The notes under the pieces were generated by a model. That model did not search any database. It was given only the letters and a program-made list of their open reading frames with translations, and was not told the DNA's origin. Of a DNA stretch of 64,000 bases, positions 1 through 64,000 are shown one piece after another (the stretch's first letter is position 1; every line of letters begins with the position of its first letter). A program made the position numbers and the translations under genes. The stretch lies in contig NZ_JAHVJQ010000001.1 of assembly GCF_019801145.1 (NCBI RefSeq), positions 124,001-188,000 of the forward strand, read 5' to 3'. Origin of the DNA: Leisingera aquaemixtae. GTDB taxonomy: Bacteria > Pseudomonadota > Alphaproteobacteria > Rhodobacterales > Rhodobacteraceae.

Positions 1-203
1 GAGAGGCCTCCGGCACCGCAGCAGATGCGGCAGCCACTGCAGTTGACAGCGCTGCGGACACCGCCGCGGGCGCGGCTGACGCCACCCAGGATGCTGCCAG
101 CGAGGCGCTGGACAGCGCAACCACCACGGCCGAGGAACTGCTGAACCAGAGCGGTGCCGGCGAAACCGGCGCTGCTGACGAGTCCGCAACCGCGAGCGAC
201 TGA
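1..203 (+). CDS. C-terminal end of an Ala-rich protein (partial)
   Basis: The frame open from base 3 to the TGA at 201-203 gives about 66 residues made almost entirely of Ala, Asp, Thr, Ser and Glu (for example EELLNQSGAGETGAADESAT). The start lies outside the window. Codon third positions are G/C-rich, as in real genes here, and a strong terminator follows 31 bp after the stop, which supports a translated gene end. No domain is visible in this tail. It could be the low-complexity tail of a secreted or envelope protein, but the function cannot be told from this fragment. Confidence 0.6.
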   Translation, partial: EASGTAADAAATAVDSAADTAAGAADATQDAASEALDSATTTAEELLNQSGAGETGAADESATASD

Positions 204-234
204 TAGCGGTCGCTGAAGGTGCAGAAAAAGAAGA

Positions 235-268
235 GGCGGCCGGGAGTTCCCGGCCGCCTTATTTTGTT
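235..268 (+). terminator. Rho-independent terminator
   Basis: A perfect 11-bp inverted repeat (235-245 with 248-258, GGCGGCCGGGA and its complement) is followed directly by TTATTTTGTTT. It ends the Ala-rich gene at the left edge. Confidence 0.85.
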
Positions 269-299
269 TCAAGGGGGCTGTGCGGCCGACAGGGGCCGG

Positions 300-827
300 T
301 CAGTTCGGCCGCGCCTGCGCCTGCTGCGCCAGGCGTGCCATGTGGTCCACCGGCGGCTGGGCTGCGGGCCGCTCCTGCGGCGGCTGCGGCATCAGGAACG
401 CCAGGAAGCTTTCCCAGCCGGCGCTGCTGCCGCCCTGCTTGCGGGCGCGCTGGATCTGCAGCTGCGCCACCGCAATCAGGTCCAGCTGCCGGCTGCCGTC
501 ATAGGCGCTGCCGGACAGGCCCGACAGGTGGCTGCGGAACCGTTCGCCCATAGAATTCAGCAGCAGCATCGGCGCGGTCATCGGGTGGCCTGCCTGCACC
601 AGCGCGTCGAACATCCGGTCGATGTCCTGCGGCCCCATGGCGCGCAAGTCGAACCCTGCCTTGATGGCGGCAATCTTTTCCGGGGTCGAGGGCTGCACCT
701 GGCCGGGGCGGTTCTGGAAACTGGCAACCGCCGCATTGATGCGGGCCTTGCCTGCCTCGCTTCTGACGGACTGGAAAACGGGGGACTGCCCGGAGGCCGT
801 TTCATTGTGCATCTGCTGCTGCTCCAT
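300..827 (-). CDS. hypothetical protein
   Basis: The frame encodes about 175 residues from ATG 827; a TTG 15 bp upstream (842) is an alternative start. No signal peptide or membrane segment is seen. The sequence is Gln/Ala/Pro-rich at both ends, with a more ordered middle (about residues 50-140) containing IAAIKAGFDLRAMGPQDIDRMFDALV. It stands alone between the left-edge terminator and fpr. I do not recognise a family. The long frame and typical codon use make it a likely real gene, probably a lineage-specific conserved protein. Confidence 0.6.
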   Translation of the reverse strand: MEQQQMHNETASGQSPVFQSVRSEAGKARINAAVASFQNRPGQVQPSTPEKIAAIKAGFDLRAMGPQDIDRMFDALVQAGHPMTAPMLLLNSMGERFRSHLSGLSGSAYDGSRQLDLIAVAQLQIQRARKQGGSSAGWESFLAFLMPQPPQERPAAQPPVDHMARLAQQAQARPN

Positions 828-875
828 TCTGGATCTCAGCAACCGGGATACCGATTCATCCCCAACAAATGATAA

Positions 876-897
876 ACGGGAGGCGGCAGCCTCCCGT
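876..897 (-). terminator. probable terminator of fpr
   Basis: A perfect 9-bp inverted repeat (876-884 with 889-897) lies about 50 bp past the fpr stop. Read on the minus strand it is followed by TTATCATTTG, a weak T-tract. Confidence 0.5.
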
Positions 898-947
898 CAA
901 AACGGTGTCAAAATTCGGGCAGCCCGCCGGGGCGGGGCGGCGCCGGA

Positions 948-1814
948 TCAGTCCAGGAACGCCTTCTCGACCACGAAATGCGCGGGCTTGGAGTTGGCGC
1001 CTTCCTCAAGGCCGTAGGTGTTCTCGAACAGGTCCTTGAGCTCCAGGTTGAAGGCCAGGTTGCCGCAGATCATCGCCCGGTCGCTTTCCGGGTTCAGCGG
1101 CGGCACGCCGAGATCCGCAAACGCCTCGCCGGAGCGCATCAGGTCGGTGATGCGGCCCATCTTGGGGCTCTCCTCGCGGGTGGTGGTCGGGTAGTACTTG
1201 ATCTTCTTCCAGAAGCCTTCGCCGATCACCTCGTTCAGCAGCTCGTCGTCCTTCAGGCTCTCGATCAGTTCACGGCCATAGGTCAGCTCGCCTGCTTCGC
1301 GGCAGGTGTGGGTGATGATCACCTCGTCGAATTTCTCATAGGTTTCCGGCTCGCGCAGCAGCGAGGCGAAGGGCGCAAAGCCGGTGCCGGTGGCAAAGAA
1401 CCAGATCCGCTTGCCCGGAACCAGCGCGTCATGCACCAGGGTGCCGACCGGCTTGGGGCGCAGGATGATCTCGTCGCCTTCCTTGATGTGCTGCAGCTTG
1501 GAGGTCAGCGGGCCGTCCTGCACCTTGATCGAGTAGAATTCCATTTCCTCGTCCCAGGAGGGGGAGGCGATGGAATAGGCGCGCAAGAGCGGCTTTTGCT
1601 TGCCGGTCTTGGGGTCCGGGTCGCCCATCAGGCCGATCATCACGAACTCGCCGGAGCGGAAGCGCAGGCTGGCGGGGCGGGTGCAGCGGAAGGAAAACAG
1701 CCGGTCGGTCCAGTGTTTCACTTGGGTGACGGTCTGGGCGTCGGGCAGGGCCGGCACCGCTTTGGCCGGTTTCAGATCGGTTGCAGTGTCGGTCACGGGT
1801 GTCATCTCATTCAT
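948..1814 (-). CDS. fpr: ferredoxin--NADP+ reductase
   Basis: FAD-dependent reductase that passes electrons between NADPH and ferredoxin or flavodoxin in the cytoplasm. The 288-residue product carries the flavin-binding motif RAYSIASP, the pyridine-nucleotide loop GTGFAPFAS, the later CGN motif (MICGNLAF), and ends in HFVVEKAFLD as bacterial Fpr proteins do. It is about 30 residues longer at the N terminus than the usual 257. ATG 1814 is chosen because family proteins begin close to it; GTG 1844 and ATG 1805 are alternatives. It lies 145 bp downstream of the DUF934 gene and could be read through from the sulfate operon, where it would supply reduced ferredoxin to CysI; that link is inference. 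Confidence 0.93.
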   Translation of the reverse strand: MNEMTPVTDTATDLKPAKAVPALPDAQTVTQVKHWTDRLFSFRCTRPASLRFRSGEFVMIGLMGDPDPKTGKQKPLLRAYSIASPSWDEEMEFYSIKVQDGPLTSKLQHIKEGDEIILRPKPVGTLVHDALVPGKRIWFFATGTGFAPFASLLREPETYEKFDEVIITHTCREAGELTYGRELIESLKDDELLNEVIGEGFWKKIKYYPTTTREESPKMGRITDLMRSGEAFADLGVPPLNPESDRAMICGNLAFNLELKDLFENTYGLEEGANSKPAHFVVEKAFLD

Positions 1815-1958
1815 CGGTTCCACTGCCGGAGGAGTAGCCGGCACCTCTGATTAGTCTTTGATACAGGTCAGGAAAACCCCCTGTTTTGCGAAACCGGCCC
1901 CGCGCAGGACGCAACGGAACCGGTTTCAGGGAGTATCCCGGGTTCGGAGCGGGCTGGC

Positions 1959-2354
1959 TCAGCGGGCAGCGGTGCTGCCGCGCAGGCGGGCCTGATAGCT
2001 GTGGTCCTTCCAGTTGGCGCGGGCCAGCCACTGGTCCTCGGGCTGGCGGGCGGCCAGATCGTCGCTCAGCTCCACCTCGTCAAAGCCGGAGCGGCGGGCC
2101 ATAGCGTACTGGTCGGCGATCACATGGCCGAAGGCGCGCAGGCGGCCCTCGAAACCCTTCAGCCGCAGCTGCCGGGCCAGGGTGAAGCCGCGGCCGTCCG
2201 CAAAGCTGGGGAACTGCACCCGCACCAGCTCGACGCCGTCCAGCGACACATCATTGAGGCTGGCGTCCGAGGCCAGCTCCAGCACGTTGGCGCCGTCAAA
2301 GCCGCCGGTCCAGTCATCGGGGGCAAAGCCCGTGTCGGTCACGATAACAGTCAT
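1959..2354 (-). CDS. DUF934 family protein, sulfate assimilation operon
   Basis: A 131-residue protein with the DUF934 pattern in its second half: LDGVELVRVQFPSFADGRGFTLARQLR, then FGHVIADQYAMARRSGFDEVEL. DUF934 proteins regularly sit next to sulfite reductase in proteobacteria; a role in supporting CysI or sulfite reduction is usually assumed but the biochemistry is not known to me. Translation starts at ATG 2354, 5 bp after the cysH stop, so the two are translationally close. An upstream in-frame extension into cysH has no support. Confidence 0.85.
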   Translation of the reverse strand: MTVIVTDTGFAPDDWTGGFDGANVLELASDASLNDVSLDGVELVRVQFPSFADGRGFTLARQLRLKGFEGRLRAFGHVIADQYAMARRSGFDEVELSDDLAARQPEDQWLARANWKDHSYQARLRGSTAAR

Positions 2355-2359
2355 CTCAC

Positions 2360-3121
2360 TCACGCTCCTGTGCGTACGAATTTGCCATCCACCACGTGGA
2401 TGCCGCATTCTTCCTTGTTTTCACCGCGCCAGCGCCCGGCACGGGGGTCTTCGCCTTCCTTGACCGGGCTGGTGCAGGGCGCGCAGCCGATCGAGGGATA
2501 GCCCTTGGCCACCAGCGGATGGCGGGGCAGGCGGTTTTCATCCATATAGACGCGCACGTCCTCGGGCGCCCAGTGGGCCAGCGGGTTGATCTTGAGCCGC
2601 CCGGTGCCGTCCTCGACCTCGAAGAATTCGAGAGCGGCACGGGTGCCGGACTGGAACCGCTTGCGGCCGGTGATCCAGCCGTCGTAGCCGTCCAGCGCCT
2701 TCTGCAGCGGGACGGTCTTGCGCAGGGTGCAGCAGGCATCCTTGTCGCTGAACCGCAGCGCCCCGTAGGGGTCCTTCTCGGCGATGTCATCGGCGCGGAT
2801 AATGCGCACATTGCGCAGGCCCAGCCGCTCGCTCACCTCCTGCTGATAGATCAGCGTTTCGGTGAACAGCAGTTCGGTGTCCACGAATACCACCGGCGTC
2901 ATCGGGTCGATGATCGCGGCCATATGCAGGAGCACCACGGATTCCGCGCCGAAAGAGGAGACCAGGGCGATGTGCCCTGCGTCCCGCAATGCGCCCTCCA
3001 TCACCGAGGTGGCCGAGTGGTGGCGGTAGCGCGCATTGAGCGCTTCCGCCTTGGCGGCCAGCTCCCGGTCCCGGAGAATGTCAGCTTCTCCGGCGGGCCT
3101 ATTTCCGGCTGGTTGGAACAT
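2360..3121 (-). CDS. cysH: adenylyl-sulfate reductase (APS reductase, 4Fe-4S type)
   Basis: Thioredoxin-dependent reduction of adenylyl-sulfate to sulfite in assimilatory sulfate reduction. The 253-residue protein has the PAPS/APS reductase core (LVSSFGAESVVLLHM, VVFVDTELLF) and the C-terminal catalytic ECGIH. It also has the paired-cysteine signature CC...CxxC (KDACCTLRK and IGCAPCTSP) that marks the 4Fe-4S enzymes acting on APS; E. coli PAPS reductase lacks these cysteines. ATG 3121 is the start, 4 bp after the cysI stop. A longer frame continues upstream across cysI but is not genuine. Confidence in APS rather than PAPS as substrate is good because all four cluster cysteines are present. 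Confidence 0.93.
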   Translation of the reverse strand: MFQPAGNRPAGEADILRDRELAAKAEALNARYRHHSATSVMEGALRDAGHIALVSSFGAESVVLLHMAAIIDPMTPVVFVDTELLFTETLIYQQEVSERLGLRNVRIIRADDIAEKDPYGALRFSDKDACCTLRKTVPLQKALDGYDGWITGRKRFQSGTRAALEFFEVEDGTGRLKINPLAHWAPEDVRVYMDENRLPRHPLVAKGYPSIGCAPCTSPVKEGEDPRAGRWRGENKEECGIHVVDGKFVRTGA

Positions 3122-3125
3122 CAGA

Positions 3126-4790
3126 TCAGGCGACCTTTTTCTGAGCCTCGGGGTACAGTGCTGCCTTGAACGGCTCCATGCCGATCCGGCGGTAGGTTTC
3201 GAGGAAGGTTTCCTCGGCGCTTTCACGCTGGGCCATGTAGACCTCGACGATGCGCTCCACGGCGGGAACGATTTCGTCATAGGCAAAGCCGGGGCCGGTG
3301 CGGGTGCCGATGGCAGCCGTCTCGGTGGCGTCGCCGCCCAGGGTGATCTGGTAGTTTTCAACACCAGCGCGGTCCAGGCCCAGGATGCCGATATGGGCAA
3401 CATGGTGGTGGCCGCAGGCGTTGATGCAGCCCGAGATCTTGATCTGCAGATGGCCGATGTCGTGCTCCATCTTCAGCTCGTCAAAGCGGGTTGCGATCTC
3501 TTGCGCCACCGGGATCGAGCGGGCGGTCGCCAGCGCGCAGTAGTCCATGCCCGGGCAGGCAATGATGTCCGAGATCAGGCCGATGTTGGCGGTGGCCAGG
3601 CCGTTTGCCTTCAGAGCCGCGTGGATTGCCGGCAGGTCGTTCTTGTGGACATGCGGCAGGATCACGTTCTGCTGGTGGCTGATGCGCAGCTCGCCATAGG
3701 CGTACTGTTCGGCCAGGTCGGCCATCACCCGCATCTGCTCAGCCGTCGCGTCGCCCGGGGTCTGCCCGTGCGCCTTGATCGAGATGGTGGCGATGGCGTG
3801 GCCTTCGGCGCGGTGCTCGGCCAGGTTGGTGTCGGCCCAGGCGCGGAACACCGGGTCGTTTGCATAGGCCGCGTCGAACGCTTCGGTGGAACCGGAGCGG
3901 AACTCCGGCGCCTTGAAATGCTCCTTGATCTCGGCCAGCAGCGCCTGGTCGGTGCCGTCGAACTGGCCGCGCAGGGCGAGGAAGGCTTCCTCCACCTTGG
4001 CGCGGATGGTGTCGATGCCGTTTTCCTGCACGGTGATCTTGATGCGCGCCTTGTACTTGTTGTCGCGGCGGCCCAGCACGTTGTAGACGCTGAGGATCGC
4101 TTCCAGGTAGGGCAGCAGGTCTGCCTGCGGCAGGAACTCGCGCAGCACCTTGCCGACCAGCGGGGTGCGGCCCAGGCCGCCGCCGACGACAACCTCGAAA
4201 CCGATTTCACCGTCGCGCTCGACCATGCGCAGGCCGACGTCATGCGCCTTGGTCACGGCGCGGTCGTTGGGGCTGCCGGTGATGGCGATCTTGAACTTGC
4301 GGCCCAGGAACTGGAACTCCGGGTGGTCGGTGGACCACTGGCGGATCAGCTCTGCATAGGGGCGGGGGTCGGTCAGCTCATCCGCGGCGGCACCGGCGAA
4401 ATGGTCAGCGGTGGTGTTGCGGATGGTGTTGCCCGAGGTCTGGATCGCGTGCAGGCCGGCCTCGCCCAGCGCATCCAGCATCTCCGGGATGTCGCGCAGC
4501 TTGGGCCAGTTGTACTGGATGTTCTGGCGGGTGGTGAAATGGCCATAGCCCTTGTCCCACTTTTCGGCCAGCAGCGCCAGGGTGCGCATCTGGTGCGGGT
4601 TCAGGGTGCCATAGGGGATCGCGACCCGCAGCATATAGGCGTGCAGCTGCAGGTAGACGCCGTTCATCAGGCGCAGCGGCTTGAATTCGTCCTCGGTGAG
4701 GGAGCCGTCGATGCGGCGCTCGACCTGGGCGCGGAACTGGGCGTTGCGTTCGGCCAGGAAGGCTTCGTCAAACTCGTTGTACTTATACAT
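3126..4790 (-). CDS. cysI: sulfite (nitrite/sulfite) reductase haemoprotein, sirohaem-dependent
   Basis: A 554-residue sirohaem and 4Fe-4S reductase that converts sulfite to sulfide. The two ferredoxin-like halves are visible, with an N-terminal RQNIQYNWP motif and the cluster/sirohaem ligands in the C-terminal half (CPGMDYCALATARS, then SGCINACGHHHVAHIG). Its length and ligands suit the single-subunit ferredoxin-type enzymes better than NADPH-CysIJ, and no cysJ lies nearby. Its operon context (cobA for sirohaem, cysH for sulfite) points to sulfite rather than nitrite as substrate. ATG 4790 overlaps the end of the DUF2849 gene by 8 bp, indicating coupled translation; a start further up at 4814 is unlikely. 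Confidence 0.92.
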   Translation of the reverse strand: MYKYNEFDEAFLAERNAQFRAQVERRIDGSLTEDEFKPLRLMNGVYLQLHAYMLRVAIPYGTLNPHQMRTLALLAEKWDKGYGHFTTRQNIQYNWPKLRDIPEMLDALGEAGLHAIQTSGNTIRNTTADHFAGAAADELTDPRPYAELIRQWSTDHPEFQFLGRKFKIAITGSPNDRAVTKAHDVGLRMVERDGEIGFEVVVGGGLGRTPLVGKVLREFLPQADLLPYLEAILSVYNVLGRRDNKYKARIKITVQENGIDTIRAKVEEAFLALRGQFDGTDQALLAEIKEHFKAPEFRSGSTEAFDAAYANDPVFRAWADTNLAEHRAEGHAIATISIKAHGQTPGDATAEQMRVMADLAEQYAYGELRISHQQNVILPHVHKNDLPAIHAALKANGLATANIGLISDIIACPGMDYCALATARSIPVAQEIATRFDELKMEHDIGHLQIKISGCINACGHHHVAHIGILGLDRAGVENYQITLGGDATETAAIGTRTGPGFAYDEIVPAVERIVEVYMAQRESAEETFLETYRRIGMEPFKAALYPEAQKKVA

Positions 4791-5091
4791 TGGCTTGCGC
4801 CTCCTGCTTGCCATGGAAGTAGTTCGAGGGGCCGGTGCGGCGGAATTCCTCGCGGAAGTGGGTCGGCTCGGGGCCGTTCGGGCCTGCCTTGGCGTCGGCC
4901 AGATAGGCGCCGACGATGCGGATGTTCTGCTTCTCCGCTTCGATCAGGCGCAGCTGGGCTTCGGCCTCATCGGTGATCAGCTCGGCCTCGGACAGGTTCC
5001 GGGTCCAGCCGTTGTCAGCGGTGAAATAGATCACGTCGCCTTCCAGCAGGTCGTTGGCGGTGATGACTTTGGGCGTAAAGGCGCGGGCCAT
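4783..5091 (-). CDS. DUF2849 family protein
   Basis: A 102-residue protein (start ARAFTPKVITANDLLEGDVIYF) of the DUF2849 family, small proteins encoded just before sulfite reductase in alphaproteobacteria. Residues 10-60 look like a compact beta-rich fold, and no cysteine or metal motif is seen. Its ATG overlaps the cobA stop (TAATG) and its own end overlaps the cysI start, so it is tightly coupled within the operon. The function is unknown; context suggests help with sulfite reductase assembly or electron delivery. Confidence 0.88.
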   Translation of the reverse strand: MARAFTPKVITANDLLEGDVIYFTADNGWTRNLSEAELITDEAEAQLRLIEAEKQNIRIVGAYLADAKAGPNGPEPTHFREEFRRTGPSNYFHGKQEAQANV

Positions 5092-5909
5092 TATGCAAGC
5101 TCCGTTTTGAGATCGTTCAGGGCTGCCGCCGCCTGGCGCGGGGCAAGACCCAGGAATGTGAGGGCAGGGCCGCTGAAACCGGCCGCATCCAGGTCGGCGG
5201 GCAGGCGGTCCAATGTGGTTTCCAGCACCCGCTGTTCGGGGCGCGAGGCGTTTTCGACAATGGTCACCGGCGTTGCGCGGTCGGCGCCGTGCATGATCAG
5301 GCGGCCTTGCACGAAGCGGGCGGATTTCTTGCCCATGTAGACCGCGGCAACCTCGCCCGGGCGCGCCAGCGCCGCCCAGTCGTGATCGGCAAAGCCGGTC
5401 ATCGCGTGGCCGGTCAGGAACCGCACTGCGGTGTTGCGGCCACGCTGGGTCAGGCTCTGGCCGATGGCGGCGGCAGCGGCTGACGCTGCGGTGATGCCGG
5501 GAATGATGCTGTAGATGATGCCGGCTTCCTCGCAGGCGCTCAGCTCCTCATCCAGCCGGGCAAAGACCGCCGGGTCGCCGCCCTTGAGGCGCAGCACCTT
5601 CTTGCCGTCCTTGGCCAGCTCCACCAGCCGGGCGTTGATGTCGGCCTGGGAGACCTGGGCGCCAAAGCCTTCCTTGCCGGCGTCTTCCAGCACTGCCTGC
5701 GGGCCCGCCAGCGCCAGGATCTCTGCGCTGACCAGGCGGTCATGCAGGATCACGTCGGCGGTCTGCAGGGCGCGCAGGGCTTTCAGGGTCAGGAGCTCTG
5801 CATCGCCGGGGCCGGAACCGGCAAAGGTCACCTGGCCCGCAACCATACAGTCCATGCTGCCACGGACGTGAGTGGCGGCATTGGCAGCATGTGTCGATGG
5901 TGCGGACAT
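5091..5909 (-). CDS. cobA: uroporphyrinogen-III C-methyltransferase (SUMT)
   Basis: SAM-dependent methyltransferase that turns uroporphyrinogen III into precorrin-2, the precursor of sirohaem. The 272-residue protein shows the family's motifs in order: FAGSGPGDAELLTLKA near residue 30, VLRLKGGDPAVFAR near 105, and PGITAASAAAAAIG near 135. There is no CysG-type dehydrogenase/ferrochelatase part, so those steps must be encoded elsewhere. As first gene of the sulfate operon it feeds the sirohaem-dependent CysI. Starts at ATG 5909, with in-frame ATGs at 5858 and 5846 also possible because the first 20 residues are not conserved in the family. Confidence 0.93.
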   Translation of the reverse strand: MSAPSTHAANAATHVRGSMDCMVAGQVTFAGSGPGDAELLTLKALRALQTADVILHDRLVSAEILALAGPQAVLEDAGKEGFGAQVSQADINARLVELAKDGKKVLRLKGGDPAVFARLDEELSACEEAGIIYSIIPGITAASAAAAAIGQSLTQRGRNTAVRFLTGHAMTGFADHDWAALARPGEVAAVYMGKKSARFVQGRLIMHGADRATPVTIVENASRPEQRVLETTLDRLPADLDAAGFSGPALTFLGLAPRQAAAALNDLKTELA

Positions 5910-5951
5910 TCCTGTACCCTCTGCGGTGTGTTTGACTTGAGGGTAGATATA

Positions 5952-5962
5952 GGAAATATTCC
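5952..5962. promoter_or_regulatory. possible operator in the cobA/Lrp divergent promoter
   Basis: GGAA-ATA-TTCC within the AT-rich stretch between the divergent cobA and Lrp genes. It is short, and only its location suggests that the Lrp protein may bind here. Confidence 0.25.
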
Positions 5963-6056
5963 CGGTATTGCGCTATATGGGCGCGGAAATAAGAACATTG
6001 GTTTTGCCGTGGCGGGACATCGGGCCGATTGGTCCTCACAAAAGGAGAAAACAGGA

Positions 6057-6524
6057 ATGACGGTGCGGATCGACGGCACGGACCGGAAAATTCTGGCTGA
6101 ACTGCAGCGCGACGCCAGCCAGTCGCTGGATGAAATAGCCCGCCGGGTGGGGTCTTCCAAGACCCCGGTGTGGAATCGAATCCGCAAGCTGAAGGAGGCC
6201 GGGGTGATCGGCCAGCAGACAGTGCTGCTGGACCCAGAGGCGCTGGGGTTCGAGGCCTGTTTCTTTGTCCTCATCCGGACCTCGGAGCATGAGGCGGAAT
6301 GGCAGGCCAAGTTCCTGAAGGCGCTGCAGGAACGCCCGGAGGTGCAGGAGGCGCACCGGCTGGCGGGCGACATCGACTATATCCTGAAGGTGCGGGTGCA
6401 GAACGCGCGCGCCTACGACGTGTTCTATCAGGCGCTGATTTCCGAGGTGAAGGTGCACAATGTGACCGCGCTTCTGTCGATGGAGGAGATCAAGTCGACC
6501 ACCATGCTGCCGCTGGACAGCTGA
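6057..6524 (+). CDS. Lrp/AsnC family transcriptional regulator
   Basis: A 155-residue regulator with an N-terminal winged helix (GTDRKILAELQRDAS, then EIARRVGSSKTPVWNRIRKL) and a C-terminal ligand-sensing domain (residues 70-150). ATG 6057 follows AAAGGAGAAAACAGGA, a good ribosome site. It is divergent from the sulfate assimilation operon across a 147-bp AT-richer gap, so it is the likely regulator of that operon, perhaps sensing cysteine or a related thiol; that ligand is inference. An 8-bp inverted repeat without a T-run follows at 6532-6557. Confidence 0.88.
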   Translation: MTVRIDGTDRKILAELQRDASQSLDEIARRVGSSKTPVWNRIRKLKEAGVIGQQTVLLDPEALGFEACFFVLIRTSEHEAEWQAKFLKALQERPEVQEAHRLAGDIDYILKVRVQNARAYDVFYQALISEVKVHNVTALLSMEEIKSTTMLPLDS

Positions 6525-6579
6525 AAGCGCGCGCCGGCTTCCTTCGCGGAGCCGGCGGCAGGCCGGCGTTTCTGATCAG

Positions 6580-6861
6580 TCAAAGCGGCGGGCGCAGCAG
6601 CAGCTGCCGCCCGTCCTTCAGCCGCCAGGGGGATGTCTCCCCGCCGGAGGCCGCCGGCATGACCCCAATATCTGCCAGCAAATGCGGGGATATCTCCGTC
6701 AGCCGCTCCAGCTCGTCGCGCGGCACCAGCACCGCCGTGGGGGCAGCCAGGCGGTGAGGTTCAGCTTTTCTCGGCCATGGAAAACCCGCAAGCAGGCGCA
6801 ACAGGCCGCGGGGCGGAGACATGGGGCGCTGAGTATTTGCGTTTTCGAACTTGGCAATCAT
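6580..6861 (-). CDS. small DUF1127-like protein
   Basis: A 93-residue basic protein. ATG 6861 is preceded by GGAGG with 7-bp spacing, which decides the start over the in-frame ATG 6936. The segment LERLTEISPHLLADIGV near residues 50-66 resembles the short DUF1127 motif (L..Ls...LaDIGL) of small proteobacterial RNA-binding-type proteins, though it is followed by an unusual tail. It is divergent from the LysR gene 105 bp away and may be its target. The family call is tentative. Confidence 0.55.
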   Translation of the reverse strand: MIAKFENANTQRPMSPPRGLLRLLAGFPWPRKAEPHRLAAPTAVLVPRDELERLTEISPHLLADIGVMPAASGGETSPWRLKDGRQLLLRPPL

Positions 6862-6966
6862 GGGTATTCCTCCGTTCTGGCTGTTGAGAAATACGGCCGC
6901 AGGGGGCTTGCGCGCAAACCAGTTAATCTCCACCATGGATCAGGAAAACTGACCCATGGTGATCTG

Positions 6967-7875
6967 ATGCGCCTGCCGCCCCTCAACGCCTTGCGCGCCT
7001 TTGAGGCCGCTGCCCGCCACCAGGGCTTCATCGCTGCCGCGGAGGAGCTGTTCGTGACGCGCGGCGCCATCAGCCGCCAGGTGAAGATCCTGGAGGACCA
7101 CATCGGCGTGCAGCTGTTCCACCGCAATGCCCGCGGGGTGGAGCTGACGATGGCGGGCCAGCGGCTTTACCCGGTGCTGACCGAGGCCTTTGCGAGGATG
7201 CTGCGCGAGGTGGAGCAGATCGCGGCGGATGCCTCGGAGCTGCGGGTGATCTGCCCGCCGACCCTGTCGATCCGCTGGCTGCTGCCGCAGCTGGAGCAGT
7301 TCCGCGCCGCGCATCCCGAGATCAAGCTGCGGCTGACCACCGACTTCTACGGCAGCAAGGGGTTCGAGGGGGCGGAATACGATCTTGGCATTTCCCTGCA
7401 GAACCGGCTGGGGCGGCCGCCGGACATTGAGGTGCTGCCGCTGTTCGAGATGATCCTGGCCCCGGCCTGCGCCCCGTCGCTGCTGCCGGCGCTGGCCGCT
7501 GGCCCGGCGGCGCTGGCGTCCCAGCGGCTGCTGCATGAAAGCCCGCGGCGCAGCGACTGGGCCACCTGGGTGCAGCATTTCGGGGTGGAGCAGGCGGACC
7601 CGCGCGGCGGCGAGGTGTTTCCGAACCTCGATATGGCGACCCGCGCCGCGGTGATGGGGGCCGGTGTGGTGATGGCGGATCTTGTCCTGTGCCACGAGGA
7701 ACTGGCCCGCGGCGATCTGGTGCTGCCGTTCCCGGACATGACCTGCGGCACCCCGGACGGCGCCTATGCGCTGATCGGAGAGCGGCAGAAATGGCATGAC
7801 CCCAAGGTGGCCGCCTTCCGGGAGTGGCTGCTGAGCGGCCCCTGCATGGCGGCGCTGTCCGCCCTGCCGGAGTAA
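6967..7875 (+). CDS. LysR family transcriptional regulator (GcvA-like)
   Basis: A 302-residue LysR protein. Residues 1-62 form the winged helix (LPPLNALRAFEAAARHQ, then AAEELFVTRGAISRQVKILE), and the rest is a periplasmic-binding-like effector domain. The N terminus is typical of the GcvA/AmpR branch. ATG 6967 is chosen because it starts exactly at the conserved helix; the frame upstream is not conserved. It is divergent from the small DUF1127-like gene, its most likely target. Effector not predictable. Confidence 0.9.
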   Translation: MRLPPLNALRAFEAAARHQGFIAAAEELFVTRGAISRQVKILEDHIGVQLFHRNARGVELTMAGQRLYPVLTEAFARMLREVEQIAADASELRVICPPTLSIRWLLPQLEQFRAAHPEIKLRLTTDFYGSKGFEGAEYDLGISLQNRLGRPPDIEVLPLFEMILAPACAPSLLPALAAGPAALASQRLLHESPRRSDWATWVQHFGVEQADPRGGEVFPNLDMATRAAVMGAGVVMADLVLCHEELARGDLVLPFPDMTCGTPDGAYALIGERQKWHDPKVAAFREWLLSGPCMAALSALPE

Positions 7876-7908
7876 AGTCCGGGCCGGGCGGGACGGGGCG
7901 AGGGCGAA

Positions 7909-7974
7909 AGGGGGCGCTGCCCCCTCGGCGCTGACGCGCCTCACCCCCGGAGTATTTCGCCAAAGGTGAAAAAG
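7909..7974 (+). repeat. dispersed intergenic element, family A copy 1
   Basis: A hairpin AGGGGGC-GCT-GCCCCCT (7909-7925) is followed by a second hairpin GGCGC-TGAC-GCGCC (7927-7940) and then by the tail CACCCCCGGAGTATTTCGCC AAAGGTGAAAAAG. The same order recurs at 16190-16251 and, partly, at 16262-16294 and 41926-41975. It lies between the convergent ends of the LysR and P450 genes. Confidence 0.7.
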
Positions 7975-7990
7975 GGGAGCGCCCCGGTTG

Positions 7991-9175
7991 CTAGGTGCGG
8001 GCGACCATCAGCCGCGAGAGACCGTGGAAGTGGTAGGTGTTTGAGTATTCAGGCTCCGCCGCCAGTTTCAGCCCCGGGCAGCGGTCGAACAGGATCGGCA
8101 GGGCGATCTGCATTTCCAGCCGCGCCAGCGGCGCGCCGACGCAAAAATGCAGGCCGCCGCCGAAGCTTTTGTTCACCTTGGGCGGGCGTGTGGGGTCGAA
8201 CGTATCCGCATCGTCCAGCGCCGATGCGTCGCGGTTGGCGGCGCCCAGCAGCAAGGCCACCTGGTCACCGCGCTGGAAGGTGTGGCCGAACACCTCTGCC
8301 TCCTCGTAGGCGTAGCGGGTGAACAGATGAACCGGCGGGTCAAAACGCAGGATTTCCTCCACCAGCCGCTCGATCCCTTCCGGTGCCAGCCACTCCGGCT
8401 GCCAGCCCTGCTGCAGCATGGTCTTCACGCCGTTGCCCAGCGAATGCACCGTGGCCTCATGGCCGGCGTTCAGCAGCAGGATGCAGGTGCCGATCAGCTC
8501 GTCGGTGGAGAGTTTGTCGCCTTCTTCCTCGGCTGCGATCAGCCGGGTGATCAGATCGTCCCGCGGGTCGCTGCGGCGGCTGTCAATGTAGCCGCGCAGG
8601 AAGTCCGTGAACTCCTGGGCCGCCTGCGCTGCGGTGTGTTCTGTCGCCTCTGTGCGCGCGGCCTGATACATTGCCACGATCTTGTGCGACCAATCCACCA
8701 GATTGGCGCCCATCTCTTCCGGCACACCCAGCAGGCGGCAGATGGTCACGACCGGAACCTGGGTGCAATAGGCCTCCAGCAGGTCGAAGGGCCGGTCTGG
8801 AAAGGCGTCGATCAGCTGGTGGCACAAGTCCCTGATCCCCGGCTCCAGCGCCGCGATTCCGCGAGTAGTGAAAGCGTGCAGCACCAGGCGGCGCAGGCGG
8901 GTGTGCCGGGGCGGCTCGGCATCCAGCATCGAATGCGCCTCAACCGCCAGGAAGGGGGCCAGGTGGGCGGGGCCGGGCTTGCGCAGCTCTTCCGGCACCT
9001 CGCGGCCGAAGCGGCGGTCGCGCAGCAGCATGTGCACGGCGGAATGGCCAAAGGCAGCAACCATGCCGTAGTCCTGCCAGTGGTGCAGCTGGCCCTGTTC
9101 CCGGGCAGCGGCATAAAAGGAGTAGGGGTCCTGCACGAAGGCCGGATCGGTGGGGGATTGGTTTAAAATCTTCAT
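7991..9175 (-). CDS. cytochrome P450
   Basis: A 394-residue soluble haem-thiolate monooxygenase. The I-helix oxygen-binding motif NAGHEATVH (near residue 245), the K-helix ExxR (EEILRFDPP), and the haem loop FGGGLHFCVGAPLAR with the axial cysteine near residue 345 are all intact. Bacterial class I P450s need a ferredoxin and reductase; neither is adjacent, though fpr lies 6 kb away. ATG 9175 fits the family N terminus better than the upstream candidate at 9244. It is divergent from dctB with a 59-bp gap. The substrate cannot be inferred. Confidence 0.92.
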   Translation of the reverse strand: MKILNQSPTDPAFVQDPYSFYAAAREQGQLHHWQDYGMVAAFGHSAVHMLLRDRRFGREVPEELRKPGPAHLAPFLAVEAHSMLDAEPPRHTRLRRLVLHAFTTRGIAALEPGIRDLCHQLIDAFPDRPFDLLEAYCTQVPVVTICRLLGVPEEMGANLVDWSHKIVAMYQAARTEATEHTAAQAAQEFTDFLRGYIDSRRSDPRDDLITRLIAAEEEGDKLSTDELIGTCILLLNAGHEATVHSLGNGVKTMLQQGWQPEWLAPEGIERLVEEILRFDPPVHLFTRYAYEEAEVFGHTFQRGDQVALLLGAANRDASALDDADTFDPTRPPKVNKSFGGGLHFCVGAPLARLEMQIALPILFDRCPGLKLAAEPEYSNTYHFHGLSRLMVART

Positions 9176-9234
9176 ACACTGGTTTTTGCCGCTGCATCTG
9201 GTCAATGCAAGGGGCGCTTTGATAACGTGCCGCA

Positions 9235-10980
9235 ATGAAAACACAGAACCTTCTCCGCTGGAGCCTGCCCGCCGGGTTCCTTCTGGCCGTGGCGGCGCTG
9301 GCGCTCGCGGTCTGGTCCTACGGGTACCGGCAGGCGCTCAACGGCCTGGCAGAGCGCAGCGCGGCCGATTTGGCGCTGGCCTCTGACCGTGTCAGCACCC
9401 AGCTGCAGGTCTATCAGGAACTGGCGGTGCTGACCGCGGAGCACCCGGTGCTGGCGGATCTTTCAACCCCGGCGGCGCGGGCGGCGGCGGCGGAGCTGCT
9501 GCGCTCGGTCGCCGACAAGACCGCGGCGCTGGATGTGTTCTTTGCCGCCGCGGACGGCCGGGTGCTGGCCGCAGCCGAAGGGGTGACAGGCGCCAGCGTG
9601 GCGGCGGCGGATTATTTCGAGCGCGCCACGCAAGGCGCGTTGGGCACCGGCCACAGCGTGCTGCAGCCGGAGGGCAAGCGCGCCTATTTCTATGCGGCGC
9701 CGGCCTTTGCCCCCGATGGCGGGGTGCGCGGGGCGCTGGTGGTGGTGGCCGATGTCGGCGATGTGGAGCAGACCTGGCGCGGCTCGCTGCCCGCGGTGTT
9801 CTTTACCGATGAGGGCGGCGAGGTGTTCATTGCCAACCGCTCGGAGCTCTTGTTCTGGCGGCGCAGCGCCGAAGGGCAAACCCCAAGCGTGACGGACCGG
9901 GGCTATTTCGCGGGCCATGAGATCTGGCGCCTGGAGGGCAGCCCCTATCTGCCGGCCCGGGCGCTGCACCTGTCGGTCGGGCTGCCGGTCATCGGCATGA
10001 CCGGGGAGATCCTGGTGGATGTGGCCCCGGCGCGGCGGATTGCGGCGCTGCAGGCGGCGGCGCTGGCGGCGGTGTGCCTGGCCCTGGGCGCCATGCTGTT
10101 CATCGTGATGGAGCGCCGCCGCACCCTGGCGGAGGCCAACGCGGTGCTGGAAAGCCGGGTTGAGCAGCGCACCCGCGACCTGTCGGCGGCCAACACCCGG
10201 CTGCGCCGCGAGGTGCGGGAGCGGGAGGAGGCCGAAGCGGCGCTGAAACGGGCGCAGCAGGAGCTGGTGCAGGCGGGCAAGCTGTCGGCGCTGGGCCAGA
10301 TGTCGGCGGGGATCAGCCATGAGCTGAACCAGCCCCTGATGGCGATCCAGCAGTATGCCGAGAACGGCGCCGCCTTCCTGGAGCGCGGCAAGGCCGAGCG
10401 CACCGGCGAGAACCTGGGCCGGATTGCCGATATGGCGGCGCGGATGGCGCGGATCATCAAGAACCTGCGCGCCTTTGCCCGCAACGAGAGCGAGCCGATG
10501 GGGCAGGTGGATCTGGTGCAGGTGATCGACGCCGCGGTTGAGCTGACGGCGCCGCGGCTGAAGGCGGACCGCATCGACCTGCGCTGGAACCCGGCGGCCT
10601 GTGCCGGACCGGTCCATGCCTGGGGCGGCGAAGTGCGTCTGACGCAGGTCTTCGTGAACCTGATCAACAATGCCGCCGACGCGATGCAGGGGCAGGTGGA
10701 GAAGGTGATCTCGATTTCTGTCGACATTGGCCCGCGGCTGCAGGTGCGGGTGCAGGACAGCGGCCCCGGCATCAAGGAGCCGGAGAAGATGTTCGATCCG
10801 TTCTATTCCACCAAGGCGGTGGGCAGTTCCGAGGGCATGGGGCTGGGGCTGTCGATTTCATACGGGCTGGTGCAGAGCTTTGGCGGCAACATCCGCGGCG
10901 CCAACACCGGCGGCGGCGCCGTGTTCACGGTGGAGCTGGAGCCGTGGCGCGAAGGCGCCGAGAAGGGTGATGCCGCATGA
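9235..10980 (+). CDS. dctB: C4-dicarboxylate sensor histidine kinase DctB
   Basis: A 581-residue membrane kinase. A membrane segment at about 10-28, a periplasmic double-Cache-like sensor (about 30-265), a second segment (about 268-290), a coiled coil (295-345) and the kinase core follow. The phosphorylated His is about residue 362 (GISHELNQPL), with N box INNAADAM, G1 DSGPGI, F box FDPFYSTK and G2 GMGLGLSIS. It senses external C4-dicarboxylates and phosphorylates DctD, whose start overlaps its stop by 4 bp (ATGA). The pair lies upstream of dctPQM on the same strand and presumably controls it. Confidence 0.93.
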   Translation: MKTQNLLRWSLPAGFLLAVAALALAVWSYGYRQALNGLAERSAADLALASDRVSTQLQVYQELAVLTAEHPVLADLSTPAARAAAAELLRSVADKTAALDVFFAAADGRVLAAAEGVTGASVAAADYFERATQGALGTGHSVLQPEGKRAYFYAAPAFAPDGGVRGALVVVADVGDVEQTWRGSLPAVFFTDEGGEVFIANRSELLFWRRSAEGQTPSVTDRGYFAGHEIWRLEGSPYLPARALHLSVGLPVIGMTGEILVDVAPARRIAALQAAALAAVCLALGAMLFIVMERRRTLAEANAVLESRVEQRTRDLSAANTRLRREVREREEAEAALKRAQQELVQAGKLSALGQMSAGISHELNQPLMAIQQYAENGAAFLERGKAERTGENLGRIADMAARMARIIKNLRAFARNESEPMGQVDLVQVIDAAVELTAPRLKADRIDLRWNPAACAGPVHAWGGEVRLTQVFVNLINNAADAMQGQVEKVISISVDIGPRLQVRVQDSGPGIKEPEKMFDPFYSTKAVGSSEGMGLGLSISYGLVQSFGGNIRGANTGGGAVFTVELEPWREGAEKGDAA

Positions 10981-12206
10981 CCCGCAAGGTGCTTTTGGTG
11001 GACGACGACGCGGCGGTGCGCGAGGCGCTGTCGCAGACGCTGGAGCTGAACGACCTGGACGTGGTCGCCTGCGGGTCCTTTGTGGCGGCAAAGGACCATA
11101 TCAGGCCCGCCTTCGACGGCATCATCGTTTCGGACATCCGGATGCCGGGCCGGGACGGGTTCCACCTGCTGGACTATGCCCGCAGCATGGATGAGGAATT
11201 GCCGGTGGTGCTGCTGACAGGCGAGGGCGACATTCCGATGGCGGTCAAGGCGATGTCGCAAGGCGCCTTTGACTTTCTGGAGAAGCCCTGCGCTGCGGCC
11301 GACTTCCTGCCGGTGCTGGAGCGCGCCCTGAAGACCCGAGCGCTGGTGCTGGAAAACCGGCGGCTGAAACACCAGCTGGAAACCGGCGACCCGGCGGCGC
11401 GGCTCTTGTTCGGGACCTCGCCGCAGGCCAAGGAAATGCGCCAGCGGGTGCGGGCGGTGGCGCCGACAGGGGCAGAGGTGCTGGTCACCGGGGCGCCGGG
11501 CAGCGGCATTTCCAAGGTTGCGGAAGTCATCCACCTGATGTCGCCCGCGGGCCAGGGGCCGTTTGTGAAACACCCCGCGGCCGGGCTGGCGGCAGAGACG
11601 GTGGCGGAGCTGTGCCAGGAGGCGGCGGGCGGCTCATTGTTCCTGGACGAGGTGCAGGCGCTGCCGGAGGCGGCGCAATACGCGCTGCTGGCGCAGCTGG
11701 AGCAGGGCGGCGGGGTGCGGATCATCGCGGGCTCCAGCGCTGATCTGGCAGGCAAGGCGGAAGCGGGCGGGTTCAGTGCCGACCTGTTCTACCGGCTGGA
11801 CGTGATGCGGGTGCGGATTCCGTCGCTGGCGGAGCGGCCGGGCGACATTCCGGTGCTGTTCCGGCATTACGTGGCACAGGCGGCAGAGCAGGCGGGGATC
11901 GAGGCGCCGGAGATTTCGCAGGACCATCTGGCGGCGCTGATGGCGCAGGACTGGCCGGGCAATGCGCGCTCTTTGATGTCGGCGGCGATGCGGTTTGTGC
12001 TGGGGATGCCGGAGGAAGCGGCTGCTGCGGCCGGGCTGGGGCTGGCAGAGCAGATGGCGCAGGTGGAGCGCTCCCTGCTGATTGCCGCATTGGGGCGGGC
12101 AAACGGGCGCGCGGCTGCGGCCGCGGAAGCCCTGAAGCTGCCGCGCAAGACGTTCTATGACAAGCTGGCCCGCTATGGCATCCGGCCCGAGGATTACCGC
12201 CGCTGA
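10977..12206 (+). CDS. dctD: DctD-type response regulator with a reduced AAA+ domain
   Basis: A 409-residue NtrC-family regulator. The receiver (1-120) has the acidic triad DDD and phosphoacceptor D53 (VSDIRMPG). The central AAA+ domain (about 140-310) is degenerate: Walker A reads GAPGSGIS, without the lysine, and the stretch that should hold the GAFTGA sigma-54 loop is missing (the sequence goes from FVKHPAAGLAAETVAEL straight to Walker B GGSLFLDEVQALP). The DLFYRLDVMRVRIPSL region and the C-terminal Fis helix-turn-helix (370-409, KLPRKTFYDKLARYGI) are kept. It should bind DNA in response to DctB but is unlikely to remodel sigma-54 polymerase. Rhodobacter capsulatus NtrC is a known precedent. 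Confidence 0.9.
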   Translation: MTRKVLLVDDDAAVREALSQTLELNDLDVVACGSFVAAKDHIRPAFDGIIVSDIRMPGRDGFHLLDYARSMDEELPVVLLTGEGDIPMAVKAMSQGAFDFLEKPCAAADFLPVLERALKTRALVLENRRLKHQLETGDPAARLLFGTSPQAKEMRQRVRAVAPTGAEVLVTGAPGSGISKVAEVIHLMSPAGQGPFVKHPAAGLAAETVAELCQEAAGGSLFLDEVQALPEAAQYALLAQLEQGGGVRIIAGSSADLAGKAEAGGFSADLFYRLDVMRVRIPSLAERPGDIPVLFRHYVAQAAEQAGIEAPEISQDHLAALMAQDWPGNARSLMSAAMRFVLGMPEEAAAAAGLGLAEQMAQVERSLLIAALGRANGRAAAAAEALKLPRKTFYDKLARYGIRPEDYRR

Positions 12207-12690
12207 GGGCGCCGGGCTTGGAGCCTTGCGGTGCGTCTTATCCGGCGTCTTTGCCGGGGTATTTATGGAGGCGGCGCCGCCGAGAAGCCCCATTGGGGCC
12301 ATGGGCGGAGGGAGGACGGGGGTCGCAAGCCCCCGTGTCCGCTGAAGCCTTCGTGCGGGACGCCCCTGCACCCAATGAGGAGGTGGTCTCGGGGGCCCTG
12401 TGATCTCCTGTTGGTGCGGGGTGTCAGTCCGCACCGGTGTCGCGACGGGATTGAGTATCGCAAGCCCGGGTTAAGGAGCGGCAAGCGGTGCGTACGGCGG
12501 GGGCGCAACACCCTGGCAAATGCCGAAGCATGGGGGCTTGGATGCGCGCATTTTTGGGCCGTGCCGCGCAGTGGCACGGCCCGCGCCCGACCTCCCTCGG
12601 GGGGCGCTTCGCACCCGCCCGAGGCCGGTCGCGGGCCTGATGTTGCAGACAGGCCGCCCTTTGATTCCCCTATTGATTTTGTCGGGCGCT
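12207..12690. other. non-coding, hairpin-rich dctD-dctP spacer
   Basis: No frame here has the codon pattern of a gene. Several inverted repeats are seen: ACGGGGG/CCCCCGT (12316-12336), GGTGCGG/CCGCACC (12413-12435), and GGGCCGTGCC/GGCACGGCCC (12556-12582). The last is followed by a long imperfect palindrome built from CCCGCGCCCGACCT and its counterpart (12580-12640). None has a T-tract, so they are not ordinary terminators. CGGGGTATTT at 12255 resembles a fragment of family A. Confidence 0.55.
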
Positions 12691-12694
12691 AACA

Positions 12695-12716
12695 TTTGTG
12701 CGGTTTTCCGCACAAA
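12695..12716. promoter_or_regulatory. palindrome 1, likely DctD operator
   Basis: TTTGTGCGG-TTTT-CCGCACAAA, a perfect 9-bp inverted repeat about 230 bp upstream of dctP. Its core is repeated twice more before dctP. Confidence 0.65.
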
Positions 12717-12728
12717 GCCCGGAACGCC

Positions 12729-12748
12729 CTGTGCGGGATTTCGCACAG
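12729..12748. promoter_or_regulatory. palindrome 2, likely DctD operator
   Basis: CTGTGCG-GGATTT-CGCACAG. Its centre is 33 bp, about three helical turns, from the centre of palindrome 1, so two bound dimers would lie on the same face of the DNA. Confidence 0.6.
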
Positions 12749-12843
12749 CTTTCGGAAGGCGCAGCCCGGATGTCTTTGGGCCGGTTCGTAAGCCTATGCA
12801 AAGCAGTGGAAAATTCAGGCCGCGCGTGATTCCCGAATCAAGT

Positions 12844-12863
12844 GTTGAGCGGTTTTCCGCAAC
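12844..12863. promoter_or_regulatory. palindrome 3, weaker DctD-like site near dctP
   Basis: GTTGAGCGG-TTTT-CCGCAAC keeps the GCGGTTTTCCGC core of palindrome 1. It is about 90 bp upstream of the dctP start and could overlap the promoter. No sigma-54 promoter (TGGCAC-N5-TTGC) is visible between it and dctP. Confidence 0.5.
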
Positions 12864-12944
12864 TTGGGATGCTCTGAGCGGGCCTCAGCCATGCGCTGAG
12901 CGCAACATCGGATTTACAGACGATTTTTCTGGGAGGAAAAAACC

Positions 12945-13946
12945 ATGAAATTCCTGACCACTGCCGCAACCGCACTGGCACTGGCTGTTACCGCAGGCGC
13001 AGCTTCTGCCGCCTGCGACGACGGTGAGATCGTGGTGAAGTTCAGCCACGTCACCAACACTGACAAGCACCCCAAGGGGATTGCTGCCGCGCTGCTGGAA
13101 AAGCGCGTGAACGAGGAAATGAACGGCACCATGTGCATGGAGGTCTACCCGAACTCCACGCTTTACAATGACAACAAGGTGCTGGAGGCGATGCTGCAGG
13201 GCGACGTGCAGCTAGCCGCGCCGAGCCTCTCGAAATTCGAGAAGTTCACCAAACAGTTCCGCCTGTTCGACTTGCCGTTCATGTTCAAGAGCATCGAAGC
13301 CGTGGATGCGTTCCAGGGCTCCGAGACCGGCCAGGAGATGCTGAACTCGATGCAGCGCCGCGGCCTGCAGGGCCTGGCCTACTGGCACAACGGCATGAAA
13401 CAGATGTCCGCCAACAAGCCGCTGGTGGCACCGGAAGACGCCAACGGGCTGAAGTTCCGCGTGCAATCCTCCGACGTGCTAGTGGCGCAGATGGAAGCGA
13501 TCGGCGGCTCGCCCCAGAAGATGGCGTTCTCGGAAGTTTACGGCGCGCTGCAGCAGGGTGTTGTCGACGGTCAGGAAAACACCTGGTCCAACATCTACGG
13601 CAAGAAGTTCTTTGAGGTGCAGGACGGCATCACCGAGACCAACCACGGCGCGCTGGATTACCTGGTGGTGACCTCCGTCGACTGGCTGGACAGCCTGGAG
13701 CCGGCAGTGCGCGACCAGTTCCTGACCATCCTCAATGAGGTGACCGCCACCCGGAACGCCGAATCCGCCAAGGTGAACGGCGAGGCCAAGCAGGCGATCA
13801 TCGACGCCGGCGGCGTGGTGCGCGAGCTGACGCCTGAGCAGCGCGCGGCCTGGGTCGAGGCGATGAAGCCGGTCTGGGAGAAATTTGCAGGCGACGTCGG
13901 CCAGGAGAAGATCGACGCCGCGCAAGCCATCAACGCAGGCCTTTAA
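12945..13946 (+). CDS. dctP: TRAP C4-dicarboxylate solute-binding protein
   Basis: A 333-residue periplasmic binding protein. A signal peptide (about residues 1-23, cut after AGAASA) precedes the DctP fold, with the conserved carboxylate-binding arginine in GLKFRVQSSDV and the GVVDGQENTWSNIYG motif. It captures succinate, fumarate or malate and hands it to DctQM. ATG 12945 follows GGGAGGAAAAAACC. First gene of dctPQM, downstream of the three palindromes. Substrate class rests on the DctBD neighbours as well as the sequence. Confidence 0.93.
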   Translation: MKFLTTAATALALAVTAGAASAACDDGEIVVKFSHVTNTDKHPKGIAAALLEKRVNEEMNGTMCMEVYPNSTLYNDNKVLEAMLQGDVQLAAPSLSKFEKFTKQFRLFDLPFMFKSIEAVDAFQGSETGQEMLNSMQRRGLQGLAYWHNGMKQMSANKPLVAPEDANGLKFRVQSSDVLVAQMEAIGGSPQKMAFSEVYGALQQGVVDGQENTWSNIYGKKFFEVQDGITETNHGALDYLVVTSVDWLDSLEPAVRDQFLTILNEVTATRNAESAKVNGEAKQAIIDAGGVVRELTPEQRAAWVEAMKPVWEKFAGDVGQEKIDAAQAINAGL

Positions 13947-14048
13947 TCCGGGCCTTTCCGGGGTGCCCGTGCCGGCGCCCCGTTCCCGCAGGCGGCGCGG
14001 GGATCCGCCGCCTGCACCCCTACTTTCCGCAAAACTTGGGAGGCAGCC

Positions 14049-14726
14049 ATGGCGGGGTCCAGAACCGGCCCGAGCGGGCTTATCAATTCACTCGAAGAAA
14101 CCCTTATCGCGCTCCTCCTGGGGCTGATGACGGCGATAACATTTGCCAATGTGATCGCGCGCTTCGTGTTCAATTCCAACATTCTGTGGGCGCTGGAACT
14201 GACCGTGTTCCTGTTTGCCTGGCTGGTGCTCCTGGGCGCGTCTTATGCCGTTAAGGTCCACGCGCATCTGGGCGTTGATGCCATCGTCAACATGCTGGCG
14301 CCTGGCGCGCGCCGCGCCGTCGGGCTGTTTGCCGCCGGCTGCTGCATCGTGTTTTCGCTGCTCCTGCTGAAGGGCGCTTACGACTACTGGGCGGTGTTTG
14401 CCGACCTGCCGCCCACTTCAGGCCGCTGGTTCCCGACCGGGCTCGACTTCAAGGCACGCTCGCAAAGCTTCTATGAGGTGCAGGACGTGCCGATGGTGGG
14501 GATCTTCAAGTTCCTCGAAGAGATGATCAACTACGGCGATTCCTACGAGAAACTGCCGAAGGTGGTGCCGTATGTGGTGCTGCCGGTGTCGATGCTGCTT
14601 CTGGTGTTCCGCTTCACCCAGGCGGCGTTCCAGATTGCCCGCGGCGATGCCGACCGGCTGGTCGCGAGCCATGAGGTCGAAGATGAAATTGCAGAAGTGC
14701 AGGCGCAGCGCGGGGAGCATGACTGA
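14049..14726 (+). CDS. dctQ: TRAP transporter small membrane subunit
   Basis: A 225-residue protein with four predicted membrane helices (about 17-38, 48-70, 88-110, 170-192) and the DctQ motif VIARFVFNSNILWALELTV. An acidic tail ends in HD. It forms the membrane complex with DctM. It begins 102 bp after dctP, a gap in which a partial terminator or processing site could set the DctP excess; a GC hairpin-like stretch is present but without a T-run. Its stop overlaps the dctM start (TGATG). Confidence 0.92.
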   Translation: MAGSRTGPSGLINSLEETLIALLLGLMTAITFANVIARFVFNSNILWALELTVFLFAWLVLLGASYAVKVHAHLGVDAIVNMLAPGARRAVGLFAAGCCIVFSLLLLKGAYDYWAVFADLPPTSGRWFPTGLDFKARSQSFYEVQDVPMVGIFKFLEEMINYGDSYEKLPKVVPYVVLPVSMLLLVFRFTQAAFQIARGDADRLVASHEVEDEIAEVQAQRGEHD

Positions 14727-16102
14727 TGGAAGTGGTAATCCTCTTTGCGATGGTGATCGGCCTGTTGCTGATCGGGGTGCCGATTGCGGTGTCCCTGGGC
14801 CTCAGCTCCACCATCTTTCTGCTGATCTATTCCGACAGCTCGCTGGCGAGTGTCGCAGGCACGCTGTTTGAAGCCTTTGAAGGGCATTTCACACTGCTGG
14901 CGATCCCGTTCTTCATCCTGGCCTCCAGCTTCATGACGACGGGCGGCGTGGCGCGGCGGATCATCCGCTTCTCCATCGCCTGTGTCGGGCACCTGCCGGG
15001 CGGGCTGGCGATTGCGGGCGTGTTTGCCTGCATGCTGTTTGCCGCGCTGTCCGGCTCCTCGCCCGCCACCGTTGTGGCGATCGGCTCCATCGTGATCGCG
15101 GGCATGCGGCAGGTGGGCTACACCAAGGAGTTTGCGGCGGGCGTGATCTGCAATGCAGGCACCCTGGGCATCCTGATCCCGCCGTCGATCGTGATGGTGG
15201 TCTATGCGGCCGCGGTTGAGGTCTCGGTGGGCCGGATGTTCCTGGCCGGTGTCATTCCGGGGCTTCTGGCCGGCCTTCTGCTGATGGTCACCATCTACGT
15301 GATGGCCAAGGTCAAGAACCTGCCTAAGGGCGACTGGAAGGGCTGGGGCGAGATCATCACCTCTGGCCGCGAGGCCGGCTGGGGGCTGTTCCTGATCGTG
15401 ATCATCCTGGGCGGCATCTATGGCGGCATCTTCACCCCGACTGAAGCGGCGGCGGTGGCGGCGGTCTATGCCTTCCTGATTGCGAGCTTTGTCTACAAGG
15501 ACATGGGTCCGCTGTCGAACGGCGAGGGCGAGGCCAAGACGCCGCTGATCAAGAAGCCCTATGCGCTGGTGACGGCGTTCTTCCACAGCGACACCAAGCA
15601 CACGCTGTTCGAGGCGGGCAAGCTGACCGTGACCCTGCTGTTCGTGATCGCCAACGCGCTGATCCTGAAGCATGTGCTGACGGATGAGCAGGTGCCGCAG
15701 CATATCGCCAACGCGATGCTGTCGGCGGGCTTCGGTCCCATCATGTTCCTGGTGGTGGTGAACGTGATCCTGCTGATCGGCGGCCAGTTCATGGAGCCCT
15801 CGGGCCTGCTGGTCATCGTGGCGCCGCTGGTGTTCCCGATCGCCATCGAGCTGGGCATCGACCCGATCCACCTGGGCATCATCATGGTGGTGAATATGGA
15901 AATCGGCATGATCACCCCGCCGGTGGGCCTGAACCTGTTCGTGACCTCAGGCGTGGCGGGGATGCCGATGATGGGGGTGGTGCGGGCCGCACTTCCGTTC
16001 CTGGCGGTGCTGTTCGTGTTCCTGATCCTGATCACCTACGTGCCCTGGCTGTCCACCGTGCTGCCAAACGCGGTGATGGGGCCGGAGATCATAACGAACT
16101 AG
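14726..16102 (+). CDS. dctM: TRAP transporter large membrane subunit
   Basis: A 458-residue, 12-helix permease of the DctM/ion-transporter superfamily, the sodium-coupled channel for C4-dicarboxylates. Typical sequences are the N-terminal GVPIAVSLGLSS, the ALSGSSPATVVAIGS re-entrant loop, LGILIPPSI, and the second loop MITPPVGLNLFV. Start ATG 14726 overlaps the dctQ stop by one base. A strong terminator follows 19 bp downstream and closes the operon. Confidence 0.94.
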   Translation: MEVVILFAMVIGLLLIGVPIAVSLGLSSTIFLLIYSDSSLASVAGTLFEAFEGHFTLLAIPFFILASSFMTTGGVARRIIRFSIACVGHLPGGLAIAGVFACMLFAALSGSSPATVVAIGSIVIAGMRQVGYTKEFAAGVICNAGTLGILIPPSIVMVVYAAAVEVSVGRMFLAGVIPGLLAGLLLMVTIYVMAKVKNLPKGDWKGWGEIITSGREAGWGLFLIVIILGGIYGGIFTPTEAAAVAAVYAFLIASFVYKDMGPLSNGEGEAKTPLIKKPYALVTAFFHSDTKHTLFEAGKLTVTLLFVIANALILKHVLTDEQVPQHIANAMLSAGFGPIMFLVVVNVILLIGGQFMEPSGLLVIVAPLVFPIAIELGIDPIHLGIIMVVNMEIGMITPPVGLNLFVTSGVAGMPMMGVVRAALPFLAVLFVFLILITYVPWLSTVLPNAVMGPEIITN

Positions 16103-16111
16103 GCGGTCTGC

Positions 16112-16155
16112 TAAAAAAAGAAACGCCCCGGGAAACCGGGGCGTTTCTTTTTCAG
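16112..16155. terminator. bidirectional terminator after dctM
   Basis: AAACGCCCCGG (16121-16131) pairs perfectly with 16136-16146 around a GAAA loop. It is flanked by an A-run on the left and CTTTTT on the right, so it can work in both directions. Confidence 0.9.
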
Positions 16156-16189
16156 GGCTGGGGCGCTGCCCCGCAGGTTTGATTGTCAG

Positions 16190-16251
16190 AGGGGCGCTGC
16201 CCCTCTTGGCCCTTGGCCAATTCACCCCGGAGTACTTTGGGAAAGGTGAAA
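16190..16251 (+). repeat. dispersed intergenic element, family A copy 2
   Basis: AGGGGC-GCT-GCCCCT, then TTGGCC-CTT-GGCCAA, then TTCACCCCGGAGTACTTTGG and GAAAGGTGAAA: the same three parts in the same order as at 7909-7974. A further GGGGC-GCT-GCCCC hairpin lies just upstream (16160-16172). Confidence 0.7.
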
Positions 16252-16261
16252 GCTGCCCGGG

Positions 16262-16294
16262 CTTCATCTTTCCGGAAAATACTCAAATCCGGGG
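16262..16294 (-). repeat. dispersed intergenic element, family A copy 3 (tail only)
   Basis: Read on the minus strand this is CCCCGGATTTGAGTATTTTC followed by CGGAAAGATGAAG, the tail part of family A, facing copy 2. Confidence 0.5.
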
Positions 16295-16314
16295 CCCGCG
16301 CCGCAGGGTGCCGG

Positions 16315-17064
16315 TCAGCTGGCTTCCAGTGCGGTGATGATCGGGGAGAAATCCGCGGCCTTGAGGCTGGCGCCGCCCACAAGCGCGCCGTCGACGTTGG
16401 AGACGGCAAAAATTTCCGCGGCGTTGGACGGCTTGACCGAGCCGCCGTAGAGCAGGCGGATGCTGTCTGCGGTCTCAGCCCCGAAGCGGCTGGTGAGTTC
16501 AGCGCGCAGGAAATCGTGGACTTCTGCAATCTGTTCCAGCGTCGGCACCTTGCCGGTGCCGATGGCCCAGATCGGTTCATAGGCGATCACGGTATTGGCG
16601 CCGGTGGCATTGGCCGGGACAGAGCCTGCGAGCTGGGTGCCGGCCACTTTCAGAGTATCGCCGGCTTCGCGTTCCGCCAGGGTTTCGCCGATGCAGATCA
16701 CCGCGATGAGGCCCTCGCCGATGGCGGCCTCGGCCTTGGCGCAGACCTGCGCGTCGCTTTCGCCGTGGTCGGCGCGGCGTTCGGAGTGGCCGAGGATCAC
16801 CGCAGAGGCGCCTGCGTCCTTGAGCATGGCCGCCGACAGATCGCCGGTGTGGGCGCCGGAGGCGTTGGCGTGGCAGTCCTGGCCGCCGATAGCGACGGTG
16901 CTGCCCTTGGCAGTGTCCGCGGCGCGCGACAGCAGGGTGGCAGGCGGGCAGATCAGGATGTCAGCGGCGGGGGCGCCGTGGCTTTCGGCCAGCGCCGCCA
17001 GTTCCGCGAGGCTCGCGCCGGTGCCGTTCATCTTCCAATTGCCTGCTGCCAGTTTCCGCCGCAT
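16315..17064 (-). CDS. tpiA: triose-phosphate isomerase
   Basis: Interconverts dihydroxyacetone phosphate and glyceraldehyde 3-phosphate. The 249-residue protein carries the active-site residues in order: N9 and K11 (GNWKMNG), His in ILGHSERR (about 95), and the catalytic Glu in [11 protein letters not shown] (about 165), plus the phosphate loop [10 protein letters not shown] and the closing LVGGASL. Length is normal. Starts at ATG 17064; monocistronic on the minus strand, with family A repeats after its end. Confidence 0.96.
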
Positions 17065-17153
17065 GGGGGTGCCTCCGAATGTGGTGTTTGGGCGTGACTG
17101 GTAGCACCGGCGGCGGGGCGGCGCAATTCGCTTGAAAGTTCGGACCGGGCAGC

Positions 17154-17179
17154 AAAAAGGGCGGAGAATGCCCCGCCCT
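17154..17179 (-). terminator. terminator of the A-type Fe-S carrier gene
   Basis: AGGGCGG (17158-17164) pairs with CCGCCCT (17173-17179). On the minus strand the stem is followed by TTTTTGC. It lies 26 bp past the stop of the gene at 17205. Confidence 0.8.
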
Positions 17180-17204
17180 GTGTTTTCCGTGCCGGTGCCG
17201 CGGA

Positions 17205-17564
17205 TCAGGTGCCGGGCGCTTCCTTGAAGGAAATCGACTCGCCGCAGCCGCAGGCCTCGGCCACGTTGGGGTTGTTGAACTTGAAGCCGCTTTCCAAGAG
17301 CGTCACCTCATAGTCGATCTCGGTCCCGAACAGGAACATCTGCGCCATCGGCGCGATCAGGATGCGGGCGCCGTCCTGTTCCACGACCTCGTCATTGGGA
17401 TCGGCCTGGTCGACATACTCCATAGTGTACTCCATGCCCGCGCAGCCGCCCTTCTTGACGCCGATGCGCAGGCCGGCACGGCCGTCCTTTGCCATCAGCC
17501 TGGCGATCTGGGCCGCAGCCTTGGGCGTCATGGTCACCGCCTGTTTGCCGGGAATGCCGAACAT
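17205..17564 (-). CDS. A-type iron-sulfur cluster carrier (IscA/SufA/ErpA family)
   Basis: A 119-residue HesB-fold protein that passes assembled Fe-S clusters to target enzymes. The three cluster cysteines are visible in [10 protein letters not shown] (about residue 40) and [10 protein letters not shown] (about 103 and 105). ATG 17564 follows GGAGACAT. It is alone, not next to a suf or isc operon, but sufT lies 1.5 kb away. Which A-type subfamily (SufA or ErpA) is not decided by the sequence alone. Confidence 0.93.
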
Positions 17565-17662
17565 GTATGTCTCCTTGCGCTTCCCCTGTTATCTAGGATG
17601 GGTGCGGGGGCGGCTCAACCCCGGATCCGCCGGGGAAGCAATAACATATACCTGTCCTGCGA

Positions 17663-17699
17663 AATTAAAAGGGGCCGCCTCCTGGGCAGGGAGGCGGCC
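17663..17699 (-). terminator. terminator of the GDPD gene
   Basis: GGCCGCCTCC (17673-17682) pairs perfectly with 17690-17699. On the minus strand the stem is followed by CCTTTTAATTTC. Confidence 0.8.
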
Positions 17700-17733
17700 G
17701 TTGATGGGGTGTCCGTCGTTGGGGAGACGGTGG

Positions 17734-18957
17734 TCAGAGCCCCATGCAGTTCGCGTAGTAAGTCGTTGTGGCGGGCCAGTCGGAGAACACGCCCTCGACC
17801 CCGACATCCTGGGCCAGCACGTCCAAGAGCTGGTAGTACATGCTGTCGTCCACGGTCAGGTCGGAGACCGACTGGAAGTACCAGCCGCCGCCGGTGGCCA
17901 GCGGGCCGGAGCGTTCCAGCGTCCAGGTGATCAGCTTGAGGCCTGCCGCCCTGGCTTTCTTGGCGTAGGCCGAGGGGACAATCTTGCCGTCCTCGGAGGT
18001 GACCAGCATCCACATCGGCGGGGCGATGTAGTTGACGCCTTTGGCGTGCAGTTCTGCAAAGTCATGCGGGAAGGTCGCCGGGTTGTTCGGGTCGAAGCCT
18101 TCGAGGTCGTAGCTGGCGTCCAGGAACACCGCCTGCTTGCCGAACTCCGGCTCGTTTTCGATCCAGTAGAGAACGTCATCCAGGTTGAAGCTTTGCGCCC
18201 AGACGTCGGAGGCGGGGATGCCGGCGGCCTTGTATTCGTCGATCAGCTTCTGGGCGTAGTCTGCCTGGGAGAAGCCGTTGAAGGGCATCTCCACTGCCGG
18301 GCTTTTCAGCTCCGGGGTGAACTTGGCGCCAAGCGATTTGAACAGGGCGATCGATTCCGCGTGGGTCATGCTGGTTGCGCCGCCGGCAAACAGGGTGGAG
18401 CGCCAGTCCGCGGTGCCGCCCTGGTAGGCTGCGGCGGTGAGGGCTGTCTTGTCGGCGCTGTCCATCTTGGGCTGCAGGGTGCGGAACTCGGCCAGGGTGA
18501 TTTCGGAGGTGCGGCACTCGGCGGCGGCAGGCGTTTCGCCGTCCGCAGGGGTGAAGGGGGTGGCGCAGGTGTCCGCCAGATCCGAGGTCAGGATGTTGGT
18601 GGTGGTGTGCAGATCGTTCTGGGCGTGGCGGCAGACCAGTTCCAGATCCTTGGTGAAGGTGACATCGCATTCCAGGATGCCCGCGCCCATCTGGGCGGCG
18701 GCGATGTTGGATTCGACGGTATGTTCCGGGAACATCAGCGGCGCGCCGCGGTGGCCGATGGAGAAATCGGAGCGCTGCGGCGTCTGGCCCGCGCAGGACT
18801 GCAGTTTGTCCTTCAGCGCGCCCTCGGGCAGCTTGGAAATTAGGTAGGCAGGACGGGGGCCGTAGCTGAGGCCCGCATCTGCCGCTTTCGGGGGATTGCC
18901 TGCGAGGGCGGCGGTGGAAACAAGCAGGGCGGCTGCCGAAGTCAGGGCAAGGCGCAT
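17734..18957 (-). CDS. periplasmic glycerophosphodiester phosphodiesterase
   Basis: Hydrolyses deacylated phospholipid head groups to glycerol 3-phosphate plus alcohol, outside the cytoplasm. The 407-residue protein has a clear signal peptide (residues 1-19, ending STAALA). The GDPD metal site is present ([17 protein letters not shown] near 68, [16 protein letters not shown] near 97). The spacing between the catalytic core halves is long, as in GlpQ-like and larger periplasmic members with an insertion of about 100 residues. It is monocistronic, with its own terminator. Phosphate scavenging is the likely role; no Pho box was recognised. Confidence 0.9.
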
Positions 18958-19068
18958 GGAATTTTCTCCGGTTGGTCAAATTTGCGGCGAGAGTGGCGCG
19001 CAAATGTAACAGCCGGATTGCGCCCGCATGACGGGCGCATCAAGTTCTCATGACAGCTGGTGCGGGAG

Positions 19069-19431
19069 TTACATGAAGCCCAGTTCGAGGCGCGCCTCGT
19101 CGGACATCATTTCCATGCCCCAGGGCGGCTCCCAGGTCAGCTCGACATCGACGCTCTTGATGCCGTCGACCGGGGAAACCGCATCAATCAGCCAGCCCGG
19201 CATCTCGCCTGCCACCGGGCAGCCCGGCGCGGTCAGGGTCATGATGATCTTCACGTCGTTCTCGTCCGTGATGTCGATGGTGTAGATCAGGCCCAGCTCG
19301 TAGATGTTCACCGGAATTTCCGGGTCATAGACGGTGCGGCAGGCGTCGACGACGGCTTCGTACAGCGGGTGGCTGACGGAGGAGGGCGCGATCAGCGGGG
19401 CGCCTTCGAGCGGTTCGGCAGGGTTGGTCAT
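19069..19431 (-). CDS. sufT: SufT-like DUF59/MIP18 family Fe-S maturation protein
   Basis: A 120-residue protein with the DUF59 motif VYDPEIPVNIYELGLIY (about residues 34-50) and the conserved cysteine segment LTAPGCPVAGEMP. The tail VELTWEPPWGMEMMSDEAR is typical of SufT proteins, which help mature Fe-S enzymes. In many bacteria sufT ends a suf operon; here it stands alone, as does the A-type carrier 1.5 kb away. Start ATG 19431; no rival start. Confidence 0.88.
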   Translation of the reverse strand: MTNPAEPLEGAPLIAPSSVSHPLYEAVVDACRTVYDPEIPVNIYELGLIYTIDITDENDVKIIMTLTAPGCPVAGEMPGWLIDAVSPVDGIKSVDVELTWEPPWGMEMMSDEARLELGFM

Positions 19432-19673
19432 GAGGATCCCGGTTCTATTTTCCGACGGTTTATATAGGGAATATGCGGCCGGGCGTCCAGAGGCGGCGGT
19501 CGCGTCTGCGGCAATGATATTTCACCGGATTCCGCCCGCCGGTTTGATTTGGGACAATGGCCGCGCTAAGTTGTGGTTCCCCCATCATGTTTTTGTAACG
19601 GCTGCCAGGCTGCAGCGGTCCGGCATGTTATTGCTGCCGGCTCTGCGGTGCCGGGCCGGCCTTGGGAGGAGCC

Positions 19674-20426
19674 ATGCAAAAACCTTCTGCGCTGAGAGCA
19701 GCCGTCCGTATTGTGCTGGCGGCGGCGGCAATGGCAGGGGCCGTTTCCGCCGCCGCCGGCGACAATTGGGAATGGCAGCTGACGCCGTTTGTGGTGGCGC
19801 CTTCGATCGACAGCACAACCGAGCTGGGCTGGACCGGCGGGGATGTCTCGATCGACGCGGGCGATGTCTTTGACCAGCTGCAGGCCGGCGGCATGCTGCA
19901 GTTCGAGGGTGTGCACTACAGCAATTTCGGCTTCCGCCTGCGCTATGCGGTGCTGGATGCCGACGCCGATGTGTTCAGTTCGGAGGGGCCGGGCGGGGTG
20001 CGCTATGACCAGAACCTGGGCGAGGCGCTGCTGACCTACCGGTTCGGGCGCGGCCGCGACCTGTTCGAACTGTTCGGCGGTGTGCGCCACTGGGATGTGG
20101 ATGTGACCGCCTCCTTGCCGGGCGTCAACCTGCGGCGCGGGGCGGACTGGACCGATCCGGTTGCGGGTATGCGCTGGGAGCGCCGCCTGTCGGACGAGTT
20201 CAGTTTCACCCTGGAGGGCGATATCGGCGGCTTTGGCGCCGGGTCGGAGGAGAGCTGGTCATTGATGGGCGGGCTGATCCACCATCGCTGGAAGAACGCC
20301 TCGATCTACGTCCTCTACCGCGGGCTGGGGGTGGAGTATCAGGAGGGCACCCGCGGCACCAGCAGCTTCTTCCGCCATGATGCGGTGACACACAGCCTGC
20401 TGGCAGGGGCCGGGCTGCGGTTCTGA
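19674..20426 (+). CDS. outer-membrane beta-barrel protein, unknown function
   Basis: A 250-residue exported protein. ATG 19674 follows GGGAGGAGCC. The signal peptide covers about residues 1-28 (VLAAAAMAGAVSAAAG). The rest is a run of amphipathic beta strands with many aromatic residues (WEWQLTPFVVAPS, FELFGGVRHWDV) and ends in LLAGAGLRF, a typical outer-membrane C-terminal phenylalanine signature. It resembles OmpW/MipA-type eight-stranded barrels in size, but I cannot assign a family. It stands alone. Confidence 0.75.
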   Translation: MQKPSALRAAVRIVLAAAAMAGAVSAAAGDNWEWQLTPFVVAPSIDSTTELGWTGGDVSIDAGDVFDQLQAGGMLQFEGVHYSNFGFRLRYAVLDADADVFSSEGPGGVRYDQNLGEALLTYRFGRGRDLFELFGGVRHWDVDVTASLPGVNLRRGADWTDPVAGMRWERRLSDEFSFTLEGDIGGFGAGSEESWSLMGGLIHHRWKNASIYVLYRGLGVEYQEGTRGTSSFFRHDAVTHSLLAGAGLRF

Positions 20427-20469
20427 GGCCGCAGGACAGGCGGGGCGCGCGCGGCGCCCCGGCCAAGGA

Positions 20470-20745
20470 TCAGTCGTTGATGTCGTGGTTGAAGGTTTTC
20501 ACCTGGCCCTTGGGCAGGGCAAAAAAGCGGCGCATGAGCAGCCAGGCCGCCAGCGACAGCGCAGCAAAGACCAGGAGGAGCGGTGCCAGCCCGAAACCGG
20601 CACCGGCCAGCAGCAGCAGGGCCACCGCCGCGGCGCCGATGGCAAAGCCCAGGAACACGAAGCCGGGCACCAGCACCTCAAGTATCGCCAGCAGCAGCGC
20701 AGCAGCGCCCCAGACCCACCACAAGGCCCAGAAAGCGGTGTCCAT
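20470..20745 (-). CDS. short NfeD-like membrane protein
   Basis: A 91-residue protein with three predicted membrane helices (about 4-22, 24-44, 47-66) followed by a short basic tail. Its ATG overlaps the stop of the SPFH gene (TGATG), the standard gene pair of SPFH (stomatin-type) proteins and NfeD partners. It contains the membrane part only, without the OB-fold of longer NfeD proteins, as in E. coli YbbK/QmcA pairs. A GTG one codon upstream is possible. It likely helps anchor the SPFH oligomer. Confidence 0.8.
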   Translation of the reverse strand: MDTAFWALWWVWGAAALLLAILEVLVPGFVFLGFAIGAAAVALLLLAGAGFGLAPLLLVFAALSLAAWLLMRRFFALPKGQVKTFNHDIND

Positions 20746-21635
20746 CACTTGCCTCCTTTCAGCAGGCTGAAGGCGTTGCCAAAGGCCTCAAGCGCGTGGG
20801 CGGGGACCACGATGGTCTGCTTGCCTTCGCCCTTGCCGAGCGCAGTCAGGGACTCCACCTGTTTCAGCGCCACCTGGTACTGTGCCGCCTCCAGCCCGTT
20901 TTCGGCAATTGCCTTGGCCACCACTTCGGTGGCATAGGCCTCTGCTTCGGCCTGGATGCGGCGGGCCTTAGCGGTCTGTTCGGCGGCATAAAGCTCTGCG
21001 TCGGCCTGCAGTTCAACGGCGCGTTTCTGGCCCTCGGCCTTGGTCACTTCGGCGCGGCGGGCGCGTTCGGCGTTCAATTGCTGCAGCATGGCGTCGCGGG
21101 TGGCCTGGTCGAGGTTCACGTCCAGGATCTCGGCGCGGGTGACTTCGATGCCCCAGTCGTCCACCGCCGTTTCCACGGCTTCCTGAATGCGGGTGATCAG
21201 CTGGGCGCGATTCGACTGCACCTCGTCCAGATCCATCTTGCCGATCTCGGCGCGCACGATGCCGGCCACGGTGGTGGCGATGGCGCCGTCCACGTCGCGG
21301 ATCCGGTAGACGGTCTTTTCCGGTTCCAGGATGCGGTAGAACACCGAGGTATCGATCTGCACCAGCACGTTGTCCTTGGTGATGGCGTCCTGGGTGGCGT
21401 TGGGCAGCTGGCGTTCCAGGATCGAGATCTTGTGGCGGGCCACATCCAGGAACGGCACGATGAAGTTGATGCCCGGCCCCAGCACCGAGTGCAGGCGGCC
21501 AAAGCGTTCGACCACGTATTTTTCCGACTGCGGCACGATCTTGATGCCTTTCAGGACCACGATGATCAGCAGCAGGGCGCCCAGCAGGTACAAAAGGTTG
21601 CCGGACAGCAGCTCGAGAATCAGGTCTTCGTTCAT
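20745..21635 (-). CDS. SPFH/Band 7 (stomatin-like, QmcA-type) protein
   Basis: A 296-residue membrane-anchored scaffold. One N-terminal membrane helix (about 14-32) is followed by the SPFH domain (VPQSEKYVVERFGRLHSVLGPG, then DARHKISILERQ-like segment, residues 35-200) and an Ala/Glu coiled coil (to about 265). SPFH/NfeD pairs organise membrane microdomains and protease complexes. ATG 21635 is preceded by AAGGAA with 6-bp spacing. An in-frame Pro/Ala-rich extension up to GTG 21758 exists but has a weaker start and no family support. Confidence 0.9.
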   Translation of the reverse strand: MNEDLILELLSGNLLYLLGALLLIIVVLKGIKIVPQSEKYVVERFGRLHSVLGPGINFIVPFLDVARHKISILERQLPNATQDAITKDNVLVQIDTSVFYRILEPEKTVYRIRDVDGAIATTVAGIVRAEIGKMDLDEVQSNRAQLITRIQEAVETAVDDWGIEVTRAEILDVNLDQATRDAMLQQLNAERARRAEVTKAEGQKRAVELQADAELYAAEQTAKARRIQAEAEAYATEVVAKAIAENGLEAAQYQVALKQVESLTALGKGEGKQTIVVPAHALEAFGNAFSLLKGGK

Positions 21636-21878
21636 GTAAAATTCCTTAGGTTGTTCAGCGGGGGCCGCAGGGGCGGCGGGCGCGTTGGGCGCAGCCGGTT
21701 CCGGCGGCCCGCTGGGCAGGGGCTGTGCGCCTGGCGTTTTGGCCTTGTTCAATGACACGCCCCGTTGTGTGCAATAGTATACAAATGGGTTCCAGCAGCG
21801 GCGGTTTCAAGAGGTTGCGGGTGTATATGACGCCCGGAAACACAGGCTGGCAAGCCCGGATGGGCCTGCCATGCAGTG

Positions 21879-23285
21879 TCAGTTGCTGGAGGGTTTCAAC
21901 CGCCGCACCGGTGCCGGGCGGACCCGGTTCTCGATCTCGGCGTAGATCAGGCCTGCGATGTTCTTGGCGGAGGTCTTTTCGATCCCTTCCAGTCCGGGGG
22001 AGGAGTTCACTTCCAGCACCTTGGGGCCGGTTTCCGAGCGCAACAGGTCGACGCCCGCCACATTGAGGCCGAAGGCGCGGGCCGCGCGCACAGCGGTGGA
22101 GCGCTCCTCCTTGCTGATGCGGACCGTCTCGGCGCTGCCGCCCAGGTGCAAGTTGGAGCGGAAGTCGCCCTCTGCCCCCGAACGTTTCATCGACGCCACC
22201 ACCTTGGAGCCGACCACAAGGCAGCGGATGTCCACGCCCGCGGCTTCTTTCACGAACTGCTGAACAAGGAAGTTGGCCTTGAGCCCGCGGAAGGCGGTGA
22301 TGACGCTTTCGGCGGCCTTCTTGGTTTCGGCCAGCACCACGCCCTTGCCTTGGGTGCTTTCCAGCAGTTTCACGATCAGGGGCGCGCCGCCGACGATCTG
22401 GATCAGGCTGCCGGTGTCCTTGGGCGAGGAGGCAAAGGCGGTGGCGGGCATGCCGATCTTGTGGCGTGCCAGGATCTGGTGCGCATGCAGCTTGTCACGG
22501 CTGGCGGTGATGCCCTCAGACCCGTTGACGCAGAAGGTGCCGAGCGTTTCGAACTGGCGCAAGAGCGCGGTGCCATACTGGGTGACAGAGGCGCCGATGC
22601 GCGGGATCACCGCGTCATAGCGGGGCAGGCGTTTGCCGTCATAGTGGATTTCCGGCGCCAGCGCATTCAGCGCCATGTAGCAGCGGGTGGTGTTGATCAC
22701 CTCCACCGTGTGGCCGCGGTTTTCGCCTTCTTCCACCAGACGGCGGGTTGAATAGTTGTCCTCGCGGCTGAGAACGGCGATGCGAAGGGCGCGCTTGGGC
22801 GCGGATTTGCGGATATTGGCAGAGGCGTAGACGGAATAGTCCAGCGCCGGCTGGCACATGCGCTCCCCCGGCACTACGGTCACGTTCTCGGTCAGCGCCT
22901 GGCGGCCCAGCAGCATGTGCTTGGCCATGCCGCGCCGGTCGGTCAGCGTCAGTTCCACTGGCCAGGACTCGCCGCCAATTGTCAGCTGGGTCTCGATCAC
23001 GAAACGCATCTCGCTTTCGCCGTTTGAGGACGTCACCTCGCGCCTGTCCTTGATCAGGGCAGAGCAGGGGATTTCCAGATCATACTGGCCGGGAATGGGG
23101 TGCACCATGAAGCGTACCTTGGGGGCGCTTGCCGGGCCGAAGGTTTCGATCCCGGTGGCATGCAGCGACGAGGTGCGGGCGCCGGTATCTACTTTGACCC
23201 GCAGCGCCGGCAAGCCGAGGTCCGGCAGGCTGACCCACTCCTCCCAGCCGAGTTTCAGTTTCGGTGCGGGGTCGGCTGTGGACAT
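21879..23285 (-). CDS. RimB-like protease / RimK-like ATP-grasp ligase fusion
   Basis: A 468-residue two-domain protein. Residues about 10-150 match the RimB / ATP-dependent zinc protease (retropepsin-like) family, with the aspartic-protease-type motif [12 protein letters not shown] and the later LGRQAL. Residues about 165-460 are a RimK-type ATP-grasp ligase ([58 protein letters not shown]) which adds glutamates to ribosomal protein S6 in known relatives. In Pseudomonas RimB and RimK are separate and RimB trims what RimK adds; here both are one chain, a possible self-contained modify/trim enzyme. Substrate is inferred. Confidence 0.88.
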
Positions 23286-23355
23286 GGGCCTGGCTCCTTG
23301 GCATTAGGGGTGAATCACCGGCGTGCCGGTTCGATAGTAACGGCAGGAATACGAG

Positions 23356-24486
23356 ATGGCAGAGCTTTTCAACTTTGAACTGAAGGCAACCGACGGCAAG
23401 GCGCGCACGGGTGTCATCAATACGCCGCGCGGCGAAATCCGCACGCCTGCCTTCATGCCGGTTGGGACTGCTGCGACCGTAAAGGCGATGATGCCGGAGA
23501 GCGTGCGCGCGACCGGGGCCGATATCCTGCTGGGCAACACCTACCACTTGATGCTGCGCCCGACGGCGGAGCGGATCGACCGTTTGGGCGGGTTGCACAA
23601 GTTCATGAACTGGGAGCGCCCGATCCTGACCGACAGCGGCGGGTTTCAGGTGATGTCGCTGGCGGGACTCAGGAAACTTACCGAGAAGGGCGTCACCTTC
23701 AAGAGCCATGTGGACGGCTCCAAGCATGAACTGACGCCGGAACGCTCGATGGAGATCCAGCGGCTGCTGGGCTCCGACATCGTGATGTGCTTCGACGAAT
23801 GCCCCGCGCTGCCTGCGGACCGCGACCGCATTGCCGAGTCGATGCGCCTGTCGATGCGCTGGGCGGAGCGGAGCCGGGAGGCCTTCGGCGACCGTCCGGG
23901 CCATGCGCTCTTTGGCATCATGCAGGGCGGGCTGGAGCAGGACCTGCGCGAGGAAAGCGCCGAGGCGCTGAAGAAGATCGGGTTCGAGGGCTATGCGGTT
24001 GGCGGCCTGGCAGTGGGCGAGGGGCAGGAGGCGATGTTCGAATGCCTGGACTACGCCCCCGGTTTCCTGCCCGAGGACAAGCCGCGCTACCTGATGGGGG
24101 TAGGCAAGCCCGACGACATCGTCGGTGCCGTCGCCCGCGGTATCGACATGATGGATTGTGTGCTGCCGTCGCGGTCGGGCCGCACCGGGCAGGCCTTCAC
24201 CCGCTATGGCGTGGTGAACATCAAGAACGCCCGCCACCAGGACGACCCGCGGCCCTTGGATGAGCAGTGCAGCTGCCCGGCGTGCTCGAACTATTCCCGC
24301 GCCTACCTGCACCATGTGTTCCGTTCCAACGAGATGATCTCCGGCATGCTGCTGACCTGGCACAACCTGCATTACTTCCAGGAGATCATGGGAGGAATGC
24401 GGGAGGCTATTGCTGCCGGAACGTTTGAGGCCTGGCAGAAGGATTTCCACGACACCCGCGCACAAGGGGATATTGAGCGGCTGTAA
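23356..24486 (+). CDS. tgt: tRNA-guanine transglycosylase
   Basis: Exchanges guanine-34 for preQ1 in tRNAs for Asp, Asn, His and Tyr, the first committed step of queuosine on tRNA. The 376-residue protein has the substrate Asp motif [11 protein letters not shown] (near 96), the base-pocket GIMQGG, the catalytic Asp in [17 protein letters not shown] (near 265), and the zinc site [16 protein letters not shown]. Starts at ATG 23356. The window also holds three tRNA-Asp(GTC) genes, direct substrates of this enzyme. Divergent from the RimB-RimK fusion with a 70-bp gap. Confidence 0.96.
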
Positions 24487-24625
24487 AGCCGCGCAATTGA
24501 ACAGTCTGCTGTGCGCAGGTGAGCAGCTGTTCCGGCTGCCCCCCGCTTGAACGCGCGGGGTGGAATGCTCAGGTCTTTCCGGCAACGTTCCTGTTGCTGG
24601 AAACTTTGACCGGAGGGAAATCCCC

Positions 24626-25711
24626 GTGAGCCAAGAATTGTTTTCCGCCAGCACTGCTGGTGCAATCGAGCTGCGTAACCGCATCGTCATGGCGCCGCTG
24701 ACCCGCAACCGGGCTGACGACCAGACCGGCGAGGTGCTGGACCGGCATGCAGAATATTATGCCCAGCGGGCGGGCGCCGGCCTGATCATCACCGAGGGCA
24801 GCCAGATCAGCCCCGAGGGCAAAGGGTATATCCAGACCCCGGGCATCCACACGGCGGCGCAGGCCGCGGCCTGGCGCAAGGTCACCGATGCGGTCCATGC
24901 GAAGGGCGGCAAGATCGTCATTCAGCTGTGGCATGTCGGGCGGATCACGCATGAGTCCCTGCTGCCCGAAGGTGCCAAAGCCGTGTCATCCACCGATACC
25001 GCTGCAGAGGCCCAGACCTTCACCCATAATGGTTTCGAGCCGACGGCCAAACCGCAGGCGCTGAGCACAGCGGGCATCCAGAGAGTCATCGCCGACTATG
25101 TGCAGGCGGCAAAATACGCCAAGGACGCAGGGTTCGACGGTGTCGAGCTGCATGCGGCTAACGGCTATCTGCTGGAGCAGTTCCTGAAGGACGGGGTGAA
25201 CACCCGCGCGGATGCCTATGGCGGATCGCCGGAAAACCGCGCCCGGATCGTTTTCGAGATTCTTGACGGGCTTCTGACGGTTTGGGACGCCGGCCGCATT
25301 GGCCTGCGCCTGTCGCCTTTCGCCACCTTCAACGATGTGTCCGACAGCGATCCCGTGGGCCTTTACACGCCGCTCATCCAGCGTCTGAACAGCTATGGCC
25401 TGGCCTACCTGCACATGGTCGAAGGGGACCCCGGCGGCGCCCGCGACGGTGATTTCGAAGCCCTGCGCAAGCTCTACACCGGCACCTATATGGCCAACAA
25501 TGGCTATGACCGTGAAACTGCGCTGGCGCGGACGGCATCCGGCGAGGCCGACCTTGTGGCCTTCGGGCGCCACTTCATCGCCAACCCGGATCTGGTTGAC
25601 CGGCTGGCAGCGGACGCGCCGCTGAACGAAGGCAATCCGGAAACCTTTTATGGCGGCGAAGACGAGGGCTATACTGATTACCCGGTGCTGGAGCAACTGG
25701 CGGCCGAGTAG
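24626..25711 (+). CDS. old yellow enzyme family alkene reductase (NemA-like)
   Basis: A 361-residue FMN enzyme that reduces activated C=C bonds or nitro groups with NAD(P)H. Visible are the FMN N-terminal motif NRIVMAPLTRNRAD, QLWHVGRI, the catalytic HAANGYLLEQFL with its His/Asn pair, NTRADAYGGSPENR, and the phosphate loop LVAFGRHFIANPDL. GTG 24626 is taken as start because CGGAGGG lies 8 bp before it and it fits the family N terminus; no ATG fits. It follows tgt in the same direction by 139 bp. A 10-bp GC hairpin without T-run (25736-25762) follows. Confidence 0.92.
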   Translation: MSQELFSASTAGAIELRNRIVMAPLTRNRADDQTGEVLDRHAEYYAQRAGAGLIITEGSQISPEGKGYIQTPGIHTAAQAAAWRKVTDAVHAKGGKIVIQLWHVGRITHESLLPEGAKAVSSTDTAAEAQTFTHNGFEPTAKPQALSTAGIQRVIADYVQAAKYAKDAGFDGVELHAANGYLLEQFLKDGVNTRADAYGGSPENRARIVFEILDGLLTVWDAGRIGLRLSPFATFNDVSDSDPVGLYTPLIQRLNSYGLAYLHMVEGDPGGARDGDFEALRKLYTGTYMANNGYDRETALARTASGEADLVAFGRHFIANPDLVDRLAADAPLNEGNPETFYGGEDEGYTDYPVLEQLAAE

Positions 25712-25735
25712 CCGCTGCGGCGCTGATCAGGGCCG

Positions 25736-25762
25736 GCGGCCGGGCAGCACACGCCCGGCCGC
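25736..25762 (+). terminator. hairpin after the old yellow enzyme gene
   Basis: GCGGCCGGGC (25736-25745) pairs perfectly with 25753-25762. No T-tract follows, so termination here would need another factor. Confidence 0.4.
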
Positions 25763-25848
25763 TGGTACCAATGCGGCGGGCCATGCGCGCCGTTCACCGG
25801 ATGTGAAGACCTCTCTGCTACCCTCGCGCCCAAACGGGGAGGATGGCG

Positions 25849-26493
25849 ATGGTCTGGTTTCGTGTGCTGGCAGCTGCAGCCATGATGGGCGGAAGCCCGG
25901 CAGTTCTGGCGCAGACCGCGCCGGGGTCGCTGGCAGAGGCATCCGGTTTTTTCAAAGCGCCGCCGCTGGATGGCTGCACGATCACCATTGAGGATCTGGT
26001 CAAGGGCGGCTCTGAGGCCCTGCGCGGGCAATGGATCGTACAGAAAGGGCCGGGGGAAACCGGGCTGGCCGCAGGCGGGCGCATCGAAATGCAGCCGCTG
26101 CCGCAGCGGACCGGCGAGCTGCTGCGCCTGGGGTTCCGCAACGGGCGGCTGGTGGCGGATTCCGCCGTTCTGGGGATCATGCCCATCGGGGTTCAGGACC
26201 GGGCGCCGGTACAGCCGGGCACCGGGCTCAGGGCCGAAAGCGTGGGCCGCGGCGATCTGGCTGACGGCACAGAGGTTTACCTGGACCAGCTGGCGCTGGG
26301 GGCGCTGCCCTGCGGCGCGGATCAGCTGCTGCGGCTGAACCTGCGCGCGGAGCGTGATACCGGCACCGGAGAGGCGCTGCGGCAGGACATCCGGCTGTTT
26401 CTGATCGACCAGTCGCGGATGAGCGGAACCTACCGTGAAACCGGGCCGGGCGGACGGCTGGAGCGCGGGCTGATCACGCTGCTGCGGCGCTGA
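25849..26493 (+). CDS. secreted hypothetical protein
   Basis: A 214-residue exported protein. ATG 25849 is favoured because GGGGAGG ends 6 bp before it; ATG 25843 is too close to that site. The signal peptide ends at about SPAVLAQ. The mature part is a beta-rich domain containing PPLDGCTITIEDLVKGG and a second cysteine (LGALPCGADQLLRL), which may form a disulfide. No family recognised; there is no obvious link with the neighbours. Confidence 0.65.
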   Translation: MVWFRVLAAAAMMGGSPAVLAQTAPGSLAEASGFFKAPPLDGCTITIEDLVKGGSEALRGQWIVQKGPGETGLAAGGRIEMQPLPQRTGELLRLGFRNGRLVADSAVLGIMPIGVQDRAPVQPGTGLRAESVGRGDLADGTEVYLDQLALGALPCGADQLLRLNLRAERDTGTGEALRQDIRLFLIDQSRMSGTYRETGPGGRLERGLITLLRR

Positions 26494-26729
26494 TTGATGC
26501 GGCGCAGTTATCCACAGGATCACCCCGGCGCAGCCTTCATCATTTGCTCACCGTTCCTTCATTTGCGCCCTTGTGGTCCCGGCGCGCAGCGGGCAAGGTG
26601 TGCCCCAGCCTTGAGGTGCCGCGGTTGAAAATCCTGTGCCGCCCCACCAAGTAAAGACATCCAATGAGGAGACGGGCCAAAGCTGCCAATACCGGGGCCG
26701 GGCCGTCTTGCCTAACCAAAGGACCGAGT

Positions 26730-29141
<2,412 letters not shown>

Positions 29142-29169
29142 TCCGCTGATCAAATCAGCAGGCAAAAGG

Positions 29170-29200
29170 AAAGGGCGGTCCGAGGGGGCCGCCCTTTTTA
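29170..29200 (+). terminator. terminator of lon
   Basis: AAAGGGCGG (29170-29178) pairs with CCGCCCTTT (29189-29197), followed by a T-run. Confidence 0.85.
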
Positions 29201-29289
29201 GTGTTCTCTTCCGTTCTGGCCCTTCTTGCCGGGGCGTATGGTTCTTGGCGTCTGCGCGGCATCGCGGGGAGCGCTCCCGCCCGCCGCTG

Positions 29290-29447
29290 GCAGCGCTTCA
29301 CGCGCCGCCGCTGCGGTTGGGCGTGGCGCTGCACCTTGGGTGCGGCGCACGGCCTGCCCCGGATGGGGCAGGCCGCCGGGCCCAAAATCCGGATGGCATC
29401 CGGCCTCTGGCCGGGCGCCGTGCGGCTGCGGGAGTGCGCCCGCAGCC
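29290..29447 (+). repeat. family B structured element, copy 1 (hairpin, three-way junction, hairpins)
   Basis: GCAGCG/CGCTGC hairpin (29290-29314) is followed by a compact junction: outer stem TTGGGC (29317-29322) with GCCCAA (29380-29385), enclosing GCGCTGCACC-TTG-GGTGCGGCGC (29326-29348) and GGCCTGCCCC-GGAT-GGGGCAGGCC (29351-29374). A CCGGATG/CATCCGG hairpin (29389-29403) and a 9-bp GGCTGCGGG/CCCGCAGCC hairpin (29424-29447) follow. No gene is seen in 29201-29464. A second copy on the other strand is at 36122-36233. Confidence 0.65.
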
Positions 29448-29464
29448 TTGCAGAGAACTAGCGG

Positions 29465-30520
29465 TCAGGCGGCCTTGCTGGCCTGCTCCATCTTGGCCTG
29501 TACCGTGGCAATGGCCATTTCCGCCGGGCTGACATCCGCCGCCTTGGCCTGGTTCAGGATCGCCGCCATGGTCTCGTCCAGCGCCTGCAGCTTCTCGGCG
29601 ACAAAACCCTCGCGGTCCTTGATCTTCTGGATTTCGGTCGCGACGTTGATGATGCCGCCGCCATTGGCCACAAAGTCGGGCGCATAGAGGATGCCGCGGA
29701 CATGCAGCGCCGCGCCGTCCTCAGCCGTTGCCAGCTGGTTGTTGGCGCCGCCCGCGACGATGTCTGCCTTCAGCTGCGGGATGGTCTGGGCGTTCAGGAT
29801 GCCGCCGATGGCGCAGGGGGCAAAGACGTCTGCCTCGGCGCCGTAGATTTCCGCCAGCGGCACCGCCTTGGCGCCAAACTCGGCAACCGCCTTCTCGACG
29901 CGGGCGTCGTCGATGTCGGTGACAACCAGCTTGGCACCGGCCTCGTGCAGGAACTGGCAGAGGTACCAGCCAACGTGGCCCAGGCCCTGCACCGACACGG
30001 TGACGCCGTCCAGATCGCGGCTGCCGTGCTTGTGGGCGCGGGTGGTGCGGATCGCGTTGAAGATGCCGCGCGCGGTGATCGGCGAGGGGTCGCCGCTGGC
30101 GAACTCGCCGTCCGCGAGGCCGGCCACAAAGCGGGTTTCTTCCGCCAGGATCGCCATGTCGGACGGGCTCATGCCCATGTCCTCGGCGGTAATGTAGCGG
30201 CCGTCCAGACCTTCGATGGCGCGGGCAAAGGCGCGCAGCAGCTCCGGCGACTTGTCCTTGGCCGGATCGCCGATGATCACCGCCTTGCCGCCGCCCAGGG
30301 TCAGGCCTGCCGCCGCGTTCTTGTAGGTCATACCTTCGCTGAGGCGCTTGACGTCGGTCAGCGCTTCGTCTTCGCTGGCATAGGGGCGCATGCGCAGGCC
30401 GCCGGCCGCCGGGCCAAGCTGGGTGGAATGCACGGCAATAAAGCCCAGGAGGCCGACAGAGGACTCCTCGACGCGGTAGATTTCTTCATGGGTGCTGGAC
30501 GCAACAGCGGTCACTGTCAT
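29465..30520 (-). CDS. Leu/Val/Phe-type amino acid dehydrogenase
   Basis: A 351-residue NAD-dependent oxidative deaminase of the Glu/Leu/Phe/Val dehydrogenase family. The catalytic Lys region LTLGGGKAVIIGDP (about 75-90), the second conserved Asp segment TAEDMGMSPSDM and the Rossmann loop VQGLGHVGWYLCQFL (about 180) are present. Length and glycine pattern fit leucine/valine/phenylalanine dehydrogenase better than glutamate dehydrogenase. ATG 30520 follows GGAGGAGTCATCCAG. It is divergent from an Lrp-type regulator, which probably controls it in response to an amino acid. Confidence 0.9.
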   Translation of the reverse strand: MTVTAVASSTHEEIYRVEESSVGLLGFIAVHSTQLGPAAGGLRMRPYASEDEALTDVKRLSEGMTYKNAAAGLTLGGGKAVIIGDPAKDKSPELLRAFARAIEGLDGRYITAEDMGMSPSDMAILAEETRFVAGLADGEFASGDPSPITARGIFNAIRTTRAHKHGSRDLDGVTVSVQGLGHVGWYLCQFLHEAGAKLVVTDIDDARVEKAVAEFGAKAVPLAEIYGAEADVFAPCAIGGILNAQTIPQLKADIVAGGANNQLATAEDGAALHVRGILYAPDFVANGGGIINVATEIQKIKDREGFVAEKLQALDETMAAILNQAKAADVSPAEMAIATVQAKMEQASKAA

Positions 30521-30652
30521 CTGGATGACTCCTCCAAAACTTTTCCAGATGATACTAGAGCGCAGACGCCGGTTTTCACCAAAAAGCACTGCCTGCGCGG
30601 GGCGGTTTGGTAGTATGGTCCAAAAATGGCGCCAGATTTAGGGGAAAGCTCC

Positions 30653-31108
30653 ATGGATTCGATTGACCGCAAGATTGTAGCTGCGCTTCAGCGCAACGGG
30701 AGGCTGAAGATTTCCGAATTGTCGGAAATGGTCGGCCTGTCGGCCACCCCCTGCGCGCGCCGGGTGGCCAACCTGGAAGAGAGCGGCGTGATCAGCGGTT
30801 ATTCGGCGCGGGTGGACCAGGCCAAGCTGGGGCTGCCGGTGACGATCTTTGTGGCGGTGGAGCTGGAGCGGCAGTCCACCGATGCGCTGCAGGCCTTTGA
30901 GAAGGCGGTGCGCAAGTTCGACCAGGTGATGGAGTGCTACCTGATGACAGGCACCCGCGACATTCTATTGCGGGTGGTGGCCGAGGATCTGCCGGACTTC
31001 GACCGCTTCCTGGAGGACCGGCTGATGCGGGTGCCGGGCATCCGCAACACCCGCTCCAGCTTTACCCTGCGCACCATGATACAGCGCGACGCGTTGCCCG
31101 CCTGCTGA
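30653..31108 (+). CDS. Lrp/AsnC family transcriptional regulator
   Basis: A 151-residue regulator: helix-turn-helix (SIDRKIVAALQRNGRLK, then MVGLSATPCARRVANLE) and a C-terminal RAM/AsnC ligand domain (about 65-145). ATG 30653 follows GGGGAAAGCTCC. It is divergent from the amino acid dehydrogenase, with the arrangement seen for BkdR/Lrp-type local activators. Likely effector is a branched-chain or aromatic amino acid; that is inference. Confidence 0.92.
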   Translation: MDSIDRKIVAALQRNGRLKISELSEMVGLSATPCARRVANLEESGVISGYSARVDQAKLGLPVTIFVAVELERQSTDALQAFEKAVRKFDQVMECYLMTGTRDILLRVVAEDLPDFDRFLEDRLMRVPGIRNTRSSFTLRTMIQRDALPAC

Positions 31109-31241
31109 CCGGTTCACGGCGGCGGGCCGGCTGTGCTAGGCTGGTTTCGCAACACCGGCCCGCCAGTCCGCTGCCGCCCGCGACAGGGGTGCGCCAGCGC
31201 GAACGCCAGGAGCGGGATTCTTTCAGGCAAAGGGGCAGTAA

Positions 31242-31664
31242 ATGGCACGAACGGCAAAGAAAAGCGGGGCATCCGCGCGCAAACCGGCCGCTGGCAAGGC
31301 CGCCGCGCGCAAGACGGGCGCGGCTAAACCAGCAGATGCGGCACCGGCGGCGCCGGAGCCGGTGGTTGTTGCCGCCGCAGCGCCCGTGGTCCAGGCCGCG
31401 GCACTGGCCAAGAGGGAGCTGGTGGAACAGGCCGTTGAACGCTCCGGCGTCAAGAAGAAGGACGCCAAGCCGGTGGTCGAGGCGGTTCTGGCGCTGCTGG
31501 GGGAGGCCGTTGCAGAGGGTCGTGAGCTGAACCTGAAACCCTTTGGCAAGCTGCGCGTCAACCGCAGTCAGGAGCGCGGCAACGGCCGGGTGTTCGTTTG
31601 CAGGCTGCGCCAGCCGCAGACGGTTGAAGGCACGGCGAATGCCGGGGCAGAAGAAAATACATAA
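31242..31664 (+). CDS. HU-family DNA-binding protein with a Lys/Ala-rich N-terminal tail
   Basis: A 140-residue nucleoid protein. Residues 1-50 are a Lys/Ala/Arg/Pro-rich tail like eukaryotic histone H1 tails (KKSGASARKPAAGKAAARK). Residues 54-130 are the HU/IHF fold (LAKRELVEQAVERSGVKKKD, LNLKPFGKLRVNRSQERGNG), although the usual beta-arm sequence is altered. ATG 31242 follows AAAGGGGCAGTAA. Probably compacts DNA; the tail would add nonspecific binding. It lies just upstream of the tRNA cluster. Confidence 0.82.
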   Translation: MARTAKKSGASARKPAAGKAAARKTGAAKPADAAPAAPEPVVVAAAAPVVQAAALAKRELVEQAVERSGVKKKDAKPVVEAVLALLGEAVAEGRELNLKPFGKLRVNRSQERGNGRVFVCRLRQPQTVEGTANAGAEENT

Positions 31665-31731
31665 GAACGCCAAAATTCTTCCATTGCCCCTCTTGCGGAG
31701 CCCGCAGCGGACCGTTAAAAGCCTGCCTCAC

Positions 31732-31806
31732 GGGTGATTAGCTCAGTGGTAGAGCGCTTCGTTCACATCGAAGATGTCAGGAGTTCAAATCTCTTATCAC
31801 CCACCA
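31732..31806 (+). tRNA. tRNA-Val (CAC)
   Basis: Full cloverleaf of 75 nt: acceptor GGGTGAT/ATCACCC, anticodon stem CTTCG/CGAAG around loop TTCACAT (anticodon CAC), T loop TTCAAAT, CCA encoded at the end. It reads the Val codon GTG. Confidence 0.95.
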
Positions 31807-31920
31807 TTATTCCTGAAAGGCGCTCCCTGAAAAGGTTGAGCGCCTTTTGTCTTTCCGGGGTTTCGCTGGGGGAGTTGTGCCGCTACCAATTTGCCTGAAA
31901 AAACGGGCAGGGGGCATATC

Positions 31921-32490
31921 ATGCAATTTCCGAAAATCTGGCTGCTGCGGCACGGGCAGACCGAATGGAATGCAGAGCACCGCATTCAGGGGCAGTTGGA
32001 ATCGCCGCTGAGCCCATTGGGAGTGGAGCACGCCCGCAGGCAGGCTGTGCTGATGGCGCCGGTGATGGCGCAGACGCCCGCATGTTATGCCTCGCCGCTG
32101 GGCCGGGCGCAGCAGACCGCGGATATTGCCCTGGGCGGTGCGCCTTTCCTGACCGATCCGCGCCTGGCGGAAGCTTATGCGGGGGTGTTCCAGGGCATGA
32201 CGCTGGAAGAAGTGGCAGAACAGTATCCGCTAGTTTACGGCGGCAACCCGCGCAATCTCGACCTGTTCTGCGAGGCGCCGGGAGGTGAGGGGTATGACAG
32301 CTTTCATGCCCGGATCCTGGATTTCATGCAGTCCTTGACCGGGCCGTCGGTGGTGGTGGCGCACGGGCTGCTGGGGCAGGTGATGCGCGGCATCGTCTGC
32401 GGGCTCAGCCGCGACCGGATGGCGGCGCTGCCGAACGGGCAGGGCTGTGTCTATGTGCTGGAAAACGGACGCGAAACGGTGCTGGAGTAG
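31921..32490 (+). CDS. histidine phosphatase (phosphoglycerate mutase-like) protein
   Basis: A 189-residue cytoplasmic phosphatase. The phosphohistidine motif LRHGQTEWN is at about residues 9-17, the SPLGRAQQTA arginine motif near 58, and the second active-site His in VVVAHGLLGQVMR near 150. It is of the small, cofactor-independent-mutase-like phosphatase type; substrate unknown (sugar phosphates or a cofactor intermediate in relatives). ATG 31921. It lies between the two valine tRNA genes. Confidence 0.9.
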   Translation: MQFPKIWLLRHGQTEWNAEHRIQGQLESPLSPLGVEHARRQAVLMAPVMAQTPACYASPLGRAQQTADIALGGAPFLTDPRLAEAYAGVFQGMTLEEVAEQYPLVYGGNPRNLDLFCEAPGGEGYDSFHARILDFMQSLTGPSVVVAHGLLGQVMRGIVCGLSRDRMAALPNGQGCVYVLENGRETVLE

Positions 32491-32566
32491 CCGTCTGCTG
32501 CGCGCAAAGAAATTCTGCGATTTCCTCTTGCACTGTCCGGCGTCATTGTCTAAATCCGCCGTCACC

Positions 32567-32642
<76 letters not shown>

Positions 32643-32842
32643 TTCCCCCTGTTCGAAGTATCATGAATGCCCCGCAAGGCAGCTGCTTGCTGCGGGTGTT
32701 TTCTGTTGCTTTTCAGGGGCTTGAATTGCGCGGCGGATTTTTTTCCGGGAAAGTCGGGAAAATGGCAAAACACCGCTTGACGGCTTGGGGGGCGGGGAAT
32801 ATTACAGCCCAACATTCAGCAGCGATGCTGAATGCGCAGCGG

Positions 32843-32919
32843 GCGGTTGTAGCTCAGTTGGTTAGAGTACCGGCCTGTCACGCCGGGGGTCGCGGGTTCG
32901 AGCCCCGTCAACCGCGCCA
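32843..32919 (+). tRNA. tRNA-Asp (GTC), copy 1
   Basis: 77-nt cloverleaf: acceptor GCGGTTG/CAACCGC, anticodon stem CCGGC/GCCGG around loop CTGTCAC (anticodon GTC), encoded CCA. The 203 bases between this gene and tRNA-Val(TAC) hold no gene. Confidence 0.96.
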
Positions 32920-33001
32920 CTGCTGTGCCCTGTCCCGGGGCTGAACAGGGACCGCCCCGGAGGGGACCTGGATCGGAAACGGTCCGCCGCAAGGCGAAAA
33001 T

Positions 33002-33078
33002 GCGGTTGTAGCTCAGTTGGTTAGAGTACCGGCCTGTCACGCCGGGGGTCGCGGGTTCGAGCCCCGTCAACCGCGCCA
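33002..33078 (+). tRNA. tRNA-Asp (GTC), copy 2
   Basis: Same 77-base sequence as copy 1, 82 bp further on, with a different spacer. Confidence 0.96.
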
Positions 33079-33145
33079 CTTTCGCCCGCCGCCCTGGCGT
33101 TTCAGGGTCCGCCCCGGACGGGGAACATAGCCGAAAGGCCCATGC

Positions 33146-33222
33146 GCGGTTGTAGCTCAGTTGGTTAGAGTACCGGCCTGTCACGCCGGGGGTCGCGGGT
33201 TCGAGCCCCGTCAACCGCGCCA
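33146..33222 (+). tRNA. tRNA-Asp (GTC), copy 3
   Basis: Same 77-base sequence as copies 1 and 2, 67 bp after copy 2. Last of the tRNA run; the duplicated DUF922-like gene follows. Confidence 0.96.
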
Positions 33223-33342
33223 CTTTCCCTCCTTCTCCGCATAAATTCTCATCAATCAGGCCTGCCTGTGATACATTTGCTGCGCGGCGGCTGGCGGCTG
33301 CCTGCGTATTGTTGTGTGTATTTACAGAAGGGGAGGCAGGCG

Positions 33343-34326
33343 ATGGGCGTCGACGTGAAGGTCAAGCTGCCGAAACCATCAAAGAAGCCCTACAAAGTTT
33401 CAGCCATCGATATCGACGGGGTGCGGGACGCGCTGGACAGCAAGGATGCCTGGGGCAGCTACGACCCGGCGCCGGTGTTCGTGCCCAAGTTTGCCAAGGA
33501 CAAATCGGTCAGCCAGATCACGGTGTCCTGCAAGCCGGTGGCCAGGCAGCCCTCCTGGGCGGAGTACGGCAAGACCACCAAGAAGCGGCAGGCGGAATGG
33601 GACCGGATGATCAAGGCGCTGGAGAAGTATCTGACCGCGCTGCACAATCTGGCTCTGGAGTCAGCGGCGAAGTTTGCGGCCAGGATGCAGGCGCGGAAGG
33701 AGCCGCTGCAGAAGGATGAGCTGAAGGCGCTGTTCAAGGAGGCCAAGGAGGCGATGCTGGCGGCGGTCGAGGGCTATGCGTCGAAGACCTCGAACGGCTA
33801 CAGCGTGGGGGTCAAGCTGGACGACGTGCCGCCGGATCCCGCGGTGTTCAAAAAGACCATCCCGAAGCCCAAGGACGTGTCCTATTCGGTCAGCGGCAAG
33901 ACCATCGAAGCGGTGTTCAAGGCGCTGAACAAACGCAGTTTCTGGGGGCGCTACCGGTCAAATGCCAGCTATTCGGCCAGTTTTCAGCTGGACGGCCATG
34001 TGAAGGAGTTCAAGCTGACCAGCAAGCCGGTCGTCACGATGCCCAAGTGGAAGGAATACAGCAAGGGCAACAAGGGGCAAAAGGGCAGCTGGGACACCAT
34101 GTGGAAGAAGCTCTATGCCCATGAGAACAACCACCACAAGATTTTCACCGATTGCGTGGCAGCGCTGGAGACGAGCCTGGCGTCGGAGAATGTTCTGAAG
34201 GCGGATCTTAAGTCATTCTGGGAGACCGAAACCAAGGAATGGCAGAAGAAGCAGGACGCTTATGACAGCAAGACAGACCACGGGGTGAAGGAGGGAGTCG
34301 AGCTTGACGCCTCGCATGACCCCTGA
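33343..34326 (+). CDS. duplicated DUF922-like protein (putative Zn-dependent peptidase)
   Basis: A 327-residue, lysine-rich protein without signal peptide, built of two similar halves (about 1-165 and 180-320). Paired segments are YKVSAIDIDGVRDALDSK...WGSY with YSVSGKTIEAVFKALNK...WGRY, then VSCKPVARQPSWAEYGK with LTSKPVVTMPKWKEYSK. The second half has a peptidase-like zinc motif, HENNHHKIF (HExxH); the matching place in the first half (YLTALHNLALES) lacks it. DUF922 proteins are predicted secreted zinc proteases, but here no export signal is seen. ATG 33343 follows GGGGAGGCAGGCG. Directly after three tRNA-Asp genes. Confidence 0.7.
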   Translation: MGVDVKVKLPKPSKKPYKVSAIDIDGVRDALDSKDAWGSYDPAPVFVPKFAKDKSVSQITVSCKPVARQPSWAEYGKTTKKRQAEWDRMIKALEKYLTALHNLALESAAKFAARMQARKEPLQKDELKALFKEAKEAMLAAVEGYASKTSNGYSVGVKLDDVPPDPAVFKKTIPKPKDVSYSVSGKTIEAVFKALNKRSFWGRYRSNASYSASFQLDGHVKEFKLTSKPVVTMPKWKEYSKGNKGQKGSWDTMWKKLYAHENNHHKIFTDCVAALETSLASENVLKADLKSFWETETKEWQKKQDAYDSKTDHGVKEGVELDASHDP

Positions 34327-34332
34327 AGGCGA

Positions 34333-34716
34333 TCAAGCGGTCGGGGTGTCCTGACTGAAGGTGTTGAGCCAGCCGTCTTCGCCCTGCTCCCAGAGGGAAG
34401 AGATCAGCATTTCCTTCCACTCCTGGCTGGCGGCCGGGCGGTAGGCGGCGCGGTAGCAGAGCAGAACCGTGTCCCCGGAGATGACACGCAGCTGCGCGTC
34501 GTTGAGGCGGTAGTCCGCCATCACCGGCCCGGCGTTCAGCTGACCACAATGGCATGCCTTGTCCGAAAAGCCGCTGGGATAGACACCAAGGAAATCCTCC
34601 GACAGCATCCGGCCGTCGGCCTCCGGGTCGCCTGCAACCAGCGCCTGCCAGACCTTGATTTCCAAGGCGAGGATTTCGGCCAGCAGCGGCCCGTCTGTCA
34701 GAATCTTCGTGCTCAT
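34333..34716 (-). CDS. DUF4440/SnoaL-like (NTF2-fold) protein
   Basis: A 127-residue protein. The pattern ALEIKVWQALVAGDPEADGRMLSEDF near the start and LLCYRAAYRPAA...WKEMLISSLWEQGEDGWLNTF at the end match NTF2-fold DUF4440 proteins, which include isomerases, but here no catalytic set is recognisable. ATG 34716; the frame extending upstream into the neighbouring small gene is not conserved. Converges with the gene ending at 34326, 6 bp away. Confidence 0.75.
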   Translation of the reverse strand: MSTKILTDGPLLAEILALEIKVWQALVAGDPEADGRMLSEDFLGVYPSGFSDKACHCGQLNAGPVMADYRLNDAQLRVISGDTVLLCYRAAYRPAASQEWKEMLISSLWEQGEDGWLNTFSQDTPTA

Positions 34717-34784
34717 GCCGCCAGCCTGCCGCTGCAGGCCACCCGATGCAAGCCGTGCAGCGGCCGAAGGGGGGGGGGAGGCGG

Positions 34785-35006
34785 TCAGAGCGCGGGCGGG
34801 TTCGGGTTGGCCTCGGTGTCGTGGCGCCAGCCGGTCAGTTCCGTGTTGACCCATTGCTTGAGGCGTTCCAGGTCCGGTTTCGGGCTGGATTCCAAGTAGC
34901 GCAGCAGCACCCGGGTGCCGTGCTGATACCCGGCCCGGTAGCTTTCCTCCGGGTCGGTCTGGTTGCCCTCGAAACCGGGCGGGCGGTTGAACCTGCTTTG
35001 TGACAT
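34785..35006 (-). CDS. small conserved hypothetical protein
   Basis: A 73-residue protein with a Pro/Asp-rich beginning (RFNRPPGFEGNQTDPEESYRAG) and a helical end (LERLKQWVNTELTGWRHD). ATG 35006 is preceded by GGAGGCAGCAC, which decides the start. No signal or membrane segment. Upstream of the DUF4440 gene by 68 bp with a G-run (GGGGGGGGG) in the gap; the two may be co-transcribed. Confidence 0.65.
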   Translation of the reverse strand: MSQSRFNRPPGFEGNQTDPEESYRAGYQHGTRVLLRYLESSPKPDLERLKQWVNTELTGWRHDTEANPNPPAL

Positions 35007-35133
35007 GTGCTGCCTCCGTTTGCCTATCGCTCGCGTGTTTCCGCAAGGGTAGGGCAAGAGCGATAAGCGAGTCTTAACCGGTGCGTAAAACGAACGGAAA
35101 ACGGCGCGGTTCTGGCAGGGCTTTGCAGGCGTT

Positions 35134-36012
35134 TCAGGGCTGCGGCAGCGGCCCGAGGAAATCCAGCAGTGCGGCAGCAGTTTCCTCTGGCGCGCTGTCG
35201 ATAAAGAAATGCCCGCCGGGGATGGCGCGCGCAGTCATGTCCTGCAGGCGCGGCGCCCAGGTGGCGGCGACGTCATAGGCCCGGGCCATGGCGCCATCGG
35301 CGCCGTAGAGCACCAGCGCCGGGCAGCGGACCTTGCGGCTGAGGTCGCGGGCGTCGTCGTGGAAATCCACCTCGATCGCGGCCCGGTAGTCGTTGCACAT
35401 GGCGTGCACGCAGGCGGGGTCCGCCCAGGCGCGCCGGTAGGCGGCCAGCGCATCAGGCGGGAAATCCGACAGCGAGGCGCCGCCCCAGCCCAGCAGGCAG
35501 CTTTCGAAGTAGGCCTGCGGATCGGCGCCGATCATCCGCTCCGGCAGCGGCGCGGGCTGGGCCAGGAAGAACCAGTGGTAATAGGCGCGGGCGACCTGCC
35601 GGGTCAGCTGGTCCAGCAGCAGATGGGTCGGGATGATGTCCATCACGGTGAGGCTGGCGACGGCTTCGGGTGCATCCAGCGCCAGCCGGTGCGCGGTGCG
35701 GCCGCCGCGGTCGTGCCCGGCCAGGTGGAAGCGCGGAAACCCCAGCGCCTGCATCAGCGCCAGCTGGTCGGTGGCCATGCTGCGGAAGCTCATGGCGTCC
35801 ACGCCCTCGGGCTTGGAGCTGGCGCCATAGCCGCGCAGGTCCGCCGTAACCACTGTGAAGCGGCGGGCGAGGGCGGGGATGGCGTCCTCCCACATCTCCT
35901 TGGTTTGCGGAAAGCCGTGCAGCAGCAGAAGCGGCGGGCCGCCGCCGCGCCTTGTATAAGCGATTTCCTGGCCGTTCACCTGAAGTGTGCCGGTTTCGAT
36001 GACGGCTGGCAT
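35134..36012 (-). CDS. alpha/beta hydrolase, haloacetate-dehalogenase-like
   Basis: A 292-residue alpha/beta hydrolase. The oxyanion segment LLLLHGFPQT, the DLRGYGASSKP segment, and the nucleophile elbow AGHDRGGRTAHR with Asp at about residue 105 instead of Ser point to the dehalogenase / epoxide hydrolase branch. The DRGGR plus a later GHFF catalytic His match fluoroacetate dehalogenases. An epoxide hydrolase-type role is the main alternative. ATG 36012 follows GGGAGA. Single gene. Confidence 0.85.
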   Translation of the reverse strand: MPAVIETGTLQVNGQEIAYTRRGGGPPLLLLHGFPQTKEMWEDAIPALARRFTVVTADLRGYGASSKPEGVDAMSFRSMATDQLALMQALGFPRFHLAGHDRGGRTAHRLALDAPEAVASLTVMDIIPTHLLLDQLTRQVARAYYHWFFLAQPAPLPERMIGADPQAYFESCLLGWGGASLSDFPPDALAAYRRAWADPACVHAMCNDYRAAIEVDFHDDARDLSRKVRCPALVLYGADGAMARAYDVAATWAPRLQDMTARAIPGGHFFIDSAPEETAAALLDFLGPLPQP

Positions 36013-36121
36013 GGGCTCTCTCCCTTTTCTGGGGGCGTCTGGCGTATTGGAGCCGCAGCTGTCCGCCGTATCAAGCCCGCCGTTGCGTTTGGGTGAAACG
36101 GGAGGGCTCCCGCGTCTTGGC

Positions 36122-36233
36122 GCGGCATCTTGGATGCCGCACAGCAAGCCTTGGGCCCGGCGCTGTGCGGATGCACAGCGCGCGCCGCCTGTGGCGGCGC
36201 CTGGCCCAACGGGAAGAGGGGCTCTTCAGAGCC
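36122..36233 (-). repeat. family B structured element, copy 2 (hairpin, three-way junction, hairpin)
   Basis: Read on the minus strand: GGCTCT/AGAGCC hairpin (36233-36220), outer stem TTGGGCC (36209-36203) with GGCCCAA (36157-36151), enclosing GCGCCGCC-ACA-GGCGGCGC (36200-36182) and GCGCTGTGC-ATCC-GCACAGCGC (36181-36160), then GCGGCATC/GATGCCGC hairpin (36140-36122). All stems are perfect. Same plan as copy 1 at 29290-29447 but different bases in the inner stems. No gene lies in 36013-36311. Confidence 0.65.
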
Positions 36234-36311
36234 TTGATGGAGGGCGGGAGAGTGCCCTGTTGTTTGGGGAGGAACTGTGGCGGGGCGGACGATTTGCCCG
36301 CCCCACGGTCC

Positions 36312-37703
36312 TTATTTCTGTGTCAGCGCATCGAGAATGCGGGCCCAGGAGCGGATGCCCTTGTGGAAGCTCTTCAGATCGTACTTCTCGTTCGGCGAGT
36401 GGATCGCGTCATCCTCGTTGGCAAAGCCGGCCAGCATCGATTCCATGCCCAGGATCGACTTGAAGAAACCCGCAATCGGGATCGAGCCGCCCATGCCGCA
36501 GAACACCGCCTCGCGCTGCCACTCGTCCGAAAGCGCGGCGCGGGCGGCGGCGAATTCGGGGCGGGTGATGTCCATGACAGAGGCCTTGGAGCCTTCGAGA
36601 TCGTTGTCCCAGACCACCCTGCAGTCGGGCTTCAGCTGCGCCTCCACGTGCTTGCGGATCTTCACCCGCAGCGCGTCCGGGTCCATGTCGCCGACCAGGC
36701 GGCAGGTGATCTTGCAATGCGCCTCCGACGGGATCACGGTCTTGGAACCGGCGCCGTTGTAGCCGCCCCAGAGGCCGTTCACCTCAAGCGTCGGGCGCGC
36801 CCATTGCTGTTCCAGCACCGAGCGGTCCTTTTCGCCGTGCGCCTGGGTGTAGCCCGCGTTGGAGAGGTAGTCCTTCTCGTCGAAGCCGCAGCCCTCCCAC
36901 TGGCGCAGCTGGTCCTCGGGCACCTCGTGCACGCCTTCATAGAAACCTTCGACCGCCACCTTGCCGGTCTCTTCGTCATAGAAGGAGGCGACGATGCGGC
37001 TGAGCTCGCGCAGGGGGTTGAGGCCGGGGCCGCCGTAATGGCCGGAGTGCAGGTCGATGCGGGGGCCGACGAGGGTAAACTCATCCTTCAGCATGCCGCG
37101 CAGCTGCGAGGAGATCGACGGCACCCCGCGCGACACCATGGAGGTGTCGCAGATCAGAGCGATGTCGGCTTTCAGCTCCTCTGCGTTGGCCTCCATGAAG
37201 GGAATGAGCGACGGAGAGCCGGATTCTTCTTCGCCCTCGAAGAAGAAGGTGATGCGGCAGGGCAGGGAGCCGTTGACGGCCTTCCAGGCGCGGCAGGCCT
37301 CGACAAAGGTCATCAGCTGGCCCTTGTCGTCCGAAGAGCCGCGGCCGCGGATCACGGTGCCGTTCGGGGTCTCCTCCAGCTGCGGCTCGAACGGCGGCGT
37401 GTTCCAGAGGTTCAGCGGGTCGACAGGCTGCACATCATAATGGCCGTAGAACAGCACATGCGGGGCATCGGTGTTTTCCTCGCCCACGTGGCCGACCACC
37501 ATCGGGTGGCCGGAGGTGGCGCGCTTTTCCGCCTTGATGCCGATGGAGTTCAGGTCGGCGACCAGCCAGTCGGCGGCTTTGTCGCATTCGGCCTTGAAGG
37601 CCGGGTCGGTGGAAATCGACTGGATCCGCAGCAGCTCCATCAGCCGTTCGGTTGCGGCGTCCAGCTCTGCGTCGATCCGGTCCAGAACGTCATTCAGTGC
37701 CAT
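36312..37703 (-). CDS. M20 family metallopeptidase (dipeptidase)
   Basis: A 463-residue cytoplasmic di-zinc peptidase. The metal and active-site residues are visible: His in LFYGHYDVQPVDP (about 88), bridging Asp in GRGSSDDKGQ, Glu pair in FFFEGEEESGSPS (about 155), Asp in LICDTSM, and the terminal His in DAIHSPNEKYDL. It matches the carnosinase-like dipeptidase subfamily with the inserted dimerisation domain. ATG 37703 follows GGAGAGCAAGAG. Divergent from hemA. Confidence 0.92.
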   Translation of the reverse strand: MALNDVLDRIDAELDAATERLMELLRIQSISTDPAFKAECDKAADWLVADLNSIGIKAEKRATSGHPMVVGHVGEENTDAPHVLFYGHYDVQPVDPLNLWNTPPFEPQLEETPNGTVIRGRGSSDDKGQLMTFVEACRAWKAVNGSLPCRITFFFEGEEESGSPSLIPFMEANAEELKADIALICDTSMVSRGVPSISSQLRGMLKDEFTLVGPRIDLHSGHYGGPGLNPLRELSRIVASFYDEETGKVAVEGFYEGVHEVPEDQLRQWEGCGFDEKDYLSNAGYTQAHGEKDRSVLEQQWARPTLEVNGLWGGYNGAGSKTVIPSEAHCKITCRLVGDMDPDALRVKIRKHVEAQLKPDCRVVWDNDLEGSKASVMDITRPEFAAARAALSDEWQREAVFCGMGGSIPIAGFFKSILGMESMLAGFANEDDAIHSPNEKYDLKSFHKGIRSWARILDALTQK

Positions 37704-37798
37704 CTCTTGCTCTCCTGTTTGTCCGGGGGAGGCCCGGGAAACGGGCCAATTTGCCGCGGACCCTAGCAGCGCGGTTGGGGAGGGGCCAGAGGCCGCAG

Positions 37799-37816
37799 TG
37801 CCGGAATTTTCCGGCA
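37799..37816. promoter_or_regulatory. palindrome upstream of hemA
   Basis: TGCCGGAA-TT-TTCCGGCA, a perfect inverted repeat in the 400-bp gap between the divergent M20 peptidase and hemA. Binding protein unknown. Confidence 0.4.
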
Positions 37817-37935
37817 TTTCCGGCTGCCGCGGTTTCCGATCCTGCGCATTTTGCTGCAGAACCGGCGCCAGATACGACGCAAACGGCCAAAGGTTGGCCG
37901 CAGCTGTCCTTGCCCGGCGCCTGTTTAAGTTTTAT

Positions 37936-37949
37936 TTGACCTGCATCAA
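37936..37949. promoter_or_regulatory. FnrL-like box upstream of hemA
   Basis: TTGACCTGCATCAA, matching TTGAT-N4-ATCAA in 9 of 10 positions, 155 bp before the hemA start. FnrL control of hemA under low oxygen is established in Rhodobacter sphaeroides, so the site fits. The rest of 37704-38103 holds no gene. Confidence 0.65.
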
Positions 37950-38103
37950 TGTTGCGCACCCCCGGCGGCGCGTATGCAGTTGATCGAAGGGGACGCCTAA
38001 GGTAACCATTCGCGAACGTGATTGCGGCCTTACCGTCAACAGACCCGTGCCCTTTACACAGCCCGCGTGCTCCGCAGGAGCACAATTAGCTATGGAGATG
38101 CCG

Positions 38104-39327
38104 GTGGACTATACCGCGAAACTGGACGCAGCGATTGCCAGCCTTCACGAAGAGGGCCGTTACAGGACCTTCATCGACATCGAACGCAAGAAGGGCCATT
38201 TCCCGCATGCGGTCTGGACCCGTCCCGACGGCACCAAGCAGGACATCACCGTGTGGTGCGGCAACGACTATCTCGGCATGGGGCAGAACCCGGTGGTGCT
38301 GGACGCGATGCATGACGCCATCGACTCTACCGGCGCAGGCTCCGGCGGCACCCGCAACATCTCCGGCACCACGGTGTACCACAAGCAGCTGGAGGCCGAG
38401 CTGGCCGACCTGCACGGCAAGGAAGCGGCGCTGCTGTTCACCTCTGCCTATATCGCCAATGACGCGACCCTGAGCACGCTGCCCAAGCTGTTCCCCGGGC
38501 TGATCATCTATTCCGACGCGCTGAACCATGCCTCGATGATCGAGGGCGTGCGCCGCAACGGCGGCGCCAAGCGCATCTTTCGCCACAACGACGTCGCCCA
38601 CCTGCGCGAGCTGCTGGAAGCCGACGACCCCGCGGCGCCCAAGCTGATCGCCTTCGAATCGGTCTATTCGATGGACGGCGATTTCGGCCCGATTGCCGAA
38701 ATCTGCGACCTGGCCGACGAATTCGGCGCCCTGACCTATATAGACGAGGTGCACGCGGTCGGCATGTACGGCCCCCGCGGCGGCGGCGTCACCGAGCGCG
38801 ACCAGCTGGCACACCGTATCGACATCATCAACGGCACCTTGGCCAAGGCCTATGGCGTGATGGGCGGCTATATCGCCGCTTCGGCCAAGATGTGCGACGC
38901 CATCCGCTCCTATGCGCCTGGCTTCATCTTCACCACCTCGCTGGCGCCTGCCGTGGCAGCGGGGGCGGCGGCCTCGGTCGCCTATCTGAAAGGCGCGCAG
39001 GACCTGCGCGACAAGCATCAGGACCAGGCAAAGGTGCTGAAACTGCGCCTCAAGGGGCTGGGCCTGCCGATCATCGATCACGGCAGCCACATCGTGCCGG
39101 TGATCGTCGGCAATCCGGTCCATACCAAAGTGCTGTCCGATCACTTGCTGGAGGATTACGGCATCTACGTGCAGCCGATCAACTTCCCCACCGTGCCGCG
39201 CGGCACCGAGCGCCTGCGCTTCACGCCCTCGCCGGTGCACGGCCCCAAGGAGATCGATGCGCTGGTAAAGGCAATGGACTCATTGTGGTCGCATTGTGCG
39301 CTGAATCGTGCCGAACTTGCCGGTTAA
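38104..39327 (+). CDS. hemA: 5-aminolevulinate synthase (Shemin pathway)
   Basis: PLP enzyme that joins glycine and succinyl-CoA to 5-aminolevulinate, the first step of tetrapyrrole synthesis. The 407-residue length from GTG 38104 equals the Rhodobacter enzymes; it starts [19 protein letters not shown], has GDFGPIAEI, and the PLP lysine falls exactly at K248 ([13 protein letters not shown]). GGAG lies 6 bp before this GTG; ATG 38092 is a possible but family-untypical start. The window thus makes precorrin-2 (cobA) and its precursor. An FnrL-like box upstream suggests oxygen control. Confidence 0.96.
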
Positions 39328-39336
39328 CATACTGAT

Positions 39337-39354
39337 CAGTGTAAATTAACACTG
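39337..39354. repeat. inverted repeat between hemA and rodZ-like gene
   Basis: CAGTGT-AAATTA-ACACTG within an AT-rich gap. It could be a weak terminator stem or an operator before the rodZ-like gene; no T-run follows. Confidence 0.35.
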
Positions 39355-39457
39355 AGTGTGTTACGCTGTTGCTAATCAATGAACGGATCTGAGTCGCAAA
39401 TGTGATTCTTTCACCGTACAGAAACGATGGCGGCAGGCAAAATATGGGACGGCAGGC

Positions 39458-40690
39458 ATGATCGGGCGCTTCACCCAGCGCAAGCAAGATGACCATGGCG
39501 GAACGTTGGAGCCGAAAGGTTTTGATGATTTCGAGCTGAAGCTTGGCGACGTGATGCGCGGCGAGCGGGCCACCATGGGCAAATCGCTGCTCGACGTCCA
39601 GCGCGAGCTGCGGATCAAGGCCTCCTATATCGCTGCCATCGAAAACTCCGACCCTTCGGCCTTTGACACGCCCGGCTTCATCGCCGGCTACGTGCGCTCC
39701 TATGCGCGCTACCTGAACATGGATGCCGAGCAGGCGTTCCAGGATTTCTGCAAGGAAAGCGGTTTTTCCGTGGCCCACGGCATGTCGGCGGAAGCCTCCA
39801 GCCGCAGCAAGTCCGGCGGCGTGTCCGCTCCTGCGTCCAAGGGGCTGGGCGGGGATGCCTTTGCCTCGCCGAACACACCGTTCATTCCTGCGCCCAGCAG
39901 CTTCCTCAGCCAGATCGAGCTGCGGGCCGTCGGTTCGCTGATGGTGCTGGCCGCGCTGATCGGCGGCATCGGCTACGGCGGCTGGGCGGTGCTGAAAGAG
40001 GTCCAGCAGGTACAGTTTGCGCCGGTTGACCAGACGCCGGCTGTGCTGGCCGATCTCGACCCGCTCAACAGCGCGGTGCTGGCGGACGCCGGAGACGCCC
40101 AGGATCCCGCAGCAGAGGCGCTGGACCGGCTCTACCGCCCGCAGGCTCTGGATGTGCCGGTGCTGGTGGCGCGGGATGCGCCGATTTCCACTATCGATCC
40201 GTCGACGCTGGGCAATTTCGCGGCGCCTGAGCTGCCGACTGTTGCGTTGGCGGAGGCCAGCCTGCCGTTTGACGGCTTCGGCCCGCTGCAGCAGCAGACC
40301 GCCGAGGGGCCGCAAGTGCCGCAGGTCGTGGCCGAGATTGCCCCGGGTGTGGAAATGGTTGCGGTCCGCCCCTCCTGGGTGCAGGTCACCGCGGCCGACG
40401 GCAGCGTGATCCTGGAAACCATCATGGACGCGGGCCAGAGGTTCCAGGTGCCGATGACCGAGGACGCGCCGAAACTGCGCACCGGCGAAAGCAGCGCCAT
40501 CTATTTCGCTGTCAACGGCGAACATTTCGGCCCAGTCGGCGAACGCGGCCAGGTCACCAAGAATGTCGAGCTGTCGATGGATGCGATTACCGGCCGGTTT
40601 GCGCTGGCCGATCTGCAGGACACCCGCAACGAGGCGCTGGCCACCCTGGTGGCGCAGCTGCAGGCGGAAGTGACGCAGCCCTCCGAGTAA
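39458..40690 (+). CDS. RodZ-like membrane protein with N-terminal helix-turn-helix
   Basis: A 410-residue protein. An HTH_25-type helix-turn-helix (ELKLGDVMRGERATMGKSL, then LRIKASYIAAIENSD, residues 25-90), a linker, one membrane helix (about 155-175, IELRAVGSLMVLAALIGGIG), a Pro/Ala-rich periplasmic stalk and a C-terminal DUF4115 beta domain (about 300-400, SWVQVTAADGSVILETIMDAG). This is RodZ architecture, a partner of MreB in cell-shape control. The stalk is long. ATG 39458. A GC hairpin (40714-40747) follows. Confidence 0.85.
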   Translation: MIGRFTQRKQDDHGGTLEPKGFDDFELKLGDVMRGERATMGKSLLDVQRELRIKASYIAAIENSDPSAFDTPGFIAGYVRSYARYLNMDAEQAFQDFCKESGFSVAHGMSAEASSRSKSGGVSAPASKGLGGDAFASPNTPFIPAPSSFLSQIELRAVGSLMVLAALIGGIGYGGWAVLKEVQQVQFAPVDQTPAVLADLDPLNSAVLADAGDAQDPAAEALDRLYRPQALDVPVLVARDAPISTIDPSTLGNFAAPELPTVALAEASLPFDGFGPLQQQTAEGPQVPQVVAEIAPGVEMVAVRPSWVQVTAADGSVILETIMDAGQRFQVPMTEDAPKLRTGESSAIYFAVNGEHFGPVGERGQVTKNVELSMDAITGRFALADLQDTRNEALATLVAQLQAEVTQPSE

Positions 40691-40713
40691 CTCAAGCGCA
40701 GGAATTCGCACAT

Positions 40714-40747
40714 GACGCCCGGTGCCGCCATTGCAGCGCCGGGCGTC
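40714..40747 (+). terminator. hairpin after the rodZ-like gene
   Basis: GACGCCCGG (40714-40722) pairs with CCGGGCGTC (40739-40747). No T-tract, so termination is only possible, not shown. Confidence 0.4.
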
Positions 40748-40794
40748 TGCACGTATCTAGGCGCTAACAGGATCCAGCCGGGACACCCGCCGCA

Positions 40795-41916
40795 ATGTCG
40801 ATGAACCACATCCGCCCCTGGCGCCATATCGAGCGCCGCAAAAGCCGCCAGATCCATGTGGGCAATGTGCCCGTCGGCGGCGACGCCCCGATTGCGGTGC
40901 AGACCATGACCAACACGCTGACCACCGATGTGGCGGCAACTGTCGCCCAGGTGCAAGCGGCGGCTGAGGCTGGCGCTGATCTGGTGCGGATCTCGGTCCC
41001 GGATGAGGCGTCGTCCAAGGCGCTGAAGGAGATCGTGCGCGAAAGCCCGGTGCCGATCGTCGCCGACATCCACTTTCACTACAAGCGCGGCATCGAGGCC
41101 GCCGAGGCCGGCGCCGCCTGCCTGCGCATCAACCCGGGCAACATCGGCGATGAAAAGCGCGTGGCCGAGGTGATCAAGGCCGCCCGCGACCACAATTGCT
41201 CGATCCGCATCGGGGTGAATGCAGGGAGCCTGGAAAAGCACCTCTTGGACAAATACGGCGAACCCTGCCCGGAGGCGATGGTTGAATCCGGCCTCGACCA
41301 CATCCGCATTCTGCAGGATCACGACTTTCACGAGTTCAAGATCTCGGTGAAGGCTTCCGACGTGTTCATGTCCGCGGCCGCTTACCAGCAGCTGGCGGAG
41401 GCCACCGACGCGCCGATCCATTTGGGCATCACCGAGGCCGGCGGCTTTGTCTCCGGCACCATCAAGTCTGCAATCGGCCTAGGCCAGCTGTTGTGGATGG
41501 GCATCGGCGACACCTTGCGCGTCAGCCTCTCCGCCGATCCGGTGGAGGAGGTGAAGGTGGGGTTCGAGATCCTCAAATCACTTGGCCTGCGCCACCGCGG
41601 CGTCAACATCATCTCCTGCCCGTCCTGCGCGCGCCAGGGGTTTGACGTGATCAAGACGGTGGAAACGCTGGAGGAGCGGCTGGCCCATATCCACACCCCG
41701 ATGAGCCTTTCGATCATCGGCTGCGTCGTGAACGGCCCCGGCGAGGCGTTGATGACAGATGTGGGTTTCACCGGCGGCGGCGCAGGTTCCGGTATGGTCT
41801 ATCTGGCGGGCAAGGCCAGCCACAAGATGTCCAACGAACAGATGGTCGACCACATCGTCGAAGAGGTCGAGAAAAAGGCCGCGCAGATCGAGGCGGCCCA
41901 GGAAGCGGCGGAGTAA
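40795..41916 (+). CDS. ispG: 4-hydroxy-3-methylbut-2-enyl diphosphate synthase
   Basis: A 373-residue Fe-S enzyme of the MEP isoprenoid pathway that makes HMBPP from ME-cPP. N-terminal TIM barrel with VADIHFHYK and RINPGNIG, and C-terminal 4Fe-4S domain with [11 protein letters not shown] and CVVNGPGEA carrying the cluster cysteines and conserved Glu. Single-domain bacterial form without the plant insertion. ATG 40795; 105 bp after the rodZ-like gene, so partial co-transcription is possible. A family A element follows. Confidence 0.96.
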
Positions 41917-41925
41917 TACTCCAGC

Positions 41926-41975
41926 CGTTTCATCTTTTCACAAATACTCCGGGGTCCGGGGCTGCGCCCCGGTCC
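41926..41975 (-). repeat. dispersed intergenic element, family A copy 4
   Basis: Read on the minus strand: near-perfect hairpin GGACCGGGGC-GCA-GCCCCGGACC (41975-41953), then CCCCGGAGTATTTGTGAAAA and GATGAAACGG. Same hairpin-plus-tail plan as copies 1 and 2, without the second hairpin. It lies between the ends of ispG and the DsbA-like gene. Confidence 0.6.
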
Positions 41976-41995
41976 TGCCGGTTCAACTCAACCGA

Positions 41996-42760
41996 TCAGC
42001 TCTGCTGCTCGCGGATCTCCGCCACCATGATCTCCATCTGATCGGCCGGCAGGTAGCCGCGCAGAAGTTCGGTGCCCAGCACAAATGTCGGGGTGCCGGA
42101 GATCGCCATCTTCTGCGCCAGCGCGCGGGTCTGGCGCAGTTCGGCAGTGACCTCCTCGCTGTCCATCTTGGCAAAGATCGCATCAGCATCCAGCGACAGA
42201 CCCTCGGCCAGGCGGCGCAGGGCAACCTCGTTCGGCTCGCCGCCGAACTCGATCAGCCCGTCATGCACCTGTTTGTAGGCATCTTCGCCTGCCACATGCT
42301 TGGTCGCGACGGCAAAGCGTGCCGACAGCACCGAGGCCTCGCCCAGGATTGGGAATTCCTTGATCACCAGGCGGATGTTGCCGTCGCTTTCCAACAGCTT
42401 GGCCACCTCGGGCGCAGCCCGGCGGCAATAGCCGCAGCGGTAGTCCATGAATTCGACCAGGGTGATATCGCCGTCAGGGTTGCCGCCAACCCAGGAATAG
42501 CCGTCGTTCTGCAGCTCGGCCAGGTTCTCCTCCACCAGCACGTCATCGCGGGCGGCCTCGGCCTGCTGCTGGCGCTGTTCCAGCAGGTCAACGGCTTCCA
42601 GGATCAGCTCCGGGTTGGCCAGGATGTATTCGCGCACCTGCGCGCCGAAGGCTTCGCGCTCAGCCTCGGACATCGCGTTGATGTCAAAGGCCTGCGCCGG
42701 GGCGGCCAGCAGGGCGAGGGCGGTGGCAGCCGCGGCGGCGGTGCGGGTGAAAAGGGTCAT
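41996..42760 (-). CDS. DsbA-like thiol-disulfide oxidoreductase
   Basis: A 254-residue periplasmic protein. A signal peptide (1-24, ending APAQA) leads a helical N-terminal region (about 28-75, ILANPELILEAVDLLEQRQQ) of the Com1/ScsC-type, then a thioredoxin fold with active site CGYC (MDYRCGYCRR, about 110-115) and cis-Pro loop ISGTPTFVLG. The N-terminal helices often mediate oligomerisation in such proteins. It overlaps the M48 gene stop by 4 bp (ATGA), so the two are translationally coupled. Oxidase or isomerase role not settled by sequence. Confidence 0.9.
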   Translation of the reverse strand: MTLFTRTAAAAATALALLAAPAQAFDINAMSEAEREAFGAQVREYILANPELILEAVDLLEQRQQQAEAARDDVLVEENLAELQNDGYSWVGGNPDGDITLVEFMDYRCGYCRRAAPEVAKLLESDGNIRLVIKEFPILGEASVLSARFAVATKHVAGEDAYKQVHDGLIEFGGEPNEVALRRLAEGLSLDADAIFAKMDSEEVTAELRQTRALAQKMAISGTPTFVLGTELLRGYLPADQMEIMVAEIREQQS

Positions 42761-44112
42761 TTGCGTCTCTTTCTCTTCTGAGCTTGTTCATAGGCCGACA
42801 GCACATCTTGCGCCCGCCGGGCGGCGGGGGATCCTGCTGGCAGCTGGGCGACGGCCCGTTTGGCGTGAATGCCGGCGTCGTCCAGACGCCCTTGCAAGGC
42901 ATAGCGTTCGGCGGTGACCAGCGCCGCCATTCCGGTCTGGCCGGTCTTGGCATAGGCCAGCGACATGTCGCGCAGCAGCACCGGGTTGCGGAAATCGATG
43001 GCGCGGGCGCGTTCCATGGACTTGAGCGCGGCCTTGGGCCGGCCTGCCGCCAGCTGGGCGCGGCCGTAGCCGGTCAGGATCAGCGGATCCTTGGGGGCGA
43101 GGCTGACGGCCTTGCCATAGGCGGCAAGCGCTGCGGACCACTGGCGGTTCTCGATCAGGATCTGGCCCTTGAGCTCATGATAGAACGGGTCGGACGGCCG
43201 GGCCGCCAGCGCTCCGTTCACCGCCTTCAGCGCCTTCTGCAGGCTGTTCTGCCGGTGATAAGCCGCGGCCTCGCGCATCAGGCGGACGTCCTTGTACTGC
43301 TCCTCGCGCACCCGGCGCAGGGTCCATTTCGGGGCGCGGGTAAAGGCCGACAGCTTGCCGCGGACGCGGGCGAACCAGTATTGCGCCTCCGGGCTGGCCT
43401 CGCCCTTGTCGCCATGCGCCGCCAGATAGGCCTGCGCGGCGCGGATGCGGTCGCGGCTCAGAGGGTGGGAGCGGGTATAGGGGTCCTGGGTGCCTGCGCT
43501 CAGCACTTCCTGGCCGGCAAAGGCGCGGTGCAGGTCGACCAGCCCCTGCGGGCTGATGCCGGCGCGGTTCAGGTAATCGGCCGCGGAACGGTCGGCAGAG
43601 CTTTCTTCGGCCCGGGTATGGGCCAGGAAGCTGCGCAGGGCAGAGTTCTGGGTGCCGATGGCAATTCCGCCGGCCGCCTCGCCTGCGCCGGCCGCAGCCG
43701 CCAGCGCAGCGAGTGCCAGGCCCAGACCTGCAGCACTGTTGGCAGAGCGCAGGTTTTGCATCCGCCGCGACAGGTGGCCATTGGTGATATGGGCGGCCTC
43801 GTGGGCCAGCACCGCCTGCAGCATCTCCGGGGAAGTGACCTTGAGGATCAGCCCGTAATGCACGAAAATCGTTCGGGAATCCAAAACGAAGGCATTGAAG
43901 GACGAGTCGTTGACCAAGAGGATGCGCACCCGGTTTGCATTCAGCCCCGCGGCGCGCAGCACCGGCGCCGCCAGCCGGTTCAGCCCGTGTTCGATATCCG
44001 GATCGCGCAGCAATGAAATGGATGCTGCCTGCGCCGCTGCCGAAAATTGAACCAGCGCGCAAAGAACAAGAGCCGGGATTGACGCCAGCCGGAAGAAACG
44101 GTCAAAACTCAT
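42757..44112 (-). CDS. M48 family metalloprotease with TPR repeats (BepA-like)
   Basis: A 451-residue periplasmic protease. The signal peptide spans about residues 1-29; zinc motif HEAAH (VLAHEAAHITNGHL) lies near 113 and the third ligand Glu in AEESSADRSAADYL near 173. TPR-like helical repeats fill the C-terminal half (about 285-440). BepA-type proteins degrade or assist outer-membrane proteins stuck at assembly. ATG 44112 is chosen over a long upstream extension into the neighbouring gene. Coupled to the DsbA-like gene, which would help the same outer-membrane quality-control task. Confidence 0.92.
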   Translation of the reverse strand: MSFDRFFRLASIPALVLCALVQFSAAAQAASISLLRDPDIEHGLNRLAAPVLRAAGLNANRVRILLVNDSSFNAFVLDSRTIFVHYGLILKVTSPEMLQAVLAHEAAHITNGHLSRRMQNLRSANSAAGLGLALAALAAAAGAGEAAGGIAIGTQNSALRSFLAHTRAEESSADRSAADYLNRAGISPQGLVDLHRAFAGQEVLSAGTQDPYTRSHPLSRDRIRAAQAYLAAHGDKGEASPEAQYWFARVRGKLSAFTRAPKWTLRRVREEQYKDVRLMREAAAYHRQNSLQKALKAVNGALAARPSDPFYHELKGQILIENRQWSAALAAYGKAVSLAPKDPLILTGYGRAQLAAGRPKAALKSMERARAIDFRNPVLLRDMSLAYAKTGQTGMAALVTAERYALQGRLDDAGIHAKRAVAQLPAGSPAARRAQDVLSAYEQAQKRKRRK

Positions 44113-44134
44113 GCGCGCACATTGGGAGATAAGC

Positions 44135-45280
44135 ATGCGAAACTCAAGCCGGTCCGAGGTCGATCCCTTCATTGTGATGGATGTGATGGAAGCCGCCCGC
44201 AAGGCTGAGGAGGCCGGCCGCCACATCATCCACATGGAGGTGGGGCAGCCCTCGACCGGGGCGCCGTCCGGTGCGCTGAAGGCGCTGGGGAATGCGCTGG
44301 AAAACAACGCCTTGGGCTACACGGTTGCCCTGGGCCTGCCCGCACTGCGCAAGCGCATCGCACAGCTGTACGGCGACTGGTACAACGTCGATCTGAACCC
44401 GGAGCGAGTGATTGTGACGCCGGGCTCCTCCGGCGCTTTTCTGCTCAGCTTCACCGCTTTGTTCGACAGCGGCGACCGGGTCGGCATCGGCGCGCCGGGC
44501 TATCCCTCCTACCGGCAGATCCTGAAAGCGCTGGGGCTGACCCCGGTGGACATCCAGACCGCACCGGAAAACCGGCTGCAGCCGGTCGCGGCGGATCTTG
44601 CGGGGCAGAATCTGGCGGGCCTGATGGTGGCGTCGCCTGCCAACCCGACCGGCACCATGCTGGACCACGCGGCGATGGGCGCGCTGATTGATGCAGCGCG
44701 GGGCGAGGGCGCCAGCTTCATCTCCGACGAGATCTATCACGGGCTGGAATACGAGGCGAAAGCGGTCACCGCGCTGGAGCTGACCGATGAGTGCTATGTC
44801 ATCAACTCCTTCTCCAAGTTCTTCTCGATGACCGGCTGGCGGGTCGGCTGGATGGTGGTGCCGGAGGATCATGTGCGGGTGGTCGAACGCATCGCCCAGA
44901 ACATGTTCATCTGCGCGCCGCACGCCAGCCAGGTGGCGGCGCTGGCCGCACTCGATTGCGAGGACGAGCTGCGCGAGAACCTGGCCATCTACGCAAGGAA
45001 CCGCCAATTGATGCTGGACGGGCTGCCCAAGGCGGGATTCACCAAGATCGCACCGCCTGACGGGGCGTTTTATGTCTATGCCGATGTGTCGGACCTGACC
45101 GATGACAGCCGCAGCTTTGCCGCGGAAATCCTTGAAAAGGCGGGCGTTGCTGTCACGCCGGGGCTGGATTTCGACCCCGTCCGCGGCGCCACCACGCTGC
45201 GCTTTTCCTATGCGCGCTCCACCGTGGATATCGAGGAAGGCCTGGCGCGGCTGGCGCTGTTCATGGCGTCGCGCGACTGA
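44135..45280 (+). CDS. class I/II PLP-dependent aminotransferase
   Basis: A 381-residue fold-type I aminotransferase: HMEVGQPSTGAPSGAL near the start, SPANPTGTML near 165, Asp-binding of PLP in SDEIYHGLEY near 200, and PLP lysine in NSFSKFFSMTGWRVGW near 225. The C-terminal Arg for the substrate carboxylate is in TTLRFSYARST. ATG 44135 follows GGGAGATAAGC. It is divergent from the M48 gene by 22 bp. Substrate not determinable; aspartate/aromatic types are common in this branch. Confidence 0.9.
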   Translation: MRNSSRSEVDPFIVMDVMEAARKAEEAGRHIIHMEVGQPSTGAPSGALKALGNALENNALGYTVALGLPALRKRIAQLYGDWYNVDLNPERVIVTPGSSGAFLLSFTALFDSGDRVGIGAPGYPSYRQILKALGLTPVDIQTAPENRLQPVAADLAGQNLAGLMVASPANPTGTMLDHAAMGALIDAARGEGASFISDEIYHGLEYEAKAVTALELTDECYVINSFSKFFSMTGWRVGWMVVPEDHVRVVERIAQNMFICAPHASQVAALAALDCEDELRENLAIYARNRQLMLDGLPKAGFTKIAPPDGAFYVYADVSDLTDDSRSFAAEILEKAGVAVTPGLDFDPVRGATTLRFSYARSTVDIEEGLARLALFMASRD

Positions 45281-45384
45281 CCTGCCCTAAAGCCGTGGAT
45301 AACCCCAGAAGGCGGATTTCCATCCCTTGGCAAATTGCCTAGTCTGCCGGCCAAAAGGGCCGGCAGGCCGGGCAAGAGGCAGAA

Positions 45385-46614
45385 ATGGGCAGACTGATCG
45401 CACTCACCGCATTGATCTGGGCCTTGGCGGCAGGCGCCTGGGCGCAATCCGGCAGCAGCCGCTTCAGCGGCCTGGCGCGCATTGACGCCGCCGCCAGCCA
45501 TGTGCGGGACGCCGGGCAGGGGGCAGAGATCACACTGGGCCTCAGCCAGGGGGTGCCGTACCGGCTGTTCACCCTGGCGGAGCCGCCGCGTCTGGTGCTG
45601 GATTTCCAAGAGGTCGACTGGAGCGGGCTGGCGGCCGGGAAGCTGTTGCAGGGCGACCGGATCACTGCTGCGCAATTCGGCACCTATGTGCCCGGCTGGT
45701 CGCGGCTGGTGCTGCAACTGGCGAAACCGATGAAGGTCGCCAGCGCCGCGATGCAAGTGGACCAGGTGACAGCAGCGGCCAGCCTTGCGGTGACGCTGGA
45801 ACCGGCCACGGCAGAGCAGTTTGCCGCCCGTGCCGGTGCGCCGCAGGACCCACGCTGGGACCTGCCCGCGCCGGAAGCGATCGAAGGCAAGGCTGAGCGG
45901 GACGAGAATGCACCGCTCTTGGTAATGCTGGACCCGGGCCACGGCGGCATTGATCCGGGCGCCGAGACCGAGGTCGTCGTCGAAAAGCACCTGATGCTGC
46001 AGTTCGCCCGAGAACTGGGCGAGGCGCTGGTGCGCTCCGGCCAGTTCACGGTGCAGATGACCCGCAACGACGATTACTTCGTCTCGCTGGAGCGGCGCAT
46101 TGCGCTGGCGCATCAGGCCGGGGCGGATGTCTTCATCTCGCTGCACGCCGACACCATTTCCGAGGGCCGCGCGCATGGCTCCACCGTCTATACGCTGTCC
46201 AAGGACGCCTCGGATGCCGCCTCGGCCAAGCTGGCTGAGCGGCACCTGCGCGGCGATCTGCTGTCGGGCACCGACCTCAGCCAGGCGGACGATGGGGTGA
46301 CCAGCGTGATGCTGGACCTGGCCCGGCAGGAAACCCAGCCCCGCAGCGACGCGCTGGCAGCGGCGCTGATCGGCGGCCTGCGCGCGCAGGGGCAGCCGAT
46401 CAACAACCGGCCGCTGCGCTCTGCCGGGTTTTCGGTGCTGAAATCGGCCGATATACCGTCGGTGCTGGTGGAGATCGGCTTTTTGTCCAGCAAGCGCGAC
46501 CTGAAGAATCTGGTGGATGCAGAGTGGCGGGCCAAGGCGGCCCGCGGCATCCTGAACGGGCTGATCACCTGGCGCGCCCAGGATGATGCGCGCCGCGCGC
46601 TGGTGCGGCAGTAG
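45385..46614 (+). CDS. N-acetylmuramoyl-L-alanine amidase (AmiC-like)
   Basis: A 409-residue periplasmic zinc amidase that cuts the peptide from peptidoglycan glycan chains at division. Signal peptide 1-20, AMIN domain (about 25-135) for localisation, and Amidase_3 domain (about 180-400) with zinc ligands His in LDPGHGGIDPGA, Glu in VVVEKHLM, His in ISLHADTI, and catalytic Glu in LVEIGFLSS. It begins at ATG 45385 and lies 177 bp upstream of PBP1A in the same direction, a common pairing of wall enzymes in this group. Start of the regulatory helix was not examined. Confidence 0.93.
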   Translation: MGRLIALTALIWALAAGAWAQSGSSRFSGLARIDAAASHVRDAGQGAEITLGLSQGVPYRLFTLAEPPRLVLDFQEVDWSGLAAGKLLQGDRITAAQFGTYVPGWSRLVLQLAKPMKVASAAMQVDQVTAAASLAVTLEPATAEQFAARAGAPQDPRWDLPAPEAIEGKAERDENAPLLVMLDPGHGGIDPGAETEVVVEKHLMLQFARELGEALVRSGQFTVQMTRNDDYFVSLERRIALAHQAGADVFISLHADTISEGRAHGSTVYTLSKDASDAASAKLAERHLRGDLLSGTDLSQADDGVTSVMLDLARQETQPRSDALAAALIGGLRAQGQPINNRPLRSAGFSVLKSADIPSVLVEIGFLSSKRDLKNLVDAEWRAKAARGILNGLITWRAQDDARRALVRQ

Positions 46615-46791
46615 GGCGGCAATCGGCGTTTTCGCGCCGGTTTGGCCGCCTGCCGCGCAAATCGCGGCAACCCGGGGTGAAAACTGGTAGGATTTTCCCA
46701 CCCTTCCAGGCGAAGAACATCTGTTTCCCGTTTTGACGCGGGCGTTTGCCGTCCCTATATAGGCGGCACTCCGCGTGAAAGGCCAAACTCC

Positions 46792-49293
46792 GTGCTCAGG
46801 TTCATCTTCTCCTTCTTCGGCTCCATTTTCAGCACCATCACCCTGGGCGTGGCAATGGTGGCGCTGACCATCGGGGCGGTGTTCTGGATCTACGGGCGCG
46901 ACCTGCCGAGCCATGAATCGCTGGCGCAGTACCAGCCGCCGACGATCAGCCGGATTTATTCCGGCGAGGGGCACCTGATCGACGAATTCGCCAAGGAGCG
47001 CCGCCTGTTCACCCCGTCGGATGAAATTCCGGATCTGGTGAAACAGGCTTTCATCTCGGCGGAGGACAAGAATTTCTACAGCCACTCCGGCTACGACGCG
47101 CGCGGCATCGCGGCCGCCGCGATCGAGGCAGTACGCTCGCGCGGGAAGAACGTGCGCGGCGCCTCCACAATCACGCAGCAGGTTATGAAGAACTTCCTGT
47201 TGTCCGGCGACCGCCGGGCCGAGCGCAAGATCAAGGAGATCATCCTCGCCACCCGGCTGGAGGAAACGCTCGACAAGGAACGGATCCTGGAACTGTACCT
47301 GAACGAGATCTTCCTGGGCCAGAACTCCTATGGCGTGACCGCGGCGGCGCAGACCTATTTCAACAAGACCCTGAGCGAGCTGGAACCGCATGAGGCGGCC
47401 ACCCTGGCCTCGATGCCCAAGGCGCCGTCCGACTATCATCCGGTGCGCCAGAAGGACCGCCTGCTGGCGCGGCGCAACTACGTGCTGCGGGAAATGCGCG
47501 AGAACGGCTACATCTCCGGGGACGTCTATGAGGTCGAAGTGGCGCAGCCGCTGCGCTCCGTTCAGAACGGCGATTTCGAGGCGTTCCGCACCGCGCTGCC
47601 GCCGCGCGATTATTTCACCGATGAAATCCGCCGCCAGCTGACCGAGGATTTCGGCGAGGGCGAGTTCTTCACCGGCGGCTTTACCGTGCGGGCGACCATC
47701 GATCACGACATGCAGGCCGAGGCCGCGCTGGCGATGCGCGGGGGCCTGGAGAAATACGACCGCTCGCGCGGGAATTGGCGCGGCACAGGGGTGACGCTGG
47801 CCGAAGAGCAGCTGAAGGATGAGGCAACCTGGCGCGAGGCACTGGCAAACGCCGATGTTTCCCGGGATATCGTGCTGGGCGGCCGCTGGTATCCGGCGGT
47901 GGTGCTGGAGGTCGGCAGCGAAAACCTGACCGTCGGCGTCGAGCACAGCGAAGGAACCGGCACGGTGCCGCGCTCCGACATCAAGTGGATGAGGGGCGGC
48001 TTTGCCGAGAATTTCGCCCGCGGCGATGTGGTGCTGGTGCGGGCCGAGAAGAAGGACGATGCCTTCAGCCACTGGTCGCTGCGCCAGGTGCCTGAGGTCC
48101 AGGGCGGCTTTGTCGCGATGGACGTGAACTCCGGCCGGGTACTGGCGATGCAGGGCGGTTTCTCCTACCAGCATTCGGTGTTCAACCGCGCGACCCAGGC
48201 GATGCGCCAGCCGGGCTCCAGCTTCAAGCCGTTTGTCTATGCGGCGGCGCTGGACAGCGGTTACAGCCCGGCGACCATCGTCGTCGACGCCCCGATCGAG
48301 ATCAACACGCCGCAGGGCCTGTGGCGGCCCAAGAACTCCACCAACAAGTTCTACGGGCCGACGCCGCTGCGCACCGGCATCGAGATGAGCCGGAACCTGA
48401 TGACCATCCGCCTGGCGCAGGAGGTCGGGATGCCGGTTGTGGCGGGCTACGCCGAACGGTTCGGCGTCTATGACAACATGGGGCCGTTCCTGGCCAACTC
48501 GCTGGGCGCGGAGGAAACCACGCTCTACAAGATGGTCGCGGCCTATGCGATGTTCGCCAACGGCGGCGAGCGGGTGCAGCCGACGCTTGTGGACCGGGTG
48601 CAGGACCGCTTTGGCAAGACCATCTACCGCCACGACGACCGCGACTGCGTCGATTGCTCGGACCCGGCGCTGGCACCCGGCCAGCCGCCGCGCATCGTCA
48701 CCGACCGCGAGCAGGTGATGGATCCGGTTACCGCTTATCAGCTGACCTCGATGATGAAGGGCGTGGTTGACCGCGGCACCGCGTCGAGCGTGATCAACCT
48801 GCCGGTGCCCACCGCGGGCAAGACCGGCACCACCAACGATTCCCGGGACGTGTGGTTCGTGGGCTTCACCTCCAACATTGTGGCCGGCTGCTACATGGGC
48901 TTTGACCAGCCCCGCCCGATGGGCCGCGGCGCCTATGGCGGCACCATGTGCGGCCCGGTGTTCCAGCAGTTCATGACCAAGGCGGTGGAGAAATTCGGCG
49001 GCGGCCCGTTCGAAGTGCCGGAAGGTGGCCATTTCATCAAGATCGACCGCTACACCGGCGCACGCCTGCCTGACAACGCTTCTGGCGCCTATGTGGTCTC
49101 CGAGTATTTCCGCGACGGTGCAGAGCCGATCTTCGGCCTCACCTACGACGGCGGTTTTGCCATGGGGTCGAACCTGCCGCTGATCGAAGAGGTGCAGCAG
49201 TCGGGCCGCAAGGTCACCACCTCCAGCGGCGGCACCGCGGTGCTGGGCCCCAAGGCCACTTTCGGCACCGTCAGTTCCGGCGGGCTTTACTGA
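46792..49293 (+). CDS. mrcA: penicillin-binding protein 1A (bifunctional)
   Basis: An 833-residue inner-membrane peptidoglycan synthase: membrane anchor (about 14-36), glycosyltransferase family 51 domain (EDKNFYSHSGYDARG with catalytic Glu near 86, GASTITQQVMKNFLL near 122) and a transpeptidase domain with SxxK Ser in RQPGSSFKPFVYA (about 470), SRN-like motif MSRNLMTIRL and KTGTTNDSRD near 676. An OB-like insertion lies between (about 300-420). GTG 46792 preceded by AAAGG is the start. Its last 7 bases overlap the end of the Hint gene on the other strand. Confidence 0.95.
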   Translation: MLRFIFSFFGSIFSTITLGVAMVALTIGAVFWIYGRDLPSHESLAQYQPPTISRIYSGEGHLIDEFAKERRLFTPSDEIPDLVKQAFISAEDKNFYSHSGYDARGIAAAAIEAVRSRGKNVRGASTITQQVMKNFLLSGDRRAERKIKEIILATRLEETLDKERILELYLNEIFLGQNSYGVTAAAQTYFNKTLSELEPHEAATLASMPKAPSDYHPVRQKDRLLARRNYVLREMRENGYISGDVYEVEVAQPLRSVQNGDFEAFRTALPPRDYFTDEIRRQLTEDFGEGEFFTGGFTVRATIDHDMQAEAALAMRGGLEKYDRSRGNWRGTGVTLAEEQLKDEATWREALANADVSRDIVLGGRWYPAVVLEVGSENLTVGVEHSEGTGTVPRSDIKWMRGGFAENFARGDVVLVRAEKKDDAFSHWSLRQVPEVQGGFVAMDVNSGRVLAMQGGFSYQHSVFNRATQAMRQPGSSFKPFVYAAALDSGYSPATIVVDAPIEINTPQGLWRPKNSTNKFYGPTPLRTGIEMSRNLMTIRLAQEVGMPVVAGYAERFGVYDNMGPFLANSLGAEETTLYKMVAAYAMFANGGERVQPTLVDRVQDRFGKTIYRHDDRDCVDCSDPALAPGQPPRIVTDREQVMDPVTAYQLTSMMKGVVDRGTASSVINLPVPTAGKTGTTNDSRDVWFVGFTSNIVAGCYMGFDQPRPMGRGAYGGTMCGPVFQQFMTKAVEKFGGGPFEVPEGGHFIKIDRYTGARLPDNASGAYVVSEYFRDGAEPIFGLTYDGGFAMGSNLPLIEEVQQSGRKVTTSSGGTAVLGPKATFGTVSSGGLY

Positions 49294-51269
49294 AGCAGCA
49301 GTGCCGCTTCGTGGCGGCTGGCGCATAGGCGGGCAGTCTGTCCGCCTTCGCCGCTGTGCCAGCGCAGGTCCGGCAGGATGCGGAACAGCTCCTCGCGCAT
49401 GGGCTCTTCCAGCGCCGAGACCGCTTGAACCCCTGGATGGAAGCTCTCGGAGGGGGCGCCTTCGGCATAGATGATCTCATGCTGGCCGAACAGCACATGC
49501 ACATAGGTGACCGTGCCGCCGGGCTCGCGCCGGATGGAGCGGTCATTGAGCATATGAAGAGCCGAAACCAGCACCTCGCTTTCGCCGAACAGCAGGCTGG
49601 CCTGGGAGCCGCTGAACAGCATCCGGTGCTGCGGCGAGACCAGGAGGTCGCGTTCAGCCCCGAACTGGCCGGCCGCGATGCGGATAGGGGCCAGGTTGCC
49701 CGCCGCGGGCACCGTTGACCGGCTGATCCAGCGCACCGGCTGCATGCCGTTGTCACGGGTCATCACCAGATCGCCAGGGCGCAGGCTTTCGATGGCACGC
49801 AGCCCGGCGATGGTGGCAATGCGGGTGCCTGCCGTGAAGCAGATGATGTTCTCGATGCCGGAGAAATGGACGGTGCTGCCGTCCAGCAGCGTTGCAGTGC
49901 CTGTCTTGCTGCCGCCGGTGTCGTCGGTGATGACCAGGCTGCCCGTGTCGAGCTGGCCGTTGAAATCCAGCGTGTCGCCGGCGGTTTCGCCGTCGTCTCC
50001 GCCTATGATGGTGACATCGCCGGTGACGAAGGCCTCGTCGGACTGAATCGTGAAATAGTCGTCGCCCGAGCCGCCGCTGGCGGAATCGCCTTCGCCCGCG
50101 AAAATGCTGTCGTCGCCCGCGCCGCCGTCCAGCGTGTCGGCGCCGCCGCCGCCGGATATCGTGTCATCGCCGCCCTGGCCATAGATCACATCGCTGCCGT
50201 CGCCGCCGTCGATACTGTCGTTGCCGTCGGGTGGGGTCTCCGGCGGCACCGTGAAGGTGATGTCGGTGACCATGTAGTCGGAGCCGTCGGTGCCGTCGGT
50301 CTGCAGATTGGCGGACAGCACCAGCCGGTCAAAGGGGCCGTATCCGCTGATGTCCACCGTGCCGGTGCCGGAGCCGGGCGTATCCTCGGTAAAGTCGCCC
50401 TCGGCTACCAGAACGCCATCGTTGTAGATCGCCCAGTGGCCCTCCTCGCCGTAGCCGTCGCTATAGAGGTGCTTGAACGAGAAACTGGCGTCGGTCGTGT
50501 CCTGGTCGAAGTCGACGATGAGTTCTTCCGAAACCCCGGACGCCTTGTCATAGCCGATCTGTTCGTAGACGCCGGGGCTGTCGGTATCCGAAATTGCCCC
50601 GGCAACGCCAAACCCGCCATCGTAGTAGTCGATGTTGGCCGCGCTGGCATTGCCGGAGATGTCCTTGGCGATGACCGTGAAGCCGCTGCTGGTGTCGGTG
50701 ACGTTGGAGGTGGAGATGCTTTGCTGAGAGCTGCTCAGCCCGGCCTCTGAGCTGCTGTCGCCATAGATGGTGTCATCGCCGCTGCCGCCTGCCAGGCTGT
50801 CGCCGCCGGCGCCGCCGAACACCATGTCATTGTCGGCGCCGGCATCAACGGTGTCGTCCCCGGCGCCCGCTTCTACCGTGTCCTGGTTGCCGGAAGCGCC
50901 GCCGCCGCTGCCGTTGTCGATCTGGTCGCCGTCGCTGTCGGTATAGCTGTTGTCGATCAGGTCGCCGCCGCTGGTGCCTTCGACCGGACCGTCGGTGTCG
51001 GTATAGGCAGGGGGGTTGTTTGCGCTTGCCGATTCCATCGTATCGACAGGCCCGTAGTCGGGCACGAAATAGACATTGCCGTCGGTGCCGAGGTAGTAGT
51101 CGCCGGGCTCAGCCTGGTTGGAGTAGTAGTTGCCGCCGGCCCAGCCGCTCCAAGTCCAGTTGCCCGCGCCGAGGGTCTGGTCTGTGGTGAATGAGGAATA
51201 GGTGGAGGTAATCGTATCGCCGTGATCGAGCGATCCGTCTCCAAGCTGAACAAGATAGCCGCTAGGCAT
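49287..51269 (-). CDS. RTX repeat protein with C-terminal Hint domain
   Basis: A 660-residue acidic protein without an N-terminal signal peptide, probably exported by a type I system. Glycine/Asp nonapeptide repeats of the RTX type (AGAGDDTVDAGADNDMV near 135 and GGDGSDVIYGQGGDDTISGG near 355) bind calcium. Residues about 480-640 form a Hint domain, beginning with the autoprocessing cysteine (ICFTAGTRIATI) and including LVSPQHRMLF and LHMLNDRSI. A jelly-roll-like part lies about 195-345. Hint domains cleave or splice themselves; here nothing follows but a short tail. ATG 51269. Confidence 0.85.
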   Translation of the reverse strand: MPSGYLVQLGDGSLDHGDTITSTYSSFTTDQTLGAGNWTWSGWAGGNYYSNQAEPGDYYLGTDGNVYFVPDYGPVDTMESASANNPPAYTDTDGPVEGTSGGDLIDNSYTDSDGDQIDNGSGGGASGNQDTVEAGAGDDTVDAGADNDMVFGGAGGDSLAGGSGDDTIYGDSSSEAGLSSSQQSISTSNVTDTSSGFTVIAKDISGNASAANIDYYDGGFGVAGAISDTDSPGVYEQIGYDKASGVSEELIVDFDQDTTDASFSFKHLYSDGYGEEGHWAIYNDGVLVAEGDFTEDTPGSGTGTVDISGYGPFDRLVLSANLQTDGTDGSDYMVTDITFTVPPETPPDGNDSIDGGDGSDVIYGQGGDDTISGGGGADTLDGGAGDDSIFAGEGDSASGGSGDDYFTIQSDEAFVTGDVTIIGGDDGETAGDTLDFNGQLDTGSLVITDDTGGSKTGTATLLDGSTVHFSGIENIICFTAGTRIATIAGLRAIESLRPGDLVMTRDNGMQPVRWISRSTVPAAGNLAPIRIAAGQFGAERDLLVSPQHRMLFSGSQASLLFGESEVLVSALHMLNDRSIRREPGGTVTYVHVLFGQHEIIYAEGAPSESFHPGVQAVSALEEPMREELFRILPDLRWHSGEGGQTARLCASRHEAALLLQ

Positions 51270-51493
51270 GATCCCGATTCCCCAATTTCACGGCGGGCAG
51301 GCGGCCCGCGTGTGCCTAGCTTCAAAGTCAAGCTGACCGCGTTAATTTGGCGTATTTTTACGGGTGGATAATGTGCGGCATTTTAGATGGATGTTCCAAC
51401 ACTCCCGGCAAGCGTGGGCACAGCCTCCCCGCTTGCCCGCAGCGCAAGGGTGGTTTATCACGCAAGCCTGATCTCAGATTGCAAGGACCTCCC

Positions 51494-52621
51494 ATGCGCG
51501 CGGAAACCCAGAACATCGTGGCGGACATCGAGAAATCGCTGGAGCTACTGGCCCAGCGGATGAACTGGGAAACCGCCGAATACCGGCTGGAGGAGTTCAA
51601 CGCGCGGGTTGAGGACCCCAATCTTTGGGACGATCCCGAGGCGGCGCAGAAGCTGATGCGCGAGCGCCAGGCGCTGGTGGACTCGATCGAGACCTACAAG
51701 GGCATCCAGCAGGATCTGTCCGACAACATCGAGCTGATCGAACTGGGCGAGATGGAAGACGACGCCGAGGTCGTCAAGGATGCCGAGGCGGCGCTGGCGG
51801 CGCTCAAGGACAAGGCGGCCGAGAAAGAGCTGGAAGCGCTGTTGGACGGCGAGGCCGATGCCAATGACACCTTCCTGGAGATTAACGCAGGCGCCGGCGG
51901 CACTGAAAGCTGCGACTGGGCCTCGATGCTGGCGCGGATGTATGTGCGCTGGGCCGAGAAGAAAGGTTACAAGGTCGAGCTGCAGTCCGAGAGCGCAGGC
52001 GACGAGGCGGGCATCAAGTCCGCCGCCTACAAGATTTCCGGCCACAACGCCTACGGCTGGCTGAAATCGGAGAGCGGCGTGCACCGGCTGGTGCGCATTT
52101 CGCCCTATGACTCGGCGGCCAAGCGGCACACCTCCTTCAGCTCGGTCTGGGTCTATCCGGTGGTGGACGACAATATCGAGATCGAGGTGAACCCGGCCGA
52201 TATCCGCGTCGACACCTACCGGTCCTCGGGCGCGGGCGGCCAGCACGTCAACACCACCGACTCGGCGGTTCGGATCACCCACATCCCGACCGGCATCGTG
52301 GTGACTTCCTCGGAAAAATCGCAGCACCAGAACCGCGACATCGCCATGAAGGCGCTGAAATCGCGCCTCTACCAGATGGAGCTGGACCGTCGCAACGCCG
52401 AGATCAACGCCGCCCACGAAGCCAAGGGCGATGCCGGCTGGGGCAACCAGATCCGGTCCTACGTGCTGCAGCCCTACCAGATGGTGAAGGACCTGCGCAC
52501 CCAGCATGAGACCTCTGACACCAAGGGAGTGCTGGACGGCGATCTGGACGGTTTCATGGCCGCAACCCTGGCGCTTAATGTCTCCGGCAAGAGCCGGGCA
52601 GACGCACAGTCCGAGGACTGA
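51494..52621 (+). CDS. prfB: peptide chain release factor 2
   Basis: Recognises UGA/UAA and triggers peptide release. The 375-residue protein has the GGQ loop [13 protein letters not shown] near 250 and the codon-recognition tripeptide reading SPY ([15 protein letters not shown]), not SPF as in E. coli. No in-frame stop near codon 25, so the E. coli +1 programmed frameshift is absent; the gene is one continuous frame. ATG 51494; the upstream in-frame extension (51347) is not RF2 sequence. A good terminator follows. Confidence 0.95.
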
Positions 52622-52661
52622 TCCGCCGCCGAGGCTTAACTTCCGCATGTTTTCTGCCGAA

Positions 52662-52692
52662 CCTCAGGGTTGCCGCCCTGAGGCTCTTTTTC
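52662..52692 (+). terminator. terminator of prfB
   Basis: CCTCAGGG (52662-52669) pairs with CCCTGAGG (52676-52683), followed by CTCTTTTTCC. Confidence 0.9.
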
Positions 52693-52810
52693 CGTGCGCA
52701 TTCATAAATCTGTCTACCTCTGGTAAACTAAACTTGCGGTTTTTGTGAATTGTTTCCAATTCCGGAACCGCTGTTAAAGATTTCAATCAGTTAATGAGAG
52801 AGACGGTGCC

Positions 52811-54220
52811 ATGGCCGATGTTGAGTTGAATCTGACCTTTGACGGTGCAACAGATATTCCCCGGCGCGAAGGGCAGCCTCCGGTTGCTTGGGACAACAGG
52901 TTCCTGAACACCTACAACGTCTTTGAAGGGGACGCCGATAACCGCCTGGTGGCAGATGTCACACTGACCGGCGAGGATTGGATGGCCAAGATCGTCCGCT
53001 TTGGCGACGCCGCCGAATCCAATCTGACGCGGATCACGGACGCCGACAGCGGCGCGGACCGCCGGATCGACTATCTGGAAGTTGGCTACAACTCCGAGGT
53101 TGAGCTGGACTCCACCCGGGTCCGGCAGATCAACGGCTGGGACGGTGAACAGCACAAGGTCACGCTGGGCAACAATCAGGAGGGCAGCACCTTTTCCATT
53201 TTCCTGTTTGCCGAGGAGAACATCCTGACCACGGGCAATGCGCATGTGTTCAGCATCCAGACCGGTCTTGGCAGCAGCGATGCTGACCGGGCCAAGGGCG
53301 ATGTGATCACCATCGGCGCGGGCGGCGCCGGGACCGTGCGCACAGGGGCCGGGGACGACAAGGTGGTGATCCGCAAAGGGTTTGCTGAATATGTCAGCAC
53401 TTCAAGCGGCGATGACACGGTGATTGTGGGTGCCAGCGGCGCCGGCGTTGTCCGGACCGGAGACGGCAAGGATACAATCCGTACCGGAACGGAGTGGGTT
53501 GAACTGATCTCTGCCGGCGGCGGCAACGATACGGTGGTGATCGGCACCGGCGGCGGCGCTGTGGTCCGGCTGGGCAGCGGCCGGGACCTGCTGAAGGTTT
53601 CGGAAACCGATCCGGGTCTCGGGCTGCACATCAGCGGCGGAAGCGGGAAGGACACTGTGGATTTCTCGAAGTTTTCCGCCGGCGTCGTGGTGTCGCTGAA
53701 TCTCGATGGCGCGTGGCAGAACCCCGGCGCGCCGGGCGGGAAACTCGGCGCTGACGGCAGCGGGTTCTTTCAGCTGTCGGGGGTCGAAAATCTGGCGGGC
53801 ACCGCAAAGGCAGACAAGCTGACAGGGGGTGCCGGTGCCAACCTGCTGTCGGGCAAGGGCGGCAACGACCGGCTCTTTGGCCTTGCGGGAGCCGACACGC
53901 TGAATGGCGGCGGCGGCAATGACCGGCTGACTGGCGGCGCCGGCGGCGACACGCTGAACGGCGGCGGCGGCAATGACACGCTCACCGGCGGCAGCGGTGC
54001 AGACACCTTTGTCTTTGGTCCCGGCGGCGGCGATGATCTGGTCAGGGATTTTGCCGATGGCACCGATCTTTTGCAGATACAGGGGCACAGCGGCGGGTTC
54101 GCCAGCCTGGCGATCACCGATGACAGCGGCGACCGCCTGATCACCCATGACGGCGGCAGCATCCGGCTGGACGGCGACGCGGGGCTTGGCCTGACCGCTG
54201 ATGACTTTGCCTTTGTCTGA
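52811..54220 (+). CDS. RTX calcium-binding protein, type I secreted
   Basis: A 469-residue acidic protein. The first 150 residues form a beta-rich domain (DVELNLTFDGATDIPRR, DWMAKIVRFGDAAE). From about 165 to 280 there is a run of degenerate beta-roll-like repeats (TVRTGAGDDKVVIRKG), and from about 340 to 400 typical RTX nonapeptides (GGAGANLLSGKGGNDRLFGLAG). The C-terminal region (about 400-469, FVFGPGGGDDLVRDF, RLDGDAGLGLTADDFAFV) is a usual end of type I secretion substrates. No ABC exporter genes lie in the window. ATG 52811. Confidence 0.85.
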   Translation: MADVELNLTFDGATDIPRREGQPPVAWDNRFLNTYNVFEGDADNRLVADVTLTGEDWMAKIVRFGDAAESNLTRITDADSGADRRIDYLEVGYNSEVELDSTRVRQINGWDGEQHKVTLGNNQEGSTFSIFLFAEENILTTGNAHVFSIQTGLGSSDADRAKGDVITIGAGGAGTVRTGAGDDKVVIRKGFAEYVSTSSGDDTVIVGASGAGVVRTGDGKDTIRTGTEWVELISAGGGNDTVVIGTGGGAVVRLGSGRDLLKVSETDPGLGLHISGGSGKDTVDFSKFSAGVVVSLNLDGAWQNPGAPGGKLGADGSGFFQLSGVENLAGTAKADKLTGGAGANLLSGKGGNDRLFGLAGADTLNGGGGNDRLTGGAGGDTLNGGGGNDTLTGGSGADTFVFGPGGGDDLVRDFADGTDLLQIQGHSGGFASLAITDDSGDRLITHDGGSIRLDGDAGLGLTADDFAFV

Positions 54221-54407
54221 CAGCAGGCTGCAGTAAACTGGCAGGCGGGCCCATTGGCCGGCCTTGCATTTGCCGGCGCATGAGGTCGTCGGAACGGCGG
54301 GCTGCCGGCCGGGCAATGCCCGCCAAACATATATCCAGGAGGCATTTTTTAGTGGCTGGTTCGCGGTTAGGCTGGCAAAAAGACAAAAAGAGGGAGGAGT
54401 ATCCGCG

Positions 54408-55178
54408 ATGACATCTGAAAAGCCCTTTGGCGTGCCGCCGCTGAAACCGGTCACGACGCCGATGCTGTTCGAGGCGCTGCGCCGGGGCTGGGCCGATTTC
54501 CTCAAGAAGCCGCTCTACGGGCTGTTTTTCGCCGCGGTCTATGTCCTGGCGGGCTGGATGATGGCCTGGATCACCGTGCGCACGGGCACCACTTACTGGC
54601 TGGTGCTGGCGGCTATCAGCTTCCCGCTGATCGGCCCGTTCGCCGCTGTTGGGCTTTATGAGGTCTCGCACCGGCTGGAGCAGGGGCGGGGCATTGCTGT
54701 CGGCCGGATCCTGGGGGTGGTGCTGCAGCAGAGCCGCCGCCAGCTGCCGTCAATCTGCGCCATCATCATTGTGGTGTTCCTGTTTTGGTTCTTCCTCGGC
54801 CACATGATCTTTGCCTTGTTCTTGGGCCATGCCACCATGACCAATGTCTCCACCTCGGCGGAGGTGTTCCTGACAGCCAATGGGCTGACCATGCTGGCCG
54901 TCGGCACCGTGGTCGGCGCGCTGTTTGCGCTGCTTCTTTACATGATCACGGTGATCTCGCTGCCGCTCTTGCTGGACCGCGAGGTGGATTTCGTGACCGC
55001 GATGATCACCAGTTTCCAGTATGTCCAGCAGAACTTCGTGGTGATGATGATCTGGGCAGCGCTGATCGCTGCCGCCACCTTTGCCGCTCTGCTGCCCTGG
55101 TTCCTGGGGCTGTTCCTGGTGCTGCCGCTGCTTGGCCACGCCACATGGCACATCTACCGCCAAGCTGCCGCTGATTAG
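54408..55178 (+). CDS. DUF2189 family integral membrane protein
   Basis: A 256-residue protein with about six predicted membrane helices and the DUF2189 layout: a soluble start ([23 protein letters not shown]) with [21 protein letters not shown], and [11 protein letters not shown] between the third and fourth helices. Function unknown; often found near respiratory or stress genes. ATG 54408 follows AGGGAGGAGTATCCGCG. Converges with the XRE gene, 2 bp between the stops. Confidence 0.85.
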
Positions 55179-55180
55179 CG

Positions 55181-55978
55181 TCAGCGGAAGGGCTGGCCAG
55201 TCTGCAGCAGGCGCCGGTGGAAGGGCAGAAGAGCCTCTTCATCGGCAAATCCGGCGCTGCGGGCGGCGGCCAGAACCTGCGCGGTGTCGCGGCCGAGGTG
55301 CTCATAGACCATCCGCGTCACCCGTTCCCCGGTTCCGCCTTCGCGGACGGTGCGGGCGACGTAGCCGCACCAGAAGTTGTTTTCCAGCGAGGCTACCCGC
55401 GCCAGGTAGTTGAAGGAGTAGGTCATCGACTTGCGGCGGGCGATGACAAAGGCGACGCCGTCCTCATGGCCGCTGATGTAGCCGCGGAACTCGCGCACGG
55501 CCGGGGTGGACGGCAGGCCCTGGCTCAGCATCGCCTCCTTGGCCTCGAAGCCCTTGATATAAGTGACGCCTGCGTCGCGGAACACATAGACCAGGCCAAT
55601 CACGAACTTGTCCTCGTTGATGAAGCTGCGGCGGGTAAAGCGGTAGAAGCCGGCCGGAAAGAATTCCTCGCTCAGCTGCTGCACGCCATGGCCCAGGAAA
55701 TCCGCCAGGTAGGCGCCGTTGATGACCTGCCCGGCTTTGGAAAGGCTTTCCACCGGGTCCAGGAGAATGCGGGCGTCAACGTCAAAGAAACGGCAAATAC
55801 GGTCCAGAACGTCCGGCCGGGGAAAACTCTCGCCGGAGAGATACCGGTTGAATTGGGTGCGGTTGATGCCCAGCTGGCGCGACAGTTCGGAAATCGACGG
55901 GAATTGCCGCGCCAATAGACGCAGGTTGGCGCCAAACATGTTCCGCAAGTCGGCCGGAGAGCGGTTCTGGCTGTTCAT
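55181..55978 (-). CDS. XRE-type helix-turn-helix protein
   Basis: A 265-residue protein. Residues about 10-70 are an XRE/Cro-type helix-turn-helix (FPSISELSRQLGINRTQFNR, then SGESFPRPDVLDRICRFF). The larger C-terminal part (about 75-260) has no family known to me; it is rich in aromatic residues (FFPAGFYRFTRRSFINEDKF) and may sense a signal. ATG 55978. The target is not evident; the gene faces a 235-bp gap before the hypothetical at 56214, with no other gene in it. Confidence 0.8.
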   Translation of the reverse strand: MNSQNRSPADLRNMFGANLRLLARQFPSISELSRQLGINRTQFNRYLSGESFPRPDVLDRICRFFDVDARILLDPVESLSKAGQVINGAYLADFLGHGVQQLSEEFFPAGFYRFTRRSFINEDKFVIGLVYVFRDAGVTYIKGFEAKEAMLSQGLPSTPAVREFRGYISGHEDGVAFVIARRKSMTYSFNYLARVASLENNFWCGYVARTVREGGTGERVTRMVYEHLGRDTAQVLAAARSAGFADEEALLPFHRRLLQTGQPFR

Positions 55979-56213
55979 TCTGGTTCCTGTCGGTTCTGCT
56001 TTTGCGCAGGATTTGTCCCGCTTGCCGGTGGTTTATGCGAATTTGCTGCACCAGTAAGGCAAGCCTTGCTGCTGGCTGCAGTCACTGCTGTCGCTAATTA
56101 ACGTCAAAAGGCTAGTTGAACTGACACAAATTGCAATAGGACAGGCCGCTTTTTATCGTGTTGGCGTCAGTCTATTTGTTTCAGAATTAACTTGGGGCAA
56201 AACGAGGACTGGT

Positions 56214-56567
56214 ATGATTGGAGTCATTTTATGGAGTGACGATCCCCTCACAAAAGCCGTGATCTGGTGTGATGATCAGGGGGATCTTGCTTTTTTCACA
56301 AATAAAGCCGGTGCCGATTTTGGGGAGCTGCATCCTGGTGACTGGGTTGAGTTCGACATCAGGCTGAGCGACAGCCTGCGGATTGCCGAAAACCTTACCG
56401 TTCTGGCCGAACAGGGCAGCCCCGGGCTGGCAGATCAGCTGAGCGCATCGGCAGGCTGCGGCAAGGAAACTGACGCTGCCCCGCAGGGGCAGACGGTTGT
56501 CCCGTTCCCGATGCAGGCAGCAGAAAAGCGGCGCGTTTCCGCACCGCTTCAGGTCATTCGGAGCTAA
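56214..56567 (+). CDS. small hypothetical protein
   Basis: A 117-residue protein beginning MIGVILWSDDPLTKAVIWCDDQG. Residues 1-70 look like a five-stranded beta barrel (DLAFFTNKAGADFGELHPGDWVEFD, LRIAENLTVLAEQ), as in cold-shock/OB-fold proteins, although without their RNP motifs. The rest is a disordered, Gln/Ala-rich tail. Family uncertain. Preceded by AACGAGGACTGGT. A GC hairpin follows. Confidence 0.55.
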   Translation: MIGVILWSDDPLTKAVIWCDDQGDLAFFTNKAGADFGELHPGDWVEFDIRLSDSLRIAENLTVLAEQGSPGLADQLSASAGCGKETDAAPQGQTVVPFPMQAAEKRRVSAPLQVIRS

Positions 56568-56568
56568 C

Positions 56569-56590
56569 GCCGGCCCGGCTGCGGGCCGGC
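56569..56590. terminator. hairpin between converging hypothetical gene and ilvN
   Basis: GCCGGCCCG (56569-56577) pairs perfectly with CGGGCCGGC (56582-56590) and sits between two converging stops. No T-run in either direction. Confidence 0.45.
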
Positions 56591-56597
56591 ATAGGAG

Positions 56598-57158
56598 TCA
56601 GTTGCCGCGCAGAAGGGCGGCAACACCGGTGCGGGCGATCTCGCTCAGCCCCAGCGGGCGCATCAGATCGGCAAAGGCATCGATTTTTTCCGGTGCGCCG
56701 GTGATCTCAAAAACAAAGCTGTTCAGCGTGCTGTCGACCACATTGGCACGGAAGATATCCGCCAGCCGCAGCGCTTCGACGCGCTTGTCGCCTTCGCCGG
56801 CCACCTTCAGGATTGCCAGCTCACGCTCCACCGCGGCGCCTTCGACCGTCAGGTCATGCACGTCGCGGACCGAGACGATGCGGCCCAGCTGCGCCTTGAT
56901 CTGCTCGATCACCTGCGGGGTGCCGGTGGTGACGATGGTGATGCGCGATAGATGGCCGGTATGGTCCACCTCCGCCACGGTGAGGCTTTCGATGTTGTAG
57001 CCGCGGCCCGAGAACAGGCCGATGACACGGGCCAGAACCCCGGGTTCGTTTTCCACCAGCACCGCAATGGTATGGCGCTCCTGCACGTCCGAGAACGTCG
57101 GGCGCAGGTTGTAGGCGGAGTGGCGGGTGGAGCCTTTTTTGATATGCAGGGCAGACAT
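56598..57158 (-). CDS. ilvN: acetolactate synthase small (regulatory) subunit
   Basis: A 186-residue regulatory subunit of acetohydroxyacid synthase. The N-terminal ACT domain (HTIAVLVENEPGVLARVIGLFSGRGYNIESL, about 28-60) binds valine for feedback control; the C-terminal ALS_ss_C part follows (ALRLADIFRANVVD, TGAPEKIDAFADLM). ATG 57158 follows GAGAGGAAG. It is downstream of ilvB with an 87-bp gap containing an imperfect repeat of AAATTTGGATTTTCCTGGCA; likely one operon under the leader attenuator. Confidence 0.94.
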   Translation of the reverse strand: MSALHIKKGSTRHSAYNLRPTFSDVQERHTIAVLVENEPGVLARVIGLFSGRGYNIESLTVAEVDHTGHLSRITIVTTGTPQVIEQIKAQLGRIVSVRDVHDLTVEGAAVERELAILKVAGEGDKRVEALRLADIFRANVVDSTLNSFVFEITGAPEKIDAFADLMRPLGLSEIARTGVAALLRGN

Positions 57159-57245
57159 TCGTGGTCTTCCTCTCGTATGTCGCTGCCAGGAAAATTTGGA
57201 TTTTCCTGGCAAATTTCTTCGTAGAAATTTGCGGCGCCGCCGCGG

Positions 57246-58997
57246 TTACACCAGCACTGCGCCGCCGGCCTGGATGACGCCCTGCGTCTCGGCCTCGCCC
57301 AGCAGCATCTCGTTGTGCGCCTTGCCCGACGGAATCATCGGGAAGCAGTTTTCGTGCTTTTCGACCAGGCAGTCGAAGATCACCGGCCCGTCGTAATTGA
57401 TCATTTCCATGATCGCATCATCCAGATCGGCGGGGTCGCTGACGCAGATGCCCTTGCAGCCGAAGGCTTCGGCGAGCTTCACGAAATCGGGCAGCGCCTC
57501 GGACCAGCTGTGGCTGTAGCGCTCGCCGTGCAGCAGTTCCTGCCACTGGCGCACCATGCCCAAGCGCTCGTTGTTGAGGATGAACTGCTTCACCGGCAGG
57601 CGGAACTGCACCGCGGTGCCCATCTCCTGCATGTTCATCAGCCACGACGCTTCGCCTGCGACGTTGATCACCAGCGCGTCCGGATGCGCCATCTGGGCGC
57701 CGATCGAGGCCGGAAAGCCATAGCCCATGGTGCCGAGCCCCCCGGAGGTCATCCAGCGGTTCGGGTCTTCAAAGCCCAGGTACTGTGCCGCCCACATCTG
57801 GTGCTGGCCGACCTCGGTGGTGACATAGCGGTCGCGGCCCTTGGTCAGCGCCTCAAGGCGCTGCAGCGCGTACTGCGGCTTGATGGTCTTTTCCGAGTTC
57901 TTGAAGGACAGGCAGTTTATCGCGCGCCATTCATTGATCTGCTTGTGCCATTTTTCCAGCGCCTCGCGGTTCACCTTGCGGCCGCGCGACTTCCAGACCT
58001 TCAGGATGTCCTCCAGCACATGGGCAACATCGCCGACAATCGGGATATCGACCCGGATCACCTTGTTGATCGAGGAGGGGTCGATGTCGATATGCGCCTT
58101 TTTCGATTTCGGGCTGAAGGCGTCGATGCGGCCGGTGATGCGGTCGTCGAACCGGGCACCGATGTTGATCATCAGGTCGCAGCCGTGCATCGCCATGTTG
58201 GCCTCGTAAAGCCCGTGCATCCCCAGCATCCCCAGCCAGTTCTTGCCCGAGGCCGGATAGGCGCCAAGCCCCATCAGGGTCGAGGTGACCGGAATGCCGG
58301 TGCCGTCCACCAGCTCGCGCAGCAGCTGGCTGGCCGCGGTGCCGGAGTTGATGACGCCGCCGCCGGTATAGAACACCGGGCGCTTGGCCTTTTCGATGGC
58401 CTCGACCAGCTCTGTGATCGCCTCCATGTCGCCTTTGACCTGCGGCTGGTAATGGGAAACCGAGGGTTTCGGTGCCTGATATGTGCCGTTGGCGAATTGA
58501 ACGTCCTTGGGGATGTCGACCAGAACCGGGCCGGGGCGGCCGGACTTGGCGACATGGAACGCCTCGTGCAGGGTGCCGGCCAGCGCATCGGTGTCCTTGA
58601 CCAGCCAGTTGTGCTTGGTGCAGGGGCGGGTGATGCCAACGGTATCGGCCTCCTGGAAGGCGTCGGAGCCGATCATGAAGGTCGGCACCTGGCCGGTCAG
58701 AACCACGATCGGGATCGAGTCCAAGAGCGCATCGGTGAGGCCGGTCACCGCATTGGTGGCGCCGGGGCCGGAGGTCACCAGGACAACACCGGGCTTGCCA
58801 GTGGAGCGGGCATAGCCTTCGGCGGCGTGGACCGCGCCCTGTTCATGCCGGACCAGCACGTGGCGGATGTCATTTTGCAGAAAGATCTCGTCATAGATCG
58901 GCAGCACGGCGCCGCCTGGGTATCCGAAGACTACGTCCACACCCTGATCCTTCAGGGCTTGGACAACCATCTTTGCGCCGGTCATTTCACGTGTCAT
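57246..58997 (-). CDS. ilvB: acetolactate synthase large (catalytic) subunit
   Basis: ThDP-, FAD- and Mg-dependent enzyme that condenses pyruvate to acetolactate, first shared step to Val, Leu and Ile. The 583-residue protein has the catalytic Glu region RHEQGAVHAAEG (about 51), FAD-binding GLGAYPAS segment, and IGARFDDRITG. The usual metal-binding GDGSF motif reads GEASW (VAGEASWLMNMQEMG), with Glu in the Asp position, and the later NNERLGMVRQW is intact. ATG 58997; ATG 58985 is a second possibility. Preceded by a leader peptide and attenuator. Confidence 0.95.
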   Translation of the reverse strand: MTREMTGAKMVVQALKDQGVDVVFGYPGGAVLPIYDEIFLQNDIRHVLVRHEQGAVHAAEGYARSTGKPGVVLVTSGPGATNAVTGLTDALLDSIPIVVLTGQVPTFMIGSDAFQEADTVGITRPCTKHNWLVKDTDALAGTLHEAFHVAKSGRPGPVLVDIPKDVQFANGTYQAPKPSVSHYQPQVKGDMEAITELVEAIEKAKRPVFYTGGGVINSGTAASQLLRELVDGTGIPVTSTLMGLGAYPASGKNWLGMLGMHGLYEANMAMHGCDLMINIGARFDDRITGRIDAFSPKSKKAHIDIDPSSINKVIRVDIPIVGDVAHVLEDILKVWKSRGRKVNREALEKWHKQINEWRAINCLSFKNSEKTIKPQYALQRLEALTKGRDRYVTTEVGQHQMWAAQYLGFEDPNRWMTSGGLGTMGYGFPASIGAQMAHPDALVINVAGEASWLMNMQEMGTAVQFRLPVKQFILNNERLGMVRQWQELLHGERYSHSWSEALPDFVKLAEAFGCKGICVSDPADLDDAIMEMINYDGPVIFDCLVEKHENCFPMIPSGKAHNEMLLGEAETQGVIQAGGAVLV

Positions 58998-59037
58998 CTG
59001 CTTTTTGCTCCAATTGGCGGCATCGTCCGTTTCGCAT

Positions 59038-59067
59038 AAAAAAAGCCCCCGATTTTCATTCGGAGGC
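59038..59067 (-). terminator. attenuator terminator of the ilvBN leader
   Basis: On the minus strand GCCTCCGA (59067-59060) pairs with TCGGGGGC (59052-59045, one G-T pair) and is followed by seven T (59044-59038), all before the ilvB start. It lies about 40 bp upstream of ilvB. Confidence 0.85.
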
Positions 59068-59108
59068 GCATGGGTTCGATTATGGTCTACCGTTACCGGC
59101 CCATGCGC
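59066..59108 (-). promoter_or_regulatory. antiterminator stem of the ilvBN leader
   Basis: GCGCATGGG (59108-59100, inside the leader peptide frame) is the perfect complement of CCCATGCGC (59074-59066), whose last two bases belong to the terminator stem. The two structures therefore compete. A ribosome stalled at the Leu/Val/Ile codons leaves the left arm free and favours this stem; one at the stop codon covers it and lets the terminator form. Confidence 0.7.
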
Positions 59109-59146
59109 TTGGTTCCTACGATTACGACTAGGGTGGTCACTGCCAC
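59093..59146 (-). CDS. ilvBN leader peptide
   Basis: A 17-codon frame, MAVTTLVVIVGTKRMGR, starting with GTG at 59146 (a second GTG at 59140 is possible) after AAGAAGGAGCCT. Codons 6-10 are CTA GTC GTA ATC GTA, that is Leu-Val-Val-Ile-Val, the three end products of the ilv/leu pathways. CTA and GTA look rare in this GC-rich DNA, which would strengthen stalling. The stop TAA lies 26 bp before the terminator stem. Not previously detectable by length-based gene calling. Confidence 0.8.
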   Translation of the reverse strand: MAVTTLVVIVGTKRMGR

Positions 59147-59401
59147 AGGCTCCTTCTTGCGTTGCGGGCGACATTATGTCTGCCGGACAGGGGCGTCAAC
59201 CGCGAAAGCTGTCAAAAAACACCGGTTCAGGGACATTTTCTTGCTTGCGGACCGGGGTGCGGTGAAATTTCCGCGAAAGTGACGGCGCGTGCCAGTGCGG
59301 ATTCGTTCAAAACCGGCATGCCCGTGTCCCGTTTGTGCCAGATCGCCCCAGCGCCAGCAGGCAAGCTTATCCCAAAAGAGGCGACAGGGAAGGACTTGGA
59401 C

Positions 59402-60253
59402 ATGGCTGAACTTGCGGAACTGGTGGACCTGGGGCGCTATCCGATCGACAGGCCGGGGTCGCCGGCCTATGCGCGGATGATGTCGGATCTGCAAGGCGAG
59501 CTGGAAGCCGACGGCTGCGCGGTGCTGCCGGGCTTTGTGCACCCGGACGGCATCGGCAAGCTGATTGCGGAAGCTGATTCCGTGGCGGATCAGGGGCATA
59601 AGTCGTTCAGCCGCACCAATGCCTATTTCTCCAAGGACGATCCGTCGCTGCCGGAGGGCCACCCGGTGCGCCAGTTCTATGACCGCTCCAATGCCTTCAT
59701 TCCAGCGGACAATTTTGGCGCCGGCAGTCCGCTGCGGACAATTTACGAGTTTCCCGGCTTCATGCCCTTCATCCGCGAGGCGCTGGGGGAGCCGGAGGAC
59801 CGCTTCTTCCGTTATGACGATCCGCTGGCCGATGTGATCATCAACATGGTGGAGGAGGGTGACGGCTTTCCCTGGCATTTCGACACCAACAACTACACGG
59901 TGACGCTGGCGATCCAGAACGGCGAGGCGGGCGGCGATTTCGAATATGCGCCTATGCTGCGCACCCCCACGGATGAAAACTACGACGGGGTTGCGCGGGT
60001 GCTGGCAGGCGGCTCGCCGCTGGTGCGCAGGCTGGTGCTGCAGCCGGGAGATCTGCAGATTTTCCGCGGCCGTTATTCGTTGCACCGTGTGGCCCCGGTG
60101 GCAGGCCCGCGCAGGCGCTACGTCGGCATCTTCTCCTTTGTCGAGACAGAGGGCATGTGCGGCGGAGTGGAGCGCACCAGGCAGCTTTACGGCCGGGTGC
60201 TGCCGCGCCACTACGAGCGCGAGGGACTGCGCGCCGACGCGCTGCGCGATTGA
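59402..60253 (+). CDS. 2-oxoglutarate/Fe(II) oxygenase-like protein (HalD/BesD-type fold)
   Basis: A 283-residue non-haem iron enzyme. The facial triad is visible as HxD in FPWHFDTNNYTVTLAIQ (about 158-160) and a distal His in RYSLHRVAP (about 226), with Arg in RRYVGIF for 2-oxoglutarate. The surrounding sequence (GEAGGDFEYAPMLRTP, VLQPGDLQIFRGR) resembles the BesD/HalD amino-acid halogenase family, but halogenases have Gly in place of the Asp, so hydroxylation is more likely here. Substrate unknown. ATG 59402; divergent from the ilvB leader. Confidence 0.8.
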   Translation: MAELAELVDLGRYPIDRPGSPAYARMMSDLQGELEADGCAVLPGFVHPDGIGKLIAEADSVADQGHKSFSRTNAYFSKDDPSLPEGHPVRQFYDRSNAFIPADNFGAGSPLRTIYEFPGFMPFIREALGEPEDRFFRYDDPLADVIINMVEEGDGFPWHFDTNNYTVTLAIQNGEAGGDFEYAPMLRTPTDENYDGVARVLAGGSPLVRRLVLQPGDLQIFRGRYSLHRVAPVAGPRRRYVGIFSFVETEGMCGGVERTRQLYGRVLPRHYEREGLRADALRD

Positions 60254-60410
60254 AAAGGCGGCCTGCTGCCGCTTGATGCCGCCTTGGCCCTGTCTGCGGC
60301 GGGACTTCGCTGTGGCGGATTTCCGCCCCTTGGCGGCCTGCGTTGTTTCTGGCAGCCTATTTGCAAACGCCCTGCTTCAACGGGCGCAACAAAACAGAAC
60401 GGGCAGCAGC

Positions 60411-61559
60411 ATGAGCATCACACGTCGCCACTTCGGATTCGGTCTGGCCGCCTTCGGGCTGGCGGCCTGCAGCACCGCGGTGCCCTCCGGCAGCGGCCCC
60501 GGCGGCACCTCCGGCCTGCCTGCGGACCTGCGCCCGGTGCCCAATCCGGGCTACGACGCCTGGGTCGCGTCCTTCCGCACACGGGCCGAGGCCAGAGGCA
60601 TTTCGGGGTCCACCCTGCGTGCCGCCTTCCGCGGCGCGGGGTATCTGCCGGGTGTCATCAAGCGCGACCGCAACCAGACCGAATTCAAACGCTCGCTGGA
60701 AGATTACCTCTCCATCGCCGTCTCGGACGAGCGCCTGAGCAAGGGGCGTGCCGCCTTTGCCAGGCACCAGTCCACCCTGCGCACGCTGGAGCGCAACTAT
60801 GGCGTCGATGCGGAAATCATCTGCGCGATCTGGGGGCTGGAGAGCTTCTTCGGCGAGCGCCGCGGCAACGTGCCGGTGATCTCCGCCACCTCGACGCTGG
60901 CCTATGACGGGCGGCGCGGGGTGTTCTTCGAAAAGCAGCTGCTGGCGGCGCTGAAGATCCTGCAAAACGGTGACATCACGCCCGCCCGGATGACCGGCAG
61001 CTGGGCCGGCGCCATGGGGCATACCCAGTTCATCCCGACGTCCTACCAAGCCTTTGCGGTGGATTTTACCGGCGACGGCCGCCGCGATATCTGGTCGGAG
61101 GATCCGACCGATGCGCTAGCCTCAACCGCCGCTTACCTGCAGCGCAACGGCTGGACGCGAGGCGTGAAATGGGGGGGCGAGGCCGGGGCGCCGGGCACGC
61201 CTTCGGGGCGCAGCCTGCAGCCGCAGGCAGGCGGGCCGGTGTTTTCGGTCACCAGCAATTTCAACGCGATCAAGCGCTACAACAACTCGGATTCCTACGC
61301 CATCGGGGTGGGCCATCTGGCCGACCGCATTGCCGGCGGCGGGCCGCTGCGCACCGGTTTCCCGCCGGATAAATACGGGCTGACCAAGGACGACCGCATT
61401 CTGCTGCAAAAACGGCTGACCGCACGCGGTTTCGATACCGGCGGCGCCGACGGGGTGCTGGGGCCGAAAAGCCGGGCGGCGATCAGCGCTTACCAGTCCA
61501 GCCGCGGCCTGCCGGCGACCGGCGACCCGTCCCCGGCGCTGCTGGCCAGCCTCGGCTAA
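60411..61559 (+). CDS. mltB: MltB-like lytic murein transglycosylase lipoprotein with peptidoglycan-binding domain
   Basis: A 382-residue lipoprotein (lipobox FGLAACSTA, Cys near residue 20) that cleaves glycan strands. The MltB domain has the catalytic Glu in IWGLESFFGERRGN (about 145) and GSWAGAMGHTQFIPTSY near 197. A C-terminal peptidoglycan-binding domain (about 325-382, LLQKRLTARGFDTGGADGVLG) is added to the E. coli MltB plan. ATG 60411 precedes a Tat-like twin-Arg segment (SITRRHFGFG). It follows the oxygenase by 157 bp. Confidence 0.92.
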   Translation: MSITRRHFGFGLAAFGLAACSTAVPSGSGPGGTSGLPADLRPVPNPGYDAWVASFRTRAEARGISGSTLRAAFRGAGYLPGVIKRDRNQTEFKRSLEDYLSIAVSDERLSKGRAAFARHQSTLRTLERNYGVDAEIICAIWGLESFFGERRGNVPVISATSTLAYDGRRGVFFEKQLLAALKILQNGDITPARMTGSWAGAMGHTQFIPTSYQAFAVDFTGDGRRDIWSEDPTDALASTAAYLQRNGWTRGVKWGGEAGAPGTPSGRSLQPQAGGPVFSVTSNFNAIKRYNNSDSYAIGVGHLADRIAGGGPLRTGFPPDKYGLTKDDRILLQKRLTARGFDTGGADGVLGPKSRAAISAYQSSRGLPATGDPSPALLASLG

Positions 61560-61579
61560 GGCCGCCGCGCACCGGCGCC

Positions 61580-62224
61580 TCAGAACCCGGCGCCGGTGCC
61601 CTGCAGCACGCCATGCTCCAGCGCATAGCGGGTGAGGCCGGCAGTGGAGGAAATGCCCAGCTTGCGCTTGATGTTCTTGCGGTGGGTCTCAACGGTGCGG
61701 ACCGAGATATCAAGCACTTGCGCAACTTCCTTGTTGGACTTGCCCTGCGCCAGCTCCAGCAGGATGGTCTGCTCGCGCCCGGTCAGCGCCTCGCGGCTGT
61801 TGCCGTCCTTCGGCTTCAGCGAGCCTTCAGCGCCGGTGCAGAGGTAGGTCCGGCCTTCCATCACCGCGTCAATCGCCTGCTTGATCTCTTCCGTCGGCAC
61901 ATCCTTCAGCACATAGCCCATGGCGCCGTGGCTCAGCGCGGTGGAGATATATTCGGCGCTGTCATGCATCGACAGGATCAGGATGCGGGTGCCGGGGTGC
62001 TGTTCCAGGATGATCTCGGTGGCGCTGAGGCCGCCGAGCTTGGGCATGTTCAGATCCATCAGCACCACGTCAGGCGCCAGGCGGCCCATCTGCTCCACCG
62101 CGTCGCGCCCGTCGGTCAGGGAGCCGACAACCTCGATGTCGTCGTAGCTTTCCAGGATCGACTGGATGCCCTCGGCCACCATCGGGTGGTCATCCACGAT
62201 CAGAACTTTAACCGGATCAGCCAT
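61580..62224 (-). CDS. LuxR/NarL-type response regulator
   Basis: A 214-residue regulator. The receiver (1-125) has IVDDHP, phosphoacceptor Asp in VVLMDLNMP (about 55), and the Thr/Lys pair (ILSMHD, YVLKDV). The C-terminal LuxR helix-turn-helix (about 150-210: TGREQTILLELAQGKSNKEV, VRTVETHRKNIKRKLG) binds DNA. ATG 62224 (or ATG 62227) is close to GGGGGA; ATG 62248 is a third option. It is paired with the kinase just upstream. Confidence 0.93.
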   Translation of the reverse strand: MADPVKVLIVDDHPMVAEGIQSILESYDDIEVVGSLTDGRDAVEQMGRLAPDVVLMDLNMPKLGGLSATEIILEQHPGTRILILSMHDSAEYISTALSHGAMGYVLKDVPTEEIKQAIDAVMEGRTYLCTGAEGSLKPKDGNSREALTGREQTILLELAQGKSNKEVAQVLDISVRTVETHRKNIKRKLGISSTAGLTRYALEHGVLQGTGAGF

Positions 62225-62278
62225 CATTCCCCCGATGCAGCTTTCCATTCATCCAAAGGCCGCCGCAGCCTCCTCCGG

Positions 62279-63706
62279 TCACGGCAATTGCGCAGGTGTG
62301 CCTTCCTCGCCCGGTGGCAGCAGGTGGCTCAGCGGCAGGCTGGCCTCGATCACCGTGCCGCTCTGGGTGCCCCGTGATGACAGAATGCGCAAGGTTCCGT
62401 CAAGCTGCTCGATCCGCTCCTGCATATTGCGCAACCCGATCCCCGGCCCGCTGCGGGCATCGCGCGGCGGCAGGCCGCGGCCGTTGTCGGAGATCCGCAT
62501 GGTGGCGCCGCGGGTGTGGCCGCGCAGGTCGATGCTGACCTTTGTCGCCTCGGCGTGGCGCTCGATATTGGTCAGCGCCTCCTGCGCAATGCGGTAGAGC
62601 GCGATCTTGGAATCCTGGTCCAGCCGGTTGCGGAACACCACGGTGGAAAACTCGGTCTCGATGCCGGTGCGGGCGGCGAAATCGTCCGTCAGCGCCTTCA
62701 GCGCCGGCCCCAGCCCGAGGTCGTCCAGCACGCCGGGGCGCAGGTCGCGGCTGATCCGGCGCACTTCCGTAATGGCGGTCAGCAGGCTCTCGGTGCCTTT
62801 TTCCAGCGGCGCCGCCGCGCCTTCGCCATCGCCGCGCGACAGGCGGCGGCGGGTGTTGTCCAGCGCGTAGCGCACCCCCACCAGCAGCTGGCTGATGCCG
62901 TCATGCAGCTCCCGCGCCACCCGGCCGCGCTCTTCCTCCTGGGCGTCGAACACCCGCTGGGTCAGCTCCTTTAGCTTGGCATCCGCCAGCCGCCGCTCGC
63001 GTATGTTCAGGAACATGCCGGAGGCAAAGACCAGCACCAGCGACGTCAGCGTGATCGCCCCGATATACAGGAAGGTGCGCCGCACCCGCGCCTCCACCTC
63101 CGCCCGCGAGGCGGCCACCGTGGCCAGCACATCGTCGATGAAAACCCCGGTGCCGATCGCCCATTGCCAGTCCTGCAGGCCCAGCACATAGGCGATCATC
63201 TGCGCCTCTTCGCCGGTGGAGGGCTTTTCCCAGGTGAAGCTGTGCCAGCCGGCGCCGTCGCGGGCCAGGCGGATGAACTCATCCACCACCGGCACGCCTG
63301 CGCTGTCGGTCAGGCCTGCCCAGTTGCGGTTGATGTATTCGGTCTGCCGCGGGCTCACCAGGTTGGTGCCGTCATAGTCGTAGACGAAAAAGAACCCGTC
63401 CTTGCCGTAGATCATCGCGCTGAGGATCTGGGTGACCTGTTCCTTGGCCGCCGCATCATCCGGCGCCGCCAGGCCATAGATGTGGGCAAAGCCGTTGCGC
63501 GCCTGGGTGACGTAATTGCGCAGCTCCGCTTTCTTGGCTTCCAGCAGCTGCATCTCCAGCGCCTGGATCTCGCGCTCTGCCAGGCTGCGCGACTGGTAGC
63601 CCACCAGCACCGCGATGGCGGTGCCGGCCACGATCAGCGGCAGGGTCATCAGCAGCGACAGCTTCTGCGCGTAGGTGGGGCGCAGCAGGGCGTGAAACAG
63701 GCGCAT
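62279..63706 (-). CDS. Cache-domain sensor histidine kinase (HisKA_3/NarL type)
   Basis: A 475-residue membrane kinase. Two membrane segments (about 17-38 and 210-230) flank a periplasmic single Cache domain (about 40-200, with QARNGFAHIYGLAA, GKDGFFFVYDYDG, DWQWAIGTGVFIDDV). The cytoplasmic part has the HisKA_3 His in RGRVARELHDGISQLLVG (about 265) and an ATPase domain (RISDNGRGLPPR). It phosphorylates the LuxR-type regulator 54 bp downstream. ATG 63706 follows GGAGTGCCG. Divergent from the new gene at 63990, a probable target. Confidence 0.92.
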   Translation of the reverse strand: MRLFHALLRPTYAQKLSLLMTLPLIVAGTAIAVLVGYQSRSLAEREIQALEMQLLEAKKAELRNYVTQARNGFAHIYGLAAPDDAAAKEQVTQILSAMIYGKDGFFFVYDYDGTNLVSPRQTEYINRNWAGLTDSAGVPVVDEFIRLARDGAGWHSFTWEKPSTGEEAQMIAYVLGLQDWQWAIGTGVFIDDVLATVAASRAEVEARVRRTFLYIGAITLTSLVLVFASGMFLNIRERRLADAKLKELTQRVFDAQEEERGRVARELHDGISQLLVGVRYALDNTRRRLSRGDGEGAAAPLEKGTESLLTAITEVRRISRDLRPGVLDDLGLGPALKALTDDFAARTGIETEFSTVVFRNRLDQDSKIALYRIAQEALTNIERHAEATKVSIDLRGHTRGATMRISDNGRGLPPRDARSGPGIGLRNMQERIEQLDGTLRILSSRGTQSGTVIEASLPLSHLLPPGEEGTPAQLP

Positions 63707-63875
63707 CGGCACTCCGCAGCAATTGGTCAGAATCGTGTACCGAATCATTGCCCAGCCGCCCAGCGGAATCAAATGGGGCAGGGCGGATTTCCCTTGATGC
63801 GGGAGTGTGCATTGTTCGCTACCCGCCTGAAATGCGTGCGATTTGCTGCGAAAACCGGCAAAAACGTTCCGTTCT

Positions 63876-63892
63876 ACGCAGTACTAGGTATT
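63876..63892. promoter_or_regulatory. imperfect palindrome before the right-edge gene
   Basis: TACGCAGTACTAGGTA, an imperfect dyad in the 283-bp gap between the divergent kinase and the right-edge gene. A possible site for the neighbouring LuxR-type regulator; only position and symmetry support it. Confidence 0.3.
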
Positions 63893-63989
63893 CACATAAA
63901 ATCCGCTGCCGCTAGGCTGACCGCACTCGAACCGATCCGCCCCGGGGGGACCCAGGGGCAATCCGAATTGATAATGGGAGGAATAATTA

Positions 63990-64000
63990 ATGGATCGCCG
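63990..64000 (+). CDS. start of a gene cut by the window edge
   Basis: ATG GAT CGC at 63990, preceded by GGGAGGAATAATTA, a strong ribosome site. Only Met-Asp-Arg is visible. Cache kinase/LuxR regulator pairs in this group often face transport or oxidation genes; nothing more can be read here. Confidence 0.55.

Follow-up and report, generated by a model that had tools for sequence, protein, structure and literature searches.

What governs ilvBN, the genes for acetolactate synthase, in Leisingera aquaemixtae, and is the device in front of them confined to this locus? The window analysed here is a stretch of 64,000 nt (positions 124,001 to 188,000 of contig NZ_JAHVJQ010000001.1, assembly GCF_019801145.1); coordinates count from its first letter and refer, unless marked otherwise, to its minus strand. 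The large subunit gene ilvB, the proposed regulated gene, lies at 57246-58997 (NF006581, 1137.5 bits; curated cut-off 974), and the small subunit gene ilvN at 56598-57158, above the cut-offs of both NF008864 (221.8 bits) and TIGR00119 (174.1 bits). On the plus strand, the divergent neighbour of ilvB (59402-60250) matches PF23169 (HalD, Halogenase D) with 40.5 bits against a cut-off of 26. An original prediction, made from the letters of the window, proposed for the space upstream of ilvB ribosome-mediated attenuation by the end products of the pathway; conserved frame, control codons, helices and terminator all support this, and judged from its sequence the element is very probably a transcription attenuator of ilvBN that responds to branched-chain amino acids.

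The predicted parts (a ribosome site, a short frame, a 9-bp helix and a T-tailed terminator) are all present on the minus strand at the coordinates given for them. A putative promoter, TTGACG-17 nt-TAATGT, was found at 59171-59199 by pattern scan and conservation; a stricter promoter scan returned no promoter in the window. The Shine-Dalgarno sequence AAGGAG (59150-59155) is followed by a leader ORF of 15 codons (59093-59140), reading VTTLVVIVGTKRMGR and then TAA (59095-59093), in which the control codons CTA GTC GTA ATC GTA (L V V I V) take up 59117-59131. Within this ORF lies the left arm of helix P1, GCGCATGGG (59100-59108), which forms nine pairs with the right arm CCCATGCGC (59066-59074); adjoining P1 on its inside is the small hairpin P2, CCG-GUAA-CGG (59090-59099), whose four-base, GNRA-type loop carries the stop codon of the leader. 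The intrinsic terminator, GCCTCCGA-ATGAAAA-TCGGGGGC (59045-59067), has eight pairs between its arms (59067-59060 and 59052-59045), six of them G-C, and ends in a U tract of seven T (59038-59044). It is the only terminator-like site found between 58900 and 59420, where 0.8 would be expected by chance. The last two bases of the P1 right arm at the same time form the foot of the terminator stem.

For comparison, the best 80 listed matches to the IlvB protein were used; by their titles they belong to Rhodobacterales genera, to Rhodobacteraceae or Paracoccaceae, or are unplaced Alphaproteobacteria. In 77 of the 81 upstream regions (the window and the 80 relatives) ilvB is preceded by a frame in which four or more of five residues are L/V/I, and a detector requiring leader plus terminator was passed by 77/81, by 2/810 dinucleotide shuffles and by 0/81 antisense strands. 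The four upstreams it missed are L022, cut by a contig end, L047, whose LVVPS is below threshold, and L029 and L031, which are without the element. The pattern TTGAC-N-TAnnnT occurs ahead of the leader in 72 of the 81, compared with 0.9% of single-base shuffles. Six of the 80 loci were set aside before alignment (L022, L029 and L031 for the reasons given, and L038, L071 and L079 as divergent), leaving 74; the near-duplicates L003, L008, L009, L065 and L069 and the wrongly trimmed L016 were also left out, so that alignment A1 holds the window and 68 loci, 69 distinct sequences in all. A Shine-Dalgarno-like motif stands within 14 nt 5′ of the start column in 60 of the 69.

Translation would probably begin at the second GTG (59140) and not at the in-frame GTG at 59146, which would lengthen the peptide by VA: the Shine-Dalgarno spacing is 9 nt to the former and 3 nt to the latter, and ATG, GTG or TTG stands exactly at the 59140 column in 63/69 sequences. 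The frame and its L-V-V-I-V run are thus as first described, whereas the length of 17 codons probably has to be shortened to 15. There are no gaps between the start and the 5′ arm of P2 in any of the 69 rows. All five control positions are L, V or I in 58 rows, four in ten and three in one. At these positions 63 to 69 of the 69 rows have T as second codon base; the first base is usually C, G or A and the third is free, as expected if codons for Leu, Val and Ile are selected as a class. Rare codons are favoured there: GTA accounts for 95/178 valine codons, against 4.8% of Val in ilvB itself (80 loci), and CTA for 37/89 leucine codons, against 1.5% of Leu. The peptide ends in RMGR in 61/69 rows. 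Elsewhere in the window, at 31732-33222, lies a cluster of genes for tRNA-Val(CAC), tRNA-Val(TAC) and three tRNA-Asp; the tRNA-Val(TAC) would read the GTA codons of the leader.

The helices are conserved as helices. Taken together, P1, P2 and the terminator are paired in 98.6% of cells of A1, with 8/17 pairs changed on both sides; none of 500 shuffles reached any of the five measures used, and slid versions were 25 to 60% paired. The three parts contribute unequally: in P1 98.9% of cells are paired and the sequence is near-invariant, one of nine pairs being changed on both sides, P2 has all three of its pairs so changed, and in the terminator of the relatives four of five core pairs are, with 100% of cells paired. 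The comparison of ilvB upstreams, by which the attenuation reading might have fallen, did not refute it, because the relatives keep the frame, the control codons, the terminator and the helices, with compensatory changes.

For P2, which the original prediction did not include, CCG-GUAA-CGG or CCG-GUGA-CGG occur in 52 of the 69 rows together, and in 67 a hairpin of at least three pairs holds the stop in its loop, compared with a mean of 21.1 and a maximum of 36 when the flanks were shuffled (200 rounds). Sliding the stop by -12 to +15 gave 0 to 31 of 69, the slides of -9 and +12 still giving 31. In 64/69 rows CGG precedes the stop; a mostly synonymous site is held here, as it would have to be to supply the G of a GNRA loop. 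The predicted overlap of two bases between P1 and the terminator is confirmed and holds throughout A1: one of the overlapping pairs is C-G in 69/69, the other G-C (59) or G-U (10). A further hairpin, P3 (ACC...GGU), can be drawn between P2 and P1 in 42/69 sequences, against 13.6% of shuffles; it is not evident by eye in the window and was not listed as part of the window element. Just 3′ of the U tract (59037 and below in the window), GCG recurs, often as AUGCGC as in the right arm of P1; it lies no more than 7 nt after the U tract in 32/68 relatives and in 11% of shuffles.

Translation, stalling, termination and the direction of the response at the ilvBN leader would then proceed as follows. 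The position of the promoter-like site suggests an RNA that starts some 20-25 nt before the leader ORF. Under a shortage of charged Leu, Val or Ile tRNA, a ribosome would stall on CTA-GTC-GTA-ATC-GTA, its front edge leaving the left arm of P1 free, so that P1 with the nested P2 could fold; the last G-C pairs of P1 would compete with the base of the terminator stem, and more polymerases would continue into ilvBN. With a good supply of these amino acids, the ribosome would reach the stop codon in the loop of P2, unfold this hairpin and cover the left arm of P1; the basal G-C pairs of the terminator could then close against the U tract, ending transcription. The spacing suits such a sequence of events. 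The last control codon begins 11 nt 5′ of P1, gap-free in 69/69, which would be about one ribosome front, and the left arm ends before the stop codon is reached; with a front of 12 nt assumed, the arm is freed at the control codons and covered at the stop.

Equilibrium folds of the RNA left free by a ribosome with this front agree in part. P1 was formed whichever of the control codons the ribosome stalled at (mean 0.935 to 0.999); once the ribosome stood at the stop codon, P1 was at 0 and the basal pair of the terminator at 0.985. Stalls at control codons one to four lowered this basal pair to a mean of 0.76 to 0.79 (about 0.90 in the window), while a stall at the fifth left it at 0.985 (1.0 in the window). 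Two mutually exclusive states were not obtained by equilibrium folding; P1 and the terminator coexist, because they share only two base pairs. On the reading we favour, P1 would deprive the terminator of the free energy that its last two G-C pairs contribute, those that must form against the RNA-DNA hybrid, and would thereby weaken it; the competition for two pairs may be the physical step of attenuation, and we regard the case for and against it as about evenly balanced. Folding without a ribosome, in which a protector hairpin was looked for, revealed none. In that fold P1 stood at 0.875 and the basal terminator pair fell to 0.436 (0.106 in the window); with P1 likely to form without a ribosome, an untranslated leader should give read-through and not termination by default. 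The predicted ‘full set of parts’ for attenuation therefore stands as regards ORF, control codons, helices and terminator, but it lacks the protector hairpin and has a competition of two pairs only.

Many attenuators, though not all, have a protector hairpin that gives termination when the leader is not translated. The enterobacterial ilv, leu and his attenuators consist of a leader ORF with control codons, alternative helices and a terminator, all of which recur in the window; the window element differs from them in that no protector hairpin was found and in the minimal overlap of antiterminator and terminator. At gathering score, Rfam recognises five tRNAs in the window and no enterobacterial leader, riboswitch or T-box, and a riboswitch or known Rfam leader was rejected on this ground; sub-threshold matches to NsiR1 and P11 were taken as chance. 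The kind of control is known, since ilvBN attenuation has already been published for Alphaproteobacteria. An ilvB leader peptide in this class is called previously described in a passage of PMC1273637 (citing Vitreschak 2004), and a passage of PMC4117421 describes ilvBN attenuation in Caulobacter crescentus (citing Tarleton 1994); as far as these passages go, the likeness extends to the gene, the class, Ile and Val codons in the leader ORF and, in Caulobacter, a rho-independent terminator. It was fair to say beforehand that gene finders would miss a leader so short, but the alphaproteobacterial ilvB leader peptide had already been published, to judge from the same passages. The Corynebacterium ilvBNC operon, in a different phylum, resembles the window, as described, in having a leader peptide or upstream ORF before ilvB with attenuation (PMC10272879, PMC11857589); its model, to judge by title, has three hairpins.

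How far does the element extend? A covariance model of the ilvB leaders of A1 (R1) found one strong site in the genome of the window, at ilvB (E 2e-28); the next best match has an E of 0.43, and a second copy in this genome was rejected. At E 0.1 or better R1 had sites in 92 of 100 family genomes, a count that takes in weak and MFS-linked ones, and at E 0.01 or better in 22 of 240 genomes of the class; among the weak matches only some loci were opened, and L242 and L243 have neither ilvB nor an MFS gene downstream. In front of ilvB outside the family, the detector was passed by 6 of the 80 best-ranked upstreams among 168 genomes with a match, and by 2 of 400 single-base shuffles; of the six, only L174, L177 and L198 look plausible. 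A wide spread at ilvB beyond Rhodobacterales was rejected, since most sampled upstreams elsewhere in the class are without the element. At L174 (G287), the ilvB of another family, the leader looks different (MSLLIVPCAPNEGLA); a terminator follows it, and by eye its stop codon, too, lies in a hairpin loop. The assembly of G024 carries ilvB twice, on separate contigs (L230 and L231), and either copy has its own leader; they are either paralogues or the mark of a mixed assembly. Against the attenuation reading count the near-absence of covariation in P1, the coexisting folds, the failure to find a protector hairpin, the terminator set clear of P1 in the Rhizobiales form described below, and the absence of the element from L029, L031 and most sampled ilvB upstreams of the class.

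Beyond the family, the strong R1 matches led to another gene. In four genomes of the class outside the family (G247, G283, G100 and G295) R1 was strong, with E from 4e-8 to 4e-19, and all four sites (L130 to L133) precede a gene for a Bcr/CflA-type MFS transporter, as identified by tblastn; the proteins at L130 and L116 are above the TIGR00710 cut-off. Many MFS relatives are without the leader: within the family, it stands before the MFS gene at 4 of 30 MFS loci opened (G001, G004, G008 and G086), and among the most similar MFS loci in the class search it was seen by eye at three of six (L244, L245 and L249, not L246 to L248). The MFS relative in the genome of the window (L251, 40% identity) has no leader visible by eye in its 330 nt of upstream sequence. 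A second model, R2, built from a mixed alignment of ilvB and MFS leaders, matched 17 of 385 class genomes: five in the family of the window, all at ilvB, and twelve outside it, every one before the Bcr/CflA-type MFS gene. As R2 was made from both kinds of leader, this count shows specificity of place and is no independent discovery; independent support for the link to the transporter is the R1 result and, as described below, the Rfam family Atu_C8.

The leaders before the MFS gene look, from their sequence, richer in valine: V makes up 73/120 residues in 24 five-residue stretches picked by eye, mostly MFS-linked but including two from the ilvB leaders of Shinella and Sinorhizobium, as against 178/345 at ilvB (A1). 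L133 and L236 have no Val run, and in L325 the frame continues past the usual stop. In G295 (L133/L313), P2 and terminator of the MFS-linked copy are kept with a leader that reads MYLSNTAGVGARRPGR, and the related copy of G422 (L312) reads MHLLNTVVVGARRPGR. When the arms of P1 were compared at equal length in nine copies (eight MFS-linked kinds and L116), seven had mismatches: one in L130 and L326, two in L131, L132, L133, L317 and L318, and none in L116 and L305. The stop codon lies in a hairpin loop in 22 of 26 members of the combined MFS and Rhizobiales set (shuffled mean 9.1, maximum 14); with the stop slid by +6 it still does so in 18 of 26, so that the slide control is not clean for this set. 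One copy of the Rhodobacterales type, with the Val-rich leader MSVKFVVVVSRRCMVR, lies on a conjugative plasmid, pP14_b of Phaeobacter piscinae (L326, about 2960-4293), before a gene for a multidrug efflux MFS transporter; this gene adjoins one for a caspase-family protein. Of the plasmid matches, 7 of 16 were opened (H1, H3, H5, H7, H9, H10 and H15), and one of two of a second set (H17).

To Rfam RF02502 (Atu_C8) the window scores 19.4 bits, below the gathering score of 50; the consensus of the Rfam family reads as a Val-rich leader, RMGR included. The two share most of the core GCGCAUGGG...CCCAUGCGC, a leader ORF with RMG near its end and a stop codon in the loop of a nested hairpin, and they differ in P2, which has 5-6 pairs in Atu_C8 and three in the window, and in the terminator, which is 7-9 nt clear of P1 in 12 of 13 Atu_C8 copies (in L306 no stem was found). 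With the terminator clear of it, P1 would seem to act differently in this Rhizobiales form, or by way of a structure not found. We conclude from the sequences that Atu_C8 is the same element as the ilvB leader and that, judged by copies outside the Agrobacterium original, the ‘Rhizobiales sRNA’ is at least also a leader. It exceeds the cut-off before ilvB in Sinorhizobium meliloti Ak57 (L323, 121.1 bits), where annotation gives acetolactate synthase 3 large subunit and ilvN, and in Shinella sp. PSBB067 (L322, 113.8 bits); it precedes an MFS gene in Rhizobium gallicum, R. lusitanum, Rhizobium sp. CC1099, R. etli IE4803 (annotated Bcr/CflA) and Phyllobacterium sp. A18/5-2. The Ak57 record, CP090106.1, is labelled pSymB yet is 3.7 Mb long and carries ilvBN; the label may belong to another replicon. 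In all, 11 of 13 over-threshold copies opened precede an MFS gene, in a sample biased to plasmids and one family. The family of G206 has Atu_C8 over the cut-off in 6 of 36 genomes, all six copies directly before the MFS gene and with a leader frame of their own. In the class sample Atu_C8 is over the cut-off in 1 of 190 genomes, G206 (E 0.001 or better in 3 of 190), and a wide spread in the class was rejected on this count. At threshold RF02502 does not match L130-L133, L310, L128, L315, L319 or L326. According to a passage of PMC3738593, in which C8 is not named, 32 sRNAs of an earlier Agrobacterium study resembled parts of long 5′ UTRs.

That a homologous element is filed in Rfam as an sRNA raises the question whether the terminated leader might act mainly in trans, as RNA or perhaps as peptide, with the near-invariant GCGCAUGGG and RMGR as its working parts and control in cis secondary. 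The sequence of P1 is indeed kept beyond the needs of pairing, and there is a precedent: PMC7298713 and PMC10117765 report for trpL of S. meliloti that leader RNA and peptide act in trans, the terminated leader of this attenuator (rnTrpL/peTrpL) being a small RNA linked in trans, for Trp, to a multidrug resistance operon. The homologous attenuator described here, unlike rnTrpL, sits in cis before the efflux-type gene, and those strong copies whose downstream gene was checked adjoin ilvB or an MFS gene, as a cis element should. Moreover, RMGR and GCGCAUGGG are the same bases, so that conservation may be of the RNA only. Action mainly in trans is, all told, unlikely.

Drug-stalled leaders are known for efflux-type transporters in other bacteria. 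Attenuation of mef/mel is the subject of one paper (PMC4335068). With a homologous element before a Bcr/CflA efflux-type gene and the rare GTA and CTA enriched, the switch might sense ribosome slowing in general, caused for example by translation inhibitors, the codons for Leu, Val and Ile being just slow sites. At ilvB, however, the residue class L, V, I is kept while codons vary, and this ahead of exactly the pathway for these amino acids, which makes general slowing quite improbable. Very doubtful, too, is an account in which P1 and P2 form no antiterminator but a stable RNA domain, the binding site of a factor or ligand, with the role of the leader ORF limited to governing access to it. 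The GNRA-type loop of P2, the near-invariance of P1, its scant competition with the terminator and the lack of any overlap between the two in the Rhizobiales form would suit such a domain; that P1 overlaps the base of the terminator in every row of A1 speaks against it, as does the finding that, tRNA apart, no Rfam family matches the window at threshold. A chance alignment of short frame, inverted repeat and terminator, suggested at most by the chance expectation of the terminator scan, can be dismissed in view of conservation and shuffle controls, being refuted by the covariation and by the leader-plus-terminator detector.

Attenuation of ilvBN thus remains the preferred reading, and the ilvBN leader a clean member of a known control strategy. 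In the open-licence literature searched, we met with no description of Atu_C8 as an ilv or MFS leader and with no alphaproteobacterial Bcr/CflA gene said to be preceded by a leader-peptide attenuator; as far as that literature was searched, the stop-in-loop hairpin, the two-pair overlap, the identity with Atu_C8 and the use shared with the transporter were not encountered there.

A joint reading of these observations, offered tentatively and held to be possible though short of probable, is that a single, ancient attenuator family tuned to valine puts two genes of Alphaproteobacteria, those for acetolactate synthase and for a Bcr/CflA-type MFS transporter, under one signal, with Atu_C8 as its terminated form and with an unusual switch; it would cover the copy on the conjugative Phaeobacter plasmid as well. 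If it holds, the transporter belongs to the response to branched-chain amino acid starvation and may, for example, export inhibitors of the pathway, the valine shortage they cause being the inducer, or move a valine-related metabolite; the switch, with a stop codon in a tetraloop and an antitermination that costs the terminator only two base pairs, would be out of the ordinary. Apart from this reading, the comparison shows a family listed as a free-standing sRNA to be, at the copies seen, a leader with a small ORF of its own. The hairpin around the stop codon and the competition for two pairs would offer a simple case for how little pairing tips an intrinsic terminator, and, since the element links a class of transporters with a multidrug efflux annotation to the supply of branched-chain amino acids, what triggers the pump becomes testable.
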